This document shows positions 1 to 64,000 of a DNA stretch of 64,000 nt, one piece after another; the first letter of the stretch is position 1, and each line of letters starts with the position of its first letter. The position numbers and the translations under genes were made by a program. The notes under the pieces were generated by a model. That model was given only the letters and a program-made list of their open reading frames with translations. It did no database searches and was not told the origin of the DNA. The DNA is taken from positions 1 through 64,000 of the forward strand of contig NZ_RIZG01000001.1 of NCBI RefSeq assembly GCF_003721245.1, read 5' to 3'. The DNA is from Marinomonas hwangdonensis. GTDB lineage: Bacteria; Pseudomonadota; Gammaproteobacteria; Pseudomonadales; Marinomonadaceae.

Positions 1-101
1 GTGCCGTACCAGAGATCTCAGGACATCTGCGTGGATCGACTACCCTCTGTAGAGTTTCTATATAAGATTGTAATGTGCTGTGCCTGCGACCTCTGAACAT
101 T

Positions 102-786
102 ATGACAATGCAAAGTCAGTTTCCACCGTATTTATCCACACAGCCAGTCGCTCAAGACTCGACTTGGTGGTTGCAGAGACACGAAGACAAGTTGTTGGAA
201 AAAGATGCAATGAAACGGGTTGATTTGGTTTTTAGGCGATTCTATAACTCATTCATGGGAGGCGGGTGGCTCAAGTATTTGGGCTCAGTATTATCAATCT
301 AGAAAGGCGTTAAATTTAGGATTTAACGGTGATCGTACAGAGCATGTACTGTGGCGTCTGATGAATGGTGAAATAGATCATATTCAGCCTAAGTTGGTGG
401 TGTTATTAATAGGGACAAATAATACAGGTCATCGGATGGATTTCGCTGACGAAACGGCTTTAGGTGTAGAATCGATATTGTCGGTTGTGAAGCAGAAATT
501 ACCCAACACGATTGTGTTACTTTTGGCTATTTTTCCACGAAGCGCTAAACTAGCTCAGCGATTGCGTAAGCTAAATGACGAAGTAAATCAAAAAATACGT
601 CTATTTGAGGATAAAATAAACGTGTTTTTTCTTAACATAAATCATTTATTCATCGATGGAGAGGGCGAATTAAGTTCAAATATTATGCCTGATTTTTTGC
701 ATCCTAGTGATAGCCAATATCAACGCATGGCAGAAGCTTTAGAGCCAATGATTGCTATGTTTTTAGGCGATGATAGCTTAATCTAG
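102..786 (+). pseudogene. GDSL/SGNH hydrolase (PAF-acetylhydrolase-like), frameshifted
   Basis: The protein is split over two frames. The first part, from ATG 102, has the usual family N-terminus (WWLQRHEDKLLEK, then VDLVF). The rest, readable from about 220 in the next frame, carries LGDSITHSWE (block I, nucleophile Ser), GTNNTG (block III) and DFLHPSD (block V, Asp-His). In intact relatives VDLVF runs straight into LGDSIT. Here the two are separated by a one- or two-base indel in the T run at 228-233. All catalytic residues survive downstream of the break, so the lesion may be recent, a sequencing error, or (less likely) a programmed slip. There is no clear ribosome site before 102. Bases 1-96 are open in one frame from the window edge but are not recognisable. 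Family function: esterase or deacylase on short acyl esters. Confidence 0.7.
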
Positions 787-794
787 TGGTTAGT

Positions 795-838
795 CGTAGC
801 AAATTTTCTACGTATTAATACGTAGTAAGGTACGTATT
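795..838. promoter_or_regulatory. Palindromic operator candidate upstream of TRAP operon
   Basis: Bases 808-825 form a perfect 18-bp palindrome, CTACGTATTAATACGTAG. The box CGTAG/CTACG recurs at 795-799, 808-812 and 821-825, exactly 13 bp apart, and TACGTATT occurs again at 831-838. The array lies about 115-155 bp before the dctP start. Inference: a binding site for a dimeric regulator, possibly the NarL-type response regulator encoded downstream of this transporter. Confidence 0.5.
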
Positions 839-951
839 TTCCGGTCTCATATCGGTATTCGTACGAATTGTTTGCACTTTTCATTTGCGCGATTATCAAT
901 ACGGCTAGATCTCATAAAAAAAACAATCACAAATACAGGATGATAAAAACA

Positions 952-2034
952 ATGAAATCCTTGAAACTGACGACACTTGTTGCTGCTACTGCAGTGATAA
1001 CCACGCTTTCCTTACCTGCTTTTTCTGCTGAAAAAGTATATAAACTAACAATGGCAGAGACATGGTCTTCTAACTTCCCAATCTTTGGTGATGCGCCAAG
1101 AAATATGGCCCGTATTGCCGAAGAGATGTCTGCTGGTCGTTTGAAAATTAACATTGACTCTGCAAATAAACACAAAGCACCTTTGGGTATCTTTGATTTA
1201 GTTCGTTCCGGTCAATATGATATGGGACATTCTGCTTCTTATTATTGGAAAGGCAAGGTGCCAAATACCTTATATTTCACCACTATGCCGTTTGGTATGA
1301 TTACCCCTGAGCAATATGGTTGGTTCTACCACGGCGGTGGTATGGAACTAATGCAGAAAGTCTATGAACCGTTTGGATTGATGTCTTTTCCAGGCGGTAA
1401 CACAGGAAATCAGATGGGAGGATGGTTTAAGAAAGAAATTAATACTCTAGATGATTTAAAAGGTCTGAAAATGCGTATTCCAGGCTTCGCTGGCGAAGTG
1501 CTAGCAAAACTGGGTGCGAATCCGACGAACATAGCATCTGGCGAGCTTTACACTGCACTTGAGCGTAACACAATAGATGCCCTTGAGTGGGTTGGACCAT
1601 CCCTTGATCTACGCATGGGCTTCCATAAAATTGCACCTTACTATTACACAGGGTGGCATGAGCCTGCTACAGAGTTACAATTCTTAGTGAATAAACGCGC
1701 TTGGGACAAGCTTCCAGCTGATCTTCAGCAGATTCTTAGCACCTCAATGAAGCTTGCTTCTTATGACATGTACATTCAGTCTTATCATGAGAGTGCAGAG
1801 AACTGGGCGACAATGCAACAAGAATACCCTGACATTAAAGTGAAAACCTTTCCTCAAGACATTCTCGTCGCTATGAAGAATGCGAACCAAGAGCTTTTGG
1901 ATGAAAGTGCAGCGAAAGATCCATTGGCAAAAGAAATTTTGGATTCTCAGGCAGCCTATATGAAAAAAGCACGGGTTTGGACCAATATTTCTGATCGCGC
2001 ATATCTCGATAGCGTTGATAGTTTAGCGGAATAA
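952..2034 (+). CDS. dctP: TRAP transporter substrate-binding protein DctP, TakP-like
   Basis: Periplasmic solute-binding protein of 360 residues. An N-terminal signal peptide ends at PAFSA before EKVYKLT. The segments GGGMELM, LKMRIPG (the conserved carboxylate-binding Arg region), ALEWVGPSLD and GWHEPATELQ resemble the TakP branch, whose known members bind 2-oxo acids, pyruvate or lactate. It captures the ligand for the DctQM permease encoded next. ATG 952 was chosen because it begins a normal signal peptide and an AGG lies 12 bases upstream. ATG 940, in frame, is an alternative. A terminator-like hairpin follows the stop, so dctP may be made in excess over the permease. The exact substrate cannot be read from the sequence. 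Confidence 0.9.
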   Translation: MKSLKLTTLVAATAVITTLSLPAFSAEKVYKLTMAETWSSNFPIFGDAPRNMARIAEEMSAGRLKINIDSANKHKAPLGIFDLVRSGQYDMGHSASYYWKGKVPNTLYFTTMPFGMITPEQYGWFYHGGGMELMQKVYEPFGLMSFPGGNTGNQMGGWFKKEINTLDDLKGLKMRIPGFAGEVLAKLGANPTNIASGELYTALERNTIDALEWVGPSLDLRMGFHKIAPYYYTGWHEPATELQFLVNKRAWDKLPADLQQILSTSMKLASYDMYIQSYHESAENWATMQQEYPDIKVKTFPQDILVAMKNANQELLDESAAKDPLAKEILDSQAAYMKKARVWTNISDRAYLDSVDSLAE

Positions 2035-2041
2035 ATCTCTA

Positions 2042-2075
2042 AGCAGGACAAGCCGATGTGTTTGTCCTGCTTTTT
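2042..2075 (+). terminator. Intercistronic terminator/attenuator between dctP and dctQ
   Basis: Stem AGCAGGACAA (2042-2051) pairs with TTGTCCTGCT (2062-2071) across a 10-base loop, followed by a T run to 2075. It sits between the dctP stop and the ribosome site of dctQ, so it probably gives partial termination. Confidence 0.75.
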
Positions 2076-2088
2076 CTAGGAGTCAATC

Positions 2089-2628
2089 ATGTTTTTAATC
2101 CACCTAGAGCGAGGCATTACTCGTTTTTCAAATTTCCTTGGCGTAATCTGTACGTTGATGTTTATCGCTCTGCTATTCAATGTGTTTTACGATGTTTTAA
2201 TGCGTTATGCGTTTAATAATGTTTCTATCGCGATGCAAGAACTTGAGTGGCATTTATATTCAGCCATATTTTTATTGGGTATACCTTATGGCATCCAACA
2301 CGGTGGACATGTTCGTGTTGACCTTATTTACGAAAACCTATCAATACGTGGTAAAGCGTGGACGGATTTATTTGGCTGTATTGTGTTTTTAATACCTTTT
2401 ACTCTTCTAGTCGGTTATTACGGAGTTGGATTTGCTTACGAGTCTTATGCACTTGGTGAAACCAGCGGTGACCCAGGTGGTTTGGCACATCGTTGGATTA
2501 TTAAAGGGGTTATACCTCTCGCCTTTTTCTGTATGACAATTAGCGGCATAGGTATGATACTTCGCTGCATAAATGCGTTACGTGGAGTAAGTGAAGAAGG
2601 TTTTTCTCATCCACCGATTCAGCATTAA
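2089..2628 (+). CDS. dctQ: TRAP transporter small permease DctQ
   Basis: Integral membrane protein of 179 residues with about four hydrophobic segments, the usual size and layout of DctQ. It forms the membrane complex with DctM and helps dock the ligand-loaded DctP. Visible family features are VMRYAFNN-type residues after the first helix and the HGGHVRVDL segment before the third. AGGAG at 2079-2083 gives a good ribosome site for ATG 2089. The gene lies 54 bases after dctP and 33 bases before dctM, in the usual PQM order. Confidence 0.9.
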   Translation: MFLIHLERGITRFSNFLGVICTLMFIALLFNVFYDVLMRYAFNNVSIAMQELEWHLYSAIFLLGIPYGIQHGGHVRVDLIYENLSIRGKAWTDLFGCIVFLIPFTLLVGYYGVGFAYESYALGETSGDPGGLAHRWIIKGVIPLAFFCMTISGIGMILRCINALRGVSEEGFSHPPIQH

Positions 2629-2661
2629 TTCCTGTTATCATTTTAGATTTGTAGGTTATTT

Positions 2662-3951
2662 ATGATTGGTATAATCATGTTTTTCGTTGCCCTGTTTTTA
2701 TTATTACTGGGCTTCCCTGTTGCCTTCACCTTTGGTGGTGTTGCTTTAATCTTTGGCGTGCTTGCTGAAGGTTTCGATATGTTCGCTTTCATGCCCTTCC
2801 GTATTCAAAGTTATATGGAAAATACCGTTCTGATGGCTGTTCCGCTGTTTGTTTTTATGGGTATTGTTCTTCAGAAAACGAGATTAGCTGAGCAATTGCT
2901 CGAAGCCATGGGAAAACTTTTTGGCAGCGTACGCGGTGGCTTGGCCATTTCTACTGTTCTTGTTGGTGCTCTTTTGGCAGCATCTACTGGCGTTGTTGGA
3001 GCCAGTGTTGTGGCAATGGGGTTGATTTCACTACCTGTCATGCTTAAGTATAACTACAGCAAGTCTCTAGCATGTGGAACAATCTGTGCCTCAGGTACAC
3101 TGGGTCAAATTATCCCACCGTCCATTATCTTAATTATACTAGGGGATGTGTTAGGTATTCCGGTTGGTGATCTTTTTCAAGCCGCTTTTTTTCCCGGTAT
3201 CATTTTAATTGGCTGTTATATTGTTTACATACTGATTTTGACATTTTTGAAGCCTGAGATGGCGCCAGCTATGCCTCAAGAGTTAGACAATGAGACACGA
3301 ACTCAACAAATTATCGCAGCTTTAAAAGCTATTATTCCCCCTCTTGCTTTGGTGCTAGTGGTTTTAGGTTCTATTTTTACAGGCATAGCAACACCAACAG
3401 AATCATCTGCTTTAGGTGGCATTGGTGCAATAGTATTGGCGCTGATTTATCGTCAGTTTAGTTGGAAGATGCTTTACGACAGTGGACTGGAAGCGGTTAA
3501 AGTGACGGCAATGGTATTTGCTATTTTACTTGGTGCAACAGCTTTCTCGATGGTATTTAGTTACACTGGTGGTGATGAAATTGTAGAGGAAGTGTTGCTT
3601 AATTTGCCAGGAGAAAAATGGGGCTTCATTATATTGGCTATGATCGCCATCCTAGTGTTAGGTTTTTTCATTGATTTCGTCGAGATTGCTTTCATAATCG
3701 TACCAATACTCGCGCCAGTTGCTGAGCTTTTGGGTATTAACATGGTGTGGTTCGCTATTCTGATTGCGATGAATCTACAGACATCGTTTTTGACGCCGCC
3801 GTTTGGTTTTAGTCTGTTTTATCTCAAGGGGGTTGCTCCAAGCTCTGTAAGAACAACCGATATTTATAAAGGTGTTACTCCGTTTATACTTATTCAGGTA
3901 CTCGTGTTGGCCAGTATCATGATATTTCCAGCGTTTTATGGCATGGGTTAA
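2662..3951 (+). CDS. dctM: TRAP transporter large permease DctM
   Basis: Membrane protein of 429 residues with about twelve hydrophobic segments, a typical DctM. It is the ion-coupled translocation subunit and uses a sodium gradient in characterised members. Family segments include ASGTLGQIIPPSI in the first half, GIATPTESSALGGIGA in the middle and LQTSFLTPPFGFSLFYLKG near the end. It closes the dctPQM operon and is followed by a clear intrinsic terminator. Substrate is set by DctP and is predicted to be a 2-oxo or related monocarboxylic acid. Confidence 0.93.
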   Translation: MIGIIMFFVALFLLLLGFPVAFTFGGVALIFGVLAEGFDMFAFMPFRIQSYMENTVLMAVPLFVFMGIVLQKTRLAEQLLEAMGKLFGSVRGGLAISTVLVGALLAASTGVVGASVVAMGLISLPVMLKYNYSKSLACGTICASGTLGQIIPPSIILIILGDVLGIPVGDLFQAAFFPGIILIGCYIVYILILTFLKPEMAPAMPQELDNETRTQQIIAALKAIIPPLALVLVVLGSIFTGIATPTESSALGGIGAIVLALIYRQFSWKMLYDSGLEAVKVTAMVFAILLGATAFSMVFSYTGGDEIVEEVLLNLPGEKWGFIILAMIAILVLGFFIDFVEIAFIIVPILAPVAELLGINMVWFAILIAMNLQTSFLTPPFGFSLFYLKGVAPSSVRTTDIYKGVTPFILIQVLVLASIMIFPAFYGMG

Positions 3952-3985
3952 TATTTAGATCGAAGTAATGATGGTTCAATGACAC

Positions 3986-4018
3986 TAAAAAGAGCGGGTC
4001 TTTACTCGCTCTTTTTTT
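3986..4018 (+). terminator. Intrinsic terminator of TRAP dctPQM operon
   Basis: Stem AAAGAGCG (3988-3995) pairs with CGCTCTTT (4007-4014) and runs into seven T residues. It separates the transporter from the histidine kinase gene. Confidence 0.8.
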
Positions 4019-4086
4019 ATCTATAAGACAATATAAAGGCAATGTCGAATGTAGATTCGTTGGCCGTTAATAATTATAGGTTTTTT

Positions 4087-5430
4087 ATGAGATTAAAAAG
4101 TAAGATTATTTTACTTGCCGTTGCCCCTCTAATCGTCGCAACAACCATCATTACCTATTTAGGGTTTCAATCGGCCCGTGATTTAGCCGAGCTGGAGTTG
4201 GCAATTTATGAATACAATCTTGTCAATGCAAAGAAACAGGCGTTAAAGAGCCATGTAAACATTGCCTTATCTGCTATTCGTCCTATATTAGAGGACACAC
4301 AGCTTGACGATGAGCAGGCGCAGTTTCAAGTTAAAAAGATCTTGGCGAGTCTAAGTTATGAGGATGAGGGGTACTTTTTTGCTTATGAGACGACTGGGGT
4401 AAATTTAGTCCATCCAACACAGCCGGATTTTGTCGGTAAAAATCTTTGGGAATTTCAAGACAGGTCTGGTAATTATTTGATTCAGGGATTGATTAAAGCG
4501 GCACAGTCGGGAGGGGGGTATCACAGGTACATCTGGGAAAAGCCTCCACTGATGAATCAAGAAGACAAACTCAGTTACGCTGTTATCATTGAACGTTGGG
4601 ATTGGATGATGGGTACGGGGCTGTATCTGGATGATATTTATGCTGAGTTAACCAAAACAAAAGCCATCATGAATGATAACATTCAGCGCAGCTTCTTTAC
4701 CGTTATAGAAGTGGTGGTTGTGACCGTAGTGTTGGTGATTTTGCTGGGGTTAGCGATTAACTTGCATGAGCATAAATTAGCGGATTCTCGTCTTAAAGCA
4801 TTAGCTCAGCGTTTTATGCGCTTACAAGTAAATGAACGTCGTGGTTTTTCTCGAGAGTTGCATGATGGCATTAATCAACTATTGGTCAGTTGTAAATTTC
4901 GAGTTGAACTGGCTAGTAATAAGTTAAAACGGGACCACGATAAAGCCGTTATCCAACAAGAGTTAGCAAAAGCAGACGATTTGATTAATCATACTATTCG
5001 CGAAGTCCGACAAATCTCTCACAACTTGAGACCTACTTTGTTAGATGACTTGGGACTAGATACGGCTTTGAACTCACTGATTGATCAGTTTAGAGAGCGA
5101 ACCGAACTGCATGTTCACTACCGTTTCGAAGTGATATCTGATGTACCTGATGAGGTCGAAATTACCCTATACAGGTTGACTCAAGAATCTTTGATGAATA
5201 TTGAAAAGCATGCCAATGCAAAGAATATCAGCTTAAACGTGTGGCAGTCTCATCGACATCTAGTTTTTGAATGTTCAGATGACGGTGATGGCTTTTCACA
5301 CAAAGACGCTTTATCTTCGGGGATTGGTCTGATTAATATGCGAGAAAGAATCGAATTAATAGGCGGAGATTTTACTTTTGAGTCTCAGTTAAACAAGGGA
5401 ACGAGTATTCACGCGCTTTTACCCTTTTAA
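4087..5430 (+). CDS. Cache-domain sensor histidine kinase (NarX/HisKA_3 type)
   Basis: Inner-membrane kinase of 447 residues. A first membrane helix (about residues 5-28) is followed by a single-Cache periplasmic domain containing EDEGYFFAYE and MGTGLYLDDI, as in carboxylate-sensing Cache proteins. A second helix lies near residues 200-225. The HisKA_3 dimerisation segment has the phospho-acceptor in RELHDGINQ (His259), and the HATPase domain shows HNLRPTLLDDLGL, the N box region NIEKHANA, and GIGLINMRER. ATG 4087 follows TAGG with six-base spacing. ATG 4042 is in frame but poorly spaced. It precedes a NarL-type regulator by 30 bases. Inference: it senses the TRAP substrate and controls the upstream operon. 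Confidence 0.9.
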   Translation: MRLKSKIILLAVAPLIVATTIITYLGFQSARDLAELELAIYEYNLVNAKKQALKSHVNIALSAIRPILEDTQLDDEQAQFQVKKILASLSYEDEGYFFAYETTGVNLVHPTQPDFVGKNLWEFQDRSGNYLIQGLIKAAQSGGGYHRYIWEKPPLMNQEDKLSYAVIIERWDWMMGTGLYLDDIYAELTKTKAIMNDNIQRSFFTVIEVVVVTVVLVILLGLAINLHEHKLADSRLKALAQRFMRLQVNERRGFSRELHDGINQLLVSCKFRVELASNKLKRDHDKAVIQQELAKADDLINHTIREVRQISHNLRPTLLDDLGLDTALNSLIDQFRERTELHVHYRFEVISDVPDEVEITLYRLTQESLMNIEKHANAKNISLNVWQSHRHLVFECSDDGDGFSHKDALSSGIGLINMRERIELIGGDFTFESQLNKGTSIHALLPF

Positions 5431-5460
5431 TAAGCTAATTAATTAATATGAGTAACGATA

Positions 5461-6096
5461 ATGATAAAAAAAATCCGTGCTCTCCTAGTCGATGATCACA
5501 TGCTAGTACTTGACGGGTTGCAGGCAAGACTGGAATTAGAGACCAATATAGACGTTGTTGGCACGGCTTCAAATGGACTCGAAGCCTTGCATAAATCCGC
5601 TGAGCTCAAGCCGGATCTCGTGCTCATGGATGTATCTATGCCGATATTAAACGGTTTGGAGGCGACTAAGCGTTTCAAGGCAGAACAGCCCGGTGTAAAA
5701 ATTCTCATGCTGAGTATGCATAATGACAAAGAATATATTTTGTCTTTAATCCAGTCTGGCGCGAATGGCTATGTGCTTAAGGATGTGTCGTCAGACGAGT
5801 TAGTACAGGCCATTAATACGGTTCATCAAGGCGGCACCTATTTTAGCTCAGGTGCTTCAGATTCGCTGTTTTCCGCTTCTACTGTCAGCCATCAATGTGA
5901 AGCGTTGACTAAGCGAGAGATGGCGGTTTTAAAAGAAGTGGCGATTGGTTTATCCAACAAAGAAGTAGCTCAATCTCTCAATATTAGCGTCAGAACCGTT
6001 GAAACGCATCGGCAGAATATCAAGAATAAATTAAACATTCACACCTCTGCGGGGTTGATAAAATACGCACTGGCCAACCAGTTAATCGATTTGTAA
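5461..6096 (+). CDS. NarL/FixJ-family response regulator
   Basis: Two-domain regulator of 211 residues. The receiver has acidic residues DDH near the start, phospho-acceptor Asp57 in LVLMDVSMP, and Lys in VLKDVSSDEL. The C-terminal LuxR-type helix-turn-helix covers EALTKREMAVLKEVAIGLSN and the recognition part SVRTVETHRQNIKNKL. It is the partner of the kinase 30 bases upstream. The CGTAG/CTACG array at 795-838 is a candidate target, but that link rests only on position. The ribosome site is weak, so translational coupling to the kinase gene is possible. Confidence 0.92.
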   Translation: MIKKIRALLVDDHMLVLDGLQARLELETNIDVVGTASNGLEALHKSAELKPDLVLMDVSMPILNGLEATKRFKAEQPGVKILMLSMHNDKEYILSLIQSGANGYVLKDVSSDELVQAINTVHQGGTYFSSGASDSLFSASTVSHQCEALTKREMAVLKEVAIGLSNKEVAQSLNISVRTVETHRQNIKNKLNIHTSAGLIKYALANQLIDL

Positions 6097-6182
6097 GTTT
6101 TTTTCGTTATAACAGCGTAGAGTATACGGTAACGGCAACCCTGTCGTGGTGTTAACACCTAACAAGACAGATGGAGTTTGCT

Positions 6183-6989
6183 ATGCGTATTTTTCGTTTT
6201 TCTCTTCTGACGCTGTGCCTTCTGCTTTCGTCTATTATCTCCTTTACTCTTTATGCTGCAAATGACTGGTATCGTCCGCCTGTTGCTGTGAGTTGGTATT
6301 GGCAACTTAATGGTACCGTGAATGAAAACCACGATGTGGATTTGTATAATATTGATTTGTTTGACTCGTCAGCCGAACTGATTCAACGTTTACAGGCATC
6401 GGATAAGAAGGTTATTTGTTATTTTTCGGCTGGTTCCTATGAGGATTGGCGACCTGATGCGGACCAATTTGCCGAAAAGGATATGGGCAAAACGTTGAGT
6501 GGTTGGGACAATGAGCGCTGGTTAGACATCCGCTCGACGATGGTGCATCAAGTACTGCTACGTCGTTTGGATTTAGCGGTTGAAAAGGGATGTTCAGGTG
6601 TTGCGCTTGGTGAGGTAGACAGTTATCGAACGAATACAGGGTTTTATTTCCGACAAGACGATCAGCTTCGCTTTAATCATATTATGGCGGAAGAAGCTCA
6701 CCAAAGAGGGTTGGCAATCGGTCTAGTCATTAACGCAGATCAGGTAAGGGAGCTAGTTGATTATTTTGATTTTGCATTAAACGAGCAATGTTTTGAATAC
6801 TCTCAATGTTCGTCTTATGGGGCATTTATTAAAAATGAGAAACCTGTTTTAAACGCTGAATATCGTAGAATTTATGTCGATGATAAAGAAGAGCGAAATA
6901 GTATGTGTCAAAATGCTTTAACCTTACAGTTTAGTAGCATCCTATTGTCTAAAAAATTGGATGGTTCACTTTATAAGCCGTGTAGATAA
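6183..6989 (+). CDS. Secreted GH114-like (endo-alpha-1,4-polygalactosaminidase family) protein
   Basis: Predicted exported protein of 268 residues with an N-terminal signal peptide (MRIFRFSLLTLCLLLSSIIS, cleaved near YAANDWY). Family landmarks are PPVAVSWYWQL, VDLYNIDLFD, KVICYFSAGSYEDWRPD, WLDIRS and ALNEQCFEYSQC. Known members hydrolyse galactosamine-containing polysaccharide. The segment that is normally an EPDN-type motif before Asp-x-Tyr reads VALGEVDSYRTNTGF here, so a probable catalytic acid is displaced or missing. GGAG six bases before ATG 6183 favours that start over ATG 6171. It is a single gene ending at a bidirectional terminator. Activity should not be assumed. Confidence 0.75.
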   Translation: MRIFRFSLLTLCLLLSSIISFTLYAANDWYRPPVAVSWYWQLNGTVNENHDVDLYNIDLFDSSAELIQRLQASDKKVICYFSAGSYEDWRPDADQFAEKDMGKTLSGWDNERWLDIRSTMVHQVLLRRLDLAVEKGCSGVALGEVDSYRTNTGFYFRQDDQLRFNHIMAEEAHQRGLAIGLVINADQVRELVDYFDFALNEQCFEYSQCSSYGAFIKNEKPVLNAEYRRIYVDDKEERNSMCQNALTLQFSSILLSKKLDGSLYKPCR

Positions 6990-6994
6990 AAAGG

Positions 6995-7035
6995 GCTTGC
7001 CCGCCTATCATGTTTTATAAGATAGGCGGGTAAGC
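6995..7035. terminator. Bidirectional terminator between convergent genes
   Basis: GCTTGCCCGCCTATC (6995-7009) pairs with GATAGGCGGGTAAGC (7021-7035) with a single mismatch. It serves both the GH114-like gene and the convergent DJ-1/PfpI gene. Confidence 0.75.
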
Positions 7036-7044
7036 AGATAGCCT

Positions 7045-7734
7045 TTATTTAGCCAGTTGAGCCAATAGTTTTTCCGCGACCAGTTCAGAACTTGCAGGAT
7101 TTTGACCTGTGATCATTAAACCGTCCTGAACCGCAAAGGGTGTCCAATCGGCGGTGTTTTTGTAATCAGCGCCGCGTTTTTTCATTTCATCTTCTAACAA
7201 GAAAGGCACAACGTCGGTCAACTGTACCGCAGCTTCTTCGCTGTTGGTGAAGCCGGTGACGGTTTTGCCTTTAATAAAGTATTCACCATTAGCGTCTCTA
7301 ATGTTTAAGAAAGCACTTGGCGCATGACATACAGAAGAAATCGGCTTATTCGCTGCAATAAAGCTTTCGATTAAGGCAATGGATTCTGAATTGTCTGTCA
7401 AATCCCAAAGTGGGCCATGGCCGCCTGGATAGAAAATGGCGTCAAAGTCATCCTGTTTCATATCACTCAGTTTTAGCGTGTGAGTAATCACATCTTGTGC
7501 CGCTTGATCGTCGTAGAAACGGCGTGTGGCGTCTGTTTGTGCATCGGGTGCTGCACTGTTTGGATCAATAGGGGCTTGTCCACCTTTTGGTGTGGCGACG
7601 GTAACTTCTGCACCAGCGTCAATAAAGGCGTAATAAGGGGCGGCGAATTCTTCAACCCAAAAGCCTGTTTTGTGACCTGAATCACCCAAATCGGAATGGG
7701 ATGTTAAAACAACTAGAATTTTTTTCGTGCTCAT
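7045..7734 (-). CDS. DJ-1/PfpI family protein, Hsp31/glyoxalase III-like
   Basis: Cytoplasmic alpha/beta protein of 229 residues. It has the class I glutamine amidotransferase-like fold with the nucleophile elbow SSVCHAPSAF (catalytic Cys followed by His) and the acidic-residue segment FYPGGHGPLWDL. Length and motifs match the Hsp31-like branch, whose known members detoxify methylglyoxal without glutathione or act as chaperones. ATG 7734 follows AGGAG on the minus strand. A LysR gene is transcribed divergently from 7889 and is the likely regulator. Glyoxalase activity is inferred from the family. Confidence 0.85.
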   Translation of the reverse strand: MSTKKILVVLTSHSDLGDSGHKTGFWVEEFAAPYYAFIDAGAEVTVATPKGGQAPIDPNSAAPDAQTDATRRFYDDQAAQDVITHTLKLSDMKQDDFDAIFYPGGHGPLWDLTDNSESIALIESFIAANKPISSVCHAPSAFLNIRDANGEYFIKGKTVTGFTNSEEAAVQLTDVVPFLLEDEMKKRGADYKNTADWTPFAVQDGLMITGQNPASSELVAEKLLAQLAK

Positions 7735-7888
7735 AAGAGACTCCTAAATAGTCAAATGAAGAGTTAATTAACTTAAGATTAGTCTACCTAACTTATCTAA
7801 TGGACGTAATGGGGAGGTTTTTGATTTCATTGGTTTAATTATTGATACAATGGTGTTTATTCACCTTGGTAAAAAAAGAGTCGTTGTT

Positions 7889-8782
7889 ATGGAAGTTTCG
7901 TTTGAGCAGTTAAAAAGCATGGTGGTCTTTGCCCAAGTGGTAGATCAAGGCAGTTTAACCGCGGCGGCACAATTCATGGGGATTTCCCGTGGTGTAGTGA
8001 GTTATCACCTGAAAAAGTTAGAAGATCAGCTGGGCGTTAAACTGCTTAATCGTACCACACGGTCCTTGTCTCTTACCGAAACGGGAGAGGCCTATTATCA
8101 ACGCTGTCGAGCCATCGCGTTTCAAGCCCACGAGGCGAATCGACAAATAGAAAAAGCCAAACAAGAGCCTGAAGGGAAGTTGAAAATCTCTTGTCCAGTA
8201 AATTTAGGGTTGCAAGTGATTGTGCCGGCGCTGAATGAGTTCCGACGACTTTTCCCGTTAATTGAGTTAAATGTTTCGTTGAGCGATGAAGTGGTTAATA
8301 TCATTAAAGAGGGAATCGACCTCGCAATACGTGGTGCACCCTTGCTAGATTCGGGTTTACAAGCCAGTAAATTAAGAACCTTTGAAACATGCCTGTGTGG
8401 CTCGCCAGAGTATTTCCGTCGTCGTGGTCGACCGACTCAGCCAGAGGAGCTTTATGATCATGATTGGGTGGTTTATACACCAGCAGCGAATACAGTGCAT
8501 CTTAGCCAAGGGGATAAATCGTTCAGTTTGTCGGTCCATGGGGCAGTAAGCACCAATAATGCGGCAGCAAGGACCATCTTTATCGAAGGCGGAAATGGCA
8601 TAGGTCGTATTCCCTTATACGATGCACTGCCCAGAATTCGTCAAGGCACGCTTGAACGAATTTTACCGGATTACCAATGCACAGGAATCGACGTCTATGC
8701 GGTCTTTCCTCCGGGGGCAGCAGAGTCAAAAAAATTGCGTCTGCTATTGGATTTTATGAAGGCTTCGTTTGCACATCTTTAA
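7889..8782 (+). CDS. LysR-family transcriptional regulator
   Basis: DNA-binding regulator of 297 residues. The N-terminal winged helix-turn-helix spans roughly residues 5-65 (SLTAAAQFMGISRGVVSYHLKK), and a periplasmic-binding-protein-like effector domain follows (LKISCPVNLGLQ onward). It resembles the CrgA/AaeR-like branch with the RTTRSLSLTETG segment. ATG 7889 is chosen because GAG lies eight bases upstream and homologous LysR proteins start just before FEQLK. The open frame extends to 7850 without a better site. It is divergent from the DJ-1/PfpI gene, with 154 bases between them. Confidence 0.9.
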   Translation: MEVSFEQLKSMVVFAQVVDQGSLTAAAQFMGISRGVVSYHLKKLEDQLGVKLLNRTTRSLSLTETGEAYYQRCRAIAFQAHEANRQIEKAKQEPEGKLKISCPVNLGLQVIVPALNEFRRLFPLIELNVSLSDEVVNIIKEGIDLAIRGAPLLDSGLQASKLRTFETCLCGSPEYFRRRGRPTQPEELYDHDWVVYTPAANTVHLSQGDKSFSLSVHGAVSTNNAAARTIFIEGGNGIGRIPLYDALPRIRQGTLERILPDYQCTGIDVYAVFPPGAAESKKLRLLLDFMKASFAHL

Positions 8783-8811
8783 CCTTAATCTGTCGACTTG
8801 AACGCAATCAA

Positions 8812-9822
8812 TTAAATGCTTTCTCCAACCTCTAAATGGAAAGGCAAATCAATGATACGTTGTGATACAGGATTTCCTTGTAAGCGCGATAGTAAGTGTT
8901 CGGCAGCAAGACGCCCCATCTCTTCACGGGGCGTGATGACGGTAGCGAGTAAGGGCACCATAGCACGAGAAATATCATGGCCGTGAAAGCCTGCAATACT
9001 GATGTCTTGTGGCACATTGATCCCCGCTTTTTGGCAAGCATAGAGGGCGCCGATAGCCAGATCGTCGTTGGTGCAGAAAATACCATCTGTATCAGGTTGC
9101 TGTTGCAAAGCATCTTTCAAAAAAGTCGCTCCTAACGTAAAAGACGAAGCGCTGTTGGTACGCAGACAAAGTGGCGTTAAGTCGTTGTCTTGCATGGCAT
9201 TTTCATAGCCTTTTATTTTTAGCAGGGTGCGTTGGTCCATGCGGGCAGCGAAGTAGACGATTTTTTGTCGACCTCGTTGAATCATAAACTCAGTCATTGC
9301 GTAAGCCGCTGCTTGGTTGTCTATGCCAATAGCCTGTTCAATAGGAGGAGAAACCGAATCCATGATTTCAATGACGGGAATGCCTGCAACAGACAGCATC
9401 TTTCTGACTCGGTCAGTATGGTAACTTTCTGAAATGATTAGGCCATCAACCCCGTACGATAAAAGCGTGGCGATACGAGATTCCTCCGCTTCTTTGCTGT
9501 AGCCATAGTGAGCCAGCATGGTTTGATAACCCGCTGGTTCCAACACAGTTTCAATACCTCGGATGACTTCGGCAAAAACTTGGTTGGTTAAAGAGGGTAA
9601 AAGTACACCAATGGCGTGACTCTTAGATTTAGATAAAATATCGGGAGCTCGGTTAGGTATATAACCTAAATTATCTAAGGCGACGGATATTTTAAGTTGT
9701 AATGGCGGTGAAACGCGATCTGGGTTTTTTAAGAAGCGGCTCACTGTCATTTTGGTCACACCAACCAAATCTGCCACATCTTGCAGCGTAGGGCGCTTAT
9801 TTTTTAGGTTAGAGCTTTTCAT
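8812..9822 (-). CDS. gntR: LacI-family gluconate repressor GntR
   Basis: Repressor of 336 residues. The LacI helix-turn-helix is at the N-terminus (PTLQDVADLVGVTKMTVSRFL), and a type I periplasmic-binding-like sensor domain follows (HAIGVLLPSLTNQVFAEVI, DGIFCTNDDLAIGAL). The best match is GntR of gluconate utilisation. It lies downstream of gntK and a TRAP operon on the same strand. ATG 9822 is preferred over 9870, because a perfect GntR-type operator (9843-9856) lies between them and would otherwise be inside the coding sequence. That operator implies autoregulation. Gluconate or 6-phosphogluconate is the expected inducer. Confidence 0.9.
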   Translation of the reverse strand: MKSSNLKNKRPTLQDVADLVGVTKMTVSRFLKNPDRVSPPLQLKISVALDNLGYIPNRAPDILSKSKSHAIGVLLPSLTNQVFAEVIRGIETVLEPAGYQTMLAHYGYSKEAEESRIATLLSYGVDGLIISESYHTDRVRKMLSVAGIPVIEIMDSVSPPIEQAIGIDNQAAAYAMTEFMIQRGRQKIVYFAARMDQRTLLKIKGYENAMQDNDLTPLCLRTNSASSFTLGATFLKDALQQQPDTDGIFCTNDDLAIGALYACQKAGINVPQDISIAGFHGHDISRAMVPLLATVITPREEMGRLAAEHLLSRLQGNPVSQRIIDLPFHLEVGESI

Positions 9823-9842
9823 ACCAGTCACAGTCCATGATT

Positions 9843-9856
9843 TGTTACAGGTAACA
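9843..9856. promoter_or_regulatory. GntR operator upstream of gntR
   Basis: TGTTACAGGTAACA is a perfect dyad (TGTTAC-2-GTAACA) 20 bases before the gntR start. It matches the three sites at 13644-13703 and the known GntR consensus ATGTTACCNNTAACAT. It predicts negative autoregulation. Confidence 0.8.
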
Positions 9857-9948
9857 TTACCATAAGCCATTCATGGCTAGAAATAAAAAAGCGTAAATAA
9901 AAGAGCCTTGCTAGTAAAAGGTTTTCAGAAAGTGAATGCTCACTATTT

Positions 9949-9992
9949 AACACAACAGCAACGCGATTTATGACGAGCATTGCTGTTGTGTT
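9949..9992 (-). terminator. Strong hairpin between gntK and gntR
   Basis: A 13-bp perfect stem, AACACAACAGCAA (9949-9961) with TTGCTGTTGTGTT (9980-9992), encloses an 18-base loop. It lies just after the gntK stop on the minus strand. The T tract is poor, so it may be a Rho-assisted terminator or an mRNA 3' end stabiliser. Confidence 0.5.
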
Positions 9993-10019
9993 AGTGTCTT
10001 TATGTTGTTTTGCGAGTGG

Positions 10020-10511
10020 CTATGGGTGTGCCAGCAAAGTTAGGGCTTGATTTAACACCGCATCCGCATTTTGAGAAATGTCTATGGTAAATGCTTCACT
10101 CTCCGTTGGTTCAATCAGGGTGGCAAATTGACTTTCTAGCATGTCTCGGCCATTAAAGTAATGTCCATCACGTTTTTGGTGACGTTGCCAAATAGTATCA
10201 ATGTCGCCTTTTAGATAGATCATGGTGACATCGTCTAATCCTTTGCGAAGGATGGTCCTGTATTCTGGCTTGAGTCCAGAGCAGGCAATAACCGCCGCTG
10301 GATTATCGATCAATAATGCGTTGAGCGTTGCCAACCAGTCTTCACGGTCTTCATCGGTCAATGGTGTGCCCTGACGCATTTTTTCTACATTAGCTTGACT
10401 ATGGAAGTCGTCACCATCAAAAAATGGATAGCCAAGTTTGTCGGCAATTTTTTTGCCTATCAAAGATTTCCCTGATCCGGAAACACCTAATACTACAATT
10501 CTTTCTGTCAT
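10020..10511 (-). CDS. gntK: Gluconokinase
   Basis: Cytoplasmic kinase of 163 residues that phosphorylates D-gluconate to 6-phosphogluconate, feeding the Entner-Doudoroff or pentose phosphate pathway. The P-loop is GVSGSGKS at residues 9-16. FFDGDDFHSQANVEKMRQG and PLTDEDREDWL are the substrate-side signatures of the thermoresistant gluconokinase family, and length is normal. It lies 83 bases after dctM on the minus strand and is probably co-transcribed with the TRAP genes under the GntR operators at 13644-13703. AGGAAAG serves as ribosome site. A short hairpin at 10530-10549 precedes it. Confidence 0.95.
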   Translation of the reverse strand: MTERIVVLGVSGSGKSLIGKKIADKLGYPFFDGDDFHSQANVEKMRQGTPLTDEDREDWLATLNALLIDNPAAVIACSGLKPEYRTILRKGLDDVTMIYLKGDIDTIWQRHQKRDGHYFNGRDMLESQFATLIEPTESEAFTIDISQNADAVLNQALTLLAHP

Positions 10512-10529
10512 CGTCTACTTTCCTCATCA

Positions 10530-10549
10530 CCTTGCTGTTTCCAGCAAGG
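10530..10549 (-). terminator. Small intercistronic hairpin before gntK
   Basis: CCTTGCTG (10530-10537) pairs with CAGCAAGG (10542-10549) around a four-base loop. No T run follows on the minus strand, so an mRNA-processing or stabilising role is more likely than full termination. Confidence 0.4.
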
Positions 10550-10594
10550 CTGTGTCATTCAAAATGTCGTATTGAACGGCATGTTCTTAATGGG

Positions 10595-11911
10595 TTATTT
10601 CCACCACAGGGCCAGCTCAGGGAAAAATATGACCAGAGCGAGCACTGCCACCTGCATTCCAATGAAAGGCAGTAAAGAACTGAAAATTTCACCGAGGCTG
10701 ATGTCTTTGGGGGCAACCGATTTAAGATAAAATGCCGCTGGGCCAAAAGGAGGTGATAGGAAAGAAACTTGCATATTGAGACAGAAAACCACCCCAAACC
10801 AGATTGGGTCTAAACCAAGGCCTGTAATAATAGGGACGAAAATTGGCATGGTTAATAACGCAACGCCCACCCAATCCAAGAACATCCCCAATACTAATAG
10901 AATCACCATCATGATCATGATGGTGCCCATAACGCTGCCACCACTTAATGACAAGATGATTTCTTCAACGAAATCGATACCGCCCATGAGGTTATAAACA
11001 CCAACCAGTGCCGTCGCACCAATACCAATCCAGATGATCATACCGCAGGTACTCATGGTGGCTTTGGCGCTGTCTTTTAGCATGTCAAAATTCAGCTCAC
11101 CGCGAATCGCCGCGCTAATCAGGATACCAACAACGCCCAGGGCAGAGGCTTCAGTGACCGATGCGACCCCTGTATATATGCTGCCCAGCACCATCATCAC
11201 GGTCAGCAATGGAAACAGTAGCGCTTTGAAATAATTGATGTCTTCGTCTGCGGCAAGTTCTTCTGCACTAGGCAATGGGGCGTATTCTGGGTGAATACGA
11301 CACAAAATCAGCACATAAGCCATGTAGGCAAACGCTAGAATAAAAGCTGGTAAGAAAGCCGCTTTAAACAAATCGCCAATGGAAACGCTGGCGGTTAAAC
11401 CATAGATAATCAAAACAATACTAGGTGGTAACATGGTGCCCAGTGCGCCACCGGCACAAGTTGTCCCAATCGCCAATTTACGGTTATAGCCAAGGCGCAA
11501 CATTTGCGGTAATGCCAAAATACCCAAAAGGACGGTTTCTCCACCTATCACGCCAGACATAGACGCTAAAACAACCGCGACTAATAAAGTTTGTACAGCC
11601 ACACCGCCACGTAATTTACGACCAAAGACTTTCATGGCATCAAATAGATCTCTTGCGATACCAGATCTATCTAACAAGGCGGCCATGAGCACGAACATTG
11701 GCACAGCAAGAAACACATAGCTGCCAACAAAGGCATATAAACGGCTGGTAATTAGAGGTAAAGCGCCTACACCAAACCAACCGATGGCAAAAACAAGGGC
11801 CACTAATGCGGTAACAAAGGCCAGTTGCATGCCCGTTAGCAATAATAAAATCATAGAGCCAAGCATGAGTAGGCTGCCGTAACCAATGCCTATAGCGGAT
11901 AAATCAAACAT
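10595..11911 (-). CDS. dctM: TRAP transporter large permease DctM, predicted gluconate system
   Basis: Membrane protein of 438 residues with about twelve hydrophobic helices. Family segments are AGGALGTMLPPSIVLI, GVASVTEASALGVVGI and NMQVSFLSPPFGPAAFYLKS. It is the ion-driven translocation subunit. It overlaps the upstream dctQ by eight bases, a sign of translational coupling. Gluconate, or a related sugar acid, is inferred as substrate from the neighbouring gntK and gntR and from the GntR operators upstream of dctP. In many enteric bacteria this role is filled by an unrelated GntP permease. Confidence 0.9.
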   Translation of the reverse strand: MFDLSAIGIGYGSLLMLGSMILLLLTGMQLAFVTALVALVFAIGWFGVGALPLITSRLYAFVGSYVFLAVPMFVLMAALLDRSGIARDLFDAMKVFGRKLRGGVAVQTLLVAVVLASMSGVIGGETVLLGILALPQMLRLGYNRKLAIGTTCAGGALGTMLPPSIVLIIYGLTASVSIGDLFKAAFLPAFILAFAYMAYVLILCRIHPEYAPLPSAEELAADEDINYFKALLFPLLTVMMVLGSIYTGVASVTEASALGVVGILISAAIRGELNFDMLKDSAKATMSTCGMIIWIGIGATALVGVYNLMGGIDFVEEIILSLSGGSVMGTIMIMMVILLVLGMFLDWVGVALLTMPIFVPIITGLGLDPIWFGVVFCLNMQVSFLSPPFGPAAFYLKSVAPKDISLGEIFSSLLPFIGMQVAVLALVIFFPELALWWK

Positions 11912-12461
11912 CTTTGCGTTTCCTTAAGCCATTTAATTCTTGTATTAGGTGCAAGAAAAATTGCACGAACATGATGCATAAAGTCGCAAAAATCATGCCT
12001 TTTACCAATGCGGGAAAAGTGGGGTCCCACGCTGACCCTGATGTTTCTAGACGCAGATCCCCAAATGGCGTGAACCAAGAGTCTTGAACCATCTGATAAG
12101 CTGCCCAACTCAGTAAGCCAGAAAAGATAAGTCCCATAATGTGATGAAACACATTTAACCAACGACGGGTTGTATCAGAGACCAGGTCGTAAATAAGCAC
12201 CACACGAACATGCTTATTAATAGACAAGGCATAAATCCCGCCATAAACAAACAAGACACCACCCAGAAAGGAAGCGGTTTCGTGTACCCAAGTCGTTGGT
12301 GCGTTAAATACGTAGCGCATCACCACCTCATAAAAGGAAATGGCAACGGTAAAAAGAAACAATAGACTGATGGCATTGCCAAACCTGAAGATCAAATAAT
12401 CCAGCGTATTTCTGGGTTGTTCTGAACTGTCTGGGGTTTGCGGATGAATGTCTTCTTTCAT
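11904..12461 (-). CDS. dctQ: TRAP transporter small permease DctQ, predicted gluconate system
   Basis: Membrane protein of 185 residues with four hydrophobic segments and the DctQ features EVVMRYVFNAPTTWVHE and INKHVRVVLIYD. The start is placed at ATG 12461. An in-frame ATG at 12509 would add 16 residues, but those bases form the stem of a terminator-like hairpin (12484-12515), so they are more likely untranslated leader. The 3' end overlaps dctM. It works with the DctP encoded 99 bases upstream. Confidence 0.85.
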   Translation of the reverse strand: MKEDIHPQTPDSSEQPRNTLDYLIFRFGNAISLLFLFTVAISFYEVVMRYVFNAPTTWVHETASFLGGVLFVYGGIYALSINKHVRVVLIYDLVSDTTRRWLNVFHHIMGLIFSGLLSWAAYQMVQDSWFTPFGDLRLETSGSAWDPTFPALVKGMIFATLCIMFVQFFLHLIQELNGLRKRKDV

Positions 12462-12473
12462 GATCAATGTCCA

Positions 12474-12515
12474 ATAAAAAGCAGGCGTCAATGCAATATT
12501 CAAGTGCATGACGCC
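12474..12515 (-). terminator. Intercistronic terminator/attenuator between dctP and dctQ (gluconate TRAP)
   Basis: On the minus strand GGCGTCATGCA (12515-12505) pairs with TGCATTGACGCC (12495-12484), leaving one bulged base. A short T run follows at 12480-12476. This parallels the hairpin at 2042-2075 in the other TRAP operon. Confidence 0.65.
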
Positions 12516-12559
12516 CGTCTAGCTAGTGTGAAAAAGTGTGGTGCAGGAAATTGATAGGC

Positions 12560-13576
12560 TTATAAAAGCCCATTTTCTTCTAAATAAGAGGTGACAGAGT
12601 CATACACTTTTTGTGCATTAGCCGATCCTTTGGCAAATTCTTCCCATTGAGTACGAGCAATGGCGCGGAATTTTTTACGCTCTTCTGCAGACCAGTTATG
12701 AATGGTAATGTTTGGATCTGCCTGTGCCGCTTTCACTGCCGCTTGATCTGCAATGTGCAGTTGCGTTGTGATGTCTTTTGCAAAGTCTCGAACAGAGACC
12801 GTTAGGATAGCTTGAATATCGGCGGGTAAAGCGTCCCACTTTTTCTTATTCATTGAAATATCGATCAATGGTAAAGAGTGGAAACCAGGCTGAACAGGAT
12901 GTGTTGCAATGTCGTTCATGCCTGCTTTTTGGTTGGTCGAAAAAACTGTGTAGTCAGCCGCATCGATAACGCCTTTGCTTAGACCAGTGAATACTTCAGA
13001 ACCCGGTAAGTTTACTGGAGCGGCACCCGCTGCAGCGAATACTCGTTGAACTAGCCCTTCAGGTGCACGAAGTTTTAGCCCTTTTAAATCTGCCACACTG
13101 TCAAGTGGAACGCGAGATACCAAAGATTCAACACCGGTTGTCGAGCCGCCAATAAATTTAACGCCGTAGGGGGCATACAGCTCATTCATTAGCTCATAAC
13201 CACCACCGTAGTTAATGTATTGCAAAAGTTGCTGCGTGTTAGACCATGCGCCAACCGTATTCCCAATCAAACCAAAGGCGGGATCTTTACCAGAGAAAAA
13301 CTCAGTCGCCGTAATGTGGCCATCTAGAATTCCCATTTTGATGCCATCAAGCGTTTCTGTATGTTTAAAAATACTGCCAACGGGAAGTAAGTTAATTTGA
13401 ACTCGTCCGCCTGTCATGACTTCAACGCGCTCGGTCCATTCTTTTTGTACCTGAAAGTTTTTGTCACCAGCGGGGTCAGATGATTGGAACTTAAACTTAT
13501 AGTCTGCAGCGATAGCGGAAGTAGAGAGAATGCTGGCCAAAGTGGCCGTGAGTAATGTCGTACTGAATTTCGTCAT
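12560..13576 (-). CDS. dctP: TRAP transporter substrate-binding protein DctP, predicted gluconate-binding
   Basis: Periplasmic binding protein of 338 residues with signal peptide MTKFSTTLLTATLASILSTS, cleaved near AIAADYKF. The DctP fold is supported by GGGYELMNELYAPYG, the conserved Arg segment LKGLKLRAPEG, GAAPVNLPGSEVFTGLSKG and KKWDALPADIQAIL. It differs clearly from the TakP-like DctP at 952. It is the first gene of the dctPQM-gntK unit and has three GntR operators upstream, which makes gluconate or a related aldonic acid the most likely ligand. The ribosome site AGGACGC lies just before ATG 13576. Confidence 0.9.
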   Translation of the reverse strand: MTKFSTTLLTATLASILSTSAIAADYKFKFQSSDPAGDKNFQVQKEWTERVEVMTGGRVQINLLPVGSIFKHTETLDGIKMGILDGHITATEFFSGKDPAFGLIGNTVGAWSNTQQLLQYINYGGGYELMNELYAPYGVKFIGGSTTGVESLVSRVPLDSVADLKGLKLRAPEGLVQRVFAAAGAAPVNLPGSEVFTGLSKGVIDAADYTVFSTNQKAGMNDIATHPVQPGFHSLPLIDISMNKKKWDALPADIQAILTVSVRDFAKDITTQLHIADQAAVKAAQADPNITIHNWSAEERKKFRAIARTQWEEFAKGSANAQKVYDSVTSYLEENGLL

Positions 13577-13643
13577 GATATTGCGTCCTATTGTTTTTTT
13601 TCTGAGAGCCGTTCGTAAGAAAAGTGCTTCGTTTTTTGCTGTA

Positions 13644-13703
13644 TGTTACCGGTAACTAGGTTGTGATGTTACCGGTAACTAGGTTGTGATGTTACCGATA
13701 ACA
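13644..13703. promoter_or_regulatory. Three phased GntR operators upstream of gluconate TRAP operon
   Basis: TGTTACCGGTAACT occurs at 13644-13657 and again at 13667-13680, each within an identical 23-base unit. TGTTACCGATAACA follows at 13690-13703. The three centres are exactly 23 bp apart. Each matches the GntR consensus and the site before gntR. Their position 68-127 bp before dctP fits a repressed promoter. The rest of 13577-13917 is AT-rich leader shared with the divergent siaA gene, with nothing else recognisable. Confidence 0.88.
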
Positions 13704-13917
13704 TTTCGGCCTAGTCAAGTATTTGCCAAGACATTTTTACTCTTAATTTTAGATAATTGATTTTAATGGAAATTTTCTTTTAACAAATAATGACCAAGCG
13801 GCTTTAGCTTGAATTTGAGTGCGATTAGAATAAACGTCAAAATAAGGTTTTTTTAATCTTTCTATCAGGGTAACGTTCAGAATATTTTTTTATTTATTAA
13901 ACAAAGGATGTAATGGC

Positions 13918-15915
13918 ATGGCCCGTTGGGGATTGCGTGGAAAATCGTTGTTTGTTTTGGCGAGCACTTGCCTGTTCGCGTTGTTGATTATTACGGTGAT
14001 TGGTTGGTCTTTTGTACAAAAAGGTCAAGAAATGTCGGCAGAAAACTATGCCAACAGTTTTACCCAATTAAATTACCAGCGCATATTAACTCCCGTTGCC
14101 AGAGAAGTGGCCTTGGCGGAACGTTTTGCTGATTCAACCGTGGTAAAAGCCTGGCTAAAACGTCCTAATGATTCCTCACTAGAAAAAATTTGGCTAGAAG
14201 AGGCTCAAGGTTACTTAGACGCCTTTCAAAATAACGCCATGTTCATCGTGAATGATGCGACAAGGCAATATTATTTTGCGGATCAAAATAATCCACTGAC
14301 CGTCATACCGAAATATACCCTCAACGATGAAAACAGCGCGGATCGCTGGTATTTTTCTATGCGGCAAACGCCTGAGCCTTTCAATATTAATGTGAACTAC
14401 GATGAAGTGTTAAAAGTCATGAAGGCTTGGGTTAACGTACAAGTACGTGATCAAGGAGAGTTTATTGGCTTGGCAGGAACAGGGTTTTCATTAGATCGTT
14501 TTATTGATCAATTTCTTGAAAATCAAGTACAAGGCGTGACACCTTTTATCATCAATGCTGATGGCAAGATTGAAATACACCGGGACGAGACATTAATCAC
14601 TCAACATGCGAAAAGTAATCGTTTGGTTGAATCGTCTATTTATGCGCTTTTGGATGACGAAGTGTCTAAAAAAAGAGTAAAAACAGCATTAGTCGGTGCG
14701 CGACAAAACGATGGTAATGTGGTTACGGTACGAGTGCAGCAAGATGGGCATAAGCAGTTGATGTCTTTTGTGTATTTTCCGTTGTTGGATTGGTTTGTCG
14801 TGACCAATGTGGACTTAGCCAATGTCAATATTTTTGATTCCAGTCTTGTGTTACCCGCGGTCAGTGTTTTTGTATTACTGTTAATATTACTGCTTATTAT
14901 TTTTGGCTTTGCGGTAGAGCGGTTGTTGATTGCGCCTATTCGTCAGCTGCAACAGTCTGCGAAAACCATTGCCAGTGGTTCCTATGACGTGTCTTTTTTT
15001 GTGGGAGGAAATGATGAGATTGGTGATCTGAGCCAAACTTTTAATAAAATGGCTCAACAGGTTAAAGTACATACTCAGGAATTAGAGCAACGAGTACAAG
15101 AAAGAACATCGGCGCTTGAAGAAAGTCATCAAAAAATCGTGGCGGCTCAGCGTAAAATAGGTGCCTCGATTGATTATGCCAGTCTGATTCAAAAATCGAT
15201 TTTGCCTGATCGTCAAATGCGTCACATATTGGGCGATGACCACAGTATTATTTGGCGACCCAGAGACGTCGTTGGCGGAGACTTTTATGTGTTTCACTCT
15301 ACGGACCAAGGCTTTTTATTGGGCATTGTCGATTGTGCTGGGCATGGTGTTCCAGGTGCCTTGATGACCATGTTGATGAGGGCCGCCATTGACTATTCCA
15401 TTGGTCGAGTAGGGATCTCAGACCCTGCTGCTTTACTTAGTTTGATTGATGACACAGTACGTTCTATGTTGAACGAGGAAGTGAGTGCCAATAAAGTCGC
15501 TACCAATGCCGATGTCGGTTTAGTGTATGTTCCCAAGGAGGGCGACGTGATGCGATTCTCTGGCGCTAAAATTGCGTTGTATGGAAGCGATGGTCGTGCT
15601 TTTGTCAAATACCCTGCAGGACGCCGTGCTTTGGGGGATCGTCGTCGAGGTGACTATGAAAACGCCGATATTCCAATGTCGGGGTGCACGTATTACATGG
15701 CGACCGACGGTTTCCTAGATCAATCTGGGGGGGAGAAAAGCTTTGGTTTTGGCAGTCAACGCTTCGAAACCATGATCAAAGACAATGCAGACTTGCCTTT
15801 AAAAGAGCAAGCTGCGTCCTTTGAGCGTGCTCTAGACCAATATATGGGAGATCAACCACAAAGGGATGATATCACCCTGATGTTATTTCGGTTTGATGTC
15901 AAAAATACACATTGA
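13918..15915 (+). CDS. siaA: SiaA-like membrane PP2C-type phosphatase
   Basis: Membrane sensor phosphatase of 665 residues. A first helix (about 10-32) is followed by a periplasmic Cache-like domain to about 305, then a second helix near 310-332, a HAMP linker (IAPIRQLQQSAKTIASGSYD), a short coiled coil, and a SpoIIE/RsbU-type PP2C domain from about 440. Metal-binding motifs are present: DVVGGDFY, DCAGHGVPGALMT, YMATDGFLDQ and QRDDITLML. In Pseudomonas aeruginosa SiaA dephosphorylates SiaC and so promotes c-di-GMP synthesis by SiaD during surface attachment and aggregation. Here it opens a four-gene operon in the same order. The external signal is unknown. Confidence 0.9.
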   Translation: MARWGLRGKSLFVLASTCLFALLIITVIGWSFVQKGQEMSAENYANSFTQLNYQRILTPVAREVALAERFADSTVVKAWLKRPNDSSLEKIWLEEAQGYLDAFQNNAMFIVNDATRQYYFADQNNPLTVIPKYTLNDENSADRWYFSMRQTPEPFNINVNYDEVLKVMKAWVNVQVRDQGEFIGLAGTGFSLDRFIDQFLENQVQGVTPFIINADGKIEIHRDETLITQHAKSNRLVESSIYALLDDEVSKKRVKTALVGARQNDGNVVTVRVQQDGHKQLMSFVYFPLLDWFVVTNVDLANVNIFDSSLVLPAVSVFVLLLILLLIIFGFAVERLLIAPIRQLQQSAKTIASGSYDVSFFVGGNDEIGDLSQTFNKMAQQVKVHTQELEQRVQERTSALEESHQKIVAAQRKIGASIDYASLIQKSILPDRQMRHILGDDHSIIWRPRDVVGGDFYVFHSTDQGFLLGIVDCAGHGVPGALMTMLMRAAIDYSIGRVGISDPAALLSLIDDTVRSMLNEEVSANKVATNADVGLVYVPKEGDVMRFSGAKIALYGSDGRAFVKYPAGRRALGDRRRGDYENADIPMSGCTYYMATDGFLDQSGGEKSFGFGSQRFETMIKDNADLPLKEQAASFERALDQYMGDQPQRDDITLMLFRFDVKNTH

Positions 15916-15930
15916 TAAAGGGAGGGTGAG

Positions 15931-16467
15931 ATGAGTTCGCCAGATTTATACGGGTTAAGAGAGCGGTTTGAAAAAGACAATATATTATTATGTTTTAATG
16001 GTCCTATTTCGCGCAGCTTAATTGAAGAGATTGGTAATGCGCTAAAGAATTATTTGAAATCTGAGCAACTGTCGCCCGCATCGGCTTTGGATGTGTTCGC
16101 TGCCTATATTGAGTTAACGCAAAACATTCGTCATTATGCCATGTCATCTCAATTGCCTGGTGCGGATACAGCGACCGTTATAGTGAGTCATTACCAGGGC
16201 TGCTATCGTGTTGCGGCGGGTAACATAGTTCGAATTAACGATGGAAGTCATTTGGTTGAGCGTATTGAATCCTTTGCCAAGATGGATAAAGCAGAGTTAA
16301 AGGCCGCGTACAAAGCACAACTTCGTCAGCCTCGTGATGAAGGTGCGGTCACAGGCGCTGGGCTGGGACTCATTGATATGGCCCGAAAATCGTCAAAACC
16401 GATGGAAGCTTCATTGAAAGATATTGGCGATGAAACCGCCTATTTTAGTCTAAGTATACAAATTTGA
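15931..16467 (+). CDS. siaB: SiaB-like protein kinase
   Basis: Cytoplasmic protein of 178 residues matching SiaB, which phosphorylates SiaC and opposes SiaA. Visible segments are DVFAAYIELTQNIRHYA, an N-box-like helix of the GHKL ATPase fold, and GAGLGLIDMARKS, a G-box-like nucleotide lid. It lacks a phospho-accepting His domain, in keeping with a Ser/Thr-directed anti-sigma-type kinase. GGGAGGGTGAG just before ATG 15931 is a strong ribosome site. It starts 15 bases after siaA. Confidence 0.88.
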   Translation: MSSPDLYGLRERFEKDNILLCFNGPISRSLIEEIGNALKNYLKSEQLSPASALDVFAAYIELTQNIRHYAMSSQLPGADTATVIVSHYQGCYRVAAGNIVRINDGSHLVERIESFAKMDKAELKAAYKAQLRQPRDEGAVTGAGLGLIDMARKSSKPMEASLKDIGDETAYFSLSIQI

Positions 16468-16471
16468 GAAA

Positions 16472-16852
16472 ATGAATATGAATGATTTAGTGATAGAAGG
16501 GACGGCTTCTTCGCCCAGTGTCAAAGGCGATTGGCAAAATGGCGTCCTTTTCATGGAAGGGGACTCTTATCCAGAAAACTCCTATGAGCTTTACAGTGCT
16601 ATGGTGGCTTGGGTGACTCAGTATCTAAAAGAGTCCCCCAATCCATTAACGTTAGAATTGACCTTGCTGTATCTGAATACCAGCAGCATTAAAGTCATGA
16701 TGGATGTATTTGATGAGATGGAAGAGTGTTTCCAAGAAGGTCGGCAGGTCGCGGTCAATTGGTACTTTGATTCAGAGAATGAGCGAGTAGCCGAATTGGC
16801 AGAAGAGTTCAAAGAAGACTGTACTTTTCCTTTCAATATTATAGGCAAATAA
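16472..16852 (+). CDS. siaC: SiaC phospho-switch protein (DUF1987)
   Basis: Small protein of 126 residues. GDSYPENSYELY, LLYLNTSSIKVMMD and ENERVAELAEEFKEDC are almost the same as in Pseudomonas SiaC. Thr in LNTSS is residue 70 from the first ATG and residue 68 from the second ATG (16478), which matches the known phospho-site Thr68. Unphosphorylated SiaC binds and activates SiaD; phosphorylation by SiaB blocks this. The start is four bases after siaB, and either ATG is possible. Confidence 0.92.
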   Translation: MNMNDLVIEGTASSPSVKGDWQNGVLFMEGDSYPENSYELYSAMVAWVTQYLKESPNPLTLELTLLYLNTSSIKVMMDVFDEMEECFQEGRQVAVNWYFDSENERVAELAEEFKEDCTFPFNIIGK

Positions 16853-17656
16853 ATGAAAACCGATTTCACTGAGCTTGAAAAAATCATACAGGATATTTTG
16901 GCTGTGCCCGAATATCGTGATCATCCTGCCAGTAAAGCATTGAAGCAGCTCTGGGAAATTAATCAAGATCAGTGGCATCGTATGGATCGTTTAACGCGGT
17001 TATCTGATTCGTATCAAGACATGATGATACAGCGGGAAAGAAGCCTCAGTGAGCGGTTTGATAAGCACTTAAGGCAACTGGAAAAAATGACCCGCATATC
17101 GGATCGTTATCAGCGCAGTTTAAGGCAACTTAATATTGAATTAGAGAAAACCTCATTGATTGATCCGCTGACCGAGTTGCCGAATCGACGCATGATAATG
17201 AAGCGTTTATCCCAAGCGTTTGAGAGCCAACAGGAAAAACATCAACAAGGTGATCAAGTCGCCAATTTAGTGGTCGCCATGATTGATATTGACTACTTCA
17301 AGAAGGTAAACGACGAGTTTGGTCATCAGGTTGGCGATGATGTGTTAATTGCGCTTGGCCAACTCATGGAAAAAACAGTGGAAGGTCTGGGGATCATCGG
17401 GCGCTGGGGGGGGGAAGAGTTTTTGGTGATACTACCCAGTCACACGTCCGCTCACGCTTTGGCTCTCATGGAGCGTCTTCGTTCTAATGTCAGTTCGTAT
17501 TCTTTCGACGCGGAGAATAAAACTATACAAACCAGTGTCAGCGTTGGTATTGCGAGTTATCAAGCAGAAGACTCCATGGATACCTTATTGTCACGAGCCG
17601 ATAACGCCTTGTATTTGGCCAAATCAGATGGCCGAAATAGTGTGATTCTGGGTTAA
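16853..17656 (+). CDS. siaD: SiaD-like diguanylate cyclase
   Basis: Cytoplasmic diguanylate cyclase of 267 residues. The N-terminal half is a charged helical stalk (residues 1-100), the region that binds SiaC in the characterised system. The GGDEF domain starts at DPLTELPNRR, with DIDYFKKVNDEFGH and an intact active site RWGGEEF. No RxxD inhibitory site lies five residues before GGEEF, where VEGLGI is found, so classical product inhibition is not expected. It begins directly after the siaC stop. It converts two GTP into c-di-GMP when SiaC is dephosphorylated. Confidence 0.92.
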   Translation: MKTDFTELEKIIQDILAVPEYRDHPASKALKQLWEINQDQWHRMDRLTRLSDSYQDMMIQRERSLSERFDKHLRQLEKMTRISDRYQRSLRQLNIELEKTSLIDPLTELPNRRMIMKRLSQAFESQQEKHQQGDQVANLVVAMIDIDYFKKVNDEFGHQVGDDVLIALGQLMEKTVEGLGIIGRWGGEEFLVILPSHTSAHALALMERLRSNVSSYSFDAENKTIQTSVSVGIASYQAEDSMDTLLSRADNALYLAKSDGRNSVILG

Positions 17657-17707
17657 CTAAGACATTGCTTCTGTCTTTATCGCTCCCCTAGGGGAAATCT
17701 TCTATCG

Positions 17708-17740
17708 CCTTTTTAGACCTTGGTCTAAGAAGGGTTTTGT
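17708..17740 (+). terminator. Probable terminator of siaABCD
   Basis: CCTTTTTAGACC (17708-17719) pairs with GGTCTAAGAAGG (17722-17733) with one G-U pair and a two-base loop, followed by GTTTTGTTG. Confidence 0.55.
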
Positions 17741-17797
17741 TGTCTATGATAAAAGCGCACACTCTTTTTAGACATCAATAAAATGAGAAGAATAAAA

Positions 17798-19663
17798 ATG
17801 GCCGCCATCGATATCCCTGAAGTGCACAAGTTTATTGAATCCATCCCACCTTTTTCAAATTTAAGTTTGCTAGAGCGTAAGCAGTTGCTCACTGGAGTAA
17901 CCATGCTGTACGTCCGTCAAGGGCAAACACTTGTCCTGAAGGACGATGCCGCCACTGTGCATTTGATTCGTCGTGGTGCGTGTGAAATCCGCACACCAAA
18001 AGGGGGGCTGGTGGATCAAATTGCGGATGGGGAATGTTTTGGGATCTCCAGCGTGATGGCACAAAATCCCGACGGTTTACAAGTGGTCGCCATGGAAGAC
18101 AGCTTGGTTTATCGCTTTAACAAAACGCACTTCCTTGAAACGCTGGAAAAAAGCGACGCCTTTGAGCTCTTTTTTGAGCATACCCAACATAATCGTTTGC
18201 GTAAGCTGTCCCGCAGTCAAAATAACGAACTGGCGTCACCTGCTCTGCAATTATCGACACCCGTGACGCATATTATGACGCGCTCCTTGATTCTGGCATC
18301 ACCAGAGGAAACGATACAAACCATTGCCATGCGCATGACCGAGGCCCGTGTCAGTTCTATTTTAGTGGTAGAGAAAGGACGCCTGCTGGGCATAGTAACA
18401 GACAGAGATTTGCGCTCTCGTATTCTGGCGCTGGGCGGCTCTGCGGATGCCTTAGTTAAAGATATCATGACCTTAGACCCAGTGAGTTTAATGCCAGACG
18501 CCTTAGTCATGCAGGCCCAGACACTCATGAGTGAAAGCAACATACATCATTTGCCCATTGTAGACGAAGAAAAAAAAGCCGTTGGTATGCTCACGGCAGC
18601 CGATTTATTGCGCCATCAAGAGCTCAGTCCTTTATTACTGATTAATCAAATTCACCGCCAACAATCGGTGGATAGCTTGGCGAAGGTGTGTAAACAATGG
18701 CCAACTTTGATTATTAATCTCATTGTCACGGATATGAAACCAGCGGATATTGGTAAGGTGTTGGCAACCGTCAGTGACAATCTAACGCGACGCCTGATTG
18801 AACTGACGCTTGAGAAGTTAGGACCAGCACCGATGGCATTCCAGTTCTTGGTGTTTGGCTCACAGGCTCGCCGTGATCAGTCTTTAGGCAGCGACCAAGA
18901 CAATGGCCTGATGCTAGAGCGTGAACCGACGCCAGAAGAAGGTCAGTACTTTGCTGATTTGTCTGAAGGTATTTGTCAGGGGTTAGCGCTCTGCGGTATT
19001 CGTCTTTGCCCTGGTAACATCATGGCGAGCAATCCCGAATGGCGCAGGACTCAAGTGGGATGGCAGACGGCTTTTTCTCATTGGATCAAAAGCAGTGCCC
19101 CTAGTGCCTTGCTTCACGCCAGTATCTTTTTTGATATTCGCTGTGTGTATGGCGACGAAGCCCCTGTGGCAGCCTTGATTGCCGCGATGCAAAAAGAGGT
19201 CAGTAAAAACAGTGTTTTCCTCGCTACCTTAACGCGTGCAGCCCTGGCTACCAAACCCCCATTGGGCTTCTTTCGTCATTTTTTACTGGAATCATCAGGA
19301 GAGCACAAACATCAACTGGACTTGAAACACCAAGGTCTGGCATTGATTAATGACTTAGCTCGTTTGTATGGCTTATCTTGCCAGACTTACCGAGTTGCTA
19401 CGTTAGATCGCATTGAGCAAGCGATCCGAGAAAAACTGATCAGCATAGACACCGCGCGTAATCTAATGGACGCCTGGGACAAACTGAATGGCTTGCGCTT
19501 AGAAGTTCAAAGCCAGCATTGGCAGTCGACTGGGAAAGCCAGTGCCTACCTAGACCCGAAAAATCTCAGTTCCTTGGAGCGTAAGCACCTTAAAACCACC
19601 TTTAGCATTATCAGTGATGTACAAGATGTGGCGCAACAGCGCTTTTTAAGGGGGTACAGCTAG
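17798..19663 (+). CDS. cNMP-binding / CBS / DUF294 nucleotidyltransferase-like protein
   Basis: Cytoplasmic protein of 621 residues with three parts. A cyclic-nucleotide-binding-like domain spans about 10-135 (PPFSNLSLLERKQLL, DGECFGISSVM). Two CBS motifs lie around 155-275 (ARVSSILVVEKGRLLGIVTDRDLR, HHLPIVDEEKKAVGMLTAADL). A DUF294 putative nucleotidyltransferase follows with FGSQARRDQSLGSDQDNGLM (the GS-x-D-x-D type centre), then the DUF294 C-terminal helical domain. ATG 17798 follows GAGAAG by seven bases and is preferred over 17783. The next gene, a DEDDh exonuclease, starts at the very next base; this pair recurs in many gammaproteobacteria. Biochemical role is not established. Confidence 0.85.
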   Translation: MAAIDIPEVHKFIESIPPFSNLSLLERKQLLTGVTMLYVRQGQTLVLKDDAATVHLIRRGACEIRTPKGGLVDQIADGECFGISSVMAQNPDGLQVVAMEDSLVYRFNKTHFLETLEKSDAFELFFEHTQHNRLRKLSRSQNNELASPALQLSTPVTHIMTRSLILASPEETIQTIAMRMTEARVSSILVVEKGRLLGIVTDRDLRSRILALGGSADALVKDIMTLDPVSLMPDALVMQAQTLMSESNIHHLPIVDEEKKAVGMLTAADLLRHQELSPLLLINQIHRQQSVDSLAKVCKQWPTLIINLIVTDMKPADIGKVLATVSDNLTRRLIELTLEKLGPAPMAFQFLVFGSQARRDQSLGSDQDNGLMLEREPTPEEGQYFADLSEGICQGLALCGIRLCPGNIMASNPEWRRTQVGWQTAFSHWIKSSAPSALLHASIFFDIRCVYGDEAPVAALIAAMQKEVSKNSVFLATLTRAALATKPPLGFFRHFLLESSGEHKHQLDLKHQGLALINDLARLYGLSCQTYRVATLDRIEQAIREKLISIDTARNLMDAWDKLNGLRLEVQSQHWQSTGKASAYLDPKNLSSLERKHLKTTFSIISDVQDVAQQRFLRGYS

Positions 19664-20320
19664 ATGGCATGGGGCTGTTTACAAAGAGTAAAAGCATGGC
19701 AACAGTCTCGTCAGTCGATGAAGCGCAACTGGTATGAGTGGAATTATCTGGTGCTGGACATTGAGACCTCAGGGCTGGATCCAAAACAAGATCACATCGT
19801 GAGCGTGGGTTGGGTGTGCATTCAAAACGGCGTGATTGAACTAGACAGCGCCCGTCACATAGTACTTAACGGTGCCAAGATAGGTGACAGCGTTGGTATT
19901 CACATGATCACAGATTCCGATGTAGAACAGCATGGTAAACGCCAAGAAAGTGTCTTACGTTACCTGAGGCATTTATTGAGAAAGCGGATACTCGTCATGC
20001 ATCACGCGCCCTTGGAGTTGGGCTTTCTAAAACACTCTTGGCAAGAAGAGTCTTTGCCTGATTTTTCGGTAAACTGGTTAGACACTTTAGCCATAGAAAG
20101 AGCCAAAGCGAACCGATCTCAACAACCGATTCAGGATGGTGGTTTTCGTCTCGGTGCTTGCCGAGAACGCTACGGCTTGCCAGAATACCAAGGGCATGAT
20201 GCCTTAACCGATGCCTTAGCCACCGCAGAGCTTCTGCTTGCACAGATTTCCTACCAAGGCAGAGATTGTCGACTACACGACCTAAATCAAATGGGTGGTG
20301 GGCGTGTGAGGTTTGTGTAA
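19664..20320 (+). CDS. DEDDh 3'-5' exonuclease, DnaQ-like
   Basis: Exonuclease-fold protein of 218 residues. The ExoI motif is LDIETSGLDP, ExoIII is HDALTDALAT, and the ExoII position reads HHAPLELGFL, with Glu where most DnaQ relatives have Asp. That acidic change is conservative but unusual. The ATG follows the stop codon of the DUF294 gene with no gap, so the two are surely coupled. The last 39 bases overlap the end of the convergent phosphoesterase gene. The family degrades nucleic acid ends; the partner protein suggests a nucleotide-signalled process, but this is inference. Confidence 0.85.
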   Translation: MAWGCLQRVKAWQQSRQSMKRNWYEWNYLVLDIETSGLDPKQDHIVSVGWVCIQNGVIELDSARHIVLNGAKIGDSVGIHMITDSDVEQHGKRQESVLRYLRHLLRKRILVMHHAPLELGFLKHSWQEESLPDFSVNWLDTLAIERAKANRSQQPIQDGGFRLGACRERYGLPEYQGHDALTDALATAELLLAQISYQGRDCRLHDLNQMGGGRVRFV

Positions 20321-21097
20321 CCCCCAGTCTTCTTCCTTTGGCTCAGTGGCGAGAGTTTTTGGGTTTTCTGACCAGTGTATTAGGCTCATTTCACCCGCTG
20401 CCGATTCGGTTAAAGCGGTGCAGTGCTCAACCCAATCTCCGTCGTTGCAGTAGAGAATATCACCTTTGCGTTGAAAAGACGCAAAGTGGATGTGTCCACA
20501 AATATACCCGTCCACTTTTTGATTTTTAGCTGATTTTAGCGCTGCGGTTTCAAAGCGTTCAATGAATTCTTTGGCTTTGCTGATGTGGCTTTTTACGTAG
20601 CCTGCCAAAGACCAGTAAGGCAGTCCCATAAGTCGTCTTGCGCCATTGATCCATTGATTCAGAGACAGCATAAGACCGTGGGCTTTATCGCCAATAGCGA
20701 GCATCATAGGGCTGATTTTGACCATCTGATCAAATTCGTCGCCATGGCTAACATGAAACGTTCGGCCATTTGCTGTTGTGTGGCGGGCATTGAGTTTTAT
20801 TTCAATGCCTGAAAGGGTTTGTCCCGCAAACTGTCGGAAAAACGCATCGTGGTTGCCAGGAATATAAATGACCTCGGTGCCAGATCGTGCCATGGCAAGA
20901 ATGTGTTCGACCACACTGTAGTGAGCATCAACAAAATACGCACGGGAGCGCATTTCCTGTAAGTCGATGATATCGCCCACTAAATACAGGGTATCCGTTT
21001 TAATATTCTGCAGGAAGTCTAAGAGGTGTGTGGCTTGGCATGCTTTCGTGCCTAGGTGCGCATCCGATATAAATACGGATCGAAAAGTGGTCTGCAT
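20282..21097 (-). CDS. Metallophosphoesterase, UDP-2,3-diacylglucosamine diphosphatase-like (LpxH2)
   Basis: Phosphoesterase of 271 residues with the full two-metal set: SDAHLG, VGDIIDL, IPGNHDAFF, HVSHGDEFD and CGHIHFAS. The fold and length match the LpxH2-type group, which is related to but distinct from LpxH of lipid A synthesis. Substrate is therefore uncertain: a UDP-sugar lipid precursor or another phosphodiester. It is convergent with, and overlaps by 39 bases, the exonuclease gene. ATG 21097 follows AGGAGACG on the minus strand. Confidence 0.85.
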   Translation of the reverse strand: MQTTFRSVFISDAHLGTKACQATHLLDFLQNIKTDTLYLVGDIIDLQEMRSRAYFVDAHYSVVEHILAMARSGTEVIYIPGNHDAFFRQFAGQTLSGIEIKLNARHTTANGRTFHVSHGDEFDQMVKISPMMLAIGDKAHGLMLSLNQWINGARRLMGLPYWSLAGYVKSHISKAKEFIERFETAALKSAKNQKVDGYICGHIHFASFQRKGDILYCNDGDWVEHCTALTESAAGEMSLIHWSENPKTLATEPKEEDWGLHKPHTPTTHLI

Positions 21098-21195
21098 AAA
21101 CGTCTCCTATACGGTCTTTATTAAGAGTAGTGCGCTTATGTGACAGACTGGTGAGGGCTTTATGACAGTTAGATCACAAAGCCCAGCAAGCCAGA

Positions 21196-22968
21196 TTACT
21201 GCGGTAGTAATTCTGACGATCGTCCAGAATGGGGTTGAAAATATACGTGGTTTCCACCTTTTTGCTTAGCCAATTTTTTGGCCTGCGCGGCCAGCTCGGC
21301 CACTTGATGATGATTACTGCATTGTTTAGCGTCTGGGTGTACAACACCGATCGCTAAGCTAAGAATGGGATGGAAAAGCATCTCGCCGTGTCGGTTTTTC
21401 GTCCAAACGCCACCGTCTCTAAGGGTATCTTCTGGATAGAATTCACGTACTTTTTGCTCAAATTTCCTCAGGATAGTGTCGCATTGAGACGGCCATTCTT
21501 GCTCACCAAAAATCACCACAAAATCGTCGCCGCCGATATGGCCAATGAAATTGTTTTCGCTAGACACACCGTCTTTAATAAGTGCACCAACGAGCTGAAT
21601 GACGGCGTCCCCTTTTGAGTAACCAAAGAAGTCGTTGAAAGGCTTAAAATCATTGAGATCAAAATACGCCACATAAAAGTCTTCATCGGCTGCGAGTCGT
21701 CGGCTGACCTCCCTGTGTATCGGCACATTACCGGGCAGTAAGGTAAGTGGATTAGAGTAGGTGGCGTTTTGAATCTTGAGCTCGGTAATACGTTTCAATA
21801 AGTCCCTAAGATGACCTGTACCGATGAACTGGCCTTCACGAACTATAATGATTTCATTGTTTAAAGTGTCGGTTTCTTGATCGGTTACAAGAGCTGATAC
21901 ATTAGACAAGCTGACGTTGCTTTCTACAATCAGCACTTGGTGACACAATAAGTGCGTGACGGGCTTATGCTCGTATAATGCACGCCCATAAGGCGTAGAG
22001 AAAAGTTCGTGCAGCTGATAGCGTCGCAACACGCCAAGCGGTCGGTTGTCTTGATCTACGATGGGCAGGGCGATAAGACCGGGTTGATTTTTAAAGTACA
22101 AAGACGCTTCAGTTAGGAGACTTTTTTCATTCAATGTCGGACTAGGGCGACATAGGGTTTGGACTGTTTCCGCGTGGTCTTCTAAAAATTGCGAACGCCT
22201 TTGCGCTTGCTTGATTAAATAGGAATGGGTAGAAAACGCGGGGTTCTCGGTTGGTCGACCAAGAAAATAGCCTTGACCTAGTGTGACGCCAATTTCTATA
22301 AGCTGATCCAGTTCTTGCTGTGTTTCTATGCCTTCGGCAATAAGCATGCAACTGAGTCGTTGCGAAATGGTTAAAATAGAACGCACGAACTCACGCTTGA
22401 TTTCGTCTTTATCTATGTCTTTAATAAAGTGTTTATCAATTTTCACTATGTCTGGCTGCAGTTCTGACCAGAGTTGCAACCCCGAATAGCCCACGCCTAA
22501 GTCATCAATGGCCACTTGAAAGCCCATTTCCCGATAGTGATCGACACTGCTTCTAGGCAAGCCATTGTGGTCGTAGGGGTGCTGTTCAGACAATTCGATC
22601 ACTATGTCTTTTTGATTTAGCCCAAGGTCTTTTAAGATGGCTAATGTCATCCCTGATTGATGGTCGGGAGAGGACAGCAAAGACGCGCTCACATTTAAAA
22701 AAAGACGACCCGGTAAAGCCAGTTGAGCAAATTTCGACAAGGCTTTTTCACGGCATAATAGTTCTAATTTATGCAGTTTTCCTTGTTGCTGGGCCAGTGT
22801 AAATAAAGGATCAGGTGAAAACAGCGCGGAGTTTTTTGGGCCTCTTGATAGGGCTTCGTGCCCATATATTTCACCATTGCTTAAATCGTAAATAGGCTGA
22901 AAATAAGGCGTTATTAGCCCTTCTGTGATGATTTTTTCAAGCAAGGTGTTTTGATCTAGTGGGCTCAT
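21196..22968 (-). CDS. EAL-CBS-GGDEF c-di-GMP phosphodiesterase
   Basis: Soluble protein of 590 residues in the order EAL (about 1-250), paired CBS domains (about 265-400), GGDEF (about 415-580). The EAL domain keeps all key motifs: QPIYDL, EALSRG (Glu38), FLNVSASLL, IELSEQ, DDLGVGYSGL, KIDKHFI, AEGIET and QGYFLGRP, so c-di-GMP hydrolysis is likely. The GGDEF motif reads GGDDF near residue 478, a change at the catalytic Glu, and no RxxD precedes it. It may bind GTP and regulate rather than synthesise. CBS domains suggest adenine-nucleotide sensing. A 16-bp dyad lies 52 bp upstream. It could counter SiaD. Confidence 0.9.
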   Translation of the reverse strand: MSPLDQNTLLEKIITEGLITPYFQPIYDLSNGEIYGHEALSRGPKNSALFSPDPLFTLAQQQGKLHKLELLCREKALSKFAQLALPGRLFLNVSASLLSSPDHQSGMTLAILKDLGLNQKDIVIELSEQHPYDHNGLPRSSVDHYREMGFQVAIDDLGVGYSGLQLWSELQPDIVKIDKHFIKDIDKDEIKREFVRSILTISQRLSCMLIAEGIETQQELDQLIEIGVTLGQGYFLGRPTENPAFSTHSYLIKQAQRRSQFLEDHAETVQTLCRPSPTLNEKSLLTEASLYFKNQPGLIALPIVDQDNRPLGVLRRYQLHELFSTPYGRALYEHKPVTHLLCHQVLIVESNVSLSNVSALVTDQETDTLNNEIIIVREGQFIGTGHLRDLLKRITELKIQNATYSNPLTLLPGNVPIHREVSRRLAADEDFYVAYFDLNDFKPFNDFFGYSKGDAVIQLVGALIKDGVSSENNFIGHIGGDDFVVIFGEQEWPSQCDTILRKFEQKVREFYPEDTLRDGGVWTKNRHGEMLFHPILSLAIGVVHPDAKQCSNHHQVAELAAQAKKLAKQKGGNHVYFQPHSGRSSELLPQ

Positions 22969-23019
22969 TTCATCTCAAATAACAGGGTTTGAATTAGAAG
23001 GATATCCCCAGTTATCTTA

Positions 23020-23035
23020 TGTCATATTTATGACA
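23020..23035. promoter_or_regulatory. Dyad operator candidate upstream of EAL-CBS-GGDEF gene
   Basis: TGTCATATTTATGACA is a perfect 7-2-7 inverted repeat 52 bases before the start at 22968. It is too AT-rich and lacks a T tract suitable for a terminator, so a protein-binding site is more likely. The regulator is unknown. Confidence 0.4.
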
Positions 23036-23184
23036 CTTTCATGACTGTGGTGACATTGAATCGCCATCATGATGTTCAAGGGTGGAGTGGAGCACTAGAA
23101 GGGGAGAAAGGGTGACCGGATCGATTTTTTATTCTTTTTTCTCGATCATCGGCAATCGGTGACGCTGTATGATTATGCTGGCTA

Positions 23185-23367
23185 TTACAGTGATTGTGGT
23201 GACTTTAATGCACGACCGGTTGTCAGGTTGACAAAAAAAGTTTTCACATTGGCAGAGGCTTTTCTCATTACTGCAGCGCAATAAATGCGACGCATCTCGT
23301 ATGCTTTTTCAAGATAGTATTCAGTATCAAGGTTGCCAAATTCGTCGTATTTCATATCGTCTTTCAT
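23185..23367 (-). CDS. Small conserved protein of unknown function
   Basis: Hypothetical protein of 60 residues. The N-terminal half is acidic and aromatic (YDEFGNLDTEYYLEKAYEMRR) and resembles short proteins of the RSP_7527 type; the C-terminal half is basic with no membrane helix. A strong ribosome site (AAGAGGA, about seven bases before ATG 23367) supports that it is translated. It stands alone between the EAL protein gene and the AraC regulator gene. The resemblance is from memory of the motif and no function can be assigned. Confidence 0.6.
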   Translation of the reverse strand: MKDDMKYDEFGNLDTEYYLEKAYEMRRIYCAAVMRKASANVKTFFVNLTTGRALKSPQSL

Positions 23368-23474
23368 GGTTTTTTCCTCTTAGGGATTAAGTCGTTAAGA
23401 ACATGACTTATATTAAGATTTGATCCATGAATCAGCAAACGATCAATTTTCAGCTAATAGGTGATATAAATTCA

Positions 23475-24365
23475 TCAAATCGATGGCTGGTCGCTCAGTG
23501 CTCGGAATTTTCCGGGAGGAAAGCCTGACAAACGCTTAAAAAAGCGTGAGAAATATCCTGGATCTTTAAAACCTAAGTCGTAGCTGATCTCTTCTACAGA
23601 GCGAACGGTATAGATAAGACTGCGTTTTGCTTCTAGCAAGAGGCGATCATGAGCGAGGTCTATCACGCTTTGATTAAAAGTCATTTTGCAGAGTCGGTTC
23701 AATCGGCTGGTGGATGTGCTCAAGGCATCAGCGTATTGATGACTGCTCCAATGGTCGCGAAAGTGTTTTTCAATCAGCTCTTTGAGTTGTTGGGCATCAC
23801 TTGACTCTGTCTTGTTAGTGTCTTTTATGACGCCATTAGTGTGCTGTCTGTGCAGCAGTAATAAAATGGCTTTAATGAGATATTCGCTCATTAGGCCTCG
23901 TCCCTCACGAATAAACGTCGACTCACTTTCAAGCTGCTGTATAAGCGGCCAAAGTTCAGAAAACATGTTTCTATGGCCATTAAAGTCGATATAACAAGCC
24001 TGACTGAGTAAGGGCTGGATATATTTTGCGGCTCTTTCTTCATAAGCCCCCTCAAGCAAGGGTTCAGCAATGCTCAGAACTCGTCCATCTGTTTCTGGGG
24101 CGAAACGAAAGCCATGCACGACTCCCGCTGGAACGATAATCGCCCAGGCTCCTTGTAACTTTTGTTTTTGATCATCGAGCTGAACTTTTGCCTCACCAGA
24201 TTTTAAGATCAAAATTTGAAAAAGCTGAGCGTGTCGATGTGGGTTGATTTTCCAACCTAAGTCGCCGCTACGCGATTCTATGTCTTCAATATGGAAAAAC
24301 TCCGGATCATTGATCCAGCTGGATTCACCATAAAGTCCAAAATGAGGGATGTTAGATTTCTGCAT
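23475..24365 (-). CDS. pobR: AraC-family regulator, PobR/HpaA-like
   Basis: Regulator of 296 residues. The N-terminal cupin domain includes HRHAQLFQILILKSGEAKV and the C-terminus has two AraC helix-turn-helix units (STSTSRLNRLCK and SVEEISYDLGFKDPGYFSRF). It is divergent from pobA, the arrangement used by AraC-type regulators of 4-hydroxybenzoate hydroxylase in pseudomonads and rhizobia. It probably activates pobA in response to 4-hydroxybenzoate. The 296-bp shared region holds repeated TGTAC motifs. The symbol is given by context and family. Confidence 0.82.
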   Translation of the reverse strand: MQKSNIPHFGLYGESSWINDPEFFHIEDIESRSGDLGWKINPHRHAQLFQILILKSGEAKVQLDDQKQKLQGAWAIIVPAGVVHGFRFAPETDGRVLSIAEPLLEGAYEERAAKYIQPLLSQACYIDFNGHRNMFSELWPLIQQLESESTFIREGRGLMSEYLIKAILLLLHRQHTNGVIKDTNKTESSDAQQLKELIEKHFRDHWSSHQYADALSTSTSRLNRLCKMTFNQSVIDLAHDRLLLEAKRSLIYTVRSVEEISYDLGFKDPGYFSRFFKRLSGFPPGKFRALSDQPSI

Positions 24366-24395
24366 GTTGCTCTTCTTATTTTGTATAAGTTACAC

Positions 24396-24553
24396 AAATG
24401 TACTTTTTTAGTTGTTTCTATTCATAAAGCTAAAATGTACAAATAAACCTATAGTTATAGGTTTTTATAAGCAAAAAAAGCCATAAAGTCATTATGAATC
24501 GTATTTTAACGACTAATTTTTAAAATCGAATATGATTAAAAAGTACAATTTTT
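24396..24553. promoter_or_regulatory. pobR-pobA intergenic regulatory region with repeated TGTAC motifs
   Basis: A motif [AT]TGTAC[AT]TTTT is found three times: plus strand at 24397-24407, and minus strand around 24433-24443 and 24540-24550. A 9-2-9 inverted repeat with arms AAACCTATA and TATAGGTTT lies at 24445-24464. These are candidate binding sites for the AraC-type regulator and possibly a second factor. Confidence 0.45.
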
Positions 24554-24616
24554 TGATCATAAATCACCTAACGCATTGTCTCTTTATCTTCCATTATGTT
24601 GTCACTAGTACGTTGA

Positions 24617-25864
<1,248 letters not shown>

Positions 25865-25886
25865 GCGATAAAAGCGGTTTTGTAGC

Positions 25887-25935
25887 AAAAAAAATAGCGG
25901 CACTGTAATGTCTATTACGGCCGCTATTTTTTGTT
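25887..25935. terminator. Terminator after pobA, probably bidirectional
   Basis: The stem AAAAAATAGCGGC (25889-25901) pairs with GCCGCTATTTTTT (25920-25932). An inner GTAAT/ATTAC stem lies at 25905-25918. T or A runs flank both sides, so it can also serve the convergent SEC-C gene. Confidence 0.85.
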
Positions 25936-25974
25936 TTAAAGGTGTTTTGTTTTAAAAGTGCTTACTTGGCTTGT

Positions 25975-26307
25975 TTAGCCGCAACACTTTTTGTATTTCT
26001 TATTGCTACCACACGGACATGGGTCGTTACGTTGTGGTGCTTTTTCAACAATTTGAGGCACAGGTTTGTTAAGCGTTACGTCTAAAGACGTAATATCCTC
26101 AGGCATCTCACTGTCAATGCGAATCTCTGCAAATAAGCCGTTAGCGGTCAATATAGCGTTTATTTCATTCTCACGCTCGGCGTTCTGTACTTGCAAAATC
26201 AGCGGGTTTTCTTCGCTTCCAGATTTCACTTTAGGCTTAGGCTGATAATTGCCTAGGTTATGCTTACCCATGATATCGGGTCTACCACGATAAAAGAATT
26301 TTGACAC
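25975..26307 (-). CDS. SEC-C motif protein, PBPRA1643 family
   Basis: Small cytoplasmic protein of 110 residues. The C-terminal SEC-C zinc motif [17 protein letters not shown] has four Cys ligands and is like the SecA tail that binds zinc and SecB. The N-terminus [20 protein letters not shown] is typical of the PBPRA1643-type family in marine gammaproteobacteria. Function is not established. A terminator separates it from the upstream lipoprotein operon, so it is probably a single gene. Confidence 0.85.
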
Positions 26308-26325
26308 TGGTGTTCCTAATGATAT

Positions 26326-26348
26326 GTAAAACCACTCACAGCGAGTGG
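26326..26348 (-). terminator. Terminator of lipoprotein operon
   Basis: CCACTC (26332-26337) pairs with GAGTGG (26343-26348). On the minus strand the stem is followed by TTTTAC. It lies after the LPP20-like gene. Confidence 0.6.
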
Positions 26349-26415
26349 CTCAATGCAGCGCAGTCTAACAGAATTTAGAGTGCTTAGCGCGTATCTTTCA
26401 TGCTACTGAAAGGCG

Positions 26416-27444
26416 TTAATTCAAGCGAGTTAGCCAAGTAAACATGGCTTCAATCGCTTGGTTTGACCAGTTGTTAGTGGCTTGCTCTTGAGCCTTGTTA
26501 ATATTCTTGGCAATGCCTCTGGCGCTGACAGTCCAAGACGCAAGGCGGGAACCTGTCGGGTCGATAAGTTCTAATGTACCGTCTTCAAATACATAAAAAC
26601 GTCCATCTTGCTCTTCACGGTGTTGAGCGGTTCGGCTGTTCAGCTTGAACAAGGAGCCTGCTTTTGGCGTCAGGCCAAAATGCGATAGAGCACTGGCTAG
26701 GCTATCCGCTTGTTTGGTGGAGGAAACATCAAAACCATAACTGCTCAGCGCCATATTGAGCCGAGCTTCTATGTCTTGAATCTCAGAGTCGGCTTTGCCT
26801 GCTGCTGTGCGAGCGGTTGAATACAGGTTGAGCTCATCTTCATAGGATTTGCGCTGAGCAAAGTACGGGATAAGCTGCATGTAAGTTTGCCAATCTTGTG
26901 GCGCGGGATATTTGTCTTCCGTCTTAGTTAACGACGCCGCTTGCTTACGGATGATGTCGTCCGTGTCATTTATGGCGATTTTTAACTTAGCGACAATACG
27001 ACTGCGATCAATCGATTGCAGTGCATAGACGTAGTTTTTACCGGCAAAGCGTTGCTCATTGACGGCTTGTTCTAGCTCAATAGGCGAAGTTGTTACTTGC
27101 GTATAAGCGGTTTGTATCTTTGAAACTTGCTCTCCACCTTGCCCAGATCGTACTTGAGTGTCTTGCGTATTAACCTGACTGACTTGAGTACGAAGTTGCT
27201 GGGCGATTTGAACATTGCCGTTTTGTTCGGCTTGAGTAAACGCCAAGGCAATGTTTTCAATGCGCGCTGCGCTGCCGACACCGTACAAGTGTGTGTTGTC
27301 CTGAGGCGGAGACGATACCCAATCAGGCATACTGTCTGTCGCCTGATCTGATTTGCTATTAGAACCCAAACAGCCTGTTAAGCTGAGTAATAGACTCGTC
27401 ACCATGATCCAGTTGAGCGGTGTAGGCAAAGCAGAGAGTTTCAT
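26416..27444 (-). CDS. LPP20-like lipoprotein
   Basis: Predicted lipoprotein of 342 residues with lipobox LSLTGC at the end of the signal peptide. The LPP20-type domain follows: MPDWVSSPP, LYGVGSAARI, then repeated short segments with AFTQAEQNG and QVNTQDTQV. The C-terminal part is not recognised; it ends in TRLN. It starts two bases after the LpoB-like gene stop and is the last gene of a four-gene operon. Linked lipoproteins in this arrangement are common in gammaproteobacteria, but the role is unknown. Confidence 0.78.
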   Translation of the reverse strand: MKLSALPTPLNWIMVTSLLLSLTGCLGSNSKSDQATDSMPDWVSSPPQDNTHLYGVGSAARIENIALAFTQAEQNGNVQIAQQLRTQVSQVNTQDTQVRSGQGGEQVSKIQTAYTQVTTSPIELEQAVNEQRFAGKNYVYALQSIDRSRIVAKLKIAINDTDDIIRKQAASLTKTEDKYPAPQDWQTYMQLIPYFAQRKSYEDELNLYSTARTAAGKADSEIQDIEARLNMALSSYGFDVSSTKQADSLASALSHFGLTPKAGSLFKLNSRTAQHREEQDGRFYVFEDGTLELIDPTGSRLASWTVSARGIAKNINKAQEQATNNWSNQAIEAMFTWLTRLN

Positions 27445-27446
27445 GG

Positions 27447-28079
27447 TTAAAAGAAGCCTTTATCAGCCAATTTTTTGATTTTCTTCTGACCGTTCCAAAC
27501 TTCGCGGTTAGTCGTCATATCAATCAACTTAAGGTCAACTTGGTAGAAGCTCACACGTTGATCGCCATTGGAATCAACAATGGAGTTGATGGAGCCAGAT
27601 AGAGCGAAACCAGCGCCTTGTTCTAAGCCAAATTGCGCCACGGTATCTGGTGCGGCATTGAGTGCTTGTTCTTCGCGTTCGCTGCGTACATCGTCTCGTT
27701 CAGCACCAGATACGACAAAATCGACTTTGCCTGCACGTAATAGGCTGCGCTTTATATCGTTAATGAAGGTATCAACAGGAATATGTTCAGAGGTTTTGTT
27801 ACGGATAGTTTGCACAATAACCGTAGGGTTGCCTTTGTTGCTGAAGTTGTAATCACGGAACCATGGGAAGGTCAGCATATCCCCCATCATTTCTTCTGCT
27901 ACAAGGCGAGAATCTGTGTCATTCCAACGGTCAGACAACATCACATCGTCATTAATGTCTAGGCGTTTGACGCTGCCAGAACACGCAGTCAATAACACAG
28001 CGATTGACAAAATAAAGAGGCTTTTCAGTGACCTAGTTACCCAGGTGGTGTGCTTTTGTACGATCTGAGTGGTGTGCAT
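27447..28079 (-). CDS. LpoB-like / CsgG-related lipoprotein
   Basis: Predicted outer-membrane lipoprotein of 210 residues with lipobox LLTACSG. The domain is of the LpoB/YcfM group: DSRLVAEEMMGDML, PTVIVQTIRNKTSEHIPVDTF, SLLRAGKVDFV and FALSGSINSIVD. In Escherichia coli LpoB activates the peptidoglycan synthase PBP1b. Whether this paralogue does so is uncertain, because it is tied to a COG3014 lipoprotein rather than acting as a lone gene. AAGGAA lies about seven bases before ATG 28079. It lies between the COG3014-like and LPP20-like genes. Confidence 0.8.
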   Translation of the reverse strand: MHTTQIVQKHTTWVTRSLKSLFILSIAVLLTACSGSVKRLDINDDVMLSDRWNDTDSRLVAEEMMGDMLTFPWFRDYNFSNKGNPTVIVQTIRNKTSEHIPVDTFINDIKRSLLRAGKVDFVVSGAERDDVRSEREEQALNAAPDTVAQFGLEQGAGFALSGSINSIVDSNGDQRVSFYQVDLKLIDMTTNREVWNGQKKIKKLADKGFF

Positions 28080-28127
28080 AGCGTTTTCCTTGCAAGCGTT
28101 AATAGAGAATAGATAAGTGTACCCCGT

Positions 28128-29810
28128 TTAATCGGGATTGCGTAGATTCCACACTTTCATTTCGTTGGCTTTTAAATGAACGTCGCCAAGAAAAAAAGTA
28201 TTCTGTTTTACCTTATAGGTAGGTGAATATCCCCCCGGCGCTACAGGCTGCCGTGTTAAGCGCACCTGAGCGGGTAGAGTAAGCCAGTTGCGGGTGTCTG
28301 CAGCGGAAGACACAAAAATAGCTACCTGGCCGATCAAATTCAACAACAGGCTGGCGCCTTCGTCTTGCACATTGGCGGCCACTTGATAAGCCAGCCAGCT
28401 GCGCAAAAGCTCCCTGACCAAACCTTCATAAATGTCTCGTTGAGCCTGCGCTAACTGTTCTTGTAAAGCAATGTCTGCCAAAGAAGCCATGGTAAACGTA
28501 TCAGACGATGGAAGAGAGGTGGGAGCGTCAGGTTGCGTGCCGTTGACAGACAAGCTTGGCTGATACTTATCCAAGGTAAAGCCTTGATAATAAGGTACCG
28601 TAATGCGAAGAGTTTGCTCTGTTAATAATTGATCAAGGTTGATCGCACTTAACTGTTGCCATGCAGGGCGGCCAAGAATGACGCGTTTAGTAAAAATGCC
28701 CGAAAATGTCCCCCACGCTCCGCCTGCTTTATAGTTAGCAATCAAGTTGAGTGGGTTGACGTCGGCGTATACCATGGTGAACCAGCGAAAAGCGTCATTG
28801 TTTTCTAGGCTTCCTCCGCCATGTAAGGGCTCCAGTACCAGCGAATAGGCGCGGGGGTCTGCGTATAGCAATAATGTCATTTCACTTTTATCTGGAATAA
28901 AACCCTGGTGCTCTAACACAATTAACTCGGCATTCTTGTCCTGATATTGCTCTAAGGTCTGTTGCATGGGGGCAGAAAGCTTAGCATCGATTTTTCTCTG
29001 AATCTCGTCTTGACGAAAGCCGCTTTTTTGCATCATGCGAATGGTATCCAACCAAGCCCGTTCTGCACTGAGTTCAGGCAATTCGTATTGTTTAGCATAC
29101 CCATCTTGATACAAGCGGGCGGCTTGTTGATAGCTGATGCGGGCGTCGTCGTATTCGCCACTTATTTCGTATTGCAGGCCTTCCATGTAACGGGCCCAAG
29201 CATCATCTCGATAGAGAAACTGATCCGTATCGCGGCCGCCAGTATAAAAGTTGCTCAGCCAGCTTAATGCCTTCATATAAAAGGCTTGGTTTTCTTTAGC
29301 ATTAAGATCTTGATAAGTGGGTGTTTGAGCTTGGATTTCATTAAGTTTAATGGCGATGCGTCTAACCTCGACTAAGGCTGCATCTTTTAGTTGTTGCTTC
29401 TGACTTCGGCCTTCTTCTTGTTCAGCAAGGGCGAGGTAGTTCAACGATTTAAGATAACTTATGTATACACGTTCCAAGCCACTACCACGATAGTTACTTT
29501 GTCTTGGATTGGTTAATAACGCCCATGAACGATTTGAAAAGGTGTCTGGGAAGAAGGTATCGCTTAATCTTTCAGCTTGTTCCAATAATGTATTGCTGCG
29601 CTCAAAGTCGCCTTGATTTTGGGCAAGAGCGCCCACTTCCATATAATACAGAAGCTTGTCTTGGGGGTTGTCTAAGACGGCTTCGAGCTTTTCCTCAGCG
29701 GCTTTCCATTCGCCTTGTTTCGCTAGGCTCAAACCGGCATCGATGTCTTGCTTATATGTGGCACAGCCAGATAAAAAAACCAGACTTAGCAAAAAAATAC
29801 CCCACTTCAC
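28128..29810 (-). CDS. COG3014-like TPR lipoprotein
   Basis: Predicted lipoprotein of 560 residues. Signal peptide and lipobox are FLSGCATYK. Residues 25-260 have helical TPR-like repeats (LAKQGEWKAAEEKLEAVLDNP, EISGEYDDARISYQQAARLY). The C-terminal half is beta-rich with no family recognised. GTG 29810 is the start; it overlaps the TAA of the preceding small gene by the sequence TAATGTG, so translation is coupled. Together with the LpoB-like and LPP20-like genes it forms a conserved lipoprotein set of unknown function, presumably at the outer membrane. Confidence 0.82.
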   Translation of the reverse strand: MKWGIFLLSLVFLSGCATYKQDIDAGLSLAKQGEWKAAEEKLEAVLDNPQDKLLYYMEVGALAQNQGDFERSNTLLEQAERLSDTFFPDTFSNRSWALLTNPRQSNYRGSGLERVYISYLKSLNYLALAEQEEGRSQKQQLKDAALVEVRRIAIKLNEIQAQTPTYQDLNAKENQAFYMKALSWLSNFYTGGRDTDQFLYRDDAWARYMEGLQYEISGEYDDARISYQQAARLYQDGYAKQYELPELSAERAWLDTIRMMQKSGFRQDEIQRKIDAKLSAPMQQTLEQYQDKNAELIVLEHQGFIPDKSEMTLLLYADPRAYSLVLEPLHGGGSLENNDAFRWFTMVYADVNPLNLIANYKAGGAWGTFSGIFTKRVILGRPAWQQLSAINLDQLLTEQTLRITVPYYQGFTLDKYQPSLSVNGTQPDAPTSLPSSDTFTMASLADIALQEQLAQAQRDIYEGLVRELLRSWLAYQVAANVQDEGASLLLNLIGQVAIFVSSAADTRNWLTLPAQVRLTRQPVAPGGYSPTYKVKQNTFFLGDVHLKANEMKVWNLRNPD

Positions 29811-29811
29811 A

Positions 29812-29934
29812 TTACATCCCTTTTTCTAAAAATTGATGAACCACCAACAAGGCAAGTAGCGCAAAACAGCTTAAATACAAAATAAGCCATCGAGCCTTTA
29901 AACAGTTTGGGCAAGGTTTTTTTTTCTTTTTCAT
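29812..29934 (-). CDS. Small CPNC-motif membrane protein
   Basis: Predicted protein of 40 residues. A lysine-rich start (MKKKKKPCPNCLKAR) with a CPNC pair is followed by one hydrophobic helix (LILYLSCFALLALLVVHQF). GGAAG five bases before ATG 29934 supports translation. Its stop overlaps the start region of the COG3014-like lipoprotein, which places it first in that operon. The CxxC could bind metal or be redox-active, or mimic a lipid-anchored-protein maturation factor; none of this is shown. A longer open frame to 30042 crosses the secB terminator and was not used. Confidence 0.6.
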   Translation of the reverse strand: MKKKKKPCPNCLKARWLILYLSCFALLALLVVHQFLEKGM

Positions 29935-29996
29935 CGCAGCTTCCATTGATAAGGATAAGAAATGCCGTTTCCATTTTTGCTGAGTTATTATGCAAT

Positions 29997-30024
29997 AAAA
30001 AAGGAAGCCTGTGGCTTCCTTTTT
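29997..30024 (-). terminator. Terminator of secB
   Basis: AAAAAAGGAAGCC pairs with GGCTTCCTTTTT around a three-base loop. On the minus strand it follows the secB stop and precedes the small CPNC gene. Confidence 0.85.
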
Positions 30025-30087
30025 AGTAAACAAATCGCCCATTCATCAATTTATATCGTATTAATGGGGTTTTAGCGATAACTCAGA

Positions 30088-30573
30088 TTATTGTGTTGTT
30101 TCTGTGTTCGCTTGTTGCTTTTGTAAGCTCTCGATGTAAAGCGCATCGAAGTTGATTGGCGCTAACATGATCGCAGGGTAACTGCCTTTTACAACAATCG
30201 CATCGATGTTTTCACGAGCATATGGGAACAATGTTGCAGGGCAGAAAGCACCCAAAGCGTGATGTAATTGCTGATCGTCCAGCCCAGAAATAACAAATAG
30301 TCCGCCTTGTTGAATTTGGACTAAATAACCTGTTTCGCCACCGTTTTTTACGGTAACTGTGATTTCTAACACAACTTCGTAAACGCTTTCACCTACTTGA
30401 CGGCTTTTGGTGTTTAGCTCTAAGCCGACTTCTGGTTTCCACTCTTCTTGGAAAATCATAGGTGAACGAGGTGACTCGAAAGAAATGTCTTTCAAAAACA
30501 CGCGCTGCATTGACAGCTGTGGTGTTTGTGCTTCTTGTGTTTGTGCTTCTGGTGTTTCAGCTGTATCGGACAT
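30088..30573 (-). CDS. secB: Protein-export chaperone SecB
   Basis: Cytosolic chaperone of 161 residues that holds precursor proteins unfolded and hands them to SecA. Family segments are QRVFLKDISFESPRSP, VTVKNGGETGYLVQIQQGGLF, GAFCPATLFPYARE and LAPINFDALY. The N-terminus has an extended repeat of Glu/Gln/Thr/Pro. The order rhodanese, grxC, secB is conserved in gammaproteobacteria. ATG 30573 follows AAGGAACA on the minus strand. Confidence 0.97.
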   Translation of the reverse strand: MSDTAETPEAQTQEAQTPQLSMQRVFLKDISFESPRSPMIFQEEWKPEVGLELNTKSRQVGESVYEVVLEITVTVKNGGETGYLVQIQQGGLFVISGLDDQQLHHALGAFCPATLFPYARENIDAIVVKGSYPAIMLAPINFDALYIESLQKQQANTETTQ

Positions 30574-30676
30574 TTTTGTTCCTTGTTGGTGTTATTTATT
30601 GTAAAAAACGATGATTACACATTACTGGTACTCAGTGGTGACTTAAATGGATAACTCTTTTTTCCTATTAAAGTAC

Positions 30677-30931
30677 TTACTGAGCAAGTAGCGTATCCAA
30701 TTTCTGTTCACGTTCTAGGGCATACAACTCATCGCAACCGCCGATATGCTGTTCACCGATCCAGATTTGTGGAACAGAAGTACGACCACACTTTTCCGTC
30801 ATTTCTTGGCGTAATTTACGTTCTGTATCGACGCATATTTCATTGAAGGCGACATTTTTGGATGCCAACAACTGTTTTGCTCTGACACAAAATGGACAGT
30901 AATCGCTTGAGTAAATAGTGACAGTGGTCAT
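30677..30931 (-). CDS. grxC: Glutaredoxin 3
   Basis: Small thiol-disulfide oxidoreductase of 84 residues with the active site CPFC at residues 12-15. The glutathione-binding features TSVPQIWIGEQHIGGCDEL are present. It reduces protein disulfides with glutathione in the cytoplasm. It lies between secB and the rhodanese gene on the same strand, starting 11 bases after the rhodanese stop. Confidence 0.96.
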   Translation of the reverse strand: MTTVTIYSSDYCPFCVRAKQLLASKNVAFNEICVDTERKLRQEMTEKCGRTSVPQIWIGEQHIGGCDELYALEREQKLDTLLAQ

Positions 30932-30942
30932 GGTGTTGTCCC

Positions 30943-31362
30943 TTATTTTTTAACCAGTGGTAAGCTAGAAGATTGCCATTCAGCAATACCACCTTGAAGT
31001 TTGTAGATTTTGCTAAAGCCTGCTTTTTTAAGGTCTTTCGCACTGGCGCCGGATGTGACCCCCGATTTGCATACCACAATTATTGGGGCATTTTTGTGTT
31101 TCTCAAGACGGTTAAGATTGTCTTTCATCTTAGTAGCCGGGATATTTAATGACCCTGTAATGTGGCCAGTGCCGAACTCTTTTTCGGGACGGATATCCAC
31201 CACAACGGCGTTTTCGTTGTTCATTAAGTTAGTGGCGGCTGAAGGGGTCAGTCCTTGAGCACCGCCTTTGCTTTCAACAAAGATCAATGTGGCAAGAATC
31301 GCTAAAAAGACAGCGACCATTTCCCAGTGGTTAATAGAAAATTCAATAAGTTGGTTCATCAT
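30943..31362 (-). CDS. Membrane-anchored rhodanese-like protein, YibN-like
   Basis: Protein of about 139 residues with an N-terminal membrane helix (WEMVAVFLAILATLIFVE) and one rhodanese domain. The catalytic loop is VVCKSGVTSGASA with the Cys that can carry persulfide. It is the usual neighbour of grxC and secB; the sulfur substrate is not known. The start is uncertain: ATG 31362 and 31359 both give a normal N-terminus, and longer starts at 31377 or 31401 have no better ribosome site. Confidence 0.85.
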   Translation of the reverse strand: MMNQLIEFSINHWEMVAVFLAILATLIFVESKGGAQGLTPSAATNLMNNENAVVVDIRPEKEFGTGHITGSLNIPATKMKDNLNRLEKHKNAPIIVVCKSGVTSGASAKDLKKAGFSKIYKLQGGIAEWQSSSLPLVKK

Positions 31363-31528
31363 AATAGTAAGGCCCATGTTTAAACTGCGAGCATTATACA
31401 CGGCCAGCAGAATCGGTACATACTCTCATAAAGCTTTGCACGACTTGATGCACCACAGGGCTCGAAAGGTCTTTGGCAGAAATAAACAAGACAGGATGGC
31501 CAGCAGAAAGGAAAAAGTGGTCGCAAAA

Positions 31529-31557
31529 AAATAACGAGCCGTTTGGGCTCGTTATTT
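31529..31557 (-). terminator. Terminator of DUF1338 gene
   Basis: AAATAACGAGCC (31529-31540) pairs with GGCTCGTTATTT (31546-31557). On the minus strand a T run follows, past 31530. Confidence 0.8.
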
Positions 31558-31578
31558 GCTCGTCGCGTTAGTAAACCA

Positions 31579-32382
31579 TTACTTCGCGTTGGTGGAGTCG
31601 AAAATCTTATCGGCATTGCCTTCGATAAAGCTGTCGAACAATTGACCATCTGGCATGACATGACGGCGGGCAAACTCGTAAAAACAGCTTGGGATGGTCT
31701 TTTTCTTGCCATCGGAGAAGGTGTAGTCGATTTTGTCAGCCATGGTAGACGATTGTTCAAGGAAGAGTTCCGGTGTGCCTTTTATTAATCCGCCAACTTG
31801 GTTCAGGGCATAGCCTTCATTAAGAAGAAGACTGTTTACGTCTTCAATGGTCGGGAGTGTCTTCAAGTGGTTGATGCTGACCGTGAAGTGGTTGGCCTGT
31901 AGCCCCATGGTGGATAACCAAGCTGCGTATTCACTGTATTCGGCCAGCACAAGGTATTCCTCTTGCGTAGGGGATTGCCACAATTGACCGGCCCAAAAAA
32001 TAGCGGGTGTTTGTACTGCATCATCAGGAATCTGCGCGACAAGCTTGCCAATGATTTCTTGACAGTGGGCGGGTAACTCTTCTACCAAGAGTTCAGATAA
32101 AAAGATTTTAGGGGCATCAATTTCTGTTTGGTGTTTGTAGCAACGCGCTTTTAGGTGCTTGCTCTCAAAGCGAAAGGCACCGTAGGCTTTATAGCCAATT
32201 GCCTCCAGTTGCGGCTCCAATTTTTCCAAAGAAATAGGTGAGTGATTGAAAGTACGAAACGCAACATGGTCGTTTAGCACATCTTCCCCATGATGTTTGA
32301 ACAATTGTTGTATGCGATGCGCCTGTGGTGTCACTGCGGTGTAGTGGTCCCATAAAGATGTAAAAAAATCGGTTGGTGTCAT
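31579..32382 (-). CDS. DUF1338 protein, 2-oxoadipate dioxygenase/decarboxylase-like (short HglS form)
   Basis: Cytoplasmic protein of 267 residues in the DUF1338 family. HglS of Pseudomonas putida, about 460 residues, converts 2-oxoadipate to D-2-hydroxyglutarate with a metal held by two His and one Glu. Here the metal and Arg motif HVAFRTF is present (His39, Arg43), a second His is in QANHFTVSINHL, and a Glu is in FLEQSSTMAD. The protein is much shorter than HglS, so substrate could differ. The adjacent amaB and amaA genes make a role in lysine catabolism likely. Confidence 0.8.
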   Translation of the reverse strand: MTPTDFFTSLWDHYTAVTPQAHRIQQLFKHHGEDVLNDHVAFRTFNHSPISLEKLEPQLEAIGYKAYGAFRFESKHLKARCYKHQTEIDAPKIFLSELLVEELPAHCQEIIGKLVAQIPDDAVQTPAIFWAGQLWQSPTQEEYLVLAEYSEYAAWLSTMGLQANHFTVSINHLKTLPTIEDVNSLLLNEGYALNQVGGLIKGTPELFLEQSSTMADKIDYTFSDGKKKTIPSCFYEFARRHVMPDGQLFDSFIEGNADKIFDSTNAK

Positions 32383-32479
32383 AAGGTTTCCTGCAATAGT
32401 GTTGGATCGATTTTGTTACTTTAGTGCAATGATTAAGCGTAATGCAAAAGGTAAAAACGCACCTTGTGATGCGTAAAAG

Positions 32480-33349
32480 TTATGTGAGCCTTGTGTCTGA
32501 TGGGGGGTTGTTCACTAGTAACTGCTGCTTGGCGGTCAAAATAGTGTTGATTAAGTGCGCTGGGAAGCTGCGTTCTTTTTTGTGGGCCAAGCCCACTACG
32601 CGCTTTAATTTGACATCATTCAGCGGCCGTAAACATAAGTCGCTGCGGCCTCGGGCGGAATGTTCAGGGATTAATGAGATGCCCAGCCCCGCCGCCACTA
32701 AATCCAGCGCGTACTCTTCGGTTTTGACCTGAGCGCGAACATCGGTCGTCAATTCTTGTTTTTGCATTAAATAATTCCATGATTCCAAAATGTCGCATGG
32801 CGTTCTAGAAATGAAGGGCTGTTTATCGATTTGTTTAATGGACAGGGAGGCAAAATCGGCCAACCAATGATCCAACGGCATAGCGATGACATAGTCATCC
32901 TCCCAAAGCGGATAGAATACATCCTCGTCTGTGGCATAGCGTTGGCAGGTGAAGCGCAAGTCGGCACTTTCTGATTCGTCGACCAGCTTTAAGGTCAGTC
33001 CGCTTACTTCATCTAGCATGGTTTTGATCACTTGGCTGATCAAGGCCCCTGATAAAAAAGGGGTCAATGAAATGGACAGGGCCAGTGGTGTGAGGGTGTC
33101 GGTAAACAGGCTGCGCATGGCGCTGAGATCGCTGACCATTTTACAAGCATGGGGATACAGCTGAGAACCGCTGTCGGTCGGAGAAACGCCTTTTGAATGG
33201 CGCAAAAATAGCTTGGTGCCAAGGTCGTCTTCGAGTTGCGCAATGGTGGTTGAGATGGATGGCTGTGCCACAAAGCAGCGTTTTGCAGCGGCGCTTAGGC
33301 TGCGTTCTTCGTATACGGCAATAAAGTAACGTAATGATCGAATATCCAT
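32480..33349 (-). CDS. LysR-family regulator, divergent from amaB
   Basis: Regulator of 289 residues. The helix-turn-helix is near the N-terminus (SLSAAAKRCFVAQPSISTTIAQL) and is followed by an effector domain with weak overall similarity to other LysR groups. It is divergent from amaB with 192 bases between starts, which include an 8-bp inverted repeat. It probably controls amaBA and perhaps the DUF1338 gene. The effector (pipecolate, aminoadipate or lysine) is unknown. Confidence 0.88.
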   Translation of the reverse strand: MDIRSLRYFIAVYEERSLSAAAKRCFVAQPSISTTIAQLEDDLGTKLFLRHSKGVSPTDSGSQLYPHACKMVSDLSAMRSLFTDTLTPLALSISLTPFLSGALISQVIKTMLDEVSGLTLKLVDESESADLRFTCQRYATDEDVFYPLWEDDYVIAMPLDHWLADFASLSIKQIDKQPFISRTPCDILESWNYLMQKQELTTDVRAQVKTEEYALDLVAAGLGISLIPEHSARGRSDLCLRPLNDVKLKRVVGLAHKKERSFPAHLINTILTAKQQLLVNNPPSDTRLT

Positions 33350-33409
33350 CGGTATGCTCTTTTAAAAGGCGGCTCTTTTAAAGATTATTTTTTAGCTCCT
33401 TTCTAATAT

Positions 33410-33438
33410 ACCTATAGAGACATTATCTAGCTATAGGT
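33410..33438. promoter_or_regulatory. LysR-type dyad upstream of amaB
   Basis: ACCTATAG (33410-33417) and CTATAGGT (33431-33438) form a perfect 8-bp inverted repeat with a 13-base spacer. This is typical of LysR operators in size and position between divergent promoters. Confidence 0.6.
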
Positions 33439-33541
33439 AAAAACTAGACCACTAGCAGGAAAACGGTATTTCTCATTCTGGTCTGGGCTGGTTATGGTGA
33501 TGGAAGTTACATTTATACATACATAAATTTTAGAGGTCCAC

Positions 33542-35086
33542 ATGTCACTTACTTGCTTAGAAACATTGGGTGTAAATACCCTGAAACAAGGCGATACGTT
33601 TTACAGTGTATTAACCGGCAATACGCTTGCGCTGGGAGAAGGAAGTGCTTTTTCTGCCCACAGCCCAATCGACGGAGCGGTATTATCGACGTTCAACAAT
33701 GCGACGCCAGCACAGCTTGAACAGGTAAATACTGAGCTACAAGCGGCTTTTAAAGCGTTGCGCATTATTCCGGCGCCACGCCGCGGTGAGTTGGTTCGTC
33801 GCATTGGTGACGAAGCGCGTAAATACAAACATGAATTGGCGCAAGTGATTTCCCTCGAAGCAGGTAAAATCTTGCCTGAAGCGCTTGGTGAAGTGCAAGA
33901 GTGGATTGATGTGTGTGACTTCGCTGTCGGCCAATCACGAATGTTGCATGGTTTGTCTATTGTATCGGAGCGTCCAGGTCATCGAATGATGGAACAGTGG
34001 CAGCCACTGGGCCCTGTTGCTGTGATTACCGCATTTAACTTTCCTATGGCCGTGTGGGCTTGGAACACTATGCTGGGGCTAGTCTGTGGCGATCCTGTAT
34101 TGCTTAAACCGTCTGAAAAAGCGCCTTTGTGTGCCTTGGCGATGTATCGAATCGCGCAAAACGTCATTGCTGATATGCCAGATATCCCAAAAGCCGCGGT
34201 GTCTGTGATGATTGGGGACCGTGAATTGGGTGAGGCGATTGCGGCAAGCGAGACCTTCCCGCTGGTTTCGGCGACAGGGTCGACAGCCATGGGGCGTGAG
34301 GTGGCGAAAACCGTTGCGGGTCGCTTAGGTCGTTCTTTGTTAGAGCTTGGCGGTAATAATGCCATGATAGTGTCTGACACGGCCGATCTTGATCTTGCAC
34401 TGCGAGCGATTGTGTTCTCTGCTGCCGGCACCGCAGGTCAGCGTTGCACAACATTACGTCGTCTGATTACCCATGAATCTATCGTGGATGGTTTGGTTGA
34501 GCGTTTGGCGAAATCGTATGGTTCTCTTCGTGTGGGTAGCCCAATGGTCGAAGGCAACCTTGTCGGCCCACTCATCGATGAAGGCAGCTTTAACCGTATG
34601 CAAGCGGCCCTAAACACGGCAAAGCAGCAAGGCGGCGAGATTATTTGTGGTGGTGAACGTGTGACGGAAGGCGTGCCTGCTGGTGGCTTTTACGTAAAAC
34701 CTGCAATTGTCCGCATCGCTCACGATGCGCCCATTGTTCATGAGGAAACCTTCGCGCCCATTTTGTATGTGTTGACTTATTCAACCTTTGAAGAAGCCAT
34801 AGAGATTCAAAACGAAGTGCCACAAGGTTTGTCTTCTGCGGTATTCACCGAAAGTTTGCGCGAAGCGGAACTCTTTATGTCTCCAGCGGGGTCTGACTGT
34901 GGTATTGCTAACGTTAATATCGGTACGTCTGGCGCAGAAATTGGCGGTGCGTTCGGTGGTGAAAAAGATACGGGTGGCGGTCGAGAGTCGGGCTCGGATG
35001 CATGGAGAAACTACATGCGTCGTACCACCAATACGGTGAACTACGGTGGTGACTTGCCATTAGCGCAAGGCATTGTGTTCGAATAA
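33542..35086 (+). CDS. amaB: L-piperidine-6-carboxylate / aminoadipate-semialdehyde dehydrogenase
   Basis: NAD-dependent aldehyde dehydrogenase of 514 residues (ALDH7 group). It oxidises 2-aminoadipate 6-semialdehyde, in equilibrium with piperideine-6-carboxylate, to 2-aminoadipate in the pipecolate branch of lysine catabolism. Motifs are ITAFNFPMAVWAWN, the catalytic Glu region LLELGGNNAMI, and the catalytic Cys in GTAGQRCTTLRRL. EIGGAFGGEKDTGGGRESGS near the C-terminus is characteristic of ALDH7. AGAGG lies before ATG 33542. amaA follows after 79 bases and a hairpin. Confidence 0.92.
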   Translation: MSLTCLETLGVNTLKQGDTFYSVLTGNTLALGEGSAFSAHSPIDGAVLSTFNNATPAQLEQVNTELQAAFKALRIIPAPRRGELVRRIGDEARKYKHELAQVISLEAGKILPEALGEVQEWIDVCDFAVGQSRMLHGLSIVSERPGHRMMEQWQPLGPVAVITAFNFPMAVWAWNTMLGLVCGDPVLLKPSEKAPLCALAMYRIAQNVIADMPDIPKAAVSVMIGDRELGEAIAASETFPLVSATGSTAMGREVAKTVAGRLGRSLLELGGNNAMIVSDTADLDLALRAIVFSAAGTAGQRCTTLRRLITHESIVDGLVERLAKSYGSLRVGSPMVEGNLVGPLIDEGSFNRMQAALNTAKQQGGEIICGGERVTEGVPAGGFYVKPAIVRIAHDAPIVHEETFAPILYVLTYSTFEEAIEIQNEVPQGLSSAVFTESLREAELFMSPAGSDCGIANVNIGTSGAEIGGAFGGEKDTGGGRESGSDAWRNYMRRTTNTVNYGGDLPLAQGIVFE

Positions 35087-35105
35087 ATTTTTCTTTGAAC
35101 CATTC

Positions 35106-35131
35106 AATAGGCGAGCTTTCACTCGCCTATT
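35106..35131 (+). terminator. Hairpin between amaB and amaA
   Basis: AATAGGCGAG pairs perfectly with CTCGCCTATT around six bases. The T tract after it is poor (TTAACGTTTTC), so read-through into amaA is likely and the hairpin may adjust the ratio of the two enzymes. Confidence 0.5.
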
Positions 35132-35165
35132 AACGTTTTCATTTGCTTCCTTGTGAGGTCGTCTT

Positions 35166-36437
35166 ATGCCTGAAAAAATCTGTCAATCGTTATGGCGTGA
35201 CAGTGCGCCTGCTGGGCCCGTATTAACGCCATTAGAAGGGCGTTTAGAGGTTGATGTGGTGATTGTAGGTGCTGGGTTTACAGGACTTTCGGCGGCTTTG
35301 CATCTGGCCAAGCTCGGTGTGTCTGTCGCTGTTGTGGAAGCCCAAGAAGTGGGCTTTGGTGGCTCCGGGCGTAATGTGGGGTTAGCGAATGCTGGGGTTT
35401 GGTTAGAGCCAGATCAGCTTGATAAAGCCATTGGCCCTGACGCGGGTAAAGTGATGTATGAGGCGTTGGCGGCGGCACCAGAGTGTGTCTACAGCCTAAT
35501 AAAAGAATACGACATTCAGTGTGAGCCAGTGCGCCATGGCACCTTGCATGCGGGGGTGGGCAAAACAGGCTTAGCGCAATTGCAGCGTCGCTACGAGCAA
35601 ATGGCAAGACGCGGCGCGCCCGTTCAACTATTGGATGCCGCGGAAGCACAGGCTCGTATTGGCTCAAATAAGTTCAATTCCGCTTTATTTGATCCAAGAG
35701 CAGGTACGATTCAGCCTTTGGCTTACGCGCGAGGACTTGCCCATGCGGCTATCAAAGAAGGCGCTAAGCTATTTGATTACTCACCTGTGAGTAAGATTGA
35801 ACCAGCCGAAGATGGCTGGGTTTTGCACACAGAAAAAGGCCAGGTGCATGCCGAAAAAGTGATTCTCGCGACCAATGCGTACAGTGAATTTGGCGTCAAA
35901 GAGCAAGCACGTAAGTTTGTGCCCATCTTTTATTCTCAGCTGGCCACTAAGCCTTTAACGGAGGCGCAATTGGCGAGCATTCTGCCGAATAAAGAAGGTG
36001 TTTGGGACACCTGTACCGTGATGAGCTCTTTTCGCTTAGATAAACAAGGGCGTTTAGTGTTTGGTGGTATGGGAGGCGAAGGCGGTGTGTTGTCGAAATG
36101 GGCATCACAACGGGTTACCGAGATGTTTCCTATTTTAAGCAAGGTGGAATGGGATTATTGCTGGACGGGGAAAATTGCCTACAGCGAGGATCATTTGCCT
36201 CACTGTCAGCAGCTGCAAAGGGGGTTGTTTAGTGTGGCCGGTTACAGTGGGCGCGGTATTGGGCCAGGGACAGTGGTCGGAGCGGAATTGGCGCAGTGGC
36301 TGTCAGGGCAAAGAGAAAGCTTGTCGATTCCCACCACCTTGCTAAGGGATATCTCCTTTCGCGAGCTAAAGCGTCTGTTTTATGAAGTGGGTGCACAAAC
36401 TTATCACCTGGGTCAGCAGTCTCACGCTTTGGAGTAG
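35166..36437 (+). CDS. amaA: FAD-dependent oxidoreductase, L-pipecolate oxidase AmaA-like
   Basis: DAO-family flavoprotein of 423 residues. The FAD-binding motif is VIVGAGFTGLSAALHLAKLG (about residues 31-50), and EVGFGGSGRNVGLANAG marks the AmaA/PuuB-like group. GYSGRGIGPGTVVGAELAQW is the C-terminal FAD contact. In Pseudomonas putida AmaA oxidises L-pipecolate to piperideine-6-carboxylate, the substrate of AmaB. The adjacent order amaB-amaA agrees with that role. Substrate is inferred from family and neighbour. Confidence 0.87.
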   Translation: MPEKICQSLWRDSAPAGPVLTPLEGRLEVDVVIVGAGFTGLSAALHLAKLGVSVAVVEAQEVGFGGSGRNVGLANAGVWLEPDQLDKAIGPDAGKVMYEALAAAPECVYSLIKEYDIQCEPVRHGTLHAGVGKTGLAQLQRRYEQMARRGAPVQLLDAAEAQARIGSNKFNSALFDPRAGTIQPLAYARGLAHAAIKEGAKLFDYSPVSKIEPAEDGWVLHTEKGQVHAEKVILATNAYSEFGVKEQARKFVPIFYSQLATKPLTEAQLASILPNKEGVWDTCTVMSSFRLDKQGRLVFGGMGGEGGVLSKWASQRVTEMFPILSKVEWDYCWTGKIAYSEDHLPHCQQLQRGLFSVAGYSGRGIGPGTVVGAELAQWLSGQRESLSIPTTLLRDISFRELKRLFYEVGAQTYHLGQQSHALE

Positions 36438-36478
36438 TTTGATAGCAGAGTATCTTTACTGCGATAAATTGTTCACTC

Positions 36479-36510
36479 AAAACGCATCTTAATGGTGCGT
36501 TTTTCGTTTT
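36479..36510 (+). terminator. Terminator after amaA
   Basis: AAAACGCATC (36479-36488) pairs with GGTGCGTTTT (36494-36503) with one wobble pair, followed by TCGTTTT. Confidence 0.7.
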
Positions 36511-36591
36511 ACTGGTTGGGAATACATCTGATATAGGATACAGTTATTACCTTCTTGTTTTTACTTTCGTTTTTTGCCTTTTTTTATGTGA

Positions 36592-37524
36592 ATGAGTAAC
36601 GCCTGTATGCGCCGTTATATCCCATCGTCTACTGCACTAAAATGTTTTGAAGCATCCGTTCGGCATCTTAGCTTTACCAAAGCCGCGGAAGAGTTGCATC
36701 TTACGCAAAGCGCGGTAAGCCGTCAGATTCGTAATCTTGAAGAGTTTTTATCGCGGGATTTATTTATTCGTCTTAACAAGCGCTTGGTGCTAACGGGGAC
36801 TGGAGCGGCTTATTACAAAGAAGTGGTGCCGTTATTGGATGGTATGGAAAACGCCTGTTTGCGCATGTTGCACCGCGAAGATGAAAAAACCACTCTGACC
36901 ATATCGGCCTTGCCGACCTTGGCGTCTTATTGGTTGATGCCTCTACTAGCCGAATTTCAACTGGCTCATCCTCAGTTTCAGATCAAAGTACGTTCGCTGG
37001 ACGATGCTGCTAAGATAGATCCAGACAGCATTGATGTGATCTTGCATTATGGTGGTGATCATTGGCCGCGAGCGATTTCCCATCAGCTGATGCGTGAAAA
37101 TGTCGTAGCGGTCTGTTCTCCTGAGTTATTAAAACGTGTGGCAGATAAGCCCATAGATGAGTGGCAAGTGGAAGAGGTCATCGCGTTTCCATTCTTGCAC
37201 TTGTCGTCGCGAATCAATGCATGGCCAGATTGGATGGCCGCACAAGGACTCGAAAGTGGCTCTTTTGCGGGCGCTTCGTTTGCGCATTTTCATATGCTAC
37301 TAGAAGCGGCAAAAAATAGCATGGGCGTTGCCATTATGCCCAGTATTCTTGCGGCTCGTAGTCTTCGAAGTTATGAGCTCGTGGCGCCTTTTGGCACACC
37401 CGTAATCACACCCCACGAATATCTTTTGTCTTATCCCATGGACAAAGCCGATCTTGAACAAGTGGTCATTTTTCGGGATTGGTTATTAGCAAACCGTGAT
37501 CAAACCGCCTTTAATCATTCGTAA
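36592..37524 (+). CDS. LysR-family regulator, GcvA-like
   Basis: Regulator of 310 residues. The first part (SSTALKCFEASVRHLSFTKAAEEL, then HLTQSAVSRQIRNLEEFL) is typical of the GcvA/AmpR branch, with an effector domain including ISALPTLASYWLMPLLAEFQ. It lies after amaA on the same strand with a terminator between, so it may be the second regulator of the lysine cluster, or unrelated. ATG 36607 is an in-frame alternative; neither start has a convincing ribosome site. Confidence 0.87.
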   Translation: MSNACMRRYIPSSTALKCFEASVRHLSFTKAAEELHLTQSAVSRQIRNLEEFLSRDLFIRLNKRLVLTGTGAAYYKEVVPLLDGMENACLRMLHREDEKTTLTISALPTLASYWLMPLLAEFQLAHPQFQIKVRSLDDAAKIDPDSIDVILHYGGDHWPRAISHQLMRENVVAVCSPELLKRVADKPIDEWQVEEVIAFPFLHLSSRINAWPDWMAAQGLESGSFAGASFAHFHMLLEAAKNSMGVAIMPSILAARSLRSYELVAPFGTPVITPHEYLLSYPMDKADLEQVVIFRDWLLANRDQTAFNHS

Positions 37525-37662
37525 CCGCACCTATAGTGATCCGCAATATTCTTGATAATCAGTAAAATTAATAGCCTGAATAGGGGCGCTGGTCTGTAAC
37601 AAAATTACAAGCCTGTGATAGTATCGAGTGATACTCATGAACAATTTACGGGATAGATTACC

Positions 37663-39189
37663 ATGAACAAAAAAACCACAGCTCTCTTTATCCTCGATGG
37701 ATGGGGCTACAGCGAAACCTCTACATCCAATGCCATTGCCGCTGCTAACACGCCTAATTGGGACGCGCTTTGGAAAACACAACCGCATGCTTTAATCAAA
37801 ACCTCTGGTCTGGCGGTCGGGTTACCTGAAGGTCAAATGGGTAACTCTGAAGTAGGTCACATGAATTTGGGTGCGGGTCGTGTGGTGTATCAAAACTTCA
37901 CACGCATTGGTAAAGCCATTGAAGACGGTTCTTTCTTTGAGAATGCTGCTCTAGTAACAGCGGTAGACAAAGCGGTTGCGGCAGAAAAAGCGGTCCATAT
38001 TTTAGGATTGTTGTCTGATGGTGGTGTTCACAGTCACCATGAACAAATCATGGCCATGTGCGAATTGGCGGTAAAACGTGGGGCAAAAGCGGTTTATGTG
38101 CATGGTTTTACAGACGGACGTGATACACCTCCGCGTTCGGCGAAAACCCCGACGGCCGAGCTAGAAGCCACATTAGCGGAATTGGGCGTAGGTAAAATTG
38201 CGACTTTAACAGGTCGTTATTATGCCATGGATCGCGACAATCGTTGGGATCGAGTGCAAACCGCCTATGATGCCATTGTATTAGGACAAGGTCAGCACGC
38301 TGATAGTGCAGAGCAAGCCATTCAAGCCGCTTATGATCGTGACGAAAATGACGAATTTGTGAAGGCGACCGTTATTGGAGAACCCGTGCCAGTGCAAGAC
38401 GGCGACGCGATGATTTTTGCTAACTTCCGTCCGGATCGTGCGCGTCAAATAACACGTGCGTTCACAGACCCCGACTTCGACGGTTTCGAGCGTGCGATTT
38501 ATCCAGAGCTCGCTTCCTTTGTCACCTTCACCGAATACGCTTCTGACATCAAAGCTGAGGTAGCTTTTCCGCCAGTGGCGCTCACCAATACCTTGGGTGA
38601 AGTGCTGTCAAAACACGGTAAAAAGCAGTTGCGCATTGCAGAAACGGAAAAATACGCGCATGTGACTTTCTTTTTTAATGGGGGGGAAGAGGCCTTGTTT
38701 GATGGCGAAGAACGCGAGTTGATTCCGTCGCCGAATGTAGCCACTTACGACTTAAAACCAGAAATGAGTGCGCCAGAAGTCACTGACAAGCTTGTTGAAG
38801 TGATCGAAGCGGGTAAGTATGACACTATTATTTGCAACTTTGCCAACGGCGACATGGTAGGGCACAGTGGGATTTTCGAAGCCGCAGTAAAAGCCGTCGA
38901 AGCAGTGGATGTTTGCCTGGGTCGAATCATTGAGGCATTAAAAGTCAATGGTGGCCAGTGTTTGATTACCGCTGACCACGGTAACGTCGAGCAAATGCTT
39001 AGTGAAGATGGTTCCCAGCCTCTAACCTCCCATACCATTGGTCCTGTGCCCTTGGTGCTGTTTTCTCCGACCCAAGGTTTAGGCATAAAAGAAGGGGCTT
39101 TGTGTGACCTTGCGCCGACTTTATTGGATATGATGGGTATGGAAAAACCGTCAGAAATGACAGGTGTGAGCTTGCTAACACGGGCATGA
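37663..39189 (+). CDS. gpmI: 2,3-bisphosphoglycerate-independent phosphoglycerate mutase
   Basis: Glycolytic enzyme of 508 residues that interconverts 3- and 2-phosphoglycerate using a phosphoserine intermediate and two metal ions. Family motifs are [25 protein letters not shown] (nucleophile Ser), [25 protein letters not shown] and [13 protein letters not shown] good ATG follows GGGATAGATTACC. envC starts seven bases after the stop, as in other gammaproteobacteria, so the two may be co-transcribed. Confidence 0.97.
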
Positions 39190-39196
39190 GGCAGGG

Positions 39197-40336
39197 ATGA
39201 CGGTATTATTTCGTAGTCTTTTTTTGTGTTTTTTTCTGCTGTCCAGCTTAAGCTGGGCAGCAGGCGAACCGCAAACGCCAGAAGAGGCAAGACAACAAAT
39301 TCAAGCCTTACAAAAAGATCTGCAAAAGCTAAATGGCTGGTTAAAAGATCTTAAGTCAGAGCGTTCTGATGTAGAAAAACAACTCGAAGTGAAAGAGAAA
39401 GACATTCAAGAGTTGCTAAAAAAAATTCAGAACATTCAAGAAAGTTTGGCCAAAGGTGACCAGCAGCTGGGAGAGTTAAGAGTCCAGCAGAGATCTCTGC
39501 AGTTGAGCATTCAACAACAAAACAAACAAATAGCCGCCCAATTAAGGGCGGTTTATCGTTCCGGTCAGGAAGAAAGTGTCAAACTTTTACTCAATGGCAA
39601 TAGCGCGGAAGAAGCGCAGCGTTTGGTGCAATACAATCGTTATTTTTCGATTGCGAGGCAGTCGTTAATCAACGGCTTTGCGAATGAAGTGAACGATTTA
39701 GATATGGTCGAAAAAAGTATTCGCAGTCATCGTGCTCAACAAGCCAAAGAAGAAAACCAGTTAAAAGAAGAACGCAGTCGTCTCTTGAGTCAACAAACAG
39801 AGCGTCGTAGCCTATTATCTAAACTAGATAAAGAGCTGGCTCAGGGTAACAAGCGTTCCACTCAGCTACGCCAAGATCAACAAAATTTACAAGACATGCT
39901 GCAGCGTCTAGAAGAAGCTCTCGCCGACATACAAATACCCGATCAAGATGTGCCTTTTTCTTCTCAGCGCGGTCAATTAGTACGCCCGTTGAATGTGATT
40001 GATGCTTTGCCAACGGCTGGCAGCATTAATCTTGGTGGCGTCACATTACGAGCCAAGGAAGGCGAAGCCGTTCGCGCTATTTTTTCGGGGCGCGTGGTGT
40101 TTTCTGATTGGATGCGGGGGTTTGGTTTTCTACTTATTTTAGACCATGGTGACGGCTATATGTCATTATACGGTTACAATCAAAGCCTATTGAAAGAAGT
40201 CGGGGAATGGGTGTCCCCAAATGAACGAATTGCGATGGCGGGCAGTTCAGGTGGACGGCCTGACGCCGCATTGTTTTTTGCTATTCGACATAACGGTACG
40301 CCACTTAAACCTCTTGCTTGGGTAAACGCAGGATAA
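39197..40336 (+). CDS. envC: Murein hydrolase activator EnvC
   Basis: Periplasmic protein of 379 residues with signal peptide ending LSWAAGE. Residues 25-250 are a long coiled coil (EEARQQIQALQKDLQKL onward), and a LytM/M23-like domain is at the C-terminus. The domain is degenerate, with DHGDGYMSLYGYNQSL in place of the catalytic His set, as in EnvC. EnvC activates AmiA/AmiB amidases for daughter-cell separation and is itself activated through FtsEX. GGCAGG precedes ATG 39197. The next gene, ctpA, lies 48 bases away. Confidence 0.92.
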   Translation: MTVLFRSLFLCFFLLSSLSWAAGEPQTPEEARQQIQALQKDLQKLNGWLKDLKSERSDVEKQLEVKEKDIQELLKKIQNIQESLAKGDQQLGELRVQQRSLQLSIQQQNKQIAAQLRAVYRSGQEESVKLLLNGNSAEEAQRLVQYNRYFSIARQSLINGFANEVNDLDMVEKSIRSHRAQQAKEENQLKEERSRLLSQQTERRSLLSKLDKELAQGNKRSTQLRQDQQNLQDMLQRLEEALADIQIPDQDVPFSSQRGQLVRPLNVIDALPTAGSINLGGVTLRAKEGEAVRAIFSGRVVFSDWMRGFGFLLILDHGDGYMSLYGYNQSLLKEVGEWVSPNERIAMAGSSGGRPDAALFFAIRHNGTPLKPLAWVNAG

Positions 40337-40384
40337 TAGTCGCTTTTTAAGAGCGAGAGAAACACAACCGTAACAGGAAGCTCC

Positions 40385-41662
40385 ATGCCTCATTTTTTGC
40401 AAAAATCTTTCGTGGTTTTGTTAGTGGCTCTGCTAGCACAGCCAGCTTTGGCGGCAGAAACGCCTTCTTCATCTAAACTGCCATATGTGGAAATTCAATC
40501 CTTTGTGGAAACCTTCGAGACCATTCGCGAGGGTTATGTTGAATCCATGTCGGATGAAGATATTTTGCGTAATGCATTAAAAGGCATGGCGTCAGGTCTT
40601 GATCCGCATTCAGAATATTTTACCAAGCAAGAGCTGGCAGACTTTAATGAGCTAACATCGGGAAGCTATGCGGGAATTGGCGTGGAAGTTGAGATGAAAG
40701 ACAAACGTCTTATCGTAGTAACGCCCATTGATGGCTCTGTGGCCGCTGAAGCGGGTATTTTGCCTGGCGATGTCATCATTAAAATAGACAACACCGTAAT
40801 CATGGGGCTTGGTATGCAAGATATTGTCACCTTGATGCGAGGGGAAATTGGCTCGACAGTAGAACTGGATATAGAGAGAGATGGGGAAATCCAACACTAC
40901 GAGCTGACCCGTCAGCTGGTAGAAGAAGCCAGTGTGACTCAGAAATGGCTGGATTCTGGTATCGCCTATATTCGCATCAGTCAGTTTCAGAGTGGCAGTG
41001 ACCTTGAATTTTATACAGTGATCGATACGCTTAAAGCCGAAAGTGACATACGAGGTGTCGTGTTGGATTTAAGAAACAACCCCGGAGGTGTGTTGCAAAG
41101 TGCCGTTGGCGTAGCTGATGCTTTTATTGATCAAGGCATGATTGTTTATACCGATGGCCGTCATGAAATGTCGAAGAGTGAGTTTAAAGCAACCAAGAAA
41201 AATACTCGGCTAGGTCATCTTCCGGTAGTTGTTCTAGTGAACGAAGGGTCAGCATCCGCTTCTGAAATCGTGGCAGGCGCGCTGCAAGATCACCAACGAG
41301 CGGTGATTTTAGGCATCGAAACGTTTGGTAAGGGATCGGTACAAACTGTGGTGCCTTTATCAAATGGAGATGCGGTAAAATTGACCACTGCGCTGTATTA
41401 CACCCCGAAAGGGCGTTCAATTCAGGCTCAAGGCATCACTCCAGACTTAATTGTGCCACAGGCAAAGTTAACGTTTGAAAAAGGGGCTTTTTTTGTCAAA
41501 GAAGCCGAATTAAAAGGGCACCTTGGCAATGGTTCTGGTGGTATTGAGCGGACTAGCATGGATGTTCAGGCGGATATTAATGAGCTAGCAAAGCAAGATT
41601 TTCAGCTGTTCCAAGCATTAACCATTCTGAAAACGCTTCCTAAACTAGTAAAGCAGCCGTGA
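40385..41662 (+). CDS. ctpA: C-terminal processing peptidase (S41)
   Basis: Exported serine protease of 425 residues with signal peptide ending PALAAE. A PDZ domain (GIGVEVEMKDKRLIVVTPIDG, then GILPGDVIIKID) is followed by the S41 catalytic domain with Ser in NEGSASASEIVAGAL and Lys in FGKGSVQTV. It trims C-termini of periplasmic or lipid-linked proteins, including peptidoglycan hydrolases in other species. It lies between envC and a YibQ-like gene, the usual order. Confidence 0.92.
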   Translation: MPHFLQKSFVVLLVALLAQPALAAETPSSSKLPYVEIQSFVETFETIREGYVESMSDEDILRNALKGMASGLDPHSEYFTKQELADFNELTSGSYAGIGVEVEMKDKRLIVVTPIDGSVAAEAGILPGDVIIKIDNTVIMGLGMQDIVTLMRGEIGSTVELDIERDGEIQHYELTRQLVEEASVTQKWLDSGIAYIRISQFQSGSDLEFYTVIDTLKAESDIRGVVLDLRNNPGGVLQSAVGVADAFIDQGMIVYTDGRHEMSKSEFKATKKNTRLGHLPVVVLVNEGSASASEIVAGALQDHQRAVILGIETFGKGSVQTVVPLSNGDAVKLTTALYYTPKGRSIQAQGITPDLIVPQAKLTFEKGAFFVKEAELKGHLGNGSGGIERTSMDVQADINELAKQDFQLFQALTILKTLPKLVKQP

Positions 41663-41672
41663 TGAAAAAGTT

Positions 41673-42827
41673 GTGAATAAGGTATGGGTCTTTGTGTTAG
41701 TTAAAAATGTGTGGCGTTTGTTAAGTGCCCGTGGGATCAATGCCGTGGTTGCGACAGTGTTCCTATTGTATGGGGTGAACGTGACGATTGCCGCAGAGGT
41801 TGAAGAGACAGAATCGCCCTGGGTCGAACAGCTTGGTCCGATTATCGCTCCTAACCTAATCACAGGCAAAACGCCTCCTTGGCACCCTGTTATTGCGCCA
41901 CTTCTGGAGCAAGCACCAATCCATTTACAAGATCAGATCGGCCCCAACGTGGGAGACTCGGCTAATAGGACCTTCTTTTATGCACCATTACAAGACAGGA
42001 CGACGCCATCGCAGAGCCTCTCTTCAGACGTGCCTATGTCAGCAAAACGCCAGGTACCTGATGACTCTAAACCGGCTAAACACACTCAGATAATAAACCA
42101 AATACCATCAAGAGATACCTGGCCCGCAAAAATGTTAGCGGTGGACGCTCTCCCGGAAATGCCACGCATTGCTATTTTGATTGATGACTTAGGTTACAGC
42201 CGTCAGGGCATGGAAGCGTCACTCATTCTTCCTTCGGAAGTGGCATTAGCTATTTTACCGGGGACACCTTATGGTTTGAAGACCGCTCTAGCCTCACAAG
42301 AGCAAAACCGTATAACGTTACTGCATGCTCCAATGGAAAATCAGCGAAAGCTAACCTTGGGTCATGGTGGTTTATATGCAGAGATGTCTGAAGAAGAGTT
42401 AAAAAAGACATTAGAGGAGAGCTTAGACAGTTTGCCAGGCGTGCAAGGAGCAAATAATCATATGGGCAGTTTGCTGACGGAGAACGCCACCTCAATGAAA
42501 TGGGTGATGGAAATACTGCAAAGTCGATCATTGTTTTTTATCGATAGCTTGACCAGTCCTCACAGTGTGGCAAAGCAAACGGCTCAAGCGTTTGGCCTAG
42601 ACACAGTCAGCAGAGATGTGTTTTTAGACAACATTCGTACAGAGCAAGCCATAGACCGTCAATTTTCGCGGTTGCTAAAATTAGCTAGACAACATGGCAG
42701 TGCACTGGCAATAGGGCATCCTTACCCCGAAACAACCCGATACCTAAAAAAACGCCTTGGCCGCTTAGAGGTCGAAGGTATTAGACTGGTGCCTCTTTCC
42801 GATTTATTGCTACCGAATAAAGAATAG
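41673..42827 (+). CDS. Divergent polysaccharide deacetylase, YibQ-like
   Basis: Exported protein of 384 residues with an N-terminal hydrophobic segment (VVATVFLLYGVNVTIAAE). Residues about 165-380 form the divergent polysaccharide deacetylase domain: AILIDDLGYSRQG, LAILPGTPYG, LHAPMENQ, GANNHMGSLLT and FFIDSLTS. The linker before it is rich in Pro and Asp. GTG 41673 is the start, ten bases after ctpA. The family role is unproven; deacetylation of a cell-wall glycan is plausible from the envC-ctpA context. Confidence 0.85.
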   Translation: MNKVWVFVLVKNVWRLLSARGINAVVATVFLLYGVNVTIAAEVEETESPWVEQLGPIIAPNLITGKTPPWHPVIAPLLEQAPIHLQDQIGPNVGDSANRTFFYAPLQDRTTPSQSLSSDVPMSAKRQVPDDSKPAKHTQIINQIPSRDTWPAKMLAVDALPEMPRIAILIDDLGYSRQGMEASLILPSEVALAILPGTPYGLKTALASQEQNRITLLHAPMENQRKLTLGHGGLYAEMSEEELKKTLEESLDSLPGVQGANNHMGSLLTENATSMKWVMEILQSRSLFFIDSLTSPHSVAKQTAQAFGLDTVSRDVFLDNIRTEQAIDRQFSRLLKLARQHGSALAIGHPYPETTRYLKKRLGRLEVEGIRLVPLSDLLLPNKE

Positions 42828-42892
42828 TGTGTCGAATGATAAATTAACTAAGATGAATGGTTACGCACCCTATCAATGTTGAGATTTTGTTA

Positions 42893-42931
42893 AAATCCGG
42901 ACTTTCATGATAAAAATCCGGATTTTTTTTC
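42893..42931 (+). terminator. Terminator of envC-ctpA-yibQ cluster
   Basis: AAATCCGGA (42894-42902) pairs with TCCGGATTT (42918-42926) and is followed by a run of T residues to 42930. Confidence 0.8.
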
Positions 42932-43345
42932 AATATTTTTTGTTTAATCCAAGTTAAATTATAAACACTTTATGGCGTGATCATAGCGCAATCATAAAAA
43001 CAACCCTTTCTAGTGCAATTCCTTTTTTCTCGCCCTTATTTAGGGCGTGCAAATTCTTTTTTACAAAGCCTAAAAAACCATAAAAATCATTAAAGGTAGA
43101 GATATATTCTTTAAAGCTCTATTTATCTGGTGCTTAATATGGCTTTTTGCATTATTTGTATTATTTTTGTGCACTTGTATTGACCATTCTTTACTCTAGG
43201 ATTATTGTGTAGTTTCATTGTGGTGCACATTTTTTGAATGTTTTGGTTAAAAGTTCCATATTCTTTGCTTTCTCGGAGGGTCGAGATGTTGGAACGCTTC
43301 TTGCTTTTAAATAATAACGAAAACAAAACGAGTAGAGGCTTATAT
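42932..43345 (+). promoter_or_regulatory. AT-rich leader and promoter region of livKHMGF
   Basis: About 410 bases without a gene. A weak sigma-70 promoter is possible: TTGACC at 43180-43185 and TATTGT at 43203-43208 with 17-base spacing. GTGCAC occurs at 43169-43174 and 43223-43228, 54 bp apart; the palindrome could be a regulator site. Nothing else is recognised. A long untranslated leader of over 100 bases is implied if the promoter is right. Confidence 0.35.
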
Positions 43346-44458
43346 ATGTCGAATGCAGTTGTGAAAAAAACGTTACTGGCTATGGCTATTGCTGGAGCAG
43401 CCACATTCGCTCAAGCGGATGTAGTTATTGGTGTAGCTGGTCCTCATACTGGCGCTTACGCGGCGTTTGGGGAACAGTTATGGAGAGGGGCTGAAAAAGC
43501 CGCTATGGATATTAATGCCGCAGGCGGTATTAATGGTGAAATGATTAAACTGGTAAAAGCAGACGATGCTTGTGAGCCAAAGCAAGCGGTTTCTGTGGCA
43601 AACCGTTTAGTAGACTCTGACGATGCTGTTGCAGTTGTAGGGCACTTCTGCTCTTCTTCTTCCTTACCCGCATCTCGCATATATGAAGAAGCTGGTGTGT
43701 TAATGGTAACACCTGCTTCAACAGCACCACTGTTGACTGACAATGGATTGCCAAATGTCTTTCGTGTTTGTGGTCGTGATGACCAACAAGGCGATGTGGC
43801 GGCAAGTTACATTGTTGGAGAGCTAGGTGCGACCCGCGTTGCCGTTATCCATGATAAAGATACTTATGGTAAGGGTCTGGCGGATGCGATGAAGTCTACG
43901 TTGAACGCTTACGGCGTCCAAGAGGTCATGTACGAAGGTTTGACTCGTGGCGAAAAAGACTTCAACGCTGTGATCACAAAAATTCGTTCGGTTGATGCGG
44001 AAGTCGTTTACTTTGGTGGATTACATTCAGAAGCTGGCCCATTAGTTCGTCAGCTTCGTGAACAAGGTTCGAAAGCCATTTTCATGTCTGGTGACGGTAT
44101 TGTGTCCGATGAGTTCGTATCGGTTGCTGGTGCACCTGAATACGTTGATGGTGTGCTTATGACCTTTGGTGCGCCACCAACATCTTACCCTTCTGGTGCG
44201 AAAGTAATTCAAGAGTTCCGTGCTAACGGTTATGAGCCAGAAGGCTACACTCTTTACTCCTATACAGCTATGCAGGTTGTTGCAGCTGCCCTTTCTAATA
44301 ATAATTTAGACCCAATGAAAGCCGCTGAGTGGTTAAAAACCAACTCTGTGAGCACAGTAATGGGCGTAAAAGATTTTGATGAAAAAGGCGATTTAAAAGT
44401 CTCTGATTACGTTATGTATGAATGGGATGCTCAAGGTAAATACCAACAAATAAACTAA
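43346..44458 (+). CDS. livK: Branched-chain amino acid ABC transporter substrate-binding protein
   Basis: Periplasmic binding protein of 370 residues. The signal peptide MSNAVVKKTLLAMAIAGAAT is cleaved near FAQADVVIG. The Leu/Ile/Val-binding fold is clear: GPHTGAYAAFGEQLWRGAE, INAAGGINGEMI, VGHFCSSSSLPASRIYEEAG and DDQQGDVAASYI. AGAGG seven bases before ATG 43346 decides the start; a longer open frame to 43238 has no support. Two Cys (DDACEP and GHFCSS) may form the disulfide seen in LivK/LivJ. The ligand is probably branched-chain or other neutral amino acids. Confidence 0.92.
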   Translation: MSNAVVKKTLLAMAIAGAATFAQADVVIGVAGPHTGAYAAFGEQLWRGAEKAAMDINAAGGINGEMIKLVKADDACEPKQAVSVANRLVDSDDAVAVVGHFCSSSSLPASRIYEEAGVLMVTPASTAPLLTDNGLPNVFRVCGRDDQQGDVAASYIVGELGATRVAVIHDKDTYGKGLADAMKSTLNAYGVQEVMYEGLTRGEKDFNAVITKIRSVDAEVVYFGGLHSEAGPLVRQLREQGSKAIFMSGDGIVSDEFVSVAGAPEYVDGVLMTFGAPPTSYPSGAKVIQEFRANGYEPEGYTLYSYTAMQVVAAALSNNNLDPMKAAEWLKTNSVSTVMGVKDFDEKGDLKVSDYVMYEWDAQGKYQQIN

Positions 44459-44479
44459 TATCTAACTTAGTTTGTTATC

Positions 44480-44514
44480 CACAGTCACTGGCGATTCCTG
44501 CGCCGGTGACTGTG
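44480..44514 (+). terminator. Intercistronic hairpin between livK and livH
   Basis: CACAGTCACTGGCG (44480-44493) pairs with CGCCGGTGACTGTG (44501-44514) with one wobble pair. The following sequence TCTTCATTGTC has a weak T tract, so an attenuator or mRNA-stabilising stem is likely. Confidence 0.65.
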
Positions 44515-44548
44515 TCTTCATTGTCTAAAAATCCCACGAGGTCTTACG

Positions 44549-45460
44549 ATGGATATCGTTCTCCAGCAGTTGGTAAACGGTCTAACCCTTGGCTCTGTTT
44601 ATGGGCTGATCGCAATTGGCTATACCATGGTTTACGGCATTATTGGCATGATTAACTTCGCTCACGGCGACGTTTACATGGTGTCTGCTTACATCACCGC
44701 CATTGCTATAGCGCTATTAACCTTTTTCGGTATTGAGTCTTTCCCGATTATTCTTATTGGTACATTATTTTTAACCGTTGCTGTTACGGGAGCTTATGGT
44801 TGGGTGATAGAGCGTATCGCGTATCGTCCATTGCGAAACTCCAGCCGCTTAGCCGTGCTTATTTCAGCGATTGGTATGTCGCTTATTCTTCAAAACTACG
44901 TTCAACTTAGTCAGGGTGCGAATCAGCAGGGCGTACCTACATTATTAACTGGTGCTATGCGTATAGAAGTGGGTGATGGATTTGTTCAAATTACTTACAT
45001 GAAATTGCTGATACTGTTTATTTCTCTTTTGGGTATGGGCGTGCTGACGTATGTTATTCAAAAAACAAAGTTAGGCCGTATGTGTCGAGCGACACAACAA
45101 GACAGAAAAATGGCCTCTATTTTAGGGATTGATACCGACAAAGTTATTTCTACCGTATTTGTTATTGGTGCCATGATGGCGGCTCTAGCAGGTGTGTTAG
45201 TCACCCTTGATTACGGTGCATTTGATTTTTATGTTGGTTTTATTATCGGCATTAAAGCTTTTACTGCAGCGGTATTAGGCGGTATTGGATCCTTACCTGG
45301 CGCTATGCTCGGTGGTTTAATCCTTGGGTTATCCGAAGCCTTATTTGCGGGCTTAATCAGTTCTGACTATAAAGATGTGTTCTCTTTTTCTTTATTAGTT
45401 CTCATTTTAGTTTTTCGCCCAAGTGGTCTTCTTGGCAAACCTGAAGTGGAGAAAGTATAA
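44549..45460 (+). CDS. livH: Branched-chain amino acid ABC transporter permease LivH
   Basis: Inner-membrane permease of 303 residues with about eight hydrophobic helices. Family segments are LVNGLTLGSVYGLIAIGYTM, GMINFAHGDVYMV, ACRATQQD-like MCRATQQDRKMAS (the EAA loop) and AAVLGGIGSLPGAMLGG. It forms the channel with LivM. ATG 44549 follows CACGAGG. livM starts at the base after the stop. Confidence 0.95.
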   Translation: MDIVLQQLVNGLTLGSVYGLIAIGYTMVYGIIGMINFAHGDVYMVSAYITAIAIALLTFFGIESFPIILIGTLFLTVAVTGAYGWVIERIAYRPLRNSSRLAVLISAIGMSLILQNYVQLSQGANQQGVPTLLTGAMRIEVGDGFVQITYMKLLILFISLLGMGVLTYVIQKTKLGRMCRATQQDRKMASILGIDTDKVISTVFVIGAMMAALAGVLVTLDYGAFDFYVGFIIGIKAFTAAVLGGIGSLPGAMLGGLILGLSEALFAGLISSDYKDVFSFSLLVLILVFRPSGLLGKPEVEKV

Positions 45461-46735
45461 ATGAGCCAGGCAATTGGAATAGATTTAAAGAAAAGCAGTG
45501 TTGATGCGCTCATAGCGGGTCTTTTAGCGCTTATTTTATTTGGCCCTATCGTTGGGGTTTTACTGGACGGTTATGGTTTTAAAACAGAATTTGACCGTGT
45601 CGCTTGGATCGTTGCGATCGTGGCTTTTGGTCGATTTATGCTGTCTTGTTTTTTGCAGACAGAAAAAGGCATTGCTCTTGTGCATCGTTTTGCTCGCAGT
45701 GACGATGGTGCCATAGTTTTACCGCCTGGCCATAAGTCCAAAATGGTGTGGGTTATTCCACTGGTCATTGTCATTGGTCTTCTCGTGCCCTTTATTGCGT
45801 CTAAATACGTTCTAACAGTAGTAATATTAGGTTTGATCTATGTCTTGCTGGGTCTTGGGCTTAATATTGTTGTGGGATTAGCGGGTCTGCTGGATTTAGG
45901 CTTTGTTGGGTTTTATGCCATTGGTGCCTATGGCCTTGCTTTGGGTTATGAAAACCTTGGTTTAGGCTTTTGGTCAATGCTGCCAATTGCTGCGATTATG
46001 GCTGCCGTGGCAGGTGCCATTCTCGGTTTCCCCGTATTACGCATGCATGGCGACTACCTTGCAATCGTGACACTGGGTTTTGGCGAAATTATTCGTTTAG
46101 TACTGATTAACTGGTCTTCATTCACCCATGGTCCAAACGGTGTATCAGCTCCGCTGCCAACCTTCTTTGGTCTAGAATTTAAGCGCCGATCCAGTGATGG
46201 ACAAACTTTCCATGAGTTCTTTAATCTACCTTACGACTCTGGTTATAAGTACATGTTCATCTACTTGATCTTATTTTTGGTCGTGTTAGCGGTACTGTTC
46301 ATTAAACATCGTTTGGTGAAAATGCCGATTGGTCGAGCATGGGAAGCGCTACGCGAAGATGAAATCGCCTGTCGTTCGTTAGGTTTAAATCATGTTCTAG
46401 TGAAACTATCTGCCTTCACTATTGGTGCGTCTACTGGTGGTTTAGCTGGTGTGTTTTTTGCGACGTATCAAGGTTTTGTTAACCCATCTTCATTTACGTT
46501 TTTTGAGTCTGCGCTGATTCTCGCGATTGTGGTATTGGGGGGTATGGGATCAACGCTGGGTGTGGTTATCGCAGCGTTCTGTTTGACTGTACTGCCAGAG
46601 ATCTTAAGAGAGTTTGCTGAGTACCGAGTATTAATGTTTGGTATTTTGATGGTAGTGATGATGGTGTGGAAACCTAGAGGCATAGTTCGTGTCACGCGAA
46701 CAGGCTTTGCATCAAGAAAAGGGGCAAGCAAATGA
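45461..46735 (+). CDS. livM: Branched-chain amino acid ABC transporter permease LivM
   Basis: Inner-membrane permease of 424 residues. An N-terminal extension of about 100 residues with two helices, as in gammaproteobacterial LivM, precedes the conserved core (GLAGLLDLGFVGFYAIGAYG, LRMHGDYLAIVTLGFGEIIR, and the EAA loop AWEALREDEIACRSLGLN). It partners LivH. It overlaps livG by four bases (ATGA). Confidence 0.95.
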   Translation: MSQAIGIDLKKSSVDALIAGLLALILFGPIVGVLLDGYGFKTEFDRVAWIVAIVAFGRFMLSCFLQTEKGIALVHRFARSDDGAIVLPPGHKSKMVWVIPLVIVIGLLVPFIASKYVLTVVILGLIYVLLGLGLNIVVGLAGLLDLGFVGFYAIGAYGLALGYENLGLGFWSMLPIAAIMAAVAGAILGFPVLRMHGDYLAIVTLGFGEIIRLVLINWSSFTHGPNGVSAPLPTFFGLEFKRRSSDGQTFHEFFNLPYDSGYKYMFIYLILFLVVLAVLFIKHRLVKMPIGRAWEALREDEIACRSLGLNHVLVKLSAFTIGASTGGLAGVFFATYQGFVNPSSFTFFESALILAIVVLGGMGSTLGVVIAAFCLTVLPEILREFAEYRVLMFGILMVVMMVWKPRGIVRVTRTGFASRKGASK

Positions 46736-47613
46736 GCCAAGAAAACATTTTAACGGTAGAAAACTTGGCCATGCATTTTGGCGGTATTAAAGCGTTAAAT
46801 GACGTGACTTTTGATATTAAGCGCGGTTCGGTATCCGCGCTCATTGGTCCAAATGGAGCGGGTAAAACCACAGTATTTAACTGTTTGACAGGGTTCTACA
46901 AAGCCACCGGCGGTTCAATTATGTTGTCTGCTTGTGGTAAAGAGACCAGCATTATTAAAGTGTTGGGTGAGCCCTTTAAGTGGACAGACTTTATTTCGCC
47001 TGTGGCATTTTTTGGGCGGCTTAAATACAAAATGTTTGGTGGCTCGCATTTAGTGAATCGTGCTGGGTTGTCCAGAACGTTTCAAAACATCCGATTATTT
47101 AAAGAAATGTCCGTTGTCGAAAATCTATTGGTTGCGCAACATACTCGCGTGAATCGCAGTCTTATCGCTGGTATTTTAAATACGAAAGCTTATCGACAAT
47201 CTGAGAGTGATGCCCTTGAGCGTGCTTTTTATTGGTTAGGTGTAGTAGATCTTGTGGACTCAGCCAACCGTTTAGCGGGTGAGCTTTCTTATGGGCAGCA
47301 GCGCCGTCTAGAAATCGCAAGAGCCATGTGCACAAATCCTGAGATTGTCTGTTTGGATGAGCCTGCTGCAGGCTTAAACCCATCTGAGACCGAAGCGCTC
47401 ACTAAGATGATTCGTGTCTTGCGTGATGAGCACAACGCCACTGTACTTTTAATAGAGCATGATATGGGTATGGTGATGGATATTTCAGACTATATTGTGG
47501 TGCTTGACCATGGTGTAGTGATTGCCAAGGGTGGCCCAGACGCAATAAAAAATGACCCGAAAGTGGTGGCTGCTTATCTTGGTGCGGAAGAAGACGAAGA
47601 GGTAACACTATGA
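46732..47613 (+). CDS. livG: Branched-chain amino acid ABC transporter ATP-binding protein LivG
   Basis: ATPase of 293 residues. Walker A is GPNGAGKTT, the signature is LSYGQQRRLEIA, Walker B is IVCLDEPAAGLN and the switch His is in LLIEHDMGMV. An insertion of about 35 residues after Walker A (MLSACGKETS to FFGRLKYK) is common in this branch. The gene overlaps both livM and livF by four bases, a sign of coupled translation. Confidence 0.95.
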   Translation: MSQENILTVENLAMHFGGIKALNDVTFDIKRGSVSALIGPNGAGKTTVFNCLTGFYKATGGSIMLSACGKETSIIKVLGEPFKWTDFISPVAFFGRLKYKMFGGSHLVNRAGLSRTFQNIRLFKEMSVVENLLVAQHTRVNRSLIAGILNTKAYRQSESDALERAFYWLGVVDLVDSANRLAGELSYGQQRRLEIARAMCTNPEIVCLDEPAAGLNPSETEALTKMIRVLRDEHNATVLLIEHDMGMVMDISDYIVVLDHGVVIAKGGPDAIKNDPKVVAAYLGAEEDEEVTL

Positions 47614-48323
47614 GCGCTTTCATGGAGTTCAAAGACGTTGATGTTCACTACGGCCCCATACAGGCATTAAAAAAAGTGTCTTTAACGATTAATGAAGGAG
47701 AGATCGTCACTTTGATCGGTGCTAACGGCGCAGGGAAATCAACACTACTGATGTCGATCTTTGGTCAGCCACGGATTTCTTCTGGCGAAATCATTTATCG
47801 TGGTGAAGATATCTCACAAAAATCGGCGCATTACGTAGCATCTAATGGGTTAGCCCAATCTCCAGAAGGGCGTCGTATCTTCCCTAAAATGTCGGTAGAA
47901 GAAAACTTACTAATGGGTACTATTCCGATTGGGATGGATCATGCTGATGAAGACATGCAGCACATGTTCACCTTGTTTCCTCGTTTGAAAGAGCGTCGCA
48001 ATCAACGTGCTTCGACCATGTCTGGCGGTGAACAGCAAATGTTGGCAATTGCTCGTGCGTTGATGAGTCGGCCAAAGCTACTATTGCTGGATGAGCCCAG
48101 TTTGGGTTTAGCACCGATTATTGTTAAGCAGATCTTTCAGATATTGAAAGACGTGGCTAGCACAGGCATGACGATCTTTTTGGTGGAGCAAAATGCCAAT
48201 CACGCATTAAAACTGGCCAATCGTGGTTACGTAATGGTGAACGGGGAGATTCGTATGAGTGGAACTGGTCAAGAATTACTCGTTAATCCTGAAGTGCGTG
48301 AGGCTTATTTGGGAGGACATTAA
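47610..48323 (+). CDS. livF: Branched-chain amino acid ABC transporter ATP-binding protein LivF
   Basis: ATPase of 237 residues. Walker A is GANGAGKST, the signature is MSGGEQQMLAIA, Walker B is LLLLDEPSLGLAP and the switch is FLVEQNANHAL. With LivG it powers import. It is the last gene of livKHMGF, followed by a strong terminator. Confidence 0.95.
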   Translation: MSAFMEFKDVDVHYGPIQALKKVSLTINEGEIVTLIGANGAGKSTLLMSIFGQPRISSGEIIYRGEDISQKSAHYVASNGLAQSPEGRRIFPKMSVEENLLMGTIPIGMDHADEDMQHMFTLFPRLKERRNQRASTMSGGEQQMLAIARALMSRPKLLLLDEPSLGLAPIIVKQIFQILKDVASTGMTIFLVEQNANHALKLANRGYVMVNGEIRMSGTGQELLVNPEVREAYLGGH

Positions 48324-48374
48324 TCCCTTTTATCTCAAAGTTATGCGCTGCTAAACCCCGAGCATAAAAATGAC

Positions 48375-48416
48375 AGCCGTCGATTTTTTATACAAAAACG
48401 ATCGACGGCTTTTTTA
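48375..48416 (+). terminator. Terminator of livKHMGF
   Basis: AGCCGTCGAT (48375-48384) pairs with ATCGACGGCT (48401-48410) and is followed by TTTTTT. Confidence 0.85.
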
Positions 48417-48487
48417 TATTAGTAAATAAAGCATATTTATTAAGCATAACGGCTTGTTGTTACTAAATAGCGTTAATCCCCAAATAG

Positions 48488-49045
48488 TTAATCTCTAAAC
48501 AGTTTGTCCGTCAAAATGTCGCGTACCTGTGAAGGTTTAGAGGCTTCTCCAAGTGGTGCATCAAAAATGGCATCAATGTTATCACCAAAGTAGGCTGCTA
48601 CAGCGTCGGCGCTCAATGCCGGATCAAGTCCTGCAGGGTTGGCAGACGTCGACACAATGACCCCACCGAAGGCGTTACAAAGCTGTTTGACTGGCTCATG
48701 TTGGGACAGTCGGATAGCCACGCTTTGGTGGTCGCCCTTTACCCAACTAGGGGTGATTTGAGTATCGGGCACGACCCAAGATGTGGGTGTGTCATTGCGG
48801 CTAATAAGGCGCTCTGCTACCTCAGGTGCCAAAATATCTAGCCAAGGCTGAAGCTCTTCCTGTGCGCCAGCGACTAAGATAAGGCCTTTTGACTCGGGTC
48901 GTGATTTTAGTGTCAAAATCCGTCTGACAGCAGCGGCATTGAAAGGGTCACAACCCAGTCCCCATACTGCCTCAGTGGGGTAAGCGACAACGCCACCTTG
49001 GTGTAAGATGTCGGCAAGTTCAGTTACAGAAGTGATTAAGCGCAT
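48488..49045 (-). CDS. tsaC: Threonylcarbamoyl-AMP synthase
   Basis: YrdC/Sua5-family protein of 185 residues, the short TsaC form. It makes threonylcarbamoyl-AMP from threonine, bicarbonate and ATP for the t6A37 modification of tRNA. Typical segments are [51 protein letters not shown] and the C-terminal SQVRD. It is probably a single gene; start ATG 49045 has only a weak ribosome site. Confidence 0.93.
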
Positions 49046-49119
49046 AACAATAAGCTCAAAAAAGAAATTAAAAAATGAAGGTGGAAATGTGTTGGCGTAT
49101 TGTGAACATCGAGCTAGCT

Positions 49120-49152
49120 AACATCTCCCACAAGGGGGAAGAGGGAGACGTT
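49120..49152 (-). terminator. Possible terminator after UPF0325-like gene
   Basis: AACATCTCCC (49120-49129) pairs with GGGAGACGTT (49143-49152) with one mismatch. No good T run follows on the minus strand. Confidence 0.4.
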
Positions 49153-49164
49153 ATGACGTCAGTA

Positions 49165-49545
49165 TTACTTCATTGCGTCGATTTTTTCTTTAAGCTCGCT
49201 TATTTTGCTGCTAACCACTTTCTCTAGGTGCTCTAGTTCTTTAATTAAATCGTCTTTTGATACTTGAGTTTCGTGCTGTTTGCCAACCAATTGTTCAAGT
49301 TCTTCCATAGCACGAAGTACAGTCAAAGAGGGTTCTTGCACTTGGCGATAGGTTTGCTGTCCACCGTCTGCCAAAACCGTTTTGGTGGAACGGCCAAATT
49401 TAAACTTTTTACTCTTTGGTAACAAAGACCCTTTCTCACGACGATAATAAATTTTTAGTACATCGTGACCGCCTTCGTAGCGTAAGGTGAACTTTTCGAT
49501 ATCATTAATGCTCGTGATACCCATAGACTGAAGTGTTGGATACAT
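49165..49545 (-). CDS. DUF3461 / UPF0325 family protein, YaeH-like
   Basis: Cytoplasmic protein of 126 residues. MYPTLQSMGITSINDIEKF, KIYYRREKG, KSKKFKFGRSTKTVLADGG and the C-terminal helical stretch DLIKELEHLEKVVSSKISEL match Escherichia coli YaeH throughout. ATG 49545 is chosen because YaeH begins at the same place (MYDNL) and GGGA lies upstream. ATG 49551 and 49560 are also in frame. Function is unknown. Confidence 0.85.
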   Translation of the reverse strand: MYPTLQSMGITSINDIEKFTLRYEGGHDVLKIYYRREKGSLLPKSKKFKFGRSTKTVLADGGQQTYRQVQEPSLTVLRAMEELEQLVGKQHETQVSKDDLIKELEHLEKVVSSKISELKEKIDAMK

Positions 49546-49677
49546 AACCATTTTTCCCATTCATACGTTGTCGTTTAAGAGTACTTAATTAGTATGGGAT
49601 TGTAATGGGAAAAGCAAGCCCAAGCTGACAGAAATATGAGCTAACGCAGGCAAACTCTAAGAAATTATGAAAACCAT

Positions 49678-49721
49678 AAAAAAGCGCAGTCATTTGATAA
49701 AACGAAATCACTGCGCTTTTT
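49678..49721 (-). terminator. Terminator after ntrC
   Basis: AAAAAGCGCAGT (49679-49690) pairs with ACTGCGCTTTTT (49710-49721). On the minus strand a T run follows. Confidence 0.8.
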
Positions 49722-49740
49722 AGATTCGCATTAGAAGTTT

Positions 49741-51174
49741 CTAATCTTCGTCTTGTTCAACATGATCAATGTTTAATTCTTTGATCTTGCGGGTTAGCGT
49801 GTTTCTGCCCCATCCCAATAAAAGAGAAGCATCTCGTCGACGGCCACCCGTGTGGGCGAGCGCTGTCTCTATCATAATGCGCTCAAACTTTGGTACGGCT
49901 TGATCTAAAATGCCTTTTTGGCCCGTTGCTAGCATATTGTCAACCCAGTGCTTGAGAGATTCTTCCCATGATGAGGTGGGTTTTTCATGGGGCATGGTTG
50001 CCAACAATTCAGGGGGGAGATCTTCCACCAAGACTTCACGACCTGATGCCATGACAATTAACCAACGGCAGGTATTTTCTAGTTGTCTTACGTTACCAGG
50101 CCAGTCTAATTGCGTTAGATAGTTTTCGGTTTCTCTTGTTAATTGCTTTGGCTCTACCGACAGTTCTTCTGCTGCGCGGTTCAAAAAATGGCGAGCAAGT
50201 TTGGGAATGTCTTCGCGGCGTTCAGCCAATTTGGGTAAATGGACGCGGATCACATTGAGGCGATGAAATAAATCTTCGCGGAAAGACCCTTTTTTTACCA
50301 AGCTTTCTAGGTCTTGGTGGGTCGCGGCGATAATACGCACATTGACGTTTACGGGGGTGTGACCGCCAACTCGATAGAACTCACCATCTGCCAGTACACG
50401 CAATAGGCGGGTTTGTGTTTCGGCTGGCATATCGCCAATTTCATCCAAAAAGAGTGTCCCGCCATTGGCTTGTTCAAACCGTCCTCGACGCAATGTATTG
50501 GCACCAGTAAATGCACCTTTCTCATGACCAAATAACTCAGACTCAATCAGATCTCGCGGAATAGCCGCCATATTCAAGGCAATAAAAGGTTTTGTTGCCC
50601 GTGGGCTGTGGGTGTGCAATGCCTGTGCTACTAGTTCTTTACCCGTTCCCGATTCACCATTAATCAACACAGTAATGTTTGAGTTGGCAAGTCGACCAAT
50701 GGCGCGGAAAACCTCCTGCATTGCAGGCGCTTCGCCAATGATTTCTTTATCTACCTCGGGTTCGATTTCCACCGTCATGTCATCGGTACTGGGTCTCGCG
50801 TTTTTATGGTGCAGCATGGCGCGTTTGACCAAACTCACGGCTTCTTCTACGTCAAAAGGTTTTGGCAGGTATTCAAAAGCCCCACCTTGATAAGACGCCA
50901 CGGCGCTTTCTAAATCAGAATGCGCCGTCATAATAATGACCGGCAGGTAGGGGTGTTCTTTTTGAAGTTTTTCGAGCAGCTTTAAACCGTCCATGCCTGG
51001 CATACGAATGTCACTGATAATCGCGCTAGGCTGTTCTTTGTCTAACATGCTAACGAGGTTTTCAGCAGAATCGAATAAGCGACACTGAATGCCTTCTTGT
51101 TCTAAGGTTTTTTCAAGCACCCAGCGAATAGAGCGATCATCATCGACAATCCATACCGTTTCTTCTTTTGTCAT
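49741..51174 (-). CDS. ntrC: Nitrogen regulation response regulator NtrC
   Basis: Sigma-54 activator of 477 residues. The receiver has phospho-acceptor Asp in [10 protein letters not shown]; the AAA+ domain has Walker A GESGTGKE, the sigma-54 contact GAFTGA and Walker [12 protein letters not shown]; the Fis-type helix-turn-helix is near the end ([21 protein letters not shown]). Phosphorylated by NtrB under nitrogen limitation, it activates glnA and other genes. It overlaps ntrB by four bases. The likely binding sites are at 52458-52472 and 54275-54320. Confidence 0.97.
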
Positions 51175-52256
51175 GCTTGCTTCTCCTGATCGTGAGCTGA
51201 TGTCTCAATGGGAATTAAAATATTAAATTCTGTGTTGTGAGGGTAACTGTTGCATTCAATAATCCCATGGTGCTGATGAATAACCGACTGAGCAATGGAG
51301 AGGCCTAAGCCTGTACCGTCCGCTCGCCCGCTGACCATAGGATAAAATAGGGTTTTCATTATGGCCTCAGGAATGCCAGGGCCATTGTCGATGATGCTGA
51401 TTTTGCATACCAAGCGATGCCGTTTGGAGCCAATCGTGAATTGACGTAGGGCACGTGTCACCATGTGTATGGTTTTGTGTTCTGTGTTTTGGTCTTCCAT
51501 CAATGCTTGCATCGCGTTCTTAGTGATATTCAGCAATGCTTGAATGAGCTGTGATTCATCACCGATCAATTCTGGGATGCTAGGATCGTAGTCGCGTACT
51601 AATTCCACTTGGTTATCCGCTTCTACGCTAATTAATTGGCGGACGCGTTCAATGACCTTGTGTATGTTCAGTGGTTTATTTTGTGGAAGTTTACGCGGAC
51701 CTAACAGACGGTCAACCAAGTCCCTGAGCCTATCAGACTCCTCGATGATTACTTGTGTGTAGTCATTTAGTGCCTCATCGGTAAAGGCACGGCTGATAAG
51801 CTGCGCTGCGCCACGAATGCCACCAAGCGGGTTTTTGATCTCGTGGGCCAGCCCTCTCACCAATTCTTTGCTGGTTTCATGATTGGCAATGATTTCATCT
51901 TCTTGAGAAATACGCTTCATTCTGTCACGTGGGTAGAGCTCGATAATCAAACTTTCTATAAAACTAGACGTGCCCATAATCGGGGTTACTGTGTAATCGC
52001 AAAACAGTTTACGATTGTTATTACATTCAATTTCGGCTTCCCGTTTGGTGAAGGGGTGGCCTGACTCAACCGCACTTTCTAAAGCTTGCGTGCTGTCTTT
52101 ATCTTCACGGAAGGCTGACTCTAAACTGTGACCATAAATACGACGACGACTCACAGCCAAAAGCATTTCAGCAGCGGGATTTAAGTACTCTATCTTCAGG
52201 TCTTCGTTGAGCAGAATAACCGCGGTAGATAGATGATCGATTAGTGAGTTATACAC
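51171..52256 (-). CDS. ntrB: Nitrogen regulation sensor histidine kinase NtrB
   Basis: Cytoplasmic kinase/phosphatase of 361 residues. An N-terminal PAS domain (LIDHLSTAVILLNEDLKIEY onward) is followed by the dimerisation domain with the phospho-acceptor His in GLAHEIKNPLGG and the ATPase domain with NITKNAMQAL, DNGPGIPE and GTGLGLSIAQ. It is controlled by PII. It lies downstream of glnA and has its own predicted sigma-54 promoter at 52318-52333. Confidence 0.96.
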   Translation of the reverse strand: MYNSLIDHLSTAVILLNEDLKIEYLNPAAEMLLAVSRRRIYGHSLESAFREDKDSTQALESAVESGHPFTKREAEIECNNNRKLFCDYTVTPIMGTSSFIESLIIELYPRDRMKRISQEDEIIANHETSKELVRGLAHEIKNPLGGIRGAAQLISRAFTDEALNDYTQVIIEESDRLRDLVDRLLGPRKLPQNKPLNIHKVIERVRQLISVEADNQVELVRDYDPSIPELIGDESQLIQALLNITKNAMQALMEDQNTEHKTIHMVTRALRQFTIGSKRHRLVCKISIIDNGPGIPEAIMKTLFYPMVSGRADGTGLGLSIAQSVIHQHHGIIECNSYPHNTEFNILIPIETSAHDQEKQA

Positions 52257-52317
52257 AGTTGCGCCTCTTAGATGTCGCCTACGTTATTGTTTTAAGTACC
52301 GCATTACTTCTTAATTC

Positions 52318-52333
52318 TGCAAAAAACGAACCA
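52318..52333 (-). promoter_or_regulatory. Predicted sigma-54 promoter of ntrBC
   Basis: On the minus strand TGGTTCGTTTTTTGCA fits TGGYRYRNNNNTTGCA with one mismatch. The -12 GC lies about 62 bases before the ntrB start. An NtrC-type dyad is about 130 bases further upstream. Confidence 0.6.
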
Positions 52334-52457
52334 ACCATACACGCCTTTTAAAGCGGCTGTTTCAGTCTTTATGGCCCCGTTTTACGATAAAAAGCCCGTG
52401 TATTGATGATGAAAAGAGGCTGTTTACAGTAAAGAGAAATAGGTGATTATAGTGTAT

Positions 52458-52472
52458 GCACTAATTTAGTGC
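52458..52472. promoter_or_regulatory. NtrC-binding site candidate upstream of ntrBC
   Basis: GCACTAATTTAGTGC is a perfect 7-1-7 dyad like the NtrC consensus. Further half-sites TTAGTGC (52479-52485) and GGTGCTAA (52508-52515) lie next to it. The rest of 52257-52669 holds the promoter above and the glnA terminator, and no gene. Confidence 0.65.
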
Positions 52473-52582
52473 GCATGTTTAGTGCTAAGGTTTAATGCCA
52501 ATCTTCGGTGCTAATTTTTTGTCAAAGCTCACAAAACGTGAAATGACTCTCCATCTTTCAGCACACCTATTAAAACGAAGAG

Positions 52583-52614
52583 AAAAAAAAGCCCCGATCT
52601 ACGCCGAGGCTTTT
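52583..52614 (-). terminator. Terminator of glnA
   Basis: AAAAGCCCCG (52587-52596) pairs with CGAGGCTTTT (52605-52614) with one mismatch. On the minus strand eight T residues follow. Confidence 0.8.
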
Positions 52615-52669
52615 ATCTTACGCTGGTCTATTTGACTGGCAGATCTATTCGACTGACAGACAACGGTGC

Positions 52670-54076
52670 TTATAGGCTGTAGTACAATTCAAACTCAAGT
52701 GGGTGAGTTGTCATAGAGACACGACGTGCTTCAGCTGTTTTCAATTCGATGTAAGCATCGATCATGTCGTCAGAGAATACGCCACCTTGAGTCAAGAAAG
52801 CGCGGTCTTCATCTAGGCACTTAAGCGCTTCTTCAAGGCTAGCAGCCACAGTTGGGATCGCCAATGCTTCTTCAGCTGGAAGATCATACAAGTCTTTATC
52901 TGCCGCATCGCCAGGGTGAATCTTGTTTTTGATACCATCAATGCCTGCCATCAACATGGCAGAGAATGCCAAGTATGGGTTCGCGGTTGGATCAGGGAAA
53001 CGCGCTTCAATACGCTTGCCTTTAGGGCTGGCAACGTATGGGATACGGATAGAAGCAGAACGGTTACGTGCAGAGTAAGCCAACATAACAGGTGCTTCGA
53101 AATGTGGCACAAGACGCTTGTAAGAGTTAGTTGAAGCGTTAGTGAACGCGTTCAATGCTTTAGCGTGCTTAATGATACCACCGATGTAGTAAAGCGCCAT
53201 TTCAGATAGACCAGCATACTGATCACCAGCGAATTGGTTTTCACCGTTTTTCCAGAAAGACTGGTGAACGTGCATACCAGAACCGTTGTCACCAACGATT
53301 GGCTTAGGCATGAAAGTCGCTGTTTTACCGTAAGCATGTGCTACGTTGTGTACGCAGTACTTAAGAATTTGAACTTCGTCCGCTTTCTTAACCAGTGTGT
53401 TGAATTTCACGCCGATTTCGTTTTGACCAGAAGTCGCTACTTCGTGGTGGTGAACTTCGATAACCAAGCCCATTGTTTCCATCGCGCCACACATAGCTGC
53501 ACGTAGGTCATGGTGAGAATCGACTGGTGGTACTGGGAAGTAGCCGCCTTTTACGAAAGGACGGTGACCCATGTTGCCGCCTTCGAACTTCTTGTTAGAA
53601 GACCAAGCAGCTTCTTCAGAGTTGATCTCTACAGAACAACCAGACATGTCTGTTTTCCAACGAACGTCATCAAAGATGAAGAATTCTGGCTCAGGACCAA
53701 AGAAGGCTGTGTCACCAAGACCGGTTGATTTTAGGAATTCTTCTGCGCGTAATGCTACAGAGCGTGGGTCACGGTCGTAACCTTGCATAGTAGAAGGCTC
53801 GATAACGTTACAACGAACAATAACTGTTGGCTCTTCCGTGAAAGGGTCGATAATAGCTGTGTCATCTTGTGGCATCATGATCATGTCGGATTCATTAATG
53901 CCTTTCCAGCCAGAAATTGACGAACCGTCAAACATTTGACCATTCTCGAAAAACTCTTCGTCCACAGTTTTCGCAGGAATAGAGACGTGTTGTTCTTTGC
54001 CTTTGAAATCCGTAAAACGAAGGTCAACCCACTTCGCATCATGTTCCGCAATCAAGGCAAGAGTATTTTTTGACAT
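52670..54076 (-). CDS. glnA: Glutamine synthetase, type I
   Basis: Dodecameric enzyme of 468 residues that makes glutamine from glutamate, ammonia and ATP. Typical segments are [40 protein letters not shown] and the Glu-rich loop NRSASIRIP. The Tyr in [10 protein letters not shown] is the adenylylation site, so GlnE control is expected. It is upstream of ntrBC on the same strand, with a terminator between. A sigma-54 promoter and two NtrC-type sites precede it. Confidence 0.98.
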
Positions 54077-54152
54077 AGTTATTCTCCATTGGTCGTTAGT
54101 ACGAAATTAATGTTTATTAGTGCTTCAATACAAAGCGTATTGCCCAAGTATT

Positions 54153-54168
54153 TGCATAACCTGTGCCA
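54153..54168 (-). promoter_or_regulatory. Predicted sigma-54 promoter of glnA
   Basis: On the minus strand TGGCACAGGTTATGCA matches the -24/-12 consensus TGGCACN5TTGCA with one change. The -12 element is about 77 bases before the glnA ATG. Confidence 0.75.
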
Positions 54169-54274
54169 GATATGTGTGCGTCAAAATAAATCTATAAATA
54201 ACAATAACATAGAAAAAAGTGCAGCAAGGTTGTTTTTCCTATGTGCCATAATCGCCCATAAATATGAGAAAAAA

Positions 54275-54320
54275 GCGCTAAAATAGTGCGTCATTCTGTT
54301 TTTTTGCACTTTTTTTGTGC
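54275..54320. promoter_or_regulatory. Paired NtrC-type enhancer sites upstream of glnA
   Basis: GCGCTAAAATAGTGC (54275-54289) and GCACTTTTTTTGTGC (54306-54320) both fit the GCAC-N7-GTGC shape of NtrC sites. Their starts are 31 bp apart, about three helical turns, as at enteric glnA. They lie roughly 140 and 170 bp upstream of the predicted start point. The rest of 54077-54592 is AT-rich and shows nothing else. Confidence 0.65.
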
Positions 54321-54592
54321 GGTCAATGCTTCTTGCGTTCAAAGATGTGCATTTCGGTAGGTGGTCAAAAGAAACCATTTGTGGAAAAAATACAAAAGTA
54401 AACGAAATGTCCCCCATCATTATCACCTTCATGGCGAGGTTTTTGACTTAGGTCAAATATTATCCCTTTGATTCAACTTATTATCTTCCTCTGCTCGCTT
54501 AACCAAAACATTTTTCAATCTGCTCTCTGTTTTTAACCTGTGTACTTTATTGATCCATGCTTTTTGGATTTACCTGCTTAAAAGGAATTTGT

Positions 54593-56191
54593 ATGTCGCA
54601 CTATCAGTCTTCTGGGGCAGAGCGCCTTCTCAATCAAGATTCTAATGTACTGTCGATCACTGATCTTAATAGTGCAATCAAATACGTAAACCCTGAGTTC
54701 GAAGCGATTAGCGGGTATCAAAAAGAAGAATTGCTGGATAAGTATCACAAGGTGATTCGTCACGACGAGATGCCAAAGCATGCTTTTGAAGATCTCTGGC
54801 ATCATTTGAAGCAAGAAAAATCTTGGATGGGAATAGTGAAAAATCGCTGTAAGAATGGCGATTACTATTGGGTTGACGCTTATGTAAGCCCTATTGTGAA
54901 AAAGGGCCAGGTTGTTGAATATCAATCCGTTCGTCGCTGTTCAGACGACGTTATCAAAAAGCGAGCAGACGCCTTCTATCAAAATTTAAAAGACTCGCCA
55001 GAAAAAGCGAAGCGGCAGCTTAAAACACCTAAGTTCACGATAACTCAAAAAATGATGGCTTGGATAACCTTGTTGTTCGCTGTTTTTATGTCTGCTCGTT
55101 TGTTCGAGTCAGGGGCCATTCAAATAGCGCTAGAAATAACCGCCTATATGGTCTGTTTAATGGGAGTGGCTGCTCTTTTACGGCCATTAATGAAAGCTAT
55201 TGAAGCGACACGCGCTATCTCAAGTTCCCCGCTTGCTATGTATGTGTACACAGGGCGTACTGATGAAGCGGGTCAGATTTCACTGGCGATGTCTCGTTTG
55301 AAAGGAGAGACGTCGGCTATATTAGGACGCATTAATGATTTTTCAAAGCGTGTCTGGGAGCGACAGTCACAAGTGTGCCAAAGTGCCGAGGTTAAGCAGG
55401 AAGCGCTGGATAATTTATCGACGGACTTTGTTAGCATTAAACAAGCGACCGAAGAAATGGCTGGAGTGATCGAAGAGGTCGCTGCATCGACGCAACAAAG
55501 TGTTCGTGATTCACAGCAGGCCAGCGATAATATGCTGACCAGTTTGCAAGGGATGAAGCAAACACGGGAGGCTATGGAAAAAGTCAGCGCACAAGTTGAA
55601 GCGGCTCGTGAAGGACTTTCTCGTCTAAAAGAAGACAGCGATGCCATTACCTCGGTGGTAGAAGTCATCCGCGATGTTGCGGAACAAACGAATCTACTTG
55701 CCCTCAACGCAGCCATTGAAGCGGCACGAGCAGGAGATCAAGGTCGAGGTTTTGCTGTTGTAGCCGATGAGGTGCGAGGTTTAGCAAGTCGTACTTACCA
55801 TTCAACAGAAGACATAGTACAGGCCATCGAGCGTGTGCAAAAAGGGTCGATGAAAGCGCTACAACAGATGGAAGAAGCCTCTAAAGTGGCGCAACAAAGC
55901 CAAACTCAAACCACCGAAGCCGAAAAAGCGGCTGGCCTTGCCAAAGATAGCATGCAACTTATCCATCAGCAGTCACAAAATACCGCGGTGGCCATGGAGC
56001 AACAGAGCGCCTGTGCGAACGATATAAATCAACGTATATTGAATGCATCTATTGTGGTGGCTGAGCTGACTCGTCATGGTGAACAAGATGTTGTTGCGTG
56101 CGCCGAAGTGCATGAGATTGTTGATCAAATGGAGCGACTGGCATCCCAGTTTTGGGATCAAACATTGACATCACGAGAGCAGCAAGGATGA
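54593..56191 (+). CDS. Aer-like methyl-accepting chemotaxis protein with PAS domain
   Basis: Chemoreceptor of 532 residues. An N-terminal PAS domain (about 15-120; [37 protein letters not shown]) resembles the FAD-binding PAS of Aer. A hydrophobic hairpin near 155-205 anchors it with no periplasmic domain, and the cytoplasmic signalling domain has the hairpin tip [20 protein letters not shown] and [11 protein letters not shown]. It probably reports redox or oxygen state to CheA. AAGGAA before ATG 54593 decides the start over 54557. Confidence 0.88.
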
Positions 56192-56406
56192 ACATCGTTT
56201 TCATTTAAACGTTTTCTTAAATGCAGCCAAGAGCTTTGTCTGAGTTTTTAGAACTTTTTTCTTGAGTTTAATGGGATATTCATCAATATCAGGGTACAAT
56301 TGCGCGAATTTTACCCCGCACCAAGATCCGAGACGCTTGAAGAGCTTACCCGCCCATATCAAGCGGCGGTTTGTCTTTTTGCTTACGCTAATACAGAGAA
56401 TTATAA

Positions 56407-58227
56407 ATGTCTAATGATATCAATAAGTTACGTAACGTAGCTATTATCGCCCACGTTGACCATGGTAAAACAACCTTGGTTGATCAACTTCTAAGGCAAT
56501 CTGGTACGCTAGATCGTAAAGACCTTGGTTCAGAACGAATCATGGACTCCAACGATCAAGAAAAAGAGCGTGGCATTACCATTTTGGCAAAAAACACCTC
56601 GATAATGTGGAACGATTACCGTATTAATATCGTAGACACTCCTGGACACGCTGACTTCGGTGGTGAAGTTGAGCGCGTTTTGTCTATGGTTGACTCTGTA
56701 TTGCTTTTGGTTGATGCCGTTGATGGCCCTATGCCACAAACACGTTTTGTAACGTCTAAAGCGTTTGAGCGTGGCCTTCGTCCAATCGTGGTTATCAATA
56801 AGATTGACCGTCCGGGTGCTCGTCCTGATTGGGTAATGGACCAAGTTTTTGACTTGTTCGACAGCCTTGGTGCGACTGAAGATCAGTTAGATTTCCCTGT
56901 TATCTATGCTTCCGCCATTAACGGTATCTCTGGTGATGATCCAGAAGCCATGGCAGAAGACATGACACCGCTTTACCAAATGATCGTAGACAGCGTACCT
57001 GTGCCAGACGTAGATCCAGAAGGTATGTTCCAAATGCAGGTGTCTGCGTTGGACTATGATGCTTATGTGGGTGTTATCGGTATCGGCCGTATTACTCGTG
57101 GTAGCTTGTCGCCAAACCAACAGGTAGTCATTAAGTCTGCTGACGGTAAAGAACGTAAAGGTAAAGTACTAAACGTGAAGGGCTACCATGGTCTAGCACG
57201 CGTTGACACAGACAAAGCAGGTGCGGGTGATATCGTTTGTATTAATGGTATCGATGGTCTAAGTATTTCTGACACGCTATGTAATCCAGAATGTGTTGAA
57301 GCTTTACCAGCGTTGACGGTTGATGAGCCGACAGTCAGCATGACTTTTATGGTGAACGATTCTCCGTTTGCCGGTAAAGAAGGTAAATTTGTTACCTCTC
57401 GTAATATCAAAGACCGTCTTGATCAAGAGCTTATCCACAACGTAGCGCTTCGAGTACGTCAGGGTGATGCACCAGATAAGTTCATTGTTTCTGGTCGTGG
57501 TGAGCTTCACTTGTCTGTATTGATTGAAAACATGCGTCGTGAAGGCTTCGAAATGGGCGTTTCTCGTCCTGAGGTAGTCAAGAAAGAAGTTGATGGAAAG
57601 ATCCACGAACCGTTTGAGCAAGTGGTTATCGACGTAGAAGAGCAGCATCAAGGTTCTATCATGGAAGAGCTTGGCTTGCGTAAAGCCGAGTTGACTAACA
57701 TGGAACCCGATGGCAAAGGTCGCGTTCGTCTTGAGTTCATGTCACCTTCTCGTGGATTGATCGGCTTCCGTGGCTTATTCCTAACCTTGACTTCTGGTTC
57801 TGGTATCATGACCAGCGTGTTTGACCACTACGGTCCGGTAAAAGATGGTGATGTAGGTGGTCGTCAGAATGGCGTACTGATCAGTATGGTAACGGGTAAA
57901 ACAGCGGCATTCGCTTTGTTTAACCTACAAAGCCGTGGTCGCTTATTCTTAGGTCATGCGGTTGAAGTATACGAAGGTCAAGTTATCGGTATTCACTCAC
58001 GTGATAACGACTTATCTGTTAACCCAGTGAAAGGTAAGCAGTTAACCAACATGCGTGCTTCTGGTACAGATGAAGCTCTGACCTTGACGCCACCGATTCG
58101 TCATACTCTTGAGCAAGCGCTTGAATTTATCGAAGACGATGAGTTGGTAGAAGTGACACCAGAAAGCATCCGTATTCGTAAAAAACTATTGACTGAAAAC
58201 GAGCGTAAACGCGCTGGTCGTAAGTAA
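56407..58227 (+). CDS. typA: Translational GTPase TypA/BipA
   Basis: Ribosome-associated GTPase of 606 residues. G1 is [10 protein letters not shown]2 RGITI, G3 DTPGH and G4 NKID. Elongation-factor-like domains follow, with the TypA-specific C-terminal domain ([20 protein letters not shown]). It supports 50S assembly and growth at low temperature in other bacteria. It is a single gene; the 215 bases before it hold no other gene. Confidence 0.97.
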
Positions 58228-58302
58228 ATACAAGCCATGTGGTAAACATGGCTTAAAGAGCAGCAGCAAATGAGTTCATGCAAATGAGCTTGTGAGCGAC
58301 AG

Positions 58303-58329
58303 AAGCGCCTTCGGGCGCTTTTGTTTTTT
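58303..58329 (+). terminator. Terminator of typA with UUCG tetraloop
   Basis: AAGCGCC (58303-58309) pairs with GGCGCTT (58314-58320) around the stable loop TTCG, followed by a T-rich run to 58329. Confidence 0.85.
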
Positions 58330-58383
58330 CTAGCATTTGATAAAGTGAGGCGAGGCAGACGCACTCAACGAAAAGGAGTAAAC

Positions 58384-58818
58384 ATGAAACTGCTAGTACA
58401 AAGGGCATTAAACGCCAGTGTCGTAGTCGATAACGAAACCGTCGGCGCTATATCACACGGACAGCTGGTATTAGTTGGTATAGAAAAAGGCGATACAGAA
58501 GCCGATATGCAAAGATTGGCAGACAAGTTGTTGAAATATCGCATGTTTGGCGACAAAGACGGTAAGATGAACCTTAACGTGCAGCAAGTAAATGGCGGTG
58601 TGCTATTGGTGTCTCAATTCACCTTGGCTGCAGACACAAAAAAAGGACTTCGGCCTGGATTTTCAACCGCTGCCATACCAGAAGAGGCGGAAAGACTGTT
58701 TAATGATTTTGTAAGCAAAGTACGCGCCCAGTATGATCAGGTTGAAACCGGACGCTTTGCCGCCGACATGAAGGTGTCCTTCACCAACGACGGTCCAGTG
58801 ACCTTCATGCTTGAGTAA
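58384..58818 (+). CDS. dtd: D-aminoacyl-tRNA deacylase
   Basis: Homodimeric editing enzyme of 144 residues that removes D-amino acids (and glycine from tRNA-Ala) from tRNAs. The motifs SQFTLAAD and NDGPVTFMLE (cross-subunit Gly-Pro) are intact. AGGAG at eight bases decides ATG 58384; a longer open frame reaching 58321 crosses the typA terminator and was rejected. Confidence 0.96.
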   Translation: MKLLVQRALNASVVVDNETVGAISHGQLVLVGIEKGDTEADMQRLADKLLKYRMFGDKDGKMNLNVQQVNGGVLLVSQFTLAADTKKGLRPGFSTAAIPEEAERLFNDFVSKVRAQYDQVETGRFAADMKVSFTNDGPVTFMLE

Positions 58819-58864
58819 TTTTATAGGCTAAATCGTACTAACATGACCAAGGAGGGCTTAGCTT

Positions 58865-59464
58865 GTGTCAAATAAAACGCTCAATTACTACAATCAGCAT
58901 GCTCAAGATTTTAATGATTCAACATTAAATATTGATATGTCATCGCTGTATGGTGAGTTTCTTCCACTGATAGAGCCTTATGGCCATATTCTTGATGCGG
59001 GCTGCGGATCAGCACGCGATGCCATATATTTTAAACAACAAGGCTTTCGTGTTAGTGCTTTTGATGCGAGCGAGAAATTAGCCTCGATTGCTTCTCGAAA
59101 TTTAAATCAAGTTGTAGAAGTAAGCACATTTCAAACCATGAACTCACAAAATCAATACGACGGTATTTGGTGTTGTGCCAGTTTGTTACACGTCCCCAAG
59201 ATAGATTTGCCTCTTGCGTTCTTGAATCTACAAAATGCCATGACAAACAAAGGCGTTTTATATGTTTCGTTTAAATATGGCGATTTAGAGCGAGAGCAAA
59301 ACGGTAGAATATTTACAGATCTTAATGAAGCTATGTTAGAAAATTTAATTGCTAGGCTCGTAGAGCTAAAAATCGTTAAACAATGGCAAAGCGTTGACCA
59401 GCGACCAGATCGCAAAACGGAAATTTGGCTTAATGCGCTAATAAGAAAAGAGACAGAAAATTAG
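58865..59464 (+). CDS. Class I SAM-dependent methyltransferase
   Basis: Cytoplasmic methyltransferase-fold protein of 199 residues. Motif I is LDAGCGSARDA (residues 43-53; many relatives have GSGRD), motif II includes VSAFDAS, and a later segment is IWCCASLLHVPKIDLP. The substrate is not predictable; nothing marks it as a DNA methyltransferase (no DPPY or PCQ motif). GTG 58865 follows AAGGAGG. Its stop is directly followed by the ATG of the HNH-S24 gene. Family members are often found alone in gammaproteobacteria, so the pairing may or may not be functional. Confidence 0.82.
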   Translation: MSNKTLNYYNQHAQDFNDSTLNIDMSSLYGEFLPLIEPYGHILDAGCGSARDAIYFKQQGFRVSAFDASEKLASIASRNLNQVVEVSTFQTMNSQNQYDGIWCCASLLHVPKIDLPLAFLNLQNAMTNKGVLYVSFKYGDLEREQNGRIFTDLNEAMLENLIARLVELKIVKQWQSVDQRPDRKTEIWLNALIRKETEN

Positions 59465-61009
59465 ATGGATGGAATGATGCAGCGGCAACTGGATTTTATC
59501 TCCTACATACAGCGTATGTTAGTAGAAGGTGATTTTAGCGCTACATACAAATTTGCTCTGCTGCATGCTATAGCTGATGTGTGCATTGAGCAGCCGTTGA
59601 AATCGGATGAAGATAAACTGATTATAGAATTGCCTACATTGGCAGACAAAATGATTGATTTATATTGGTATCATGCAACGCCATTTTCTTCTGAGCAAAC
59701 AGGTGAGAATGCCTTGTTAAAACAAAACACAGGTAATCAGTCAAAGGTAATTCGTGTTTTATTTGAGTGTCAGCAAAATAATATTCGTAATTTTCGGCAG
59801 CTTAAACAAAGTGCTTTTTATCTGCCTACATTTAATGCCGCTATGACCACATTAAAAAATGGTCCGCTTTGGCGGTTACAGATATTGGCAAAGCAGGAAG
59901 AATGTTTTTTATATCCCCATACAAAAAGCACAAAATCTATTGTCTTAAATGCGGGTATTGCCAGTTGCTTTAGACGTTTTTACGATTTGGTCGTGTATTT
60001 GGCGAAAAACGCTTGGATCCAAAAAATACAAAGCATTAAGCATAATCAAGTGTTAATTGGGCCGCAGAGTCAATTACAGGATTTCTTGTTTGGTGTCGAT
60101 CGTAGTGTGCTTATCAAGGCAAAACCTGTGCTTGTGGAGCTGCAGTCTAACCGATGTTTTTATTGTCAAAAACCAATGAAAGGTGAAATAGAAGTCGATC
60201 ATTTTATTCCATTTGCTCGTTATTCTCACGATTTAGGTCATAATTTTGTGGCTGCTCATTCTGTCTGCAATAACAGCAAGCGCGACTTTCTAGCGGCACA
60301 ATTACATAGGGAGCGTTGGCAAGAACAAAATCTCGTGATTCATGAGCGTAGCCTGTCTGAAGCGCTTAGTCCATATTTTTACTGTGATGCCGATAAGTCT
60401 CAGGCTGTCAGTGATTGGGCCTATCAAGTTGCGTGTGTGAATGGTGCCAAGCTATGGCTAAGCAAAGACAGGTTTGAAGAGGCTAGGTCAGTCAGTAAAC
60501 TTTCCTTGTTAAACCAGATGGCGTCATTAGAAGTGAGGGCTCAAGACAATTCACATCATCAAAAGGTCGATATTTCTATTGCAGACTTTAGTACTCAATT
60601 ACCTTATTTCCCCAACTTAAAGATGGCATGTGGGCACTTTAAAACAGGTGACGACAGCGATGTTGAGTATATTGGTGTCCAAGATAACGTAGGCCGTTTC
60701 AGCCCTAGCAATCACTTTTTGGCAAGGGCGTCAGGTAATTCTATGAATGGTGGTAAAAATGCCATTTATGATGGGGATTTATTGTTGTTTGAATGGATTG
60801 CTGCTGATAAAGCTGGATCACTACAAGGTGCGACTGTTGCTATAGAGTGCGATGGATATGGCGATGAAAGCCAGTATTTGTTACGTAATGTGGAAAAAAT
60901 CGCGGAGGGCAGGTATCTGCTTATTGCGTATAACTCAGAGTATAGTGCTTTGGAATCAGACGAGTCTATGCGAACATTCGCTCGACTCGTTCGACGTATT
61001 GATAAATAA
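59465..61009 (+). CDS. HNH endonuclease fused to a LexA/UmuD-like S24 domain
   Basis: Protein of 514 residues. Residues 1-220 are helical and unrecognised. An HNH nuclease follows: CFYC (231-234), VDHFIPF (Asp245-His246), GHN and AHSVCNNSKRD (260-274). The C-terminal S24 domain has a Cys-Gly pair (389-390), SGNSM with the nucleophile Ser426, and YDGDLLLF. Cys-Gly lies 37 residues before the Ser, close to UmuD (Cys24, Ser60) and LexA (Ala84, Ser119). The position of the catalytic Lys appears to hold Arg474 (YLLRNVE). Suggested role: a nuclease restrained or released by self-cleavage. It starts at the base after the methyltransferase stop. Confidence 0.8.
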   Translation: MDGMMQRQLDFISYIQRMLVEGDFSATYKFALLHAIADVCIEQPLKSDEDKLIIELPTLADKMIDLYWYHATPFSSEQTGENALLKQNTGNQSKVIRVLFECQQNNIRNFRQLKQSAFYLPTFNAAMTTLKNGPLWRLQILAKQEECFLYPHTKSTKSIVLNAGIASCFRRFYDLVVYLAKNAWIQKIQSIKHNQVLIGPQSQLQDFLFGVDRSVLIKAKPVLVELQSNRCFYCQKPMKGEIEVDHFIPFARYSHDLGHNFVAAHSVCNNSKRDFLAAQLHRERWQEQNLVIHERSLSEALSPYFYCDADKSQAVSDWAYQVACVNGAKLWLSKDRFEEARSVSKLSLLNQMASLEVRAQDNSHHQKVDISIADFSTQLPYFPNLKMACGHFKTGDDSDVEYIGVQDNVGRFSPSNHFLARASGNSMNGGKNAIYDGDLLLFEWIAADKAGSLQGATVAIECDGYGDESQYLLRNVEKIAEGRYLLIAYNSEYSALESDESMRTFARLVRRIDK

Positions 61010-61058
61010 AAGACTTTAATAATGCTGCTGTTTTCGTCTGTCTTATAAATTGGCCAAC

Positions 61059-61844
61059 CTAAGACGTTTTAGTGGTTGCGTCGTTCTCTTCTGTTTCTTC
61101 GTTCTCCTCACTGCCATCGACAACCACTTTGACTGTTCGACCTGCGATAAGGCCTAGTTCAAACAGCATCCACATAGGGATGGCCAGTAGGGTTTGAGAA
61201 AATATGTCTGGAGGGGTGATTAACATACCGATGACGAAGCATCCGAGAAAAATGTAAGGGCGCTTTTTTGATAGGCTAGACACGGTTGTCACGCCGGCTT
61301 TAATCAATAGGTAAGTGGCGACTGGGATTTCAAAAGTAACGCCAAAAGCAAAAAAGAGTTTTAAAACAAAGTTGAGGTAATTATTTATGTCTGTCATAAC
61401 GGTGACTTCCCCAGGCCCAACGGTCGTGAAGAAACCAAAGATTAAGGGCAGCACTATGTAGTAAGCGAATAGCACGCCGGCATAGAAAAGAAAGATGCTG
61501 GAAATCAGCAGCGGGATGGCGATTTTCTTTTCTTTTTTGTATAGCGCGGGTGCGATAAATGACCATGCTTGAAACAGGGTGTAAGGAACAGACAGTAAAA
61601 ACGCCACAAAGAATGTCAGCTTAAGTGGGGCCAGAAAGGGCGATGCCACTTCGGTGGCGATTAAAGAGCTGCCCGCGGGCAGCAATAAGCGTAATGGCTC
61701 AGAAACAATTAAGTACAAATCGTTTGCGAAGGCATAGAGTCCAACAAACAGGATCAAAATAGCCAGTACTGATTTGAGTAAGCGGTTTCTTAGTTCAATG
61801 AGATGACTGACCAGCGGGGCTTGATTTGAAGTGTTTGTACTCAT
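61059..61844 (-). CDS. tatC: Sec-independent protein translocase TatC
   Basis: Polytopic membrane protein of 261 residues with six helices; it binds twin-arginine signal peptides. The N-terminal cytoplasmic HLIELRNRLLKS and FLLSVPYTLFQAWSFIAPALY (periplasmic loop) are diagnostic. The tail is rich in Glu and Thr. It is the last gene of tatABC and is convergent with the HNH-S24 gene, separated by 49 bases. Confidence 0.96.
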   Translation of the reverse strand: MSTNTSNQAPLVSHLIELRNRLLKSVLAILILFVGLYAFANDLYLIVSEPLRLLLPAGSSLIATEVASPFLAPLKLTFFVAFLLSVPYTLFQAWSFIAPALYKKEKKIAIPLLISSIFLFYAGVLFAYYIVLPLIFGFFTTVGPGEVTVMTDINNYLNFVLKLFFAFGVTFEIPVATYLLIKAGVTTVSSLSKKRPYIFLGCFVIGMLITPPDIFSQTLLAIPMWMLFELGLIAGRTVKVVVDGSEENEETEENDATTKTS

Positions 61845-61850
61845 ATGACG

Positions 61851-62261
61851 TCACATGTCCGCGTTGTGTTTGTTTGCTTTATCTTTTGTGGCTGAAGTAT
61901 CGGTTGTAGCTGAAGTATCTATAGTGTGTTGATCGTTATTGGTGCTGTTTGTTGGTGTGTCTATACGCGTGTTCGTCTCTATTGGCGCTTCTTCTGGTGC
62001 TTTTTCTGCAATAGGTAGAATCGTGTTTTGTATGGTGCGTTCTTCTTTCAGCAAACGTTGGTTCGTTTCGCTGATTTTTTGCTGCAACTCTTCTTGATCT
62101 AGTTGAGCGTTGATTTCCCTTTGTACGGTATTAATGCTGCGTTTTATTTTACGTATCCACAACCCCGCCATCTTGGCCGCATGGGGCAGGCGTTCGGGGC
62201 CTAGAACTAATAGGCCCACCACAAAAACAATGAGGAGTTCAGAAAAACCGATATCAAACAC
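61851..62261 (-). CDS. tatB: Sec-independent protein translocase TatB
   Basis: Membrane protein of 136 residues with one N-terminal helix (FDIGFSELLIVFVVGLLVLG), the GPERLP hinge and an amphipathic helix. A low-complexity Thr/Asn/Asp-rich tail follows. It forms the signal-peptide receptor with TatC. It lies three bases after tatA. Confidence 0.94.
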   Translation of the reverse strand: MFDIGFSELLIVFVVGLLVLGPERLPHAAKMAGLWIRKIKRSINTVQREINAQLDQEELQQKISETNQRLLKEERTIQNTILPIAEKAPEEAPIETNTRIDTPTNSTNNDQHTIDTSATTDTSATKDKANKHNADM

Positions 62262-62264
62262 AGA

Positions 62265-62486
62265 TTAGGCGCTCTTGTCGTCTTTTTTAACATCAGCGTC
62301 TATGACTTTATGCTGCTGCGCGGTTTTTTCTTCTTCGTTTTTTTCATCTTTATCAACGGCTTCTTTAAAGCCTTTTACTGCACTGCCTAGGTCGGAGCCT
62401 AAACCTTTCAGTTTTTTTGTGCCGAAAATAAGAATGATGATGGCCAATACGATGACAAGTTGCCAAATACTAATTCCACCGAACAT
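62265..62486 (-). CDS. tatA: Sec-independent protein translocase TatA
   Basis: Small pore-forming subunit of 73 residues: a short helix ([17 protein letters not shown]), the FGTKKL hinge, an amphipathic helix ([16 protein letters not shown]) and a charged tail. It is the first of the tatABC genes, 14 bases after hisE. Confidence 0.95.
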
Positions 62487-62500
62487 AATGTACTCCTACT

Positions 62501-62833
62501 TTATTCGCTACGACTGGCTTTTTCTTCTAAGCCTGATAAATTAAAACGGCGTGCTAACTCGTCTAGAACGGCTTCTGGGCCAAGGTTTAAATGAGATAAC
62601 ATAACCAATGTGTGGAACCAGAGATCCGCCGTCTCATAAATGAGGTCGGTCTTATCTCCTGATACAGCAGCGTCTTTCGCGGCTAGTATGGTTTCTACGC
62701 TTTCTTCGCCCACTTTTTCTAGGATCTTATTTAATCCTTTTGCATGCAGGCTAGCGACGTACGAGGTATCTACCCCAGCGACTTTACGTTGTTCTAAGGT
62801 CGCGGCCAATTCGGCTAAAACATCAGTTTTCAT
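62501..62833 (-). CDS. hisE: Phosphoribosyl-ATP pyrophosphatase
   Basis: Enzyme of 110 residues for the second step of histidine synthesis. The MazG-like helical fold shows [21 protein letters not shown] with the metal-binding Glu residues and [18 protein letters not shown] stand-alone hisE between ubiB and tatA is the usual arrangement in Pseudomonas and Oceanospirillales. Confidence 0.95.
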
Positions 62834-62849
62834 TATAGTCTCTTAATTG

Positions 62850-64000
62850 TTACGGTTTTAAGACGAGTAAGTAAATACCCACAGCAAATAAACTTAAACT
62901 GGTTATGTCTGTGGCTTTTATATTATCGAGTAACATAGGATCAGTAATAATCCAAGCAGCCCCTAAGCTCAACACACCCATAAACCTAAAGGGTAAGTTT
63001 TTACGACCTTTTCGCAGTTCTTTGCCGAGTTGTTGGATGGACTTGGTTTGGGCTTCTATGCGCTCATTCTGGTGGGATATTTGCGATAGGGCATTAAAAA
63101 CCAAATTAGGGATCTGAGGCAGCTGTCCAGCCCATTGAGGAGCCTGTTTGCGAACTTCTTCAATCACCCGCTTGGGGCCAACTTGCTCCTGCATCCAGCG
63201 CTCTAGGAATGGCTTGGCAGTGACCCAAAGATCAAGGTCAGGGTAAAGCTGACGACCCAGTCCTTCAATATTGAGTAAGGTTTTTTCTAGCAAAACAAGC
63301 TGCGGTTGTACTTCCATGTTAAAACGACGTGCGGTTTGGAATAAGCCGATGAGTACCTGTCCAAACGAAATGTCTTTGAGTGGTTTGGCAAACATGGGTT
63401 CACAGACGCTGCGAATGGCTGATTCAAAGGCGTGAACCGGGGTGCCTTTAGGTACCCAGCCGCTTTCGACATGCAGTTCAGCCACCATACGATAATCCCG
63501 TTGGAAAAACGCCAGTAGATTGCGTGCAAGATAGCTTTTATCGGCTTCGTCTAGACTGCCCATGATAGCGCAGTCGATAGCAATATATTTGGGTTTTGCC
63601 GGGTTAGATACATCTACGAAGATATTTCCTGGGTGCATGTCTGCGTGAAAGAAACTGTGTGAGAATACTTGCGTGAAGAAGATTTCTACGCCTCGCTCCG
63701 CTAAGCATTTCATATCCACATTGGCTTTATTGAGGGCGGCGATATCCGCTACAGGAATGCCAGAAATACGTTCCACCACCATGACGTTACGATGGCTGTA
63801 GTCCCAGTAAATTTGCGGTACGTAAAGTAGATTTGAGTTGATGAAATTGCGCTGAAGCAAGCCTGTGTTGCCTGCTTCTTTGGCTAGATCTAGCTCGTCT
63901 AATATGGTGTATTCGTAATCAGTAACGACCTCGACAGGGCGAAGGCGTCGGCCATCAGCGCTTAATTTAGCAACAAGATGCGCTAAGGTATAAAGCAGGC
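62850..64000 (-). CDS. ubiB: Ubiquinone biosynthesis regulatory protein kinase UbiB (5' end outside window)
   Basis: Atypical kinase/ATPase of the ABC1 family, of which 383 C-terminal residues are visible; the frame is open to the window edge. The visible part starts at [16 protein letters not shown] and includes [32 protein letters not shown] (catalytic loop), [12 protein letters not shown] (metal-binding Asp) and two C-terminal membrane helices. It supports coenzyme Q synthesis at the inner membrane. The N-terminal KxGQ motif is beyond the window. A frame from TTG 63860 alone would be a false truncation. Confidence 0.95.

Follow-up and report, generated by a model that had tools for sequence, protein, structure and literature searches.

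A methyltransferase and HNH-S24 gene pair between dtd and tatC as a candidate modular, restriction-type defence cassette

A methyltransferase gene and a gene encoding an HNH nuclease joined to a LexA/UmuD-like S24 domain lie together in the 64,000-nucleotide stretch of Marinomonas hwangdonensis DNA analysed here (hereafter the window), where the pair, as comparison of the locus across the genus indicates, is an accessory insertion between dtd and tatC. We give about an even chance to the reading that this pair is an accessory, horizontally moving cassette of the restriction type, for which we infer a defence activity, and the module to which it belongs looks, from the relatives gathered here, like a bacterial defence system of modular build that has been little described. 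One small methyltransferase connects these relatives: it is tied to restriction proteins resembling SauUSI, to a stand-alone family of HNH nucleases and to a LexA-like domain whose catalytic dyad is altered, three elements that were not found together in the literature searched.

The insertion between dtd and tatC

The first-pass annotation had described an HNH nuclease of uncommon architecture, coupled without a gap to a methyltransferase and placed between housekeeping genes, and our analysis agrees with it on these points. Pfam recognizes both HNH (9.2e-06, residues 231-274) and Peptidase_S24 (1.2e-07, residues 386-503) in a single 514-aa reading frame, the methyltransferase gene ends at 59464 and the next gene begins at 59465, and the flanking genes are confirmed by Pfam as dtd (Tyr_Deacylase, 6.9e-55) and tatC (1.8e-68); all six flanking genes checked in the window are housekeeping genes. 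The upstream reading frame, which opens with a GTG codon and has an AGGAGG-like site just 5' of it as judged by eye, encodes a 199-aa protein that matches Methyltransf_25 (1.9e-10), and the Pfam matches of both cassette proteins all exceed the curated cut-offs. The features referred to below are as follows.

58865..59464, + strand: methyltransferase gene, small class I SAM-dependent enzyme of 199 aa with SAM motif DAGCGSARD; first gene of the cassette
59465..61009, + strand: HNH-S24 protein gene, 514 aa, with its ATG directly 3' of the methyltransferase stop codon
59465..60094, + strand: N-terminal region (residues 1-210), mostly helical, without a Pfam match, with many invariant columns among relatives
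60155..60286, + strand: HNH nuclease domain (residues 231-274; Pfam HNH)
60593..61003, + strand: LexA/UmuD-like S24 domain (about residues 377-513), common to PLD-helicase proteins
60629..60634, + strand: Cys389-Gly390, which lines up with the Cys-Gly site at which UmuD is cleaved; invariant in 32/32 readable rows
60740..60742, + strand: Ser426 (GNSM), at the S24 nucleophile position; invariant in 32/32 readable rows
60884..60886, + strand: Arg474 (QYLLR), aligned with the catalytic Lys of LexA/UmuD; Arg in 30/30 readable rows

The cassette is poorer in G+C than the window (39.7% versus 44.4%), and just one of 310 sliding windows of the same size, which may itself overlap the cassette, is as low. 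A scan returned 12 promoter-like sites, against 6.1 expected, and one terminator-like site, against 2.1 expected.

To place the insertion, we located tatC in all 21 same-genus genomes, with loci returned for 20 of them, the window's own included. A search of 1.5 kb on either side of tatC found neither the methyltransferase nor the HNH gene in the other 19. In 13 of these 19 loci, 2-203 bases separate the dtd stop codon from that of tatC, and in L206 the distance is 520 bases; in four more (L200, L201, L202 and L204) the spacing is 1.08-1.21 kb, with an ORF of about 315 aa in between that Pfam assigns to the ornithine cyclodeaminase family in L200 and L202, while L193 has no dtd in the 1.5 kb retrieved to either side of tatC. 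Two of these genomes, G253 and G233, carry an HNH relative with a methyltransferase on a contig other than that of tatC. Across a wider sample of the order, 42 of 390 genomes (the window's own among them) match the HNH-S24 protein in at least some part, the weaker matches being in many cases confined to the HNH domain, and the same-genus genomes listed in that sample match in 7 of 18 cases, again counting the window's and one that does so solely through a helicase-S24 protein. Matches fall to 11 of 369 genomes in the class sample, some of them also HNH-only, and in the phylum sample a profile restricted to the S24 domain detects 7 of 398 genomes, all from the same class or nearer (the three samples overlap in part). 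The accessory nature implied by the earlier description of an insertion is borne out by a patchy distribution within the genus and by absence from the 19 other tatC loci. A widespread core gene lacking the methyltransferase, the outcome that the first-pass annotation had set against its own reading, is not what we find: the order-sample count rejects a core gene, and all 40 examined HNH loci above 50% identity have the methyltransferase upstream (in L059 as a broken gene). Among 50,697 phage records no match turned up, and so no phage-side trace, and a search of IMG/VR with the S24 alignment returned no contig beyond one already found.

The genomic setting of the relatives speaks in part for the earlier suggestion of a defence module. 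Among ten plasmid or chromid regions fetched with annotation, of which nine are informative (L058 came without listed genes), clear defence or restriction-modification genes adjoin four, a raw, uncontrolled fraction: L059 is next to McrBC and type I restriction-modification genes, L057 to ABC-three-component genes, L056 to DUF87 and DNA cytosine methyltransferase genes, and L211 to a type I-Fv CRISPR locus. Just a DEAD/DEAH helicase or nuclease-related gene is near L054 and L209, and no defence gene is evident in the annotated regions of L053, L055 and L210. The suggestion gains from the defence-like setting of some relatives but not from the window's own flanks, where again no such gene is evident. 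The L086 copy has neighbours of mobile-element type, namely genes for SSB, a ParB-like protein and a DNA methyltransferase, together with an SRAP gene.

The HNH-S24 fusion and the exchange of its S24 tail

Eight residues of the HNH region (C231, C234, D245, H246, N260, H265, C268 and N269) are invariant in 23 of 23 aligned rows, two of which are identical, and the CxxC, DH, N and HxxC metal/zinc residues of HNH domains are present in the window protein, each presumably with the role known from the family. A search of the PDB by sequence with the window protein gave weak matches only (best E 0.091), and Foldseek produced no usable match for the N-terminal region among the 50 matches listed, model confidence being low.

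A scan of a collection of species genomes returned 29 HNH loci, all with the methyltransferase 5' on the same strand, abutting in 22 and 0.26-0.78 kb away in 7. The S24 domain is present in nine of these loci (2 from Pseudoalteromonas, 4 from Rheinheimera and 3 from Arsukibacterium) and absent from 20, and an IMG/VR match (L031) is identical to L086 in its HNH-S24 gene. A one-off frameshift or deletion scar, or an accident of assembly, is rejected as the origin of the fusion, because nine other homologous HNH-S24 loci stand behind the same kind of methyltransferase and because, in all seven pairs compared, dN of the S24 domain is well below dS.

The same S24 subfamily, at about 40-62% identity to that of the window, occurs near the C-terminus of proteins with ResIII and Helicase_C domains, mostly with PLDc and often with DUF3427 according to Pfam; the DUF3427 region, where present, follows the S24 domain. 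These helicase-S24 proteins match the PADLOC model mREase_IV with E values down to 3.1e-127. In the 20 for which regions were fetched (a count that omits L052, which is split in two, and the fragmentary L058), the methyltransferase is upstream on the same strand in 14, convergent in one and fused in two, and the remaining three have no methyltransferase match above 60 bits, two of them being accompanied by a short reading frame. The fetched contexts do not extend to G332, G093, G121, G230, G270 and a fragment in G1038; methyltransferase and S24 are probably fused in four of these (G093, G121, G230 and G270), where both match open frames of equal length (1282-1301 aa), and G332 is not among the methyltransferase matches listed. 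For HNH-S24 proteins, the methyltransferase is directly upstream at all nine loci as well as in the window.

Several observations indicate that the S24-like tail is an optional module that can be swapped between different nucleases. The S24 domains of the HNH proteins L060 and L087 are 89% and 92% identical to that of the helicase L057, and when the two HNH proteins are compared with each other, dN amounts to 0.378 for the N-terminal region and 0.306 for the HNH domain, both with saturated dS, against 0.013 for the S24 domain (dS 0.503). In six of the seven pairs, dN peaks in the linker before the S24 domain (range for this linker 0.14-1.26 over all seven). At one Pseudoalteromonas site, L060, L057 and L066 have the same flanks, methyltransferase and DNA just downstream, and between these common flanks lie methyltransferase-HNH-S24, methyltransferase-PLD-helicase-S24 and methyltransferase-HNH, respectively. 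In a tree of 28 HNH rows, 10 of them with S24, the presence of S24 requires four changes, three of which are forced by well-supported branches (the tree has long outgroup branches), and the sister pairs L060/L066 and L087/L056 differ in S24. A single entry of S24 into the HNH family followed by plain inheritance is rejected by these four changes and because, in L060 and L087, the HNH and S24 domains have separate ancestries. The Pseudoalteromonas set (methyltransferase-HNH, methyltransferase-HNH-S24 and methyltransferase-helicase-S24) is a natural series in which the roles of switch and companion can be tested by comparing genes.

Companion genes upstream of the nuclease

The methyltransferase is predicted with high confidence (pLDDT 93.9), and its nearest structure in the PDB is 3e23 (RPA2492; TM 0.88), a protein of uncharacterised function. 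Further structural matches are to TehB, to methyltransferases that act on small molecules or peptides and to some that act on RNA, such as METTL6 and Bud23, so that the model makes an RNA substrate possible. Pfam and NCBIfam matched it only to other class I families (such as TehB, UbiG and BchM) and to no DNA-methylase family, PHROGs gave a weak tRNA methyltransferase match, and no DNA amino-methylase motif was seen by eye.

We then counted companions across 51 HNH loci, in which two pairs represent the same genome fetched twice. A methyltransferase is found in 41, a HIT-family gene in nine, neither in one (L044) and both in none, and the companion, where there is one, invariably precedes the HNH gene on the same strand. 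In 31 of its 41 loci the methyltransferase abuts the HNH gene, with a spacing of up to about 40 bases, and in the other 10 it is 0.26-3.65 kb upstream; the HIT gene is no more than 80 bases from the HNH gene in eight of nine. HNH identity is 54-81% in the loci with the methyltransferase, plus L211 at 35%, and HIT stands in place of the methyltransferase in more distant loci (31-45% identity); the HIT assignment was confirmed by Pfam in all five cases tested, and the gene is annotated as HIT in L210. From their placement, the HIT and methyltransferase genes look interchangeable, and the swap poses a biochemical question, namely which step either enzyme could serve.

The methyltransferase family also occurs in one chain with a different HNH protein (L146 and L147) and beside a PLD-helicase that has no S24 (L137). 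At a threshold of 1e-12, 124 of 381 genomes have some match to the methyltransferase profile, far above the counts for the HNH or S24 proteins, and the wider family is thus not exclusive to the module. The first-pass annotation had left the methyltransferase as either a protective or an unrelated partner and had advised asking whether the pair is co-conserved. It is: with 41 of 51 HNH loci paired, every HNH-S24 locus included, and with the fusions, an unrelated neighbour is contradicted and was rejected. As to a protective role, the enzyme matches no DNA-methylase family, and its nearest structures are uncharacterised or belong to small-molecule, peptide and some RNA methyltransferases.

The altered S24 dyad, competing readings and known systems

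The structure model of the HNH-S24 protein, whose confidence is modest to low (mean pLDDT 61.7) and which does not reveal how S24 meets HNH, resembles LexA in Foldseek, with a best E value of 8.9e-04 that is the sole one below 0.001; the LexA matches are 3k2z and 7b5g, and some of the structures include the cleavage region. The Cys-Gly and Ser positions were set by a weak PDB match to UmuD (E 0.018), and the column of the catalytic Lys was fixed by aligning four S24 proteins of the same genome (LexA, an UmuD-like and two repressor-like proteins), all four of which have Lys there. The S24 alignment holds 33 distinct rows, fragments included, with 32 readable cells at Ser and Cys-Gly and 30 at the Lys column. 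Plain LexA-type self-cleavage is doubtful because Arg occupies that column in every readable row, and by this alignment the window's S24 is not a standard S24 peptidase, the catalytic Lys being absent. The damage-sensing self-cleavage put forward in the first-pass annotation is weakened by this change, while Ser and Cys-Gly leave conditional cleavage possible; their strict conservation would also suit real cleavage. A docked latch, either non-cleaving or conditionally cleaving, with the Cys-Gly/Ser site under strict constraint, would fit best.

We tentatively propose, at somewhat less than even chances, a so far undescribed class of modular nuclease defence in which any of several nucleases (HNH or PLD-SF2 helicase) is slotted between a dedicated companion, which is a HIT protein or a methyltransferase of the TehB-like kind, and a LexA-like domain that has Arg for the catalytic Lys and serves as a switch, non-proteolytic or conditionally proteolytic. 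In this bolder proposal the companion may modify the switch, for example at the invariant Cys where cleavage once took place, or produce or destroy a small-molecule cue. In our main reading, the restriction-type cassette given about even chances above, the methyltransferase and HNH-S24 genes would be co-translated, and the HNH domain would cut invading or altered DNA. Basic DNA engagement would be provided by the N-terminal region, since versions without S24 persist. The S24 domain, a portable, peptidase-impaired part, would for the most part not cut itself but serve as a latch or for recognition, its Cys-Gly segment docking in the Ser-Arg cleft and tuning when or where the nuclease acts. The cassette may work like a modification-dependent or otherwise regulated nuclease. 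The companion enzyme would be required for function or host safety, with a small molecule, a nucleotide, a DNA end or a protein of the same response as its target. Should the S24 domain prove to be a non-cleaving switch, one of the best-studied regulatory peptidase folds would have acquired a new use.

Two other readings assign the S24 domain a different task. In one, it cuts itself at Cys389-Gly390 upon RecA filament formation and so frees the HNH part, a reading that draws on the invariant Ser426 and Cys389-Gly390, on their weak alignment to UmuD and on the likeness to the C-terminal domain of LexA, including structures with the cleavage region; a LexA Lys-to-Arg mutant is also said to retain slow cleavage at high pH (our literature search turned up no such paper). 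We nevertheless regard it as unlikely, given Arg where the four other S24 proteins of the genome have Lys, and given LexA-box-like sites that are near expectation in the window (24 versus 21.4), with none between 55254 and the cassette and the sole exact one at 60261, inside the HNH gene. In the other reading, S24 is a target reader that replaces the SRA of SauUSI-type enzymes, and HNH-S24 is an ATP-independent, modification-dependent (type IV-like) endonuclease with a layout akin to SRA-HNH. The order of SauUSI given in the main text of PMC7913695 is nuclease, ATPase, coupler and SRA target domain, which places the S24 of the helicase proteins between the coupler and SRA or in SRA's stead; S24 indeed ends the protein in L045, L047 and L057, where SauUSI has its SRA, and it swaps between nucleases together with its downstream DNA. 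Yet S24 is not simply the missing reader, because other helicases have both S24 and DUF3427/SRA and because versions with neither exist for both nucleases (helicase L137 and 20 of 29 HNH loci); base reading would furthermore leave the invariant Ser and Cys-Gly unexplained, and we rate this second reading, too, as improbable.

The remaining alternatives concern the purpose of the cassette. HIT proteins include DNA-end repair enzymes, and SRAP (SOS response-associated peptidase) genes lie near the L210 and L086 copies, which would suit a DNA repair or genome-maintenance cassette; its patchiness within the genus, its swapping, at a single site of the chromosome, with restriction-type proteins of the PLD-helicase kind and its plasmid and mobile contexts nevertheless make such a function quite improbable. 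An ordinary restriction-modification system, in which the methyltransferase shields host DNA from the HNH enzyme, would account for the coupling of the two genes and for the one-chain fusions (L050, L174, L146 and L147), but the family, structure and PHROGs matches of the methyltransferase point elsewhere, no DNA amino-methylase motif was seen by eye, and a HIT gene substitutes for the enzyme in nine loci, so that we attach hardly any weight to it. Our preferred reading remains a restriction-type defence module whose LexA-like domain is exchangeable and peptidase-impaired and whose companion enzyme is dedicated to it.

In its helicase relatives, the cassette shares with SauUSI the ResIII, Helicase_C, frequent PLDc and DUF3427 domains and the mREase_IV match; the window protein differs in having HNH in place of the PLD-ATPase and no DUF3427, and by its domain content is not a SauUSI member, PLDc, ATPase and SRA all being absent. 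Neither "S24" nor "LexA" occurs in the main text of PMC7913695. With the C-terminal S24 domain of LexA and UmuD it shares the fold, the Cys-Gly site and Ser, but has Arg for the catalytic Lys and has nucleases as its fusion partners, where the known domains are joined to a DNA-binding repressor or act with a polymerase. SRA-HNH endonucleases such as TagI (PMC6212794) likewise combine HNH and a second domain in one stand-alone nuclease, whereas the window protein has an S24-like domain for SRA, an N-terminal region without a Pfam match and a companion methyltransferase or HIT gene. No description of the arrangement came up in the open literature searched on SauUSI-like enzymes, S24 and HNH proteins, HIT proteins and LexA-like anti-phage proteins. 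PADLOC 2.0 gave no specific system match for the cassette, returning nothing for the HNH protein beyond generic matches in its HNH region, to Cas9, PtuB and similar models, and for the methyltransferase a partial match to mad2 of MADS (PDLC04134; 1.9e-13, 48 bits), in which the methyltransferase region of that profile is alike but residues 28-160 of the window enzyme cover just positions 282-416 of its 492.

The gap between dtd and tatC

Within the genus, the space separating dtd from tatC (58819-61058 in the window; loci L200, L201, L202 and L204 in other genomes of the genus) appears to vary in content. These four relatives have the gap occupied by a gene of approximately 315 codons, the product of which belongs to the ornithine cyclodeaminase family in both of the relatives tested.

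Companions of the HNH gene

Upstream of the more distant HNH relatives (loci L038-L043, L168, L180 and L210), the place of the methyltransferase is taken by a HIT-family gene. At L040, a helicase-SRA protein (1-1686, incomplete at the contig end) immediately precedes the HIT-HNH pair (1714-3271).

Variant forms of the methyltransferase and S24 partners

At four further loci (L146, L147, L149 and L154), a cassette-type methyltransferase and a C-terminal HNH domain form one chain of 560-581 amino acids, a make-up confirmed with Pfam for L146 and L147 and with profiles built in this analysis for L149 and L154. In Marinomonas algicola (L059, 7392-7993) the methyltransferase frame is split in two, whereas that of the HNH gene is open.

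A methyltransferase gene of the cassette type also lies upstream of an SF2 helicase at L177 (7992-10913). This helicase gave no PLDc match and bears a truncated S24 domain, of which only the beginning is present.
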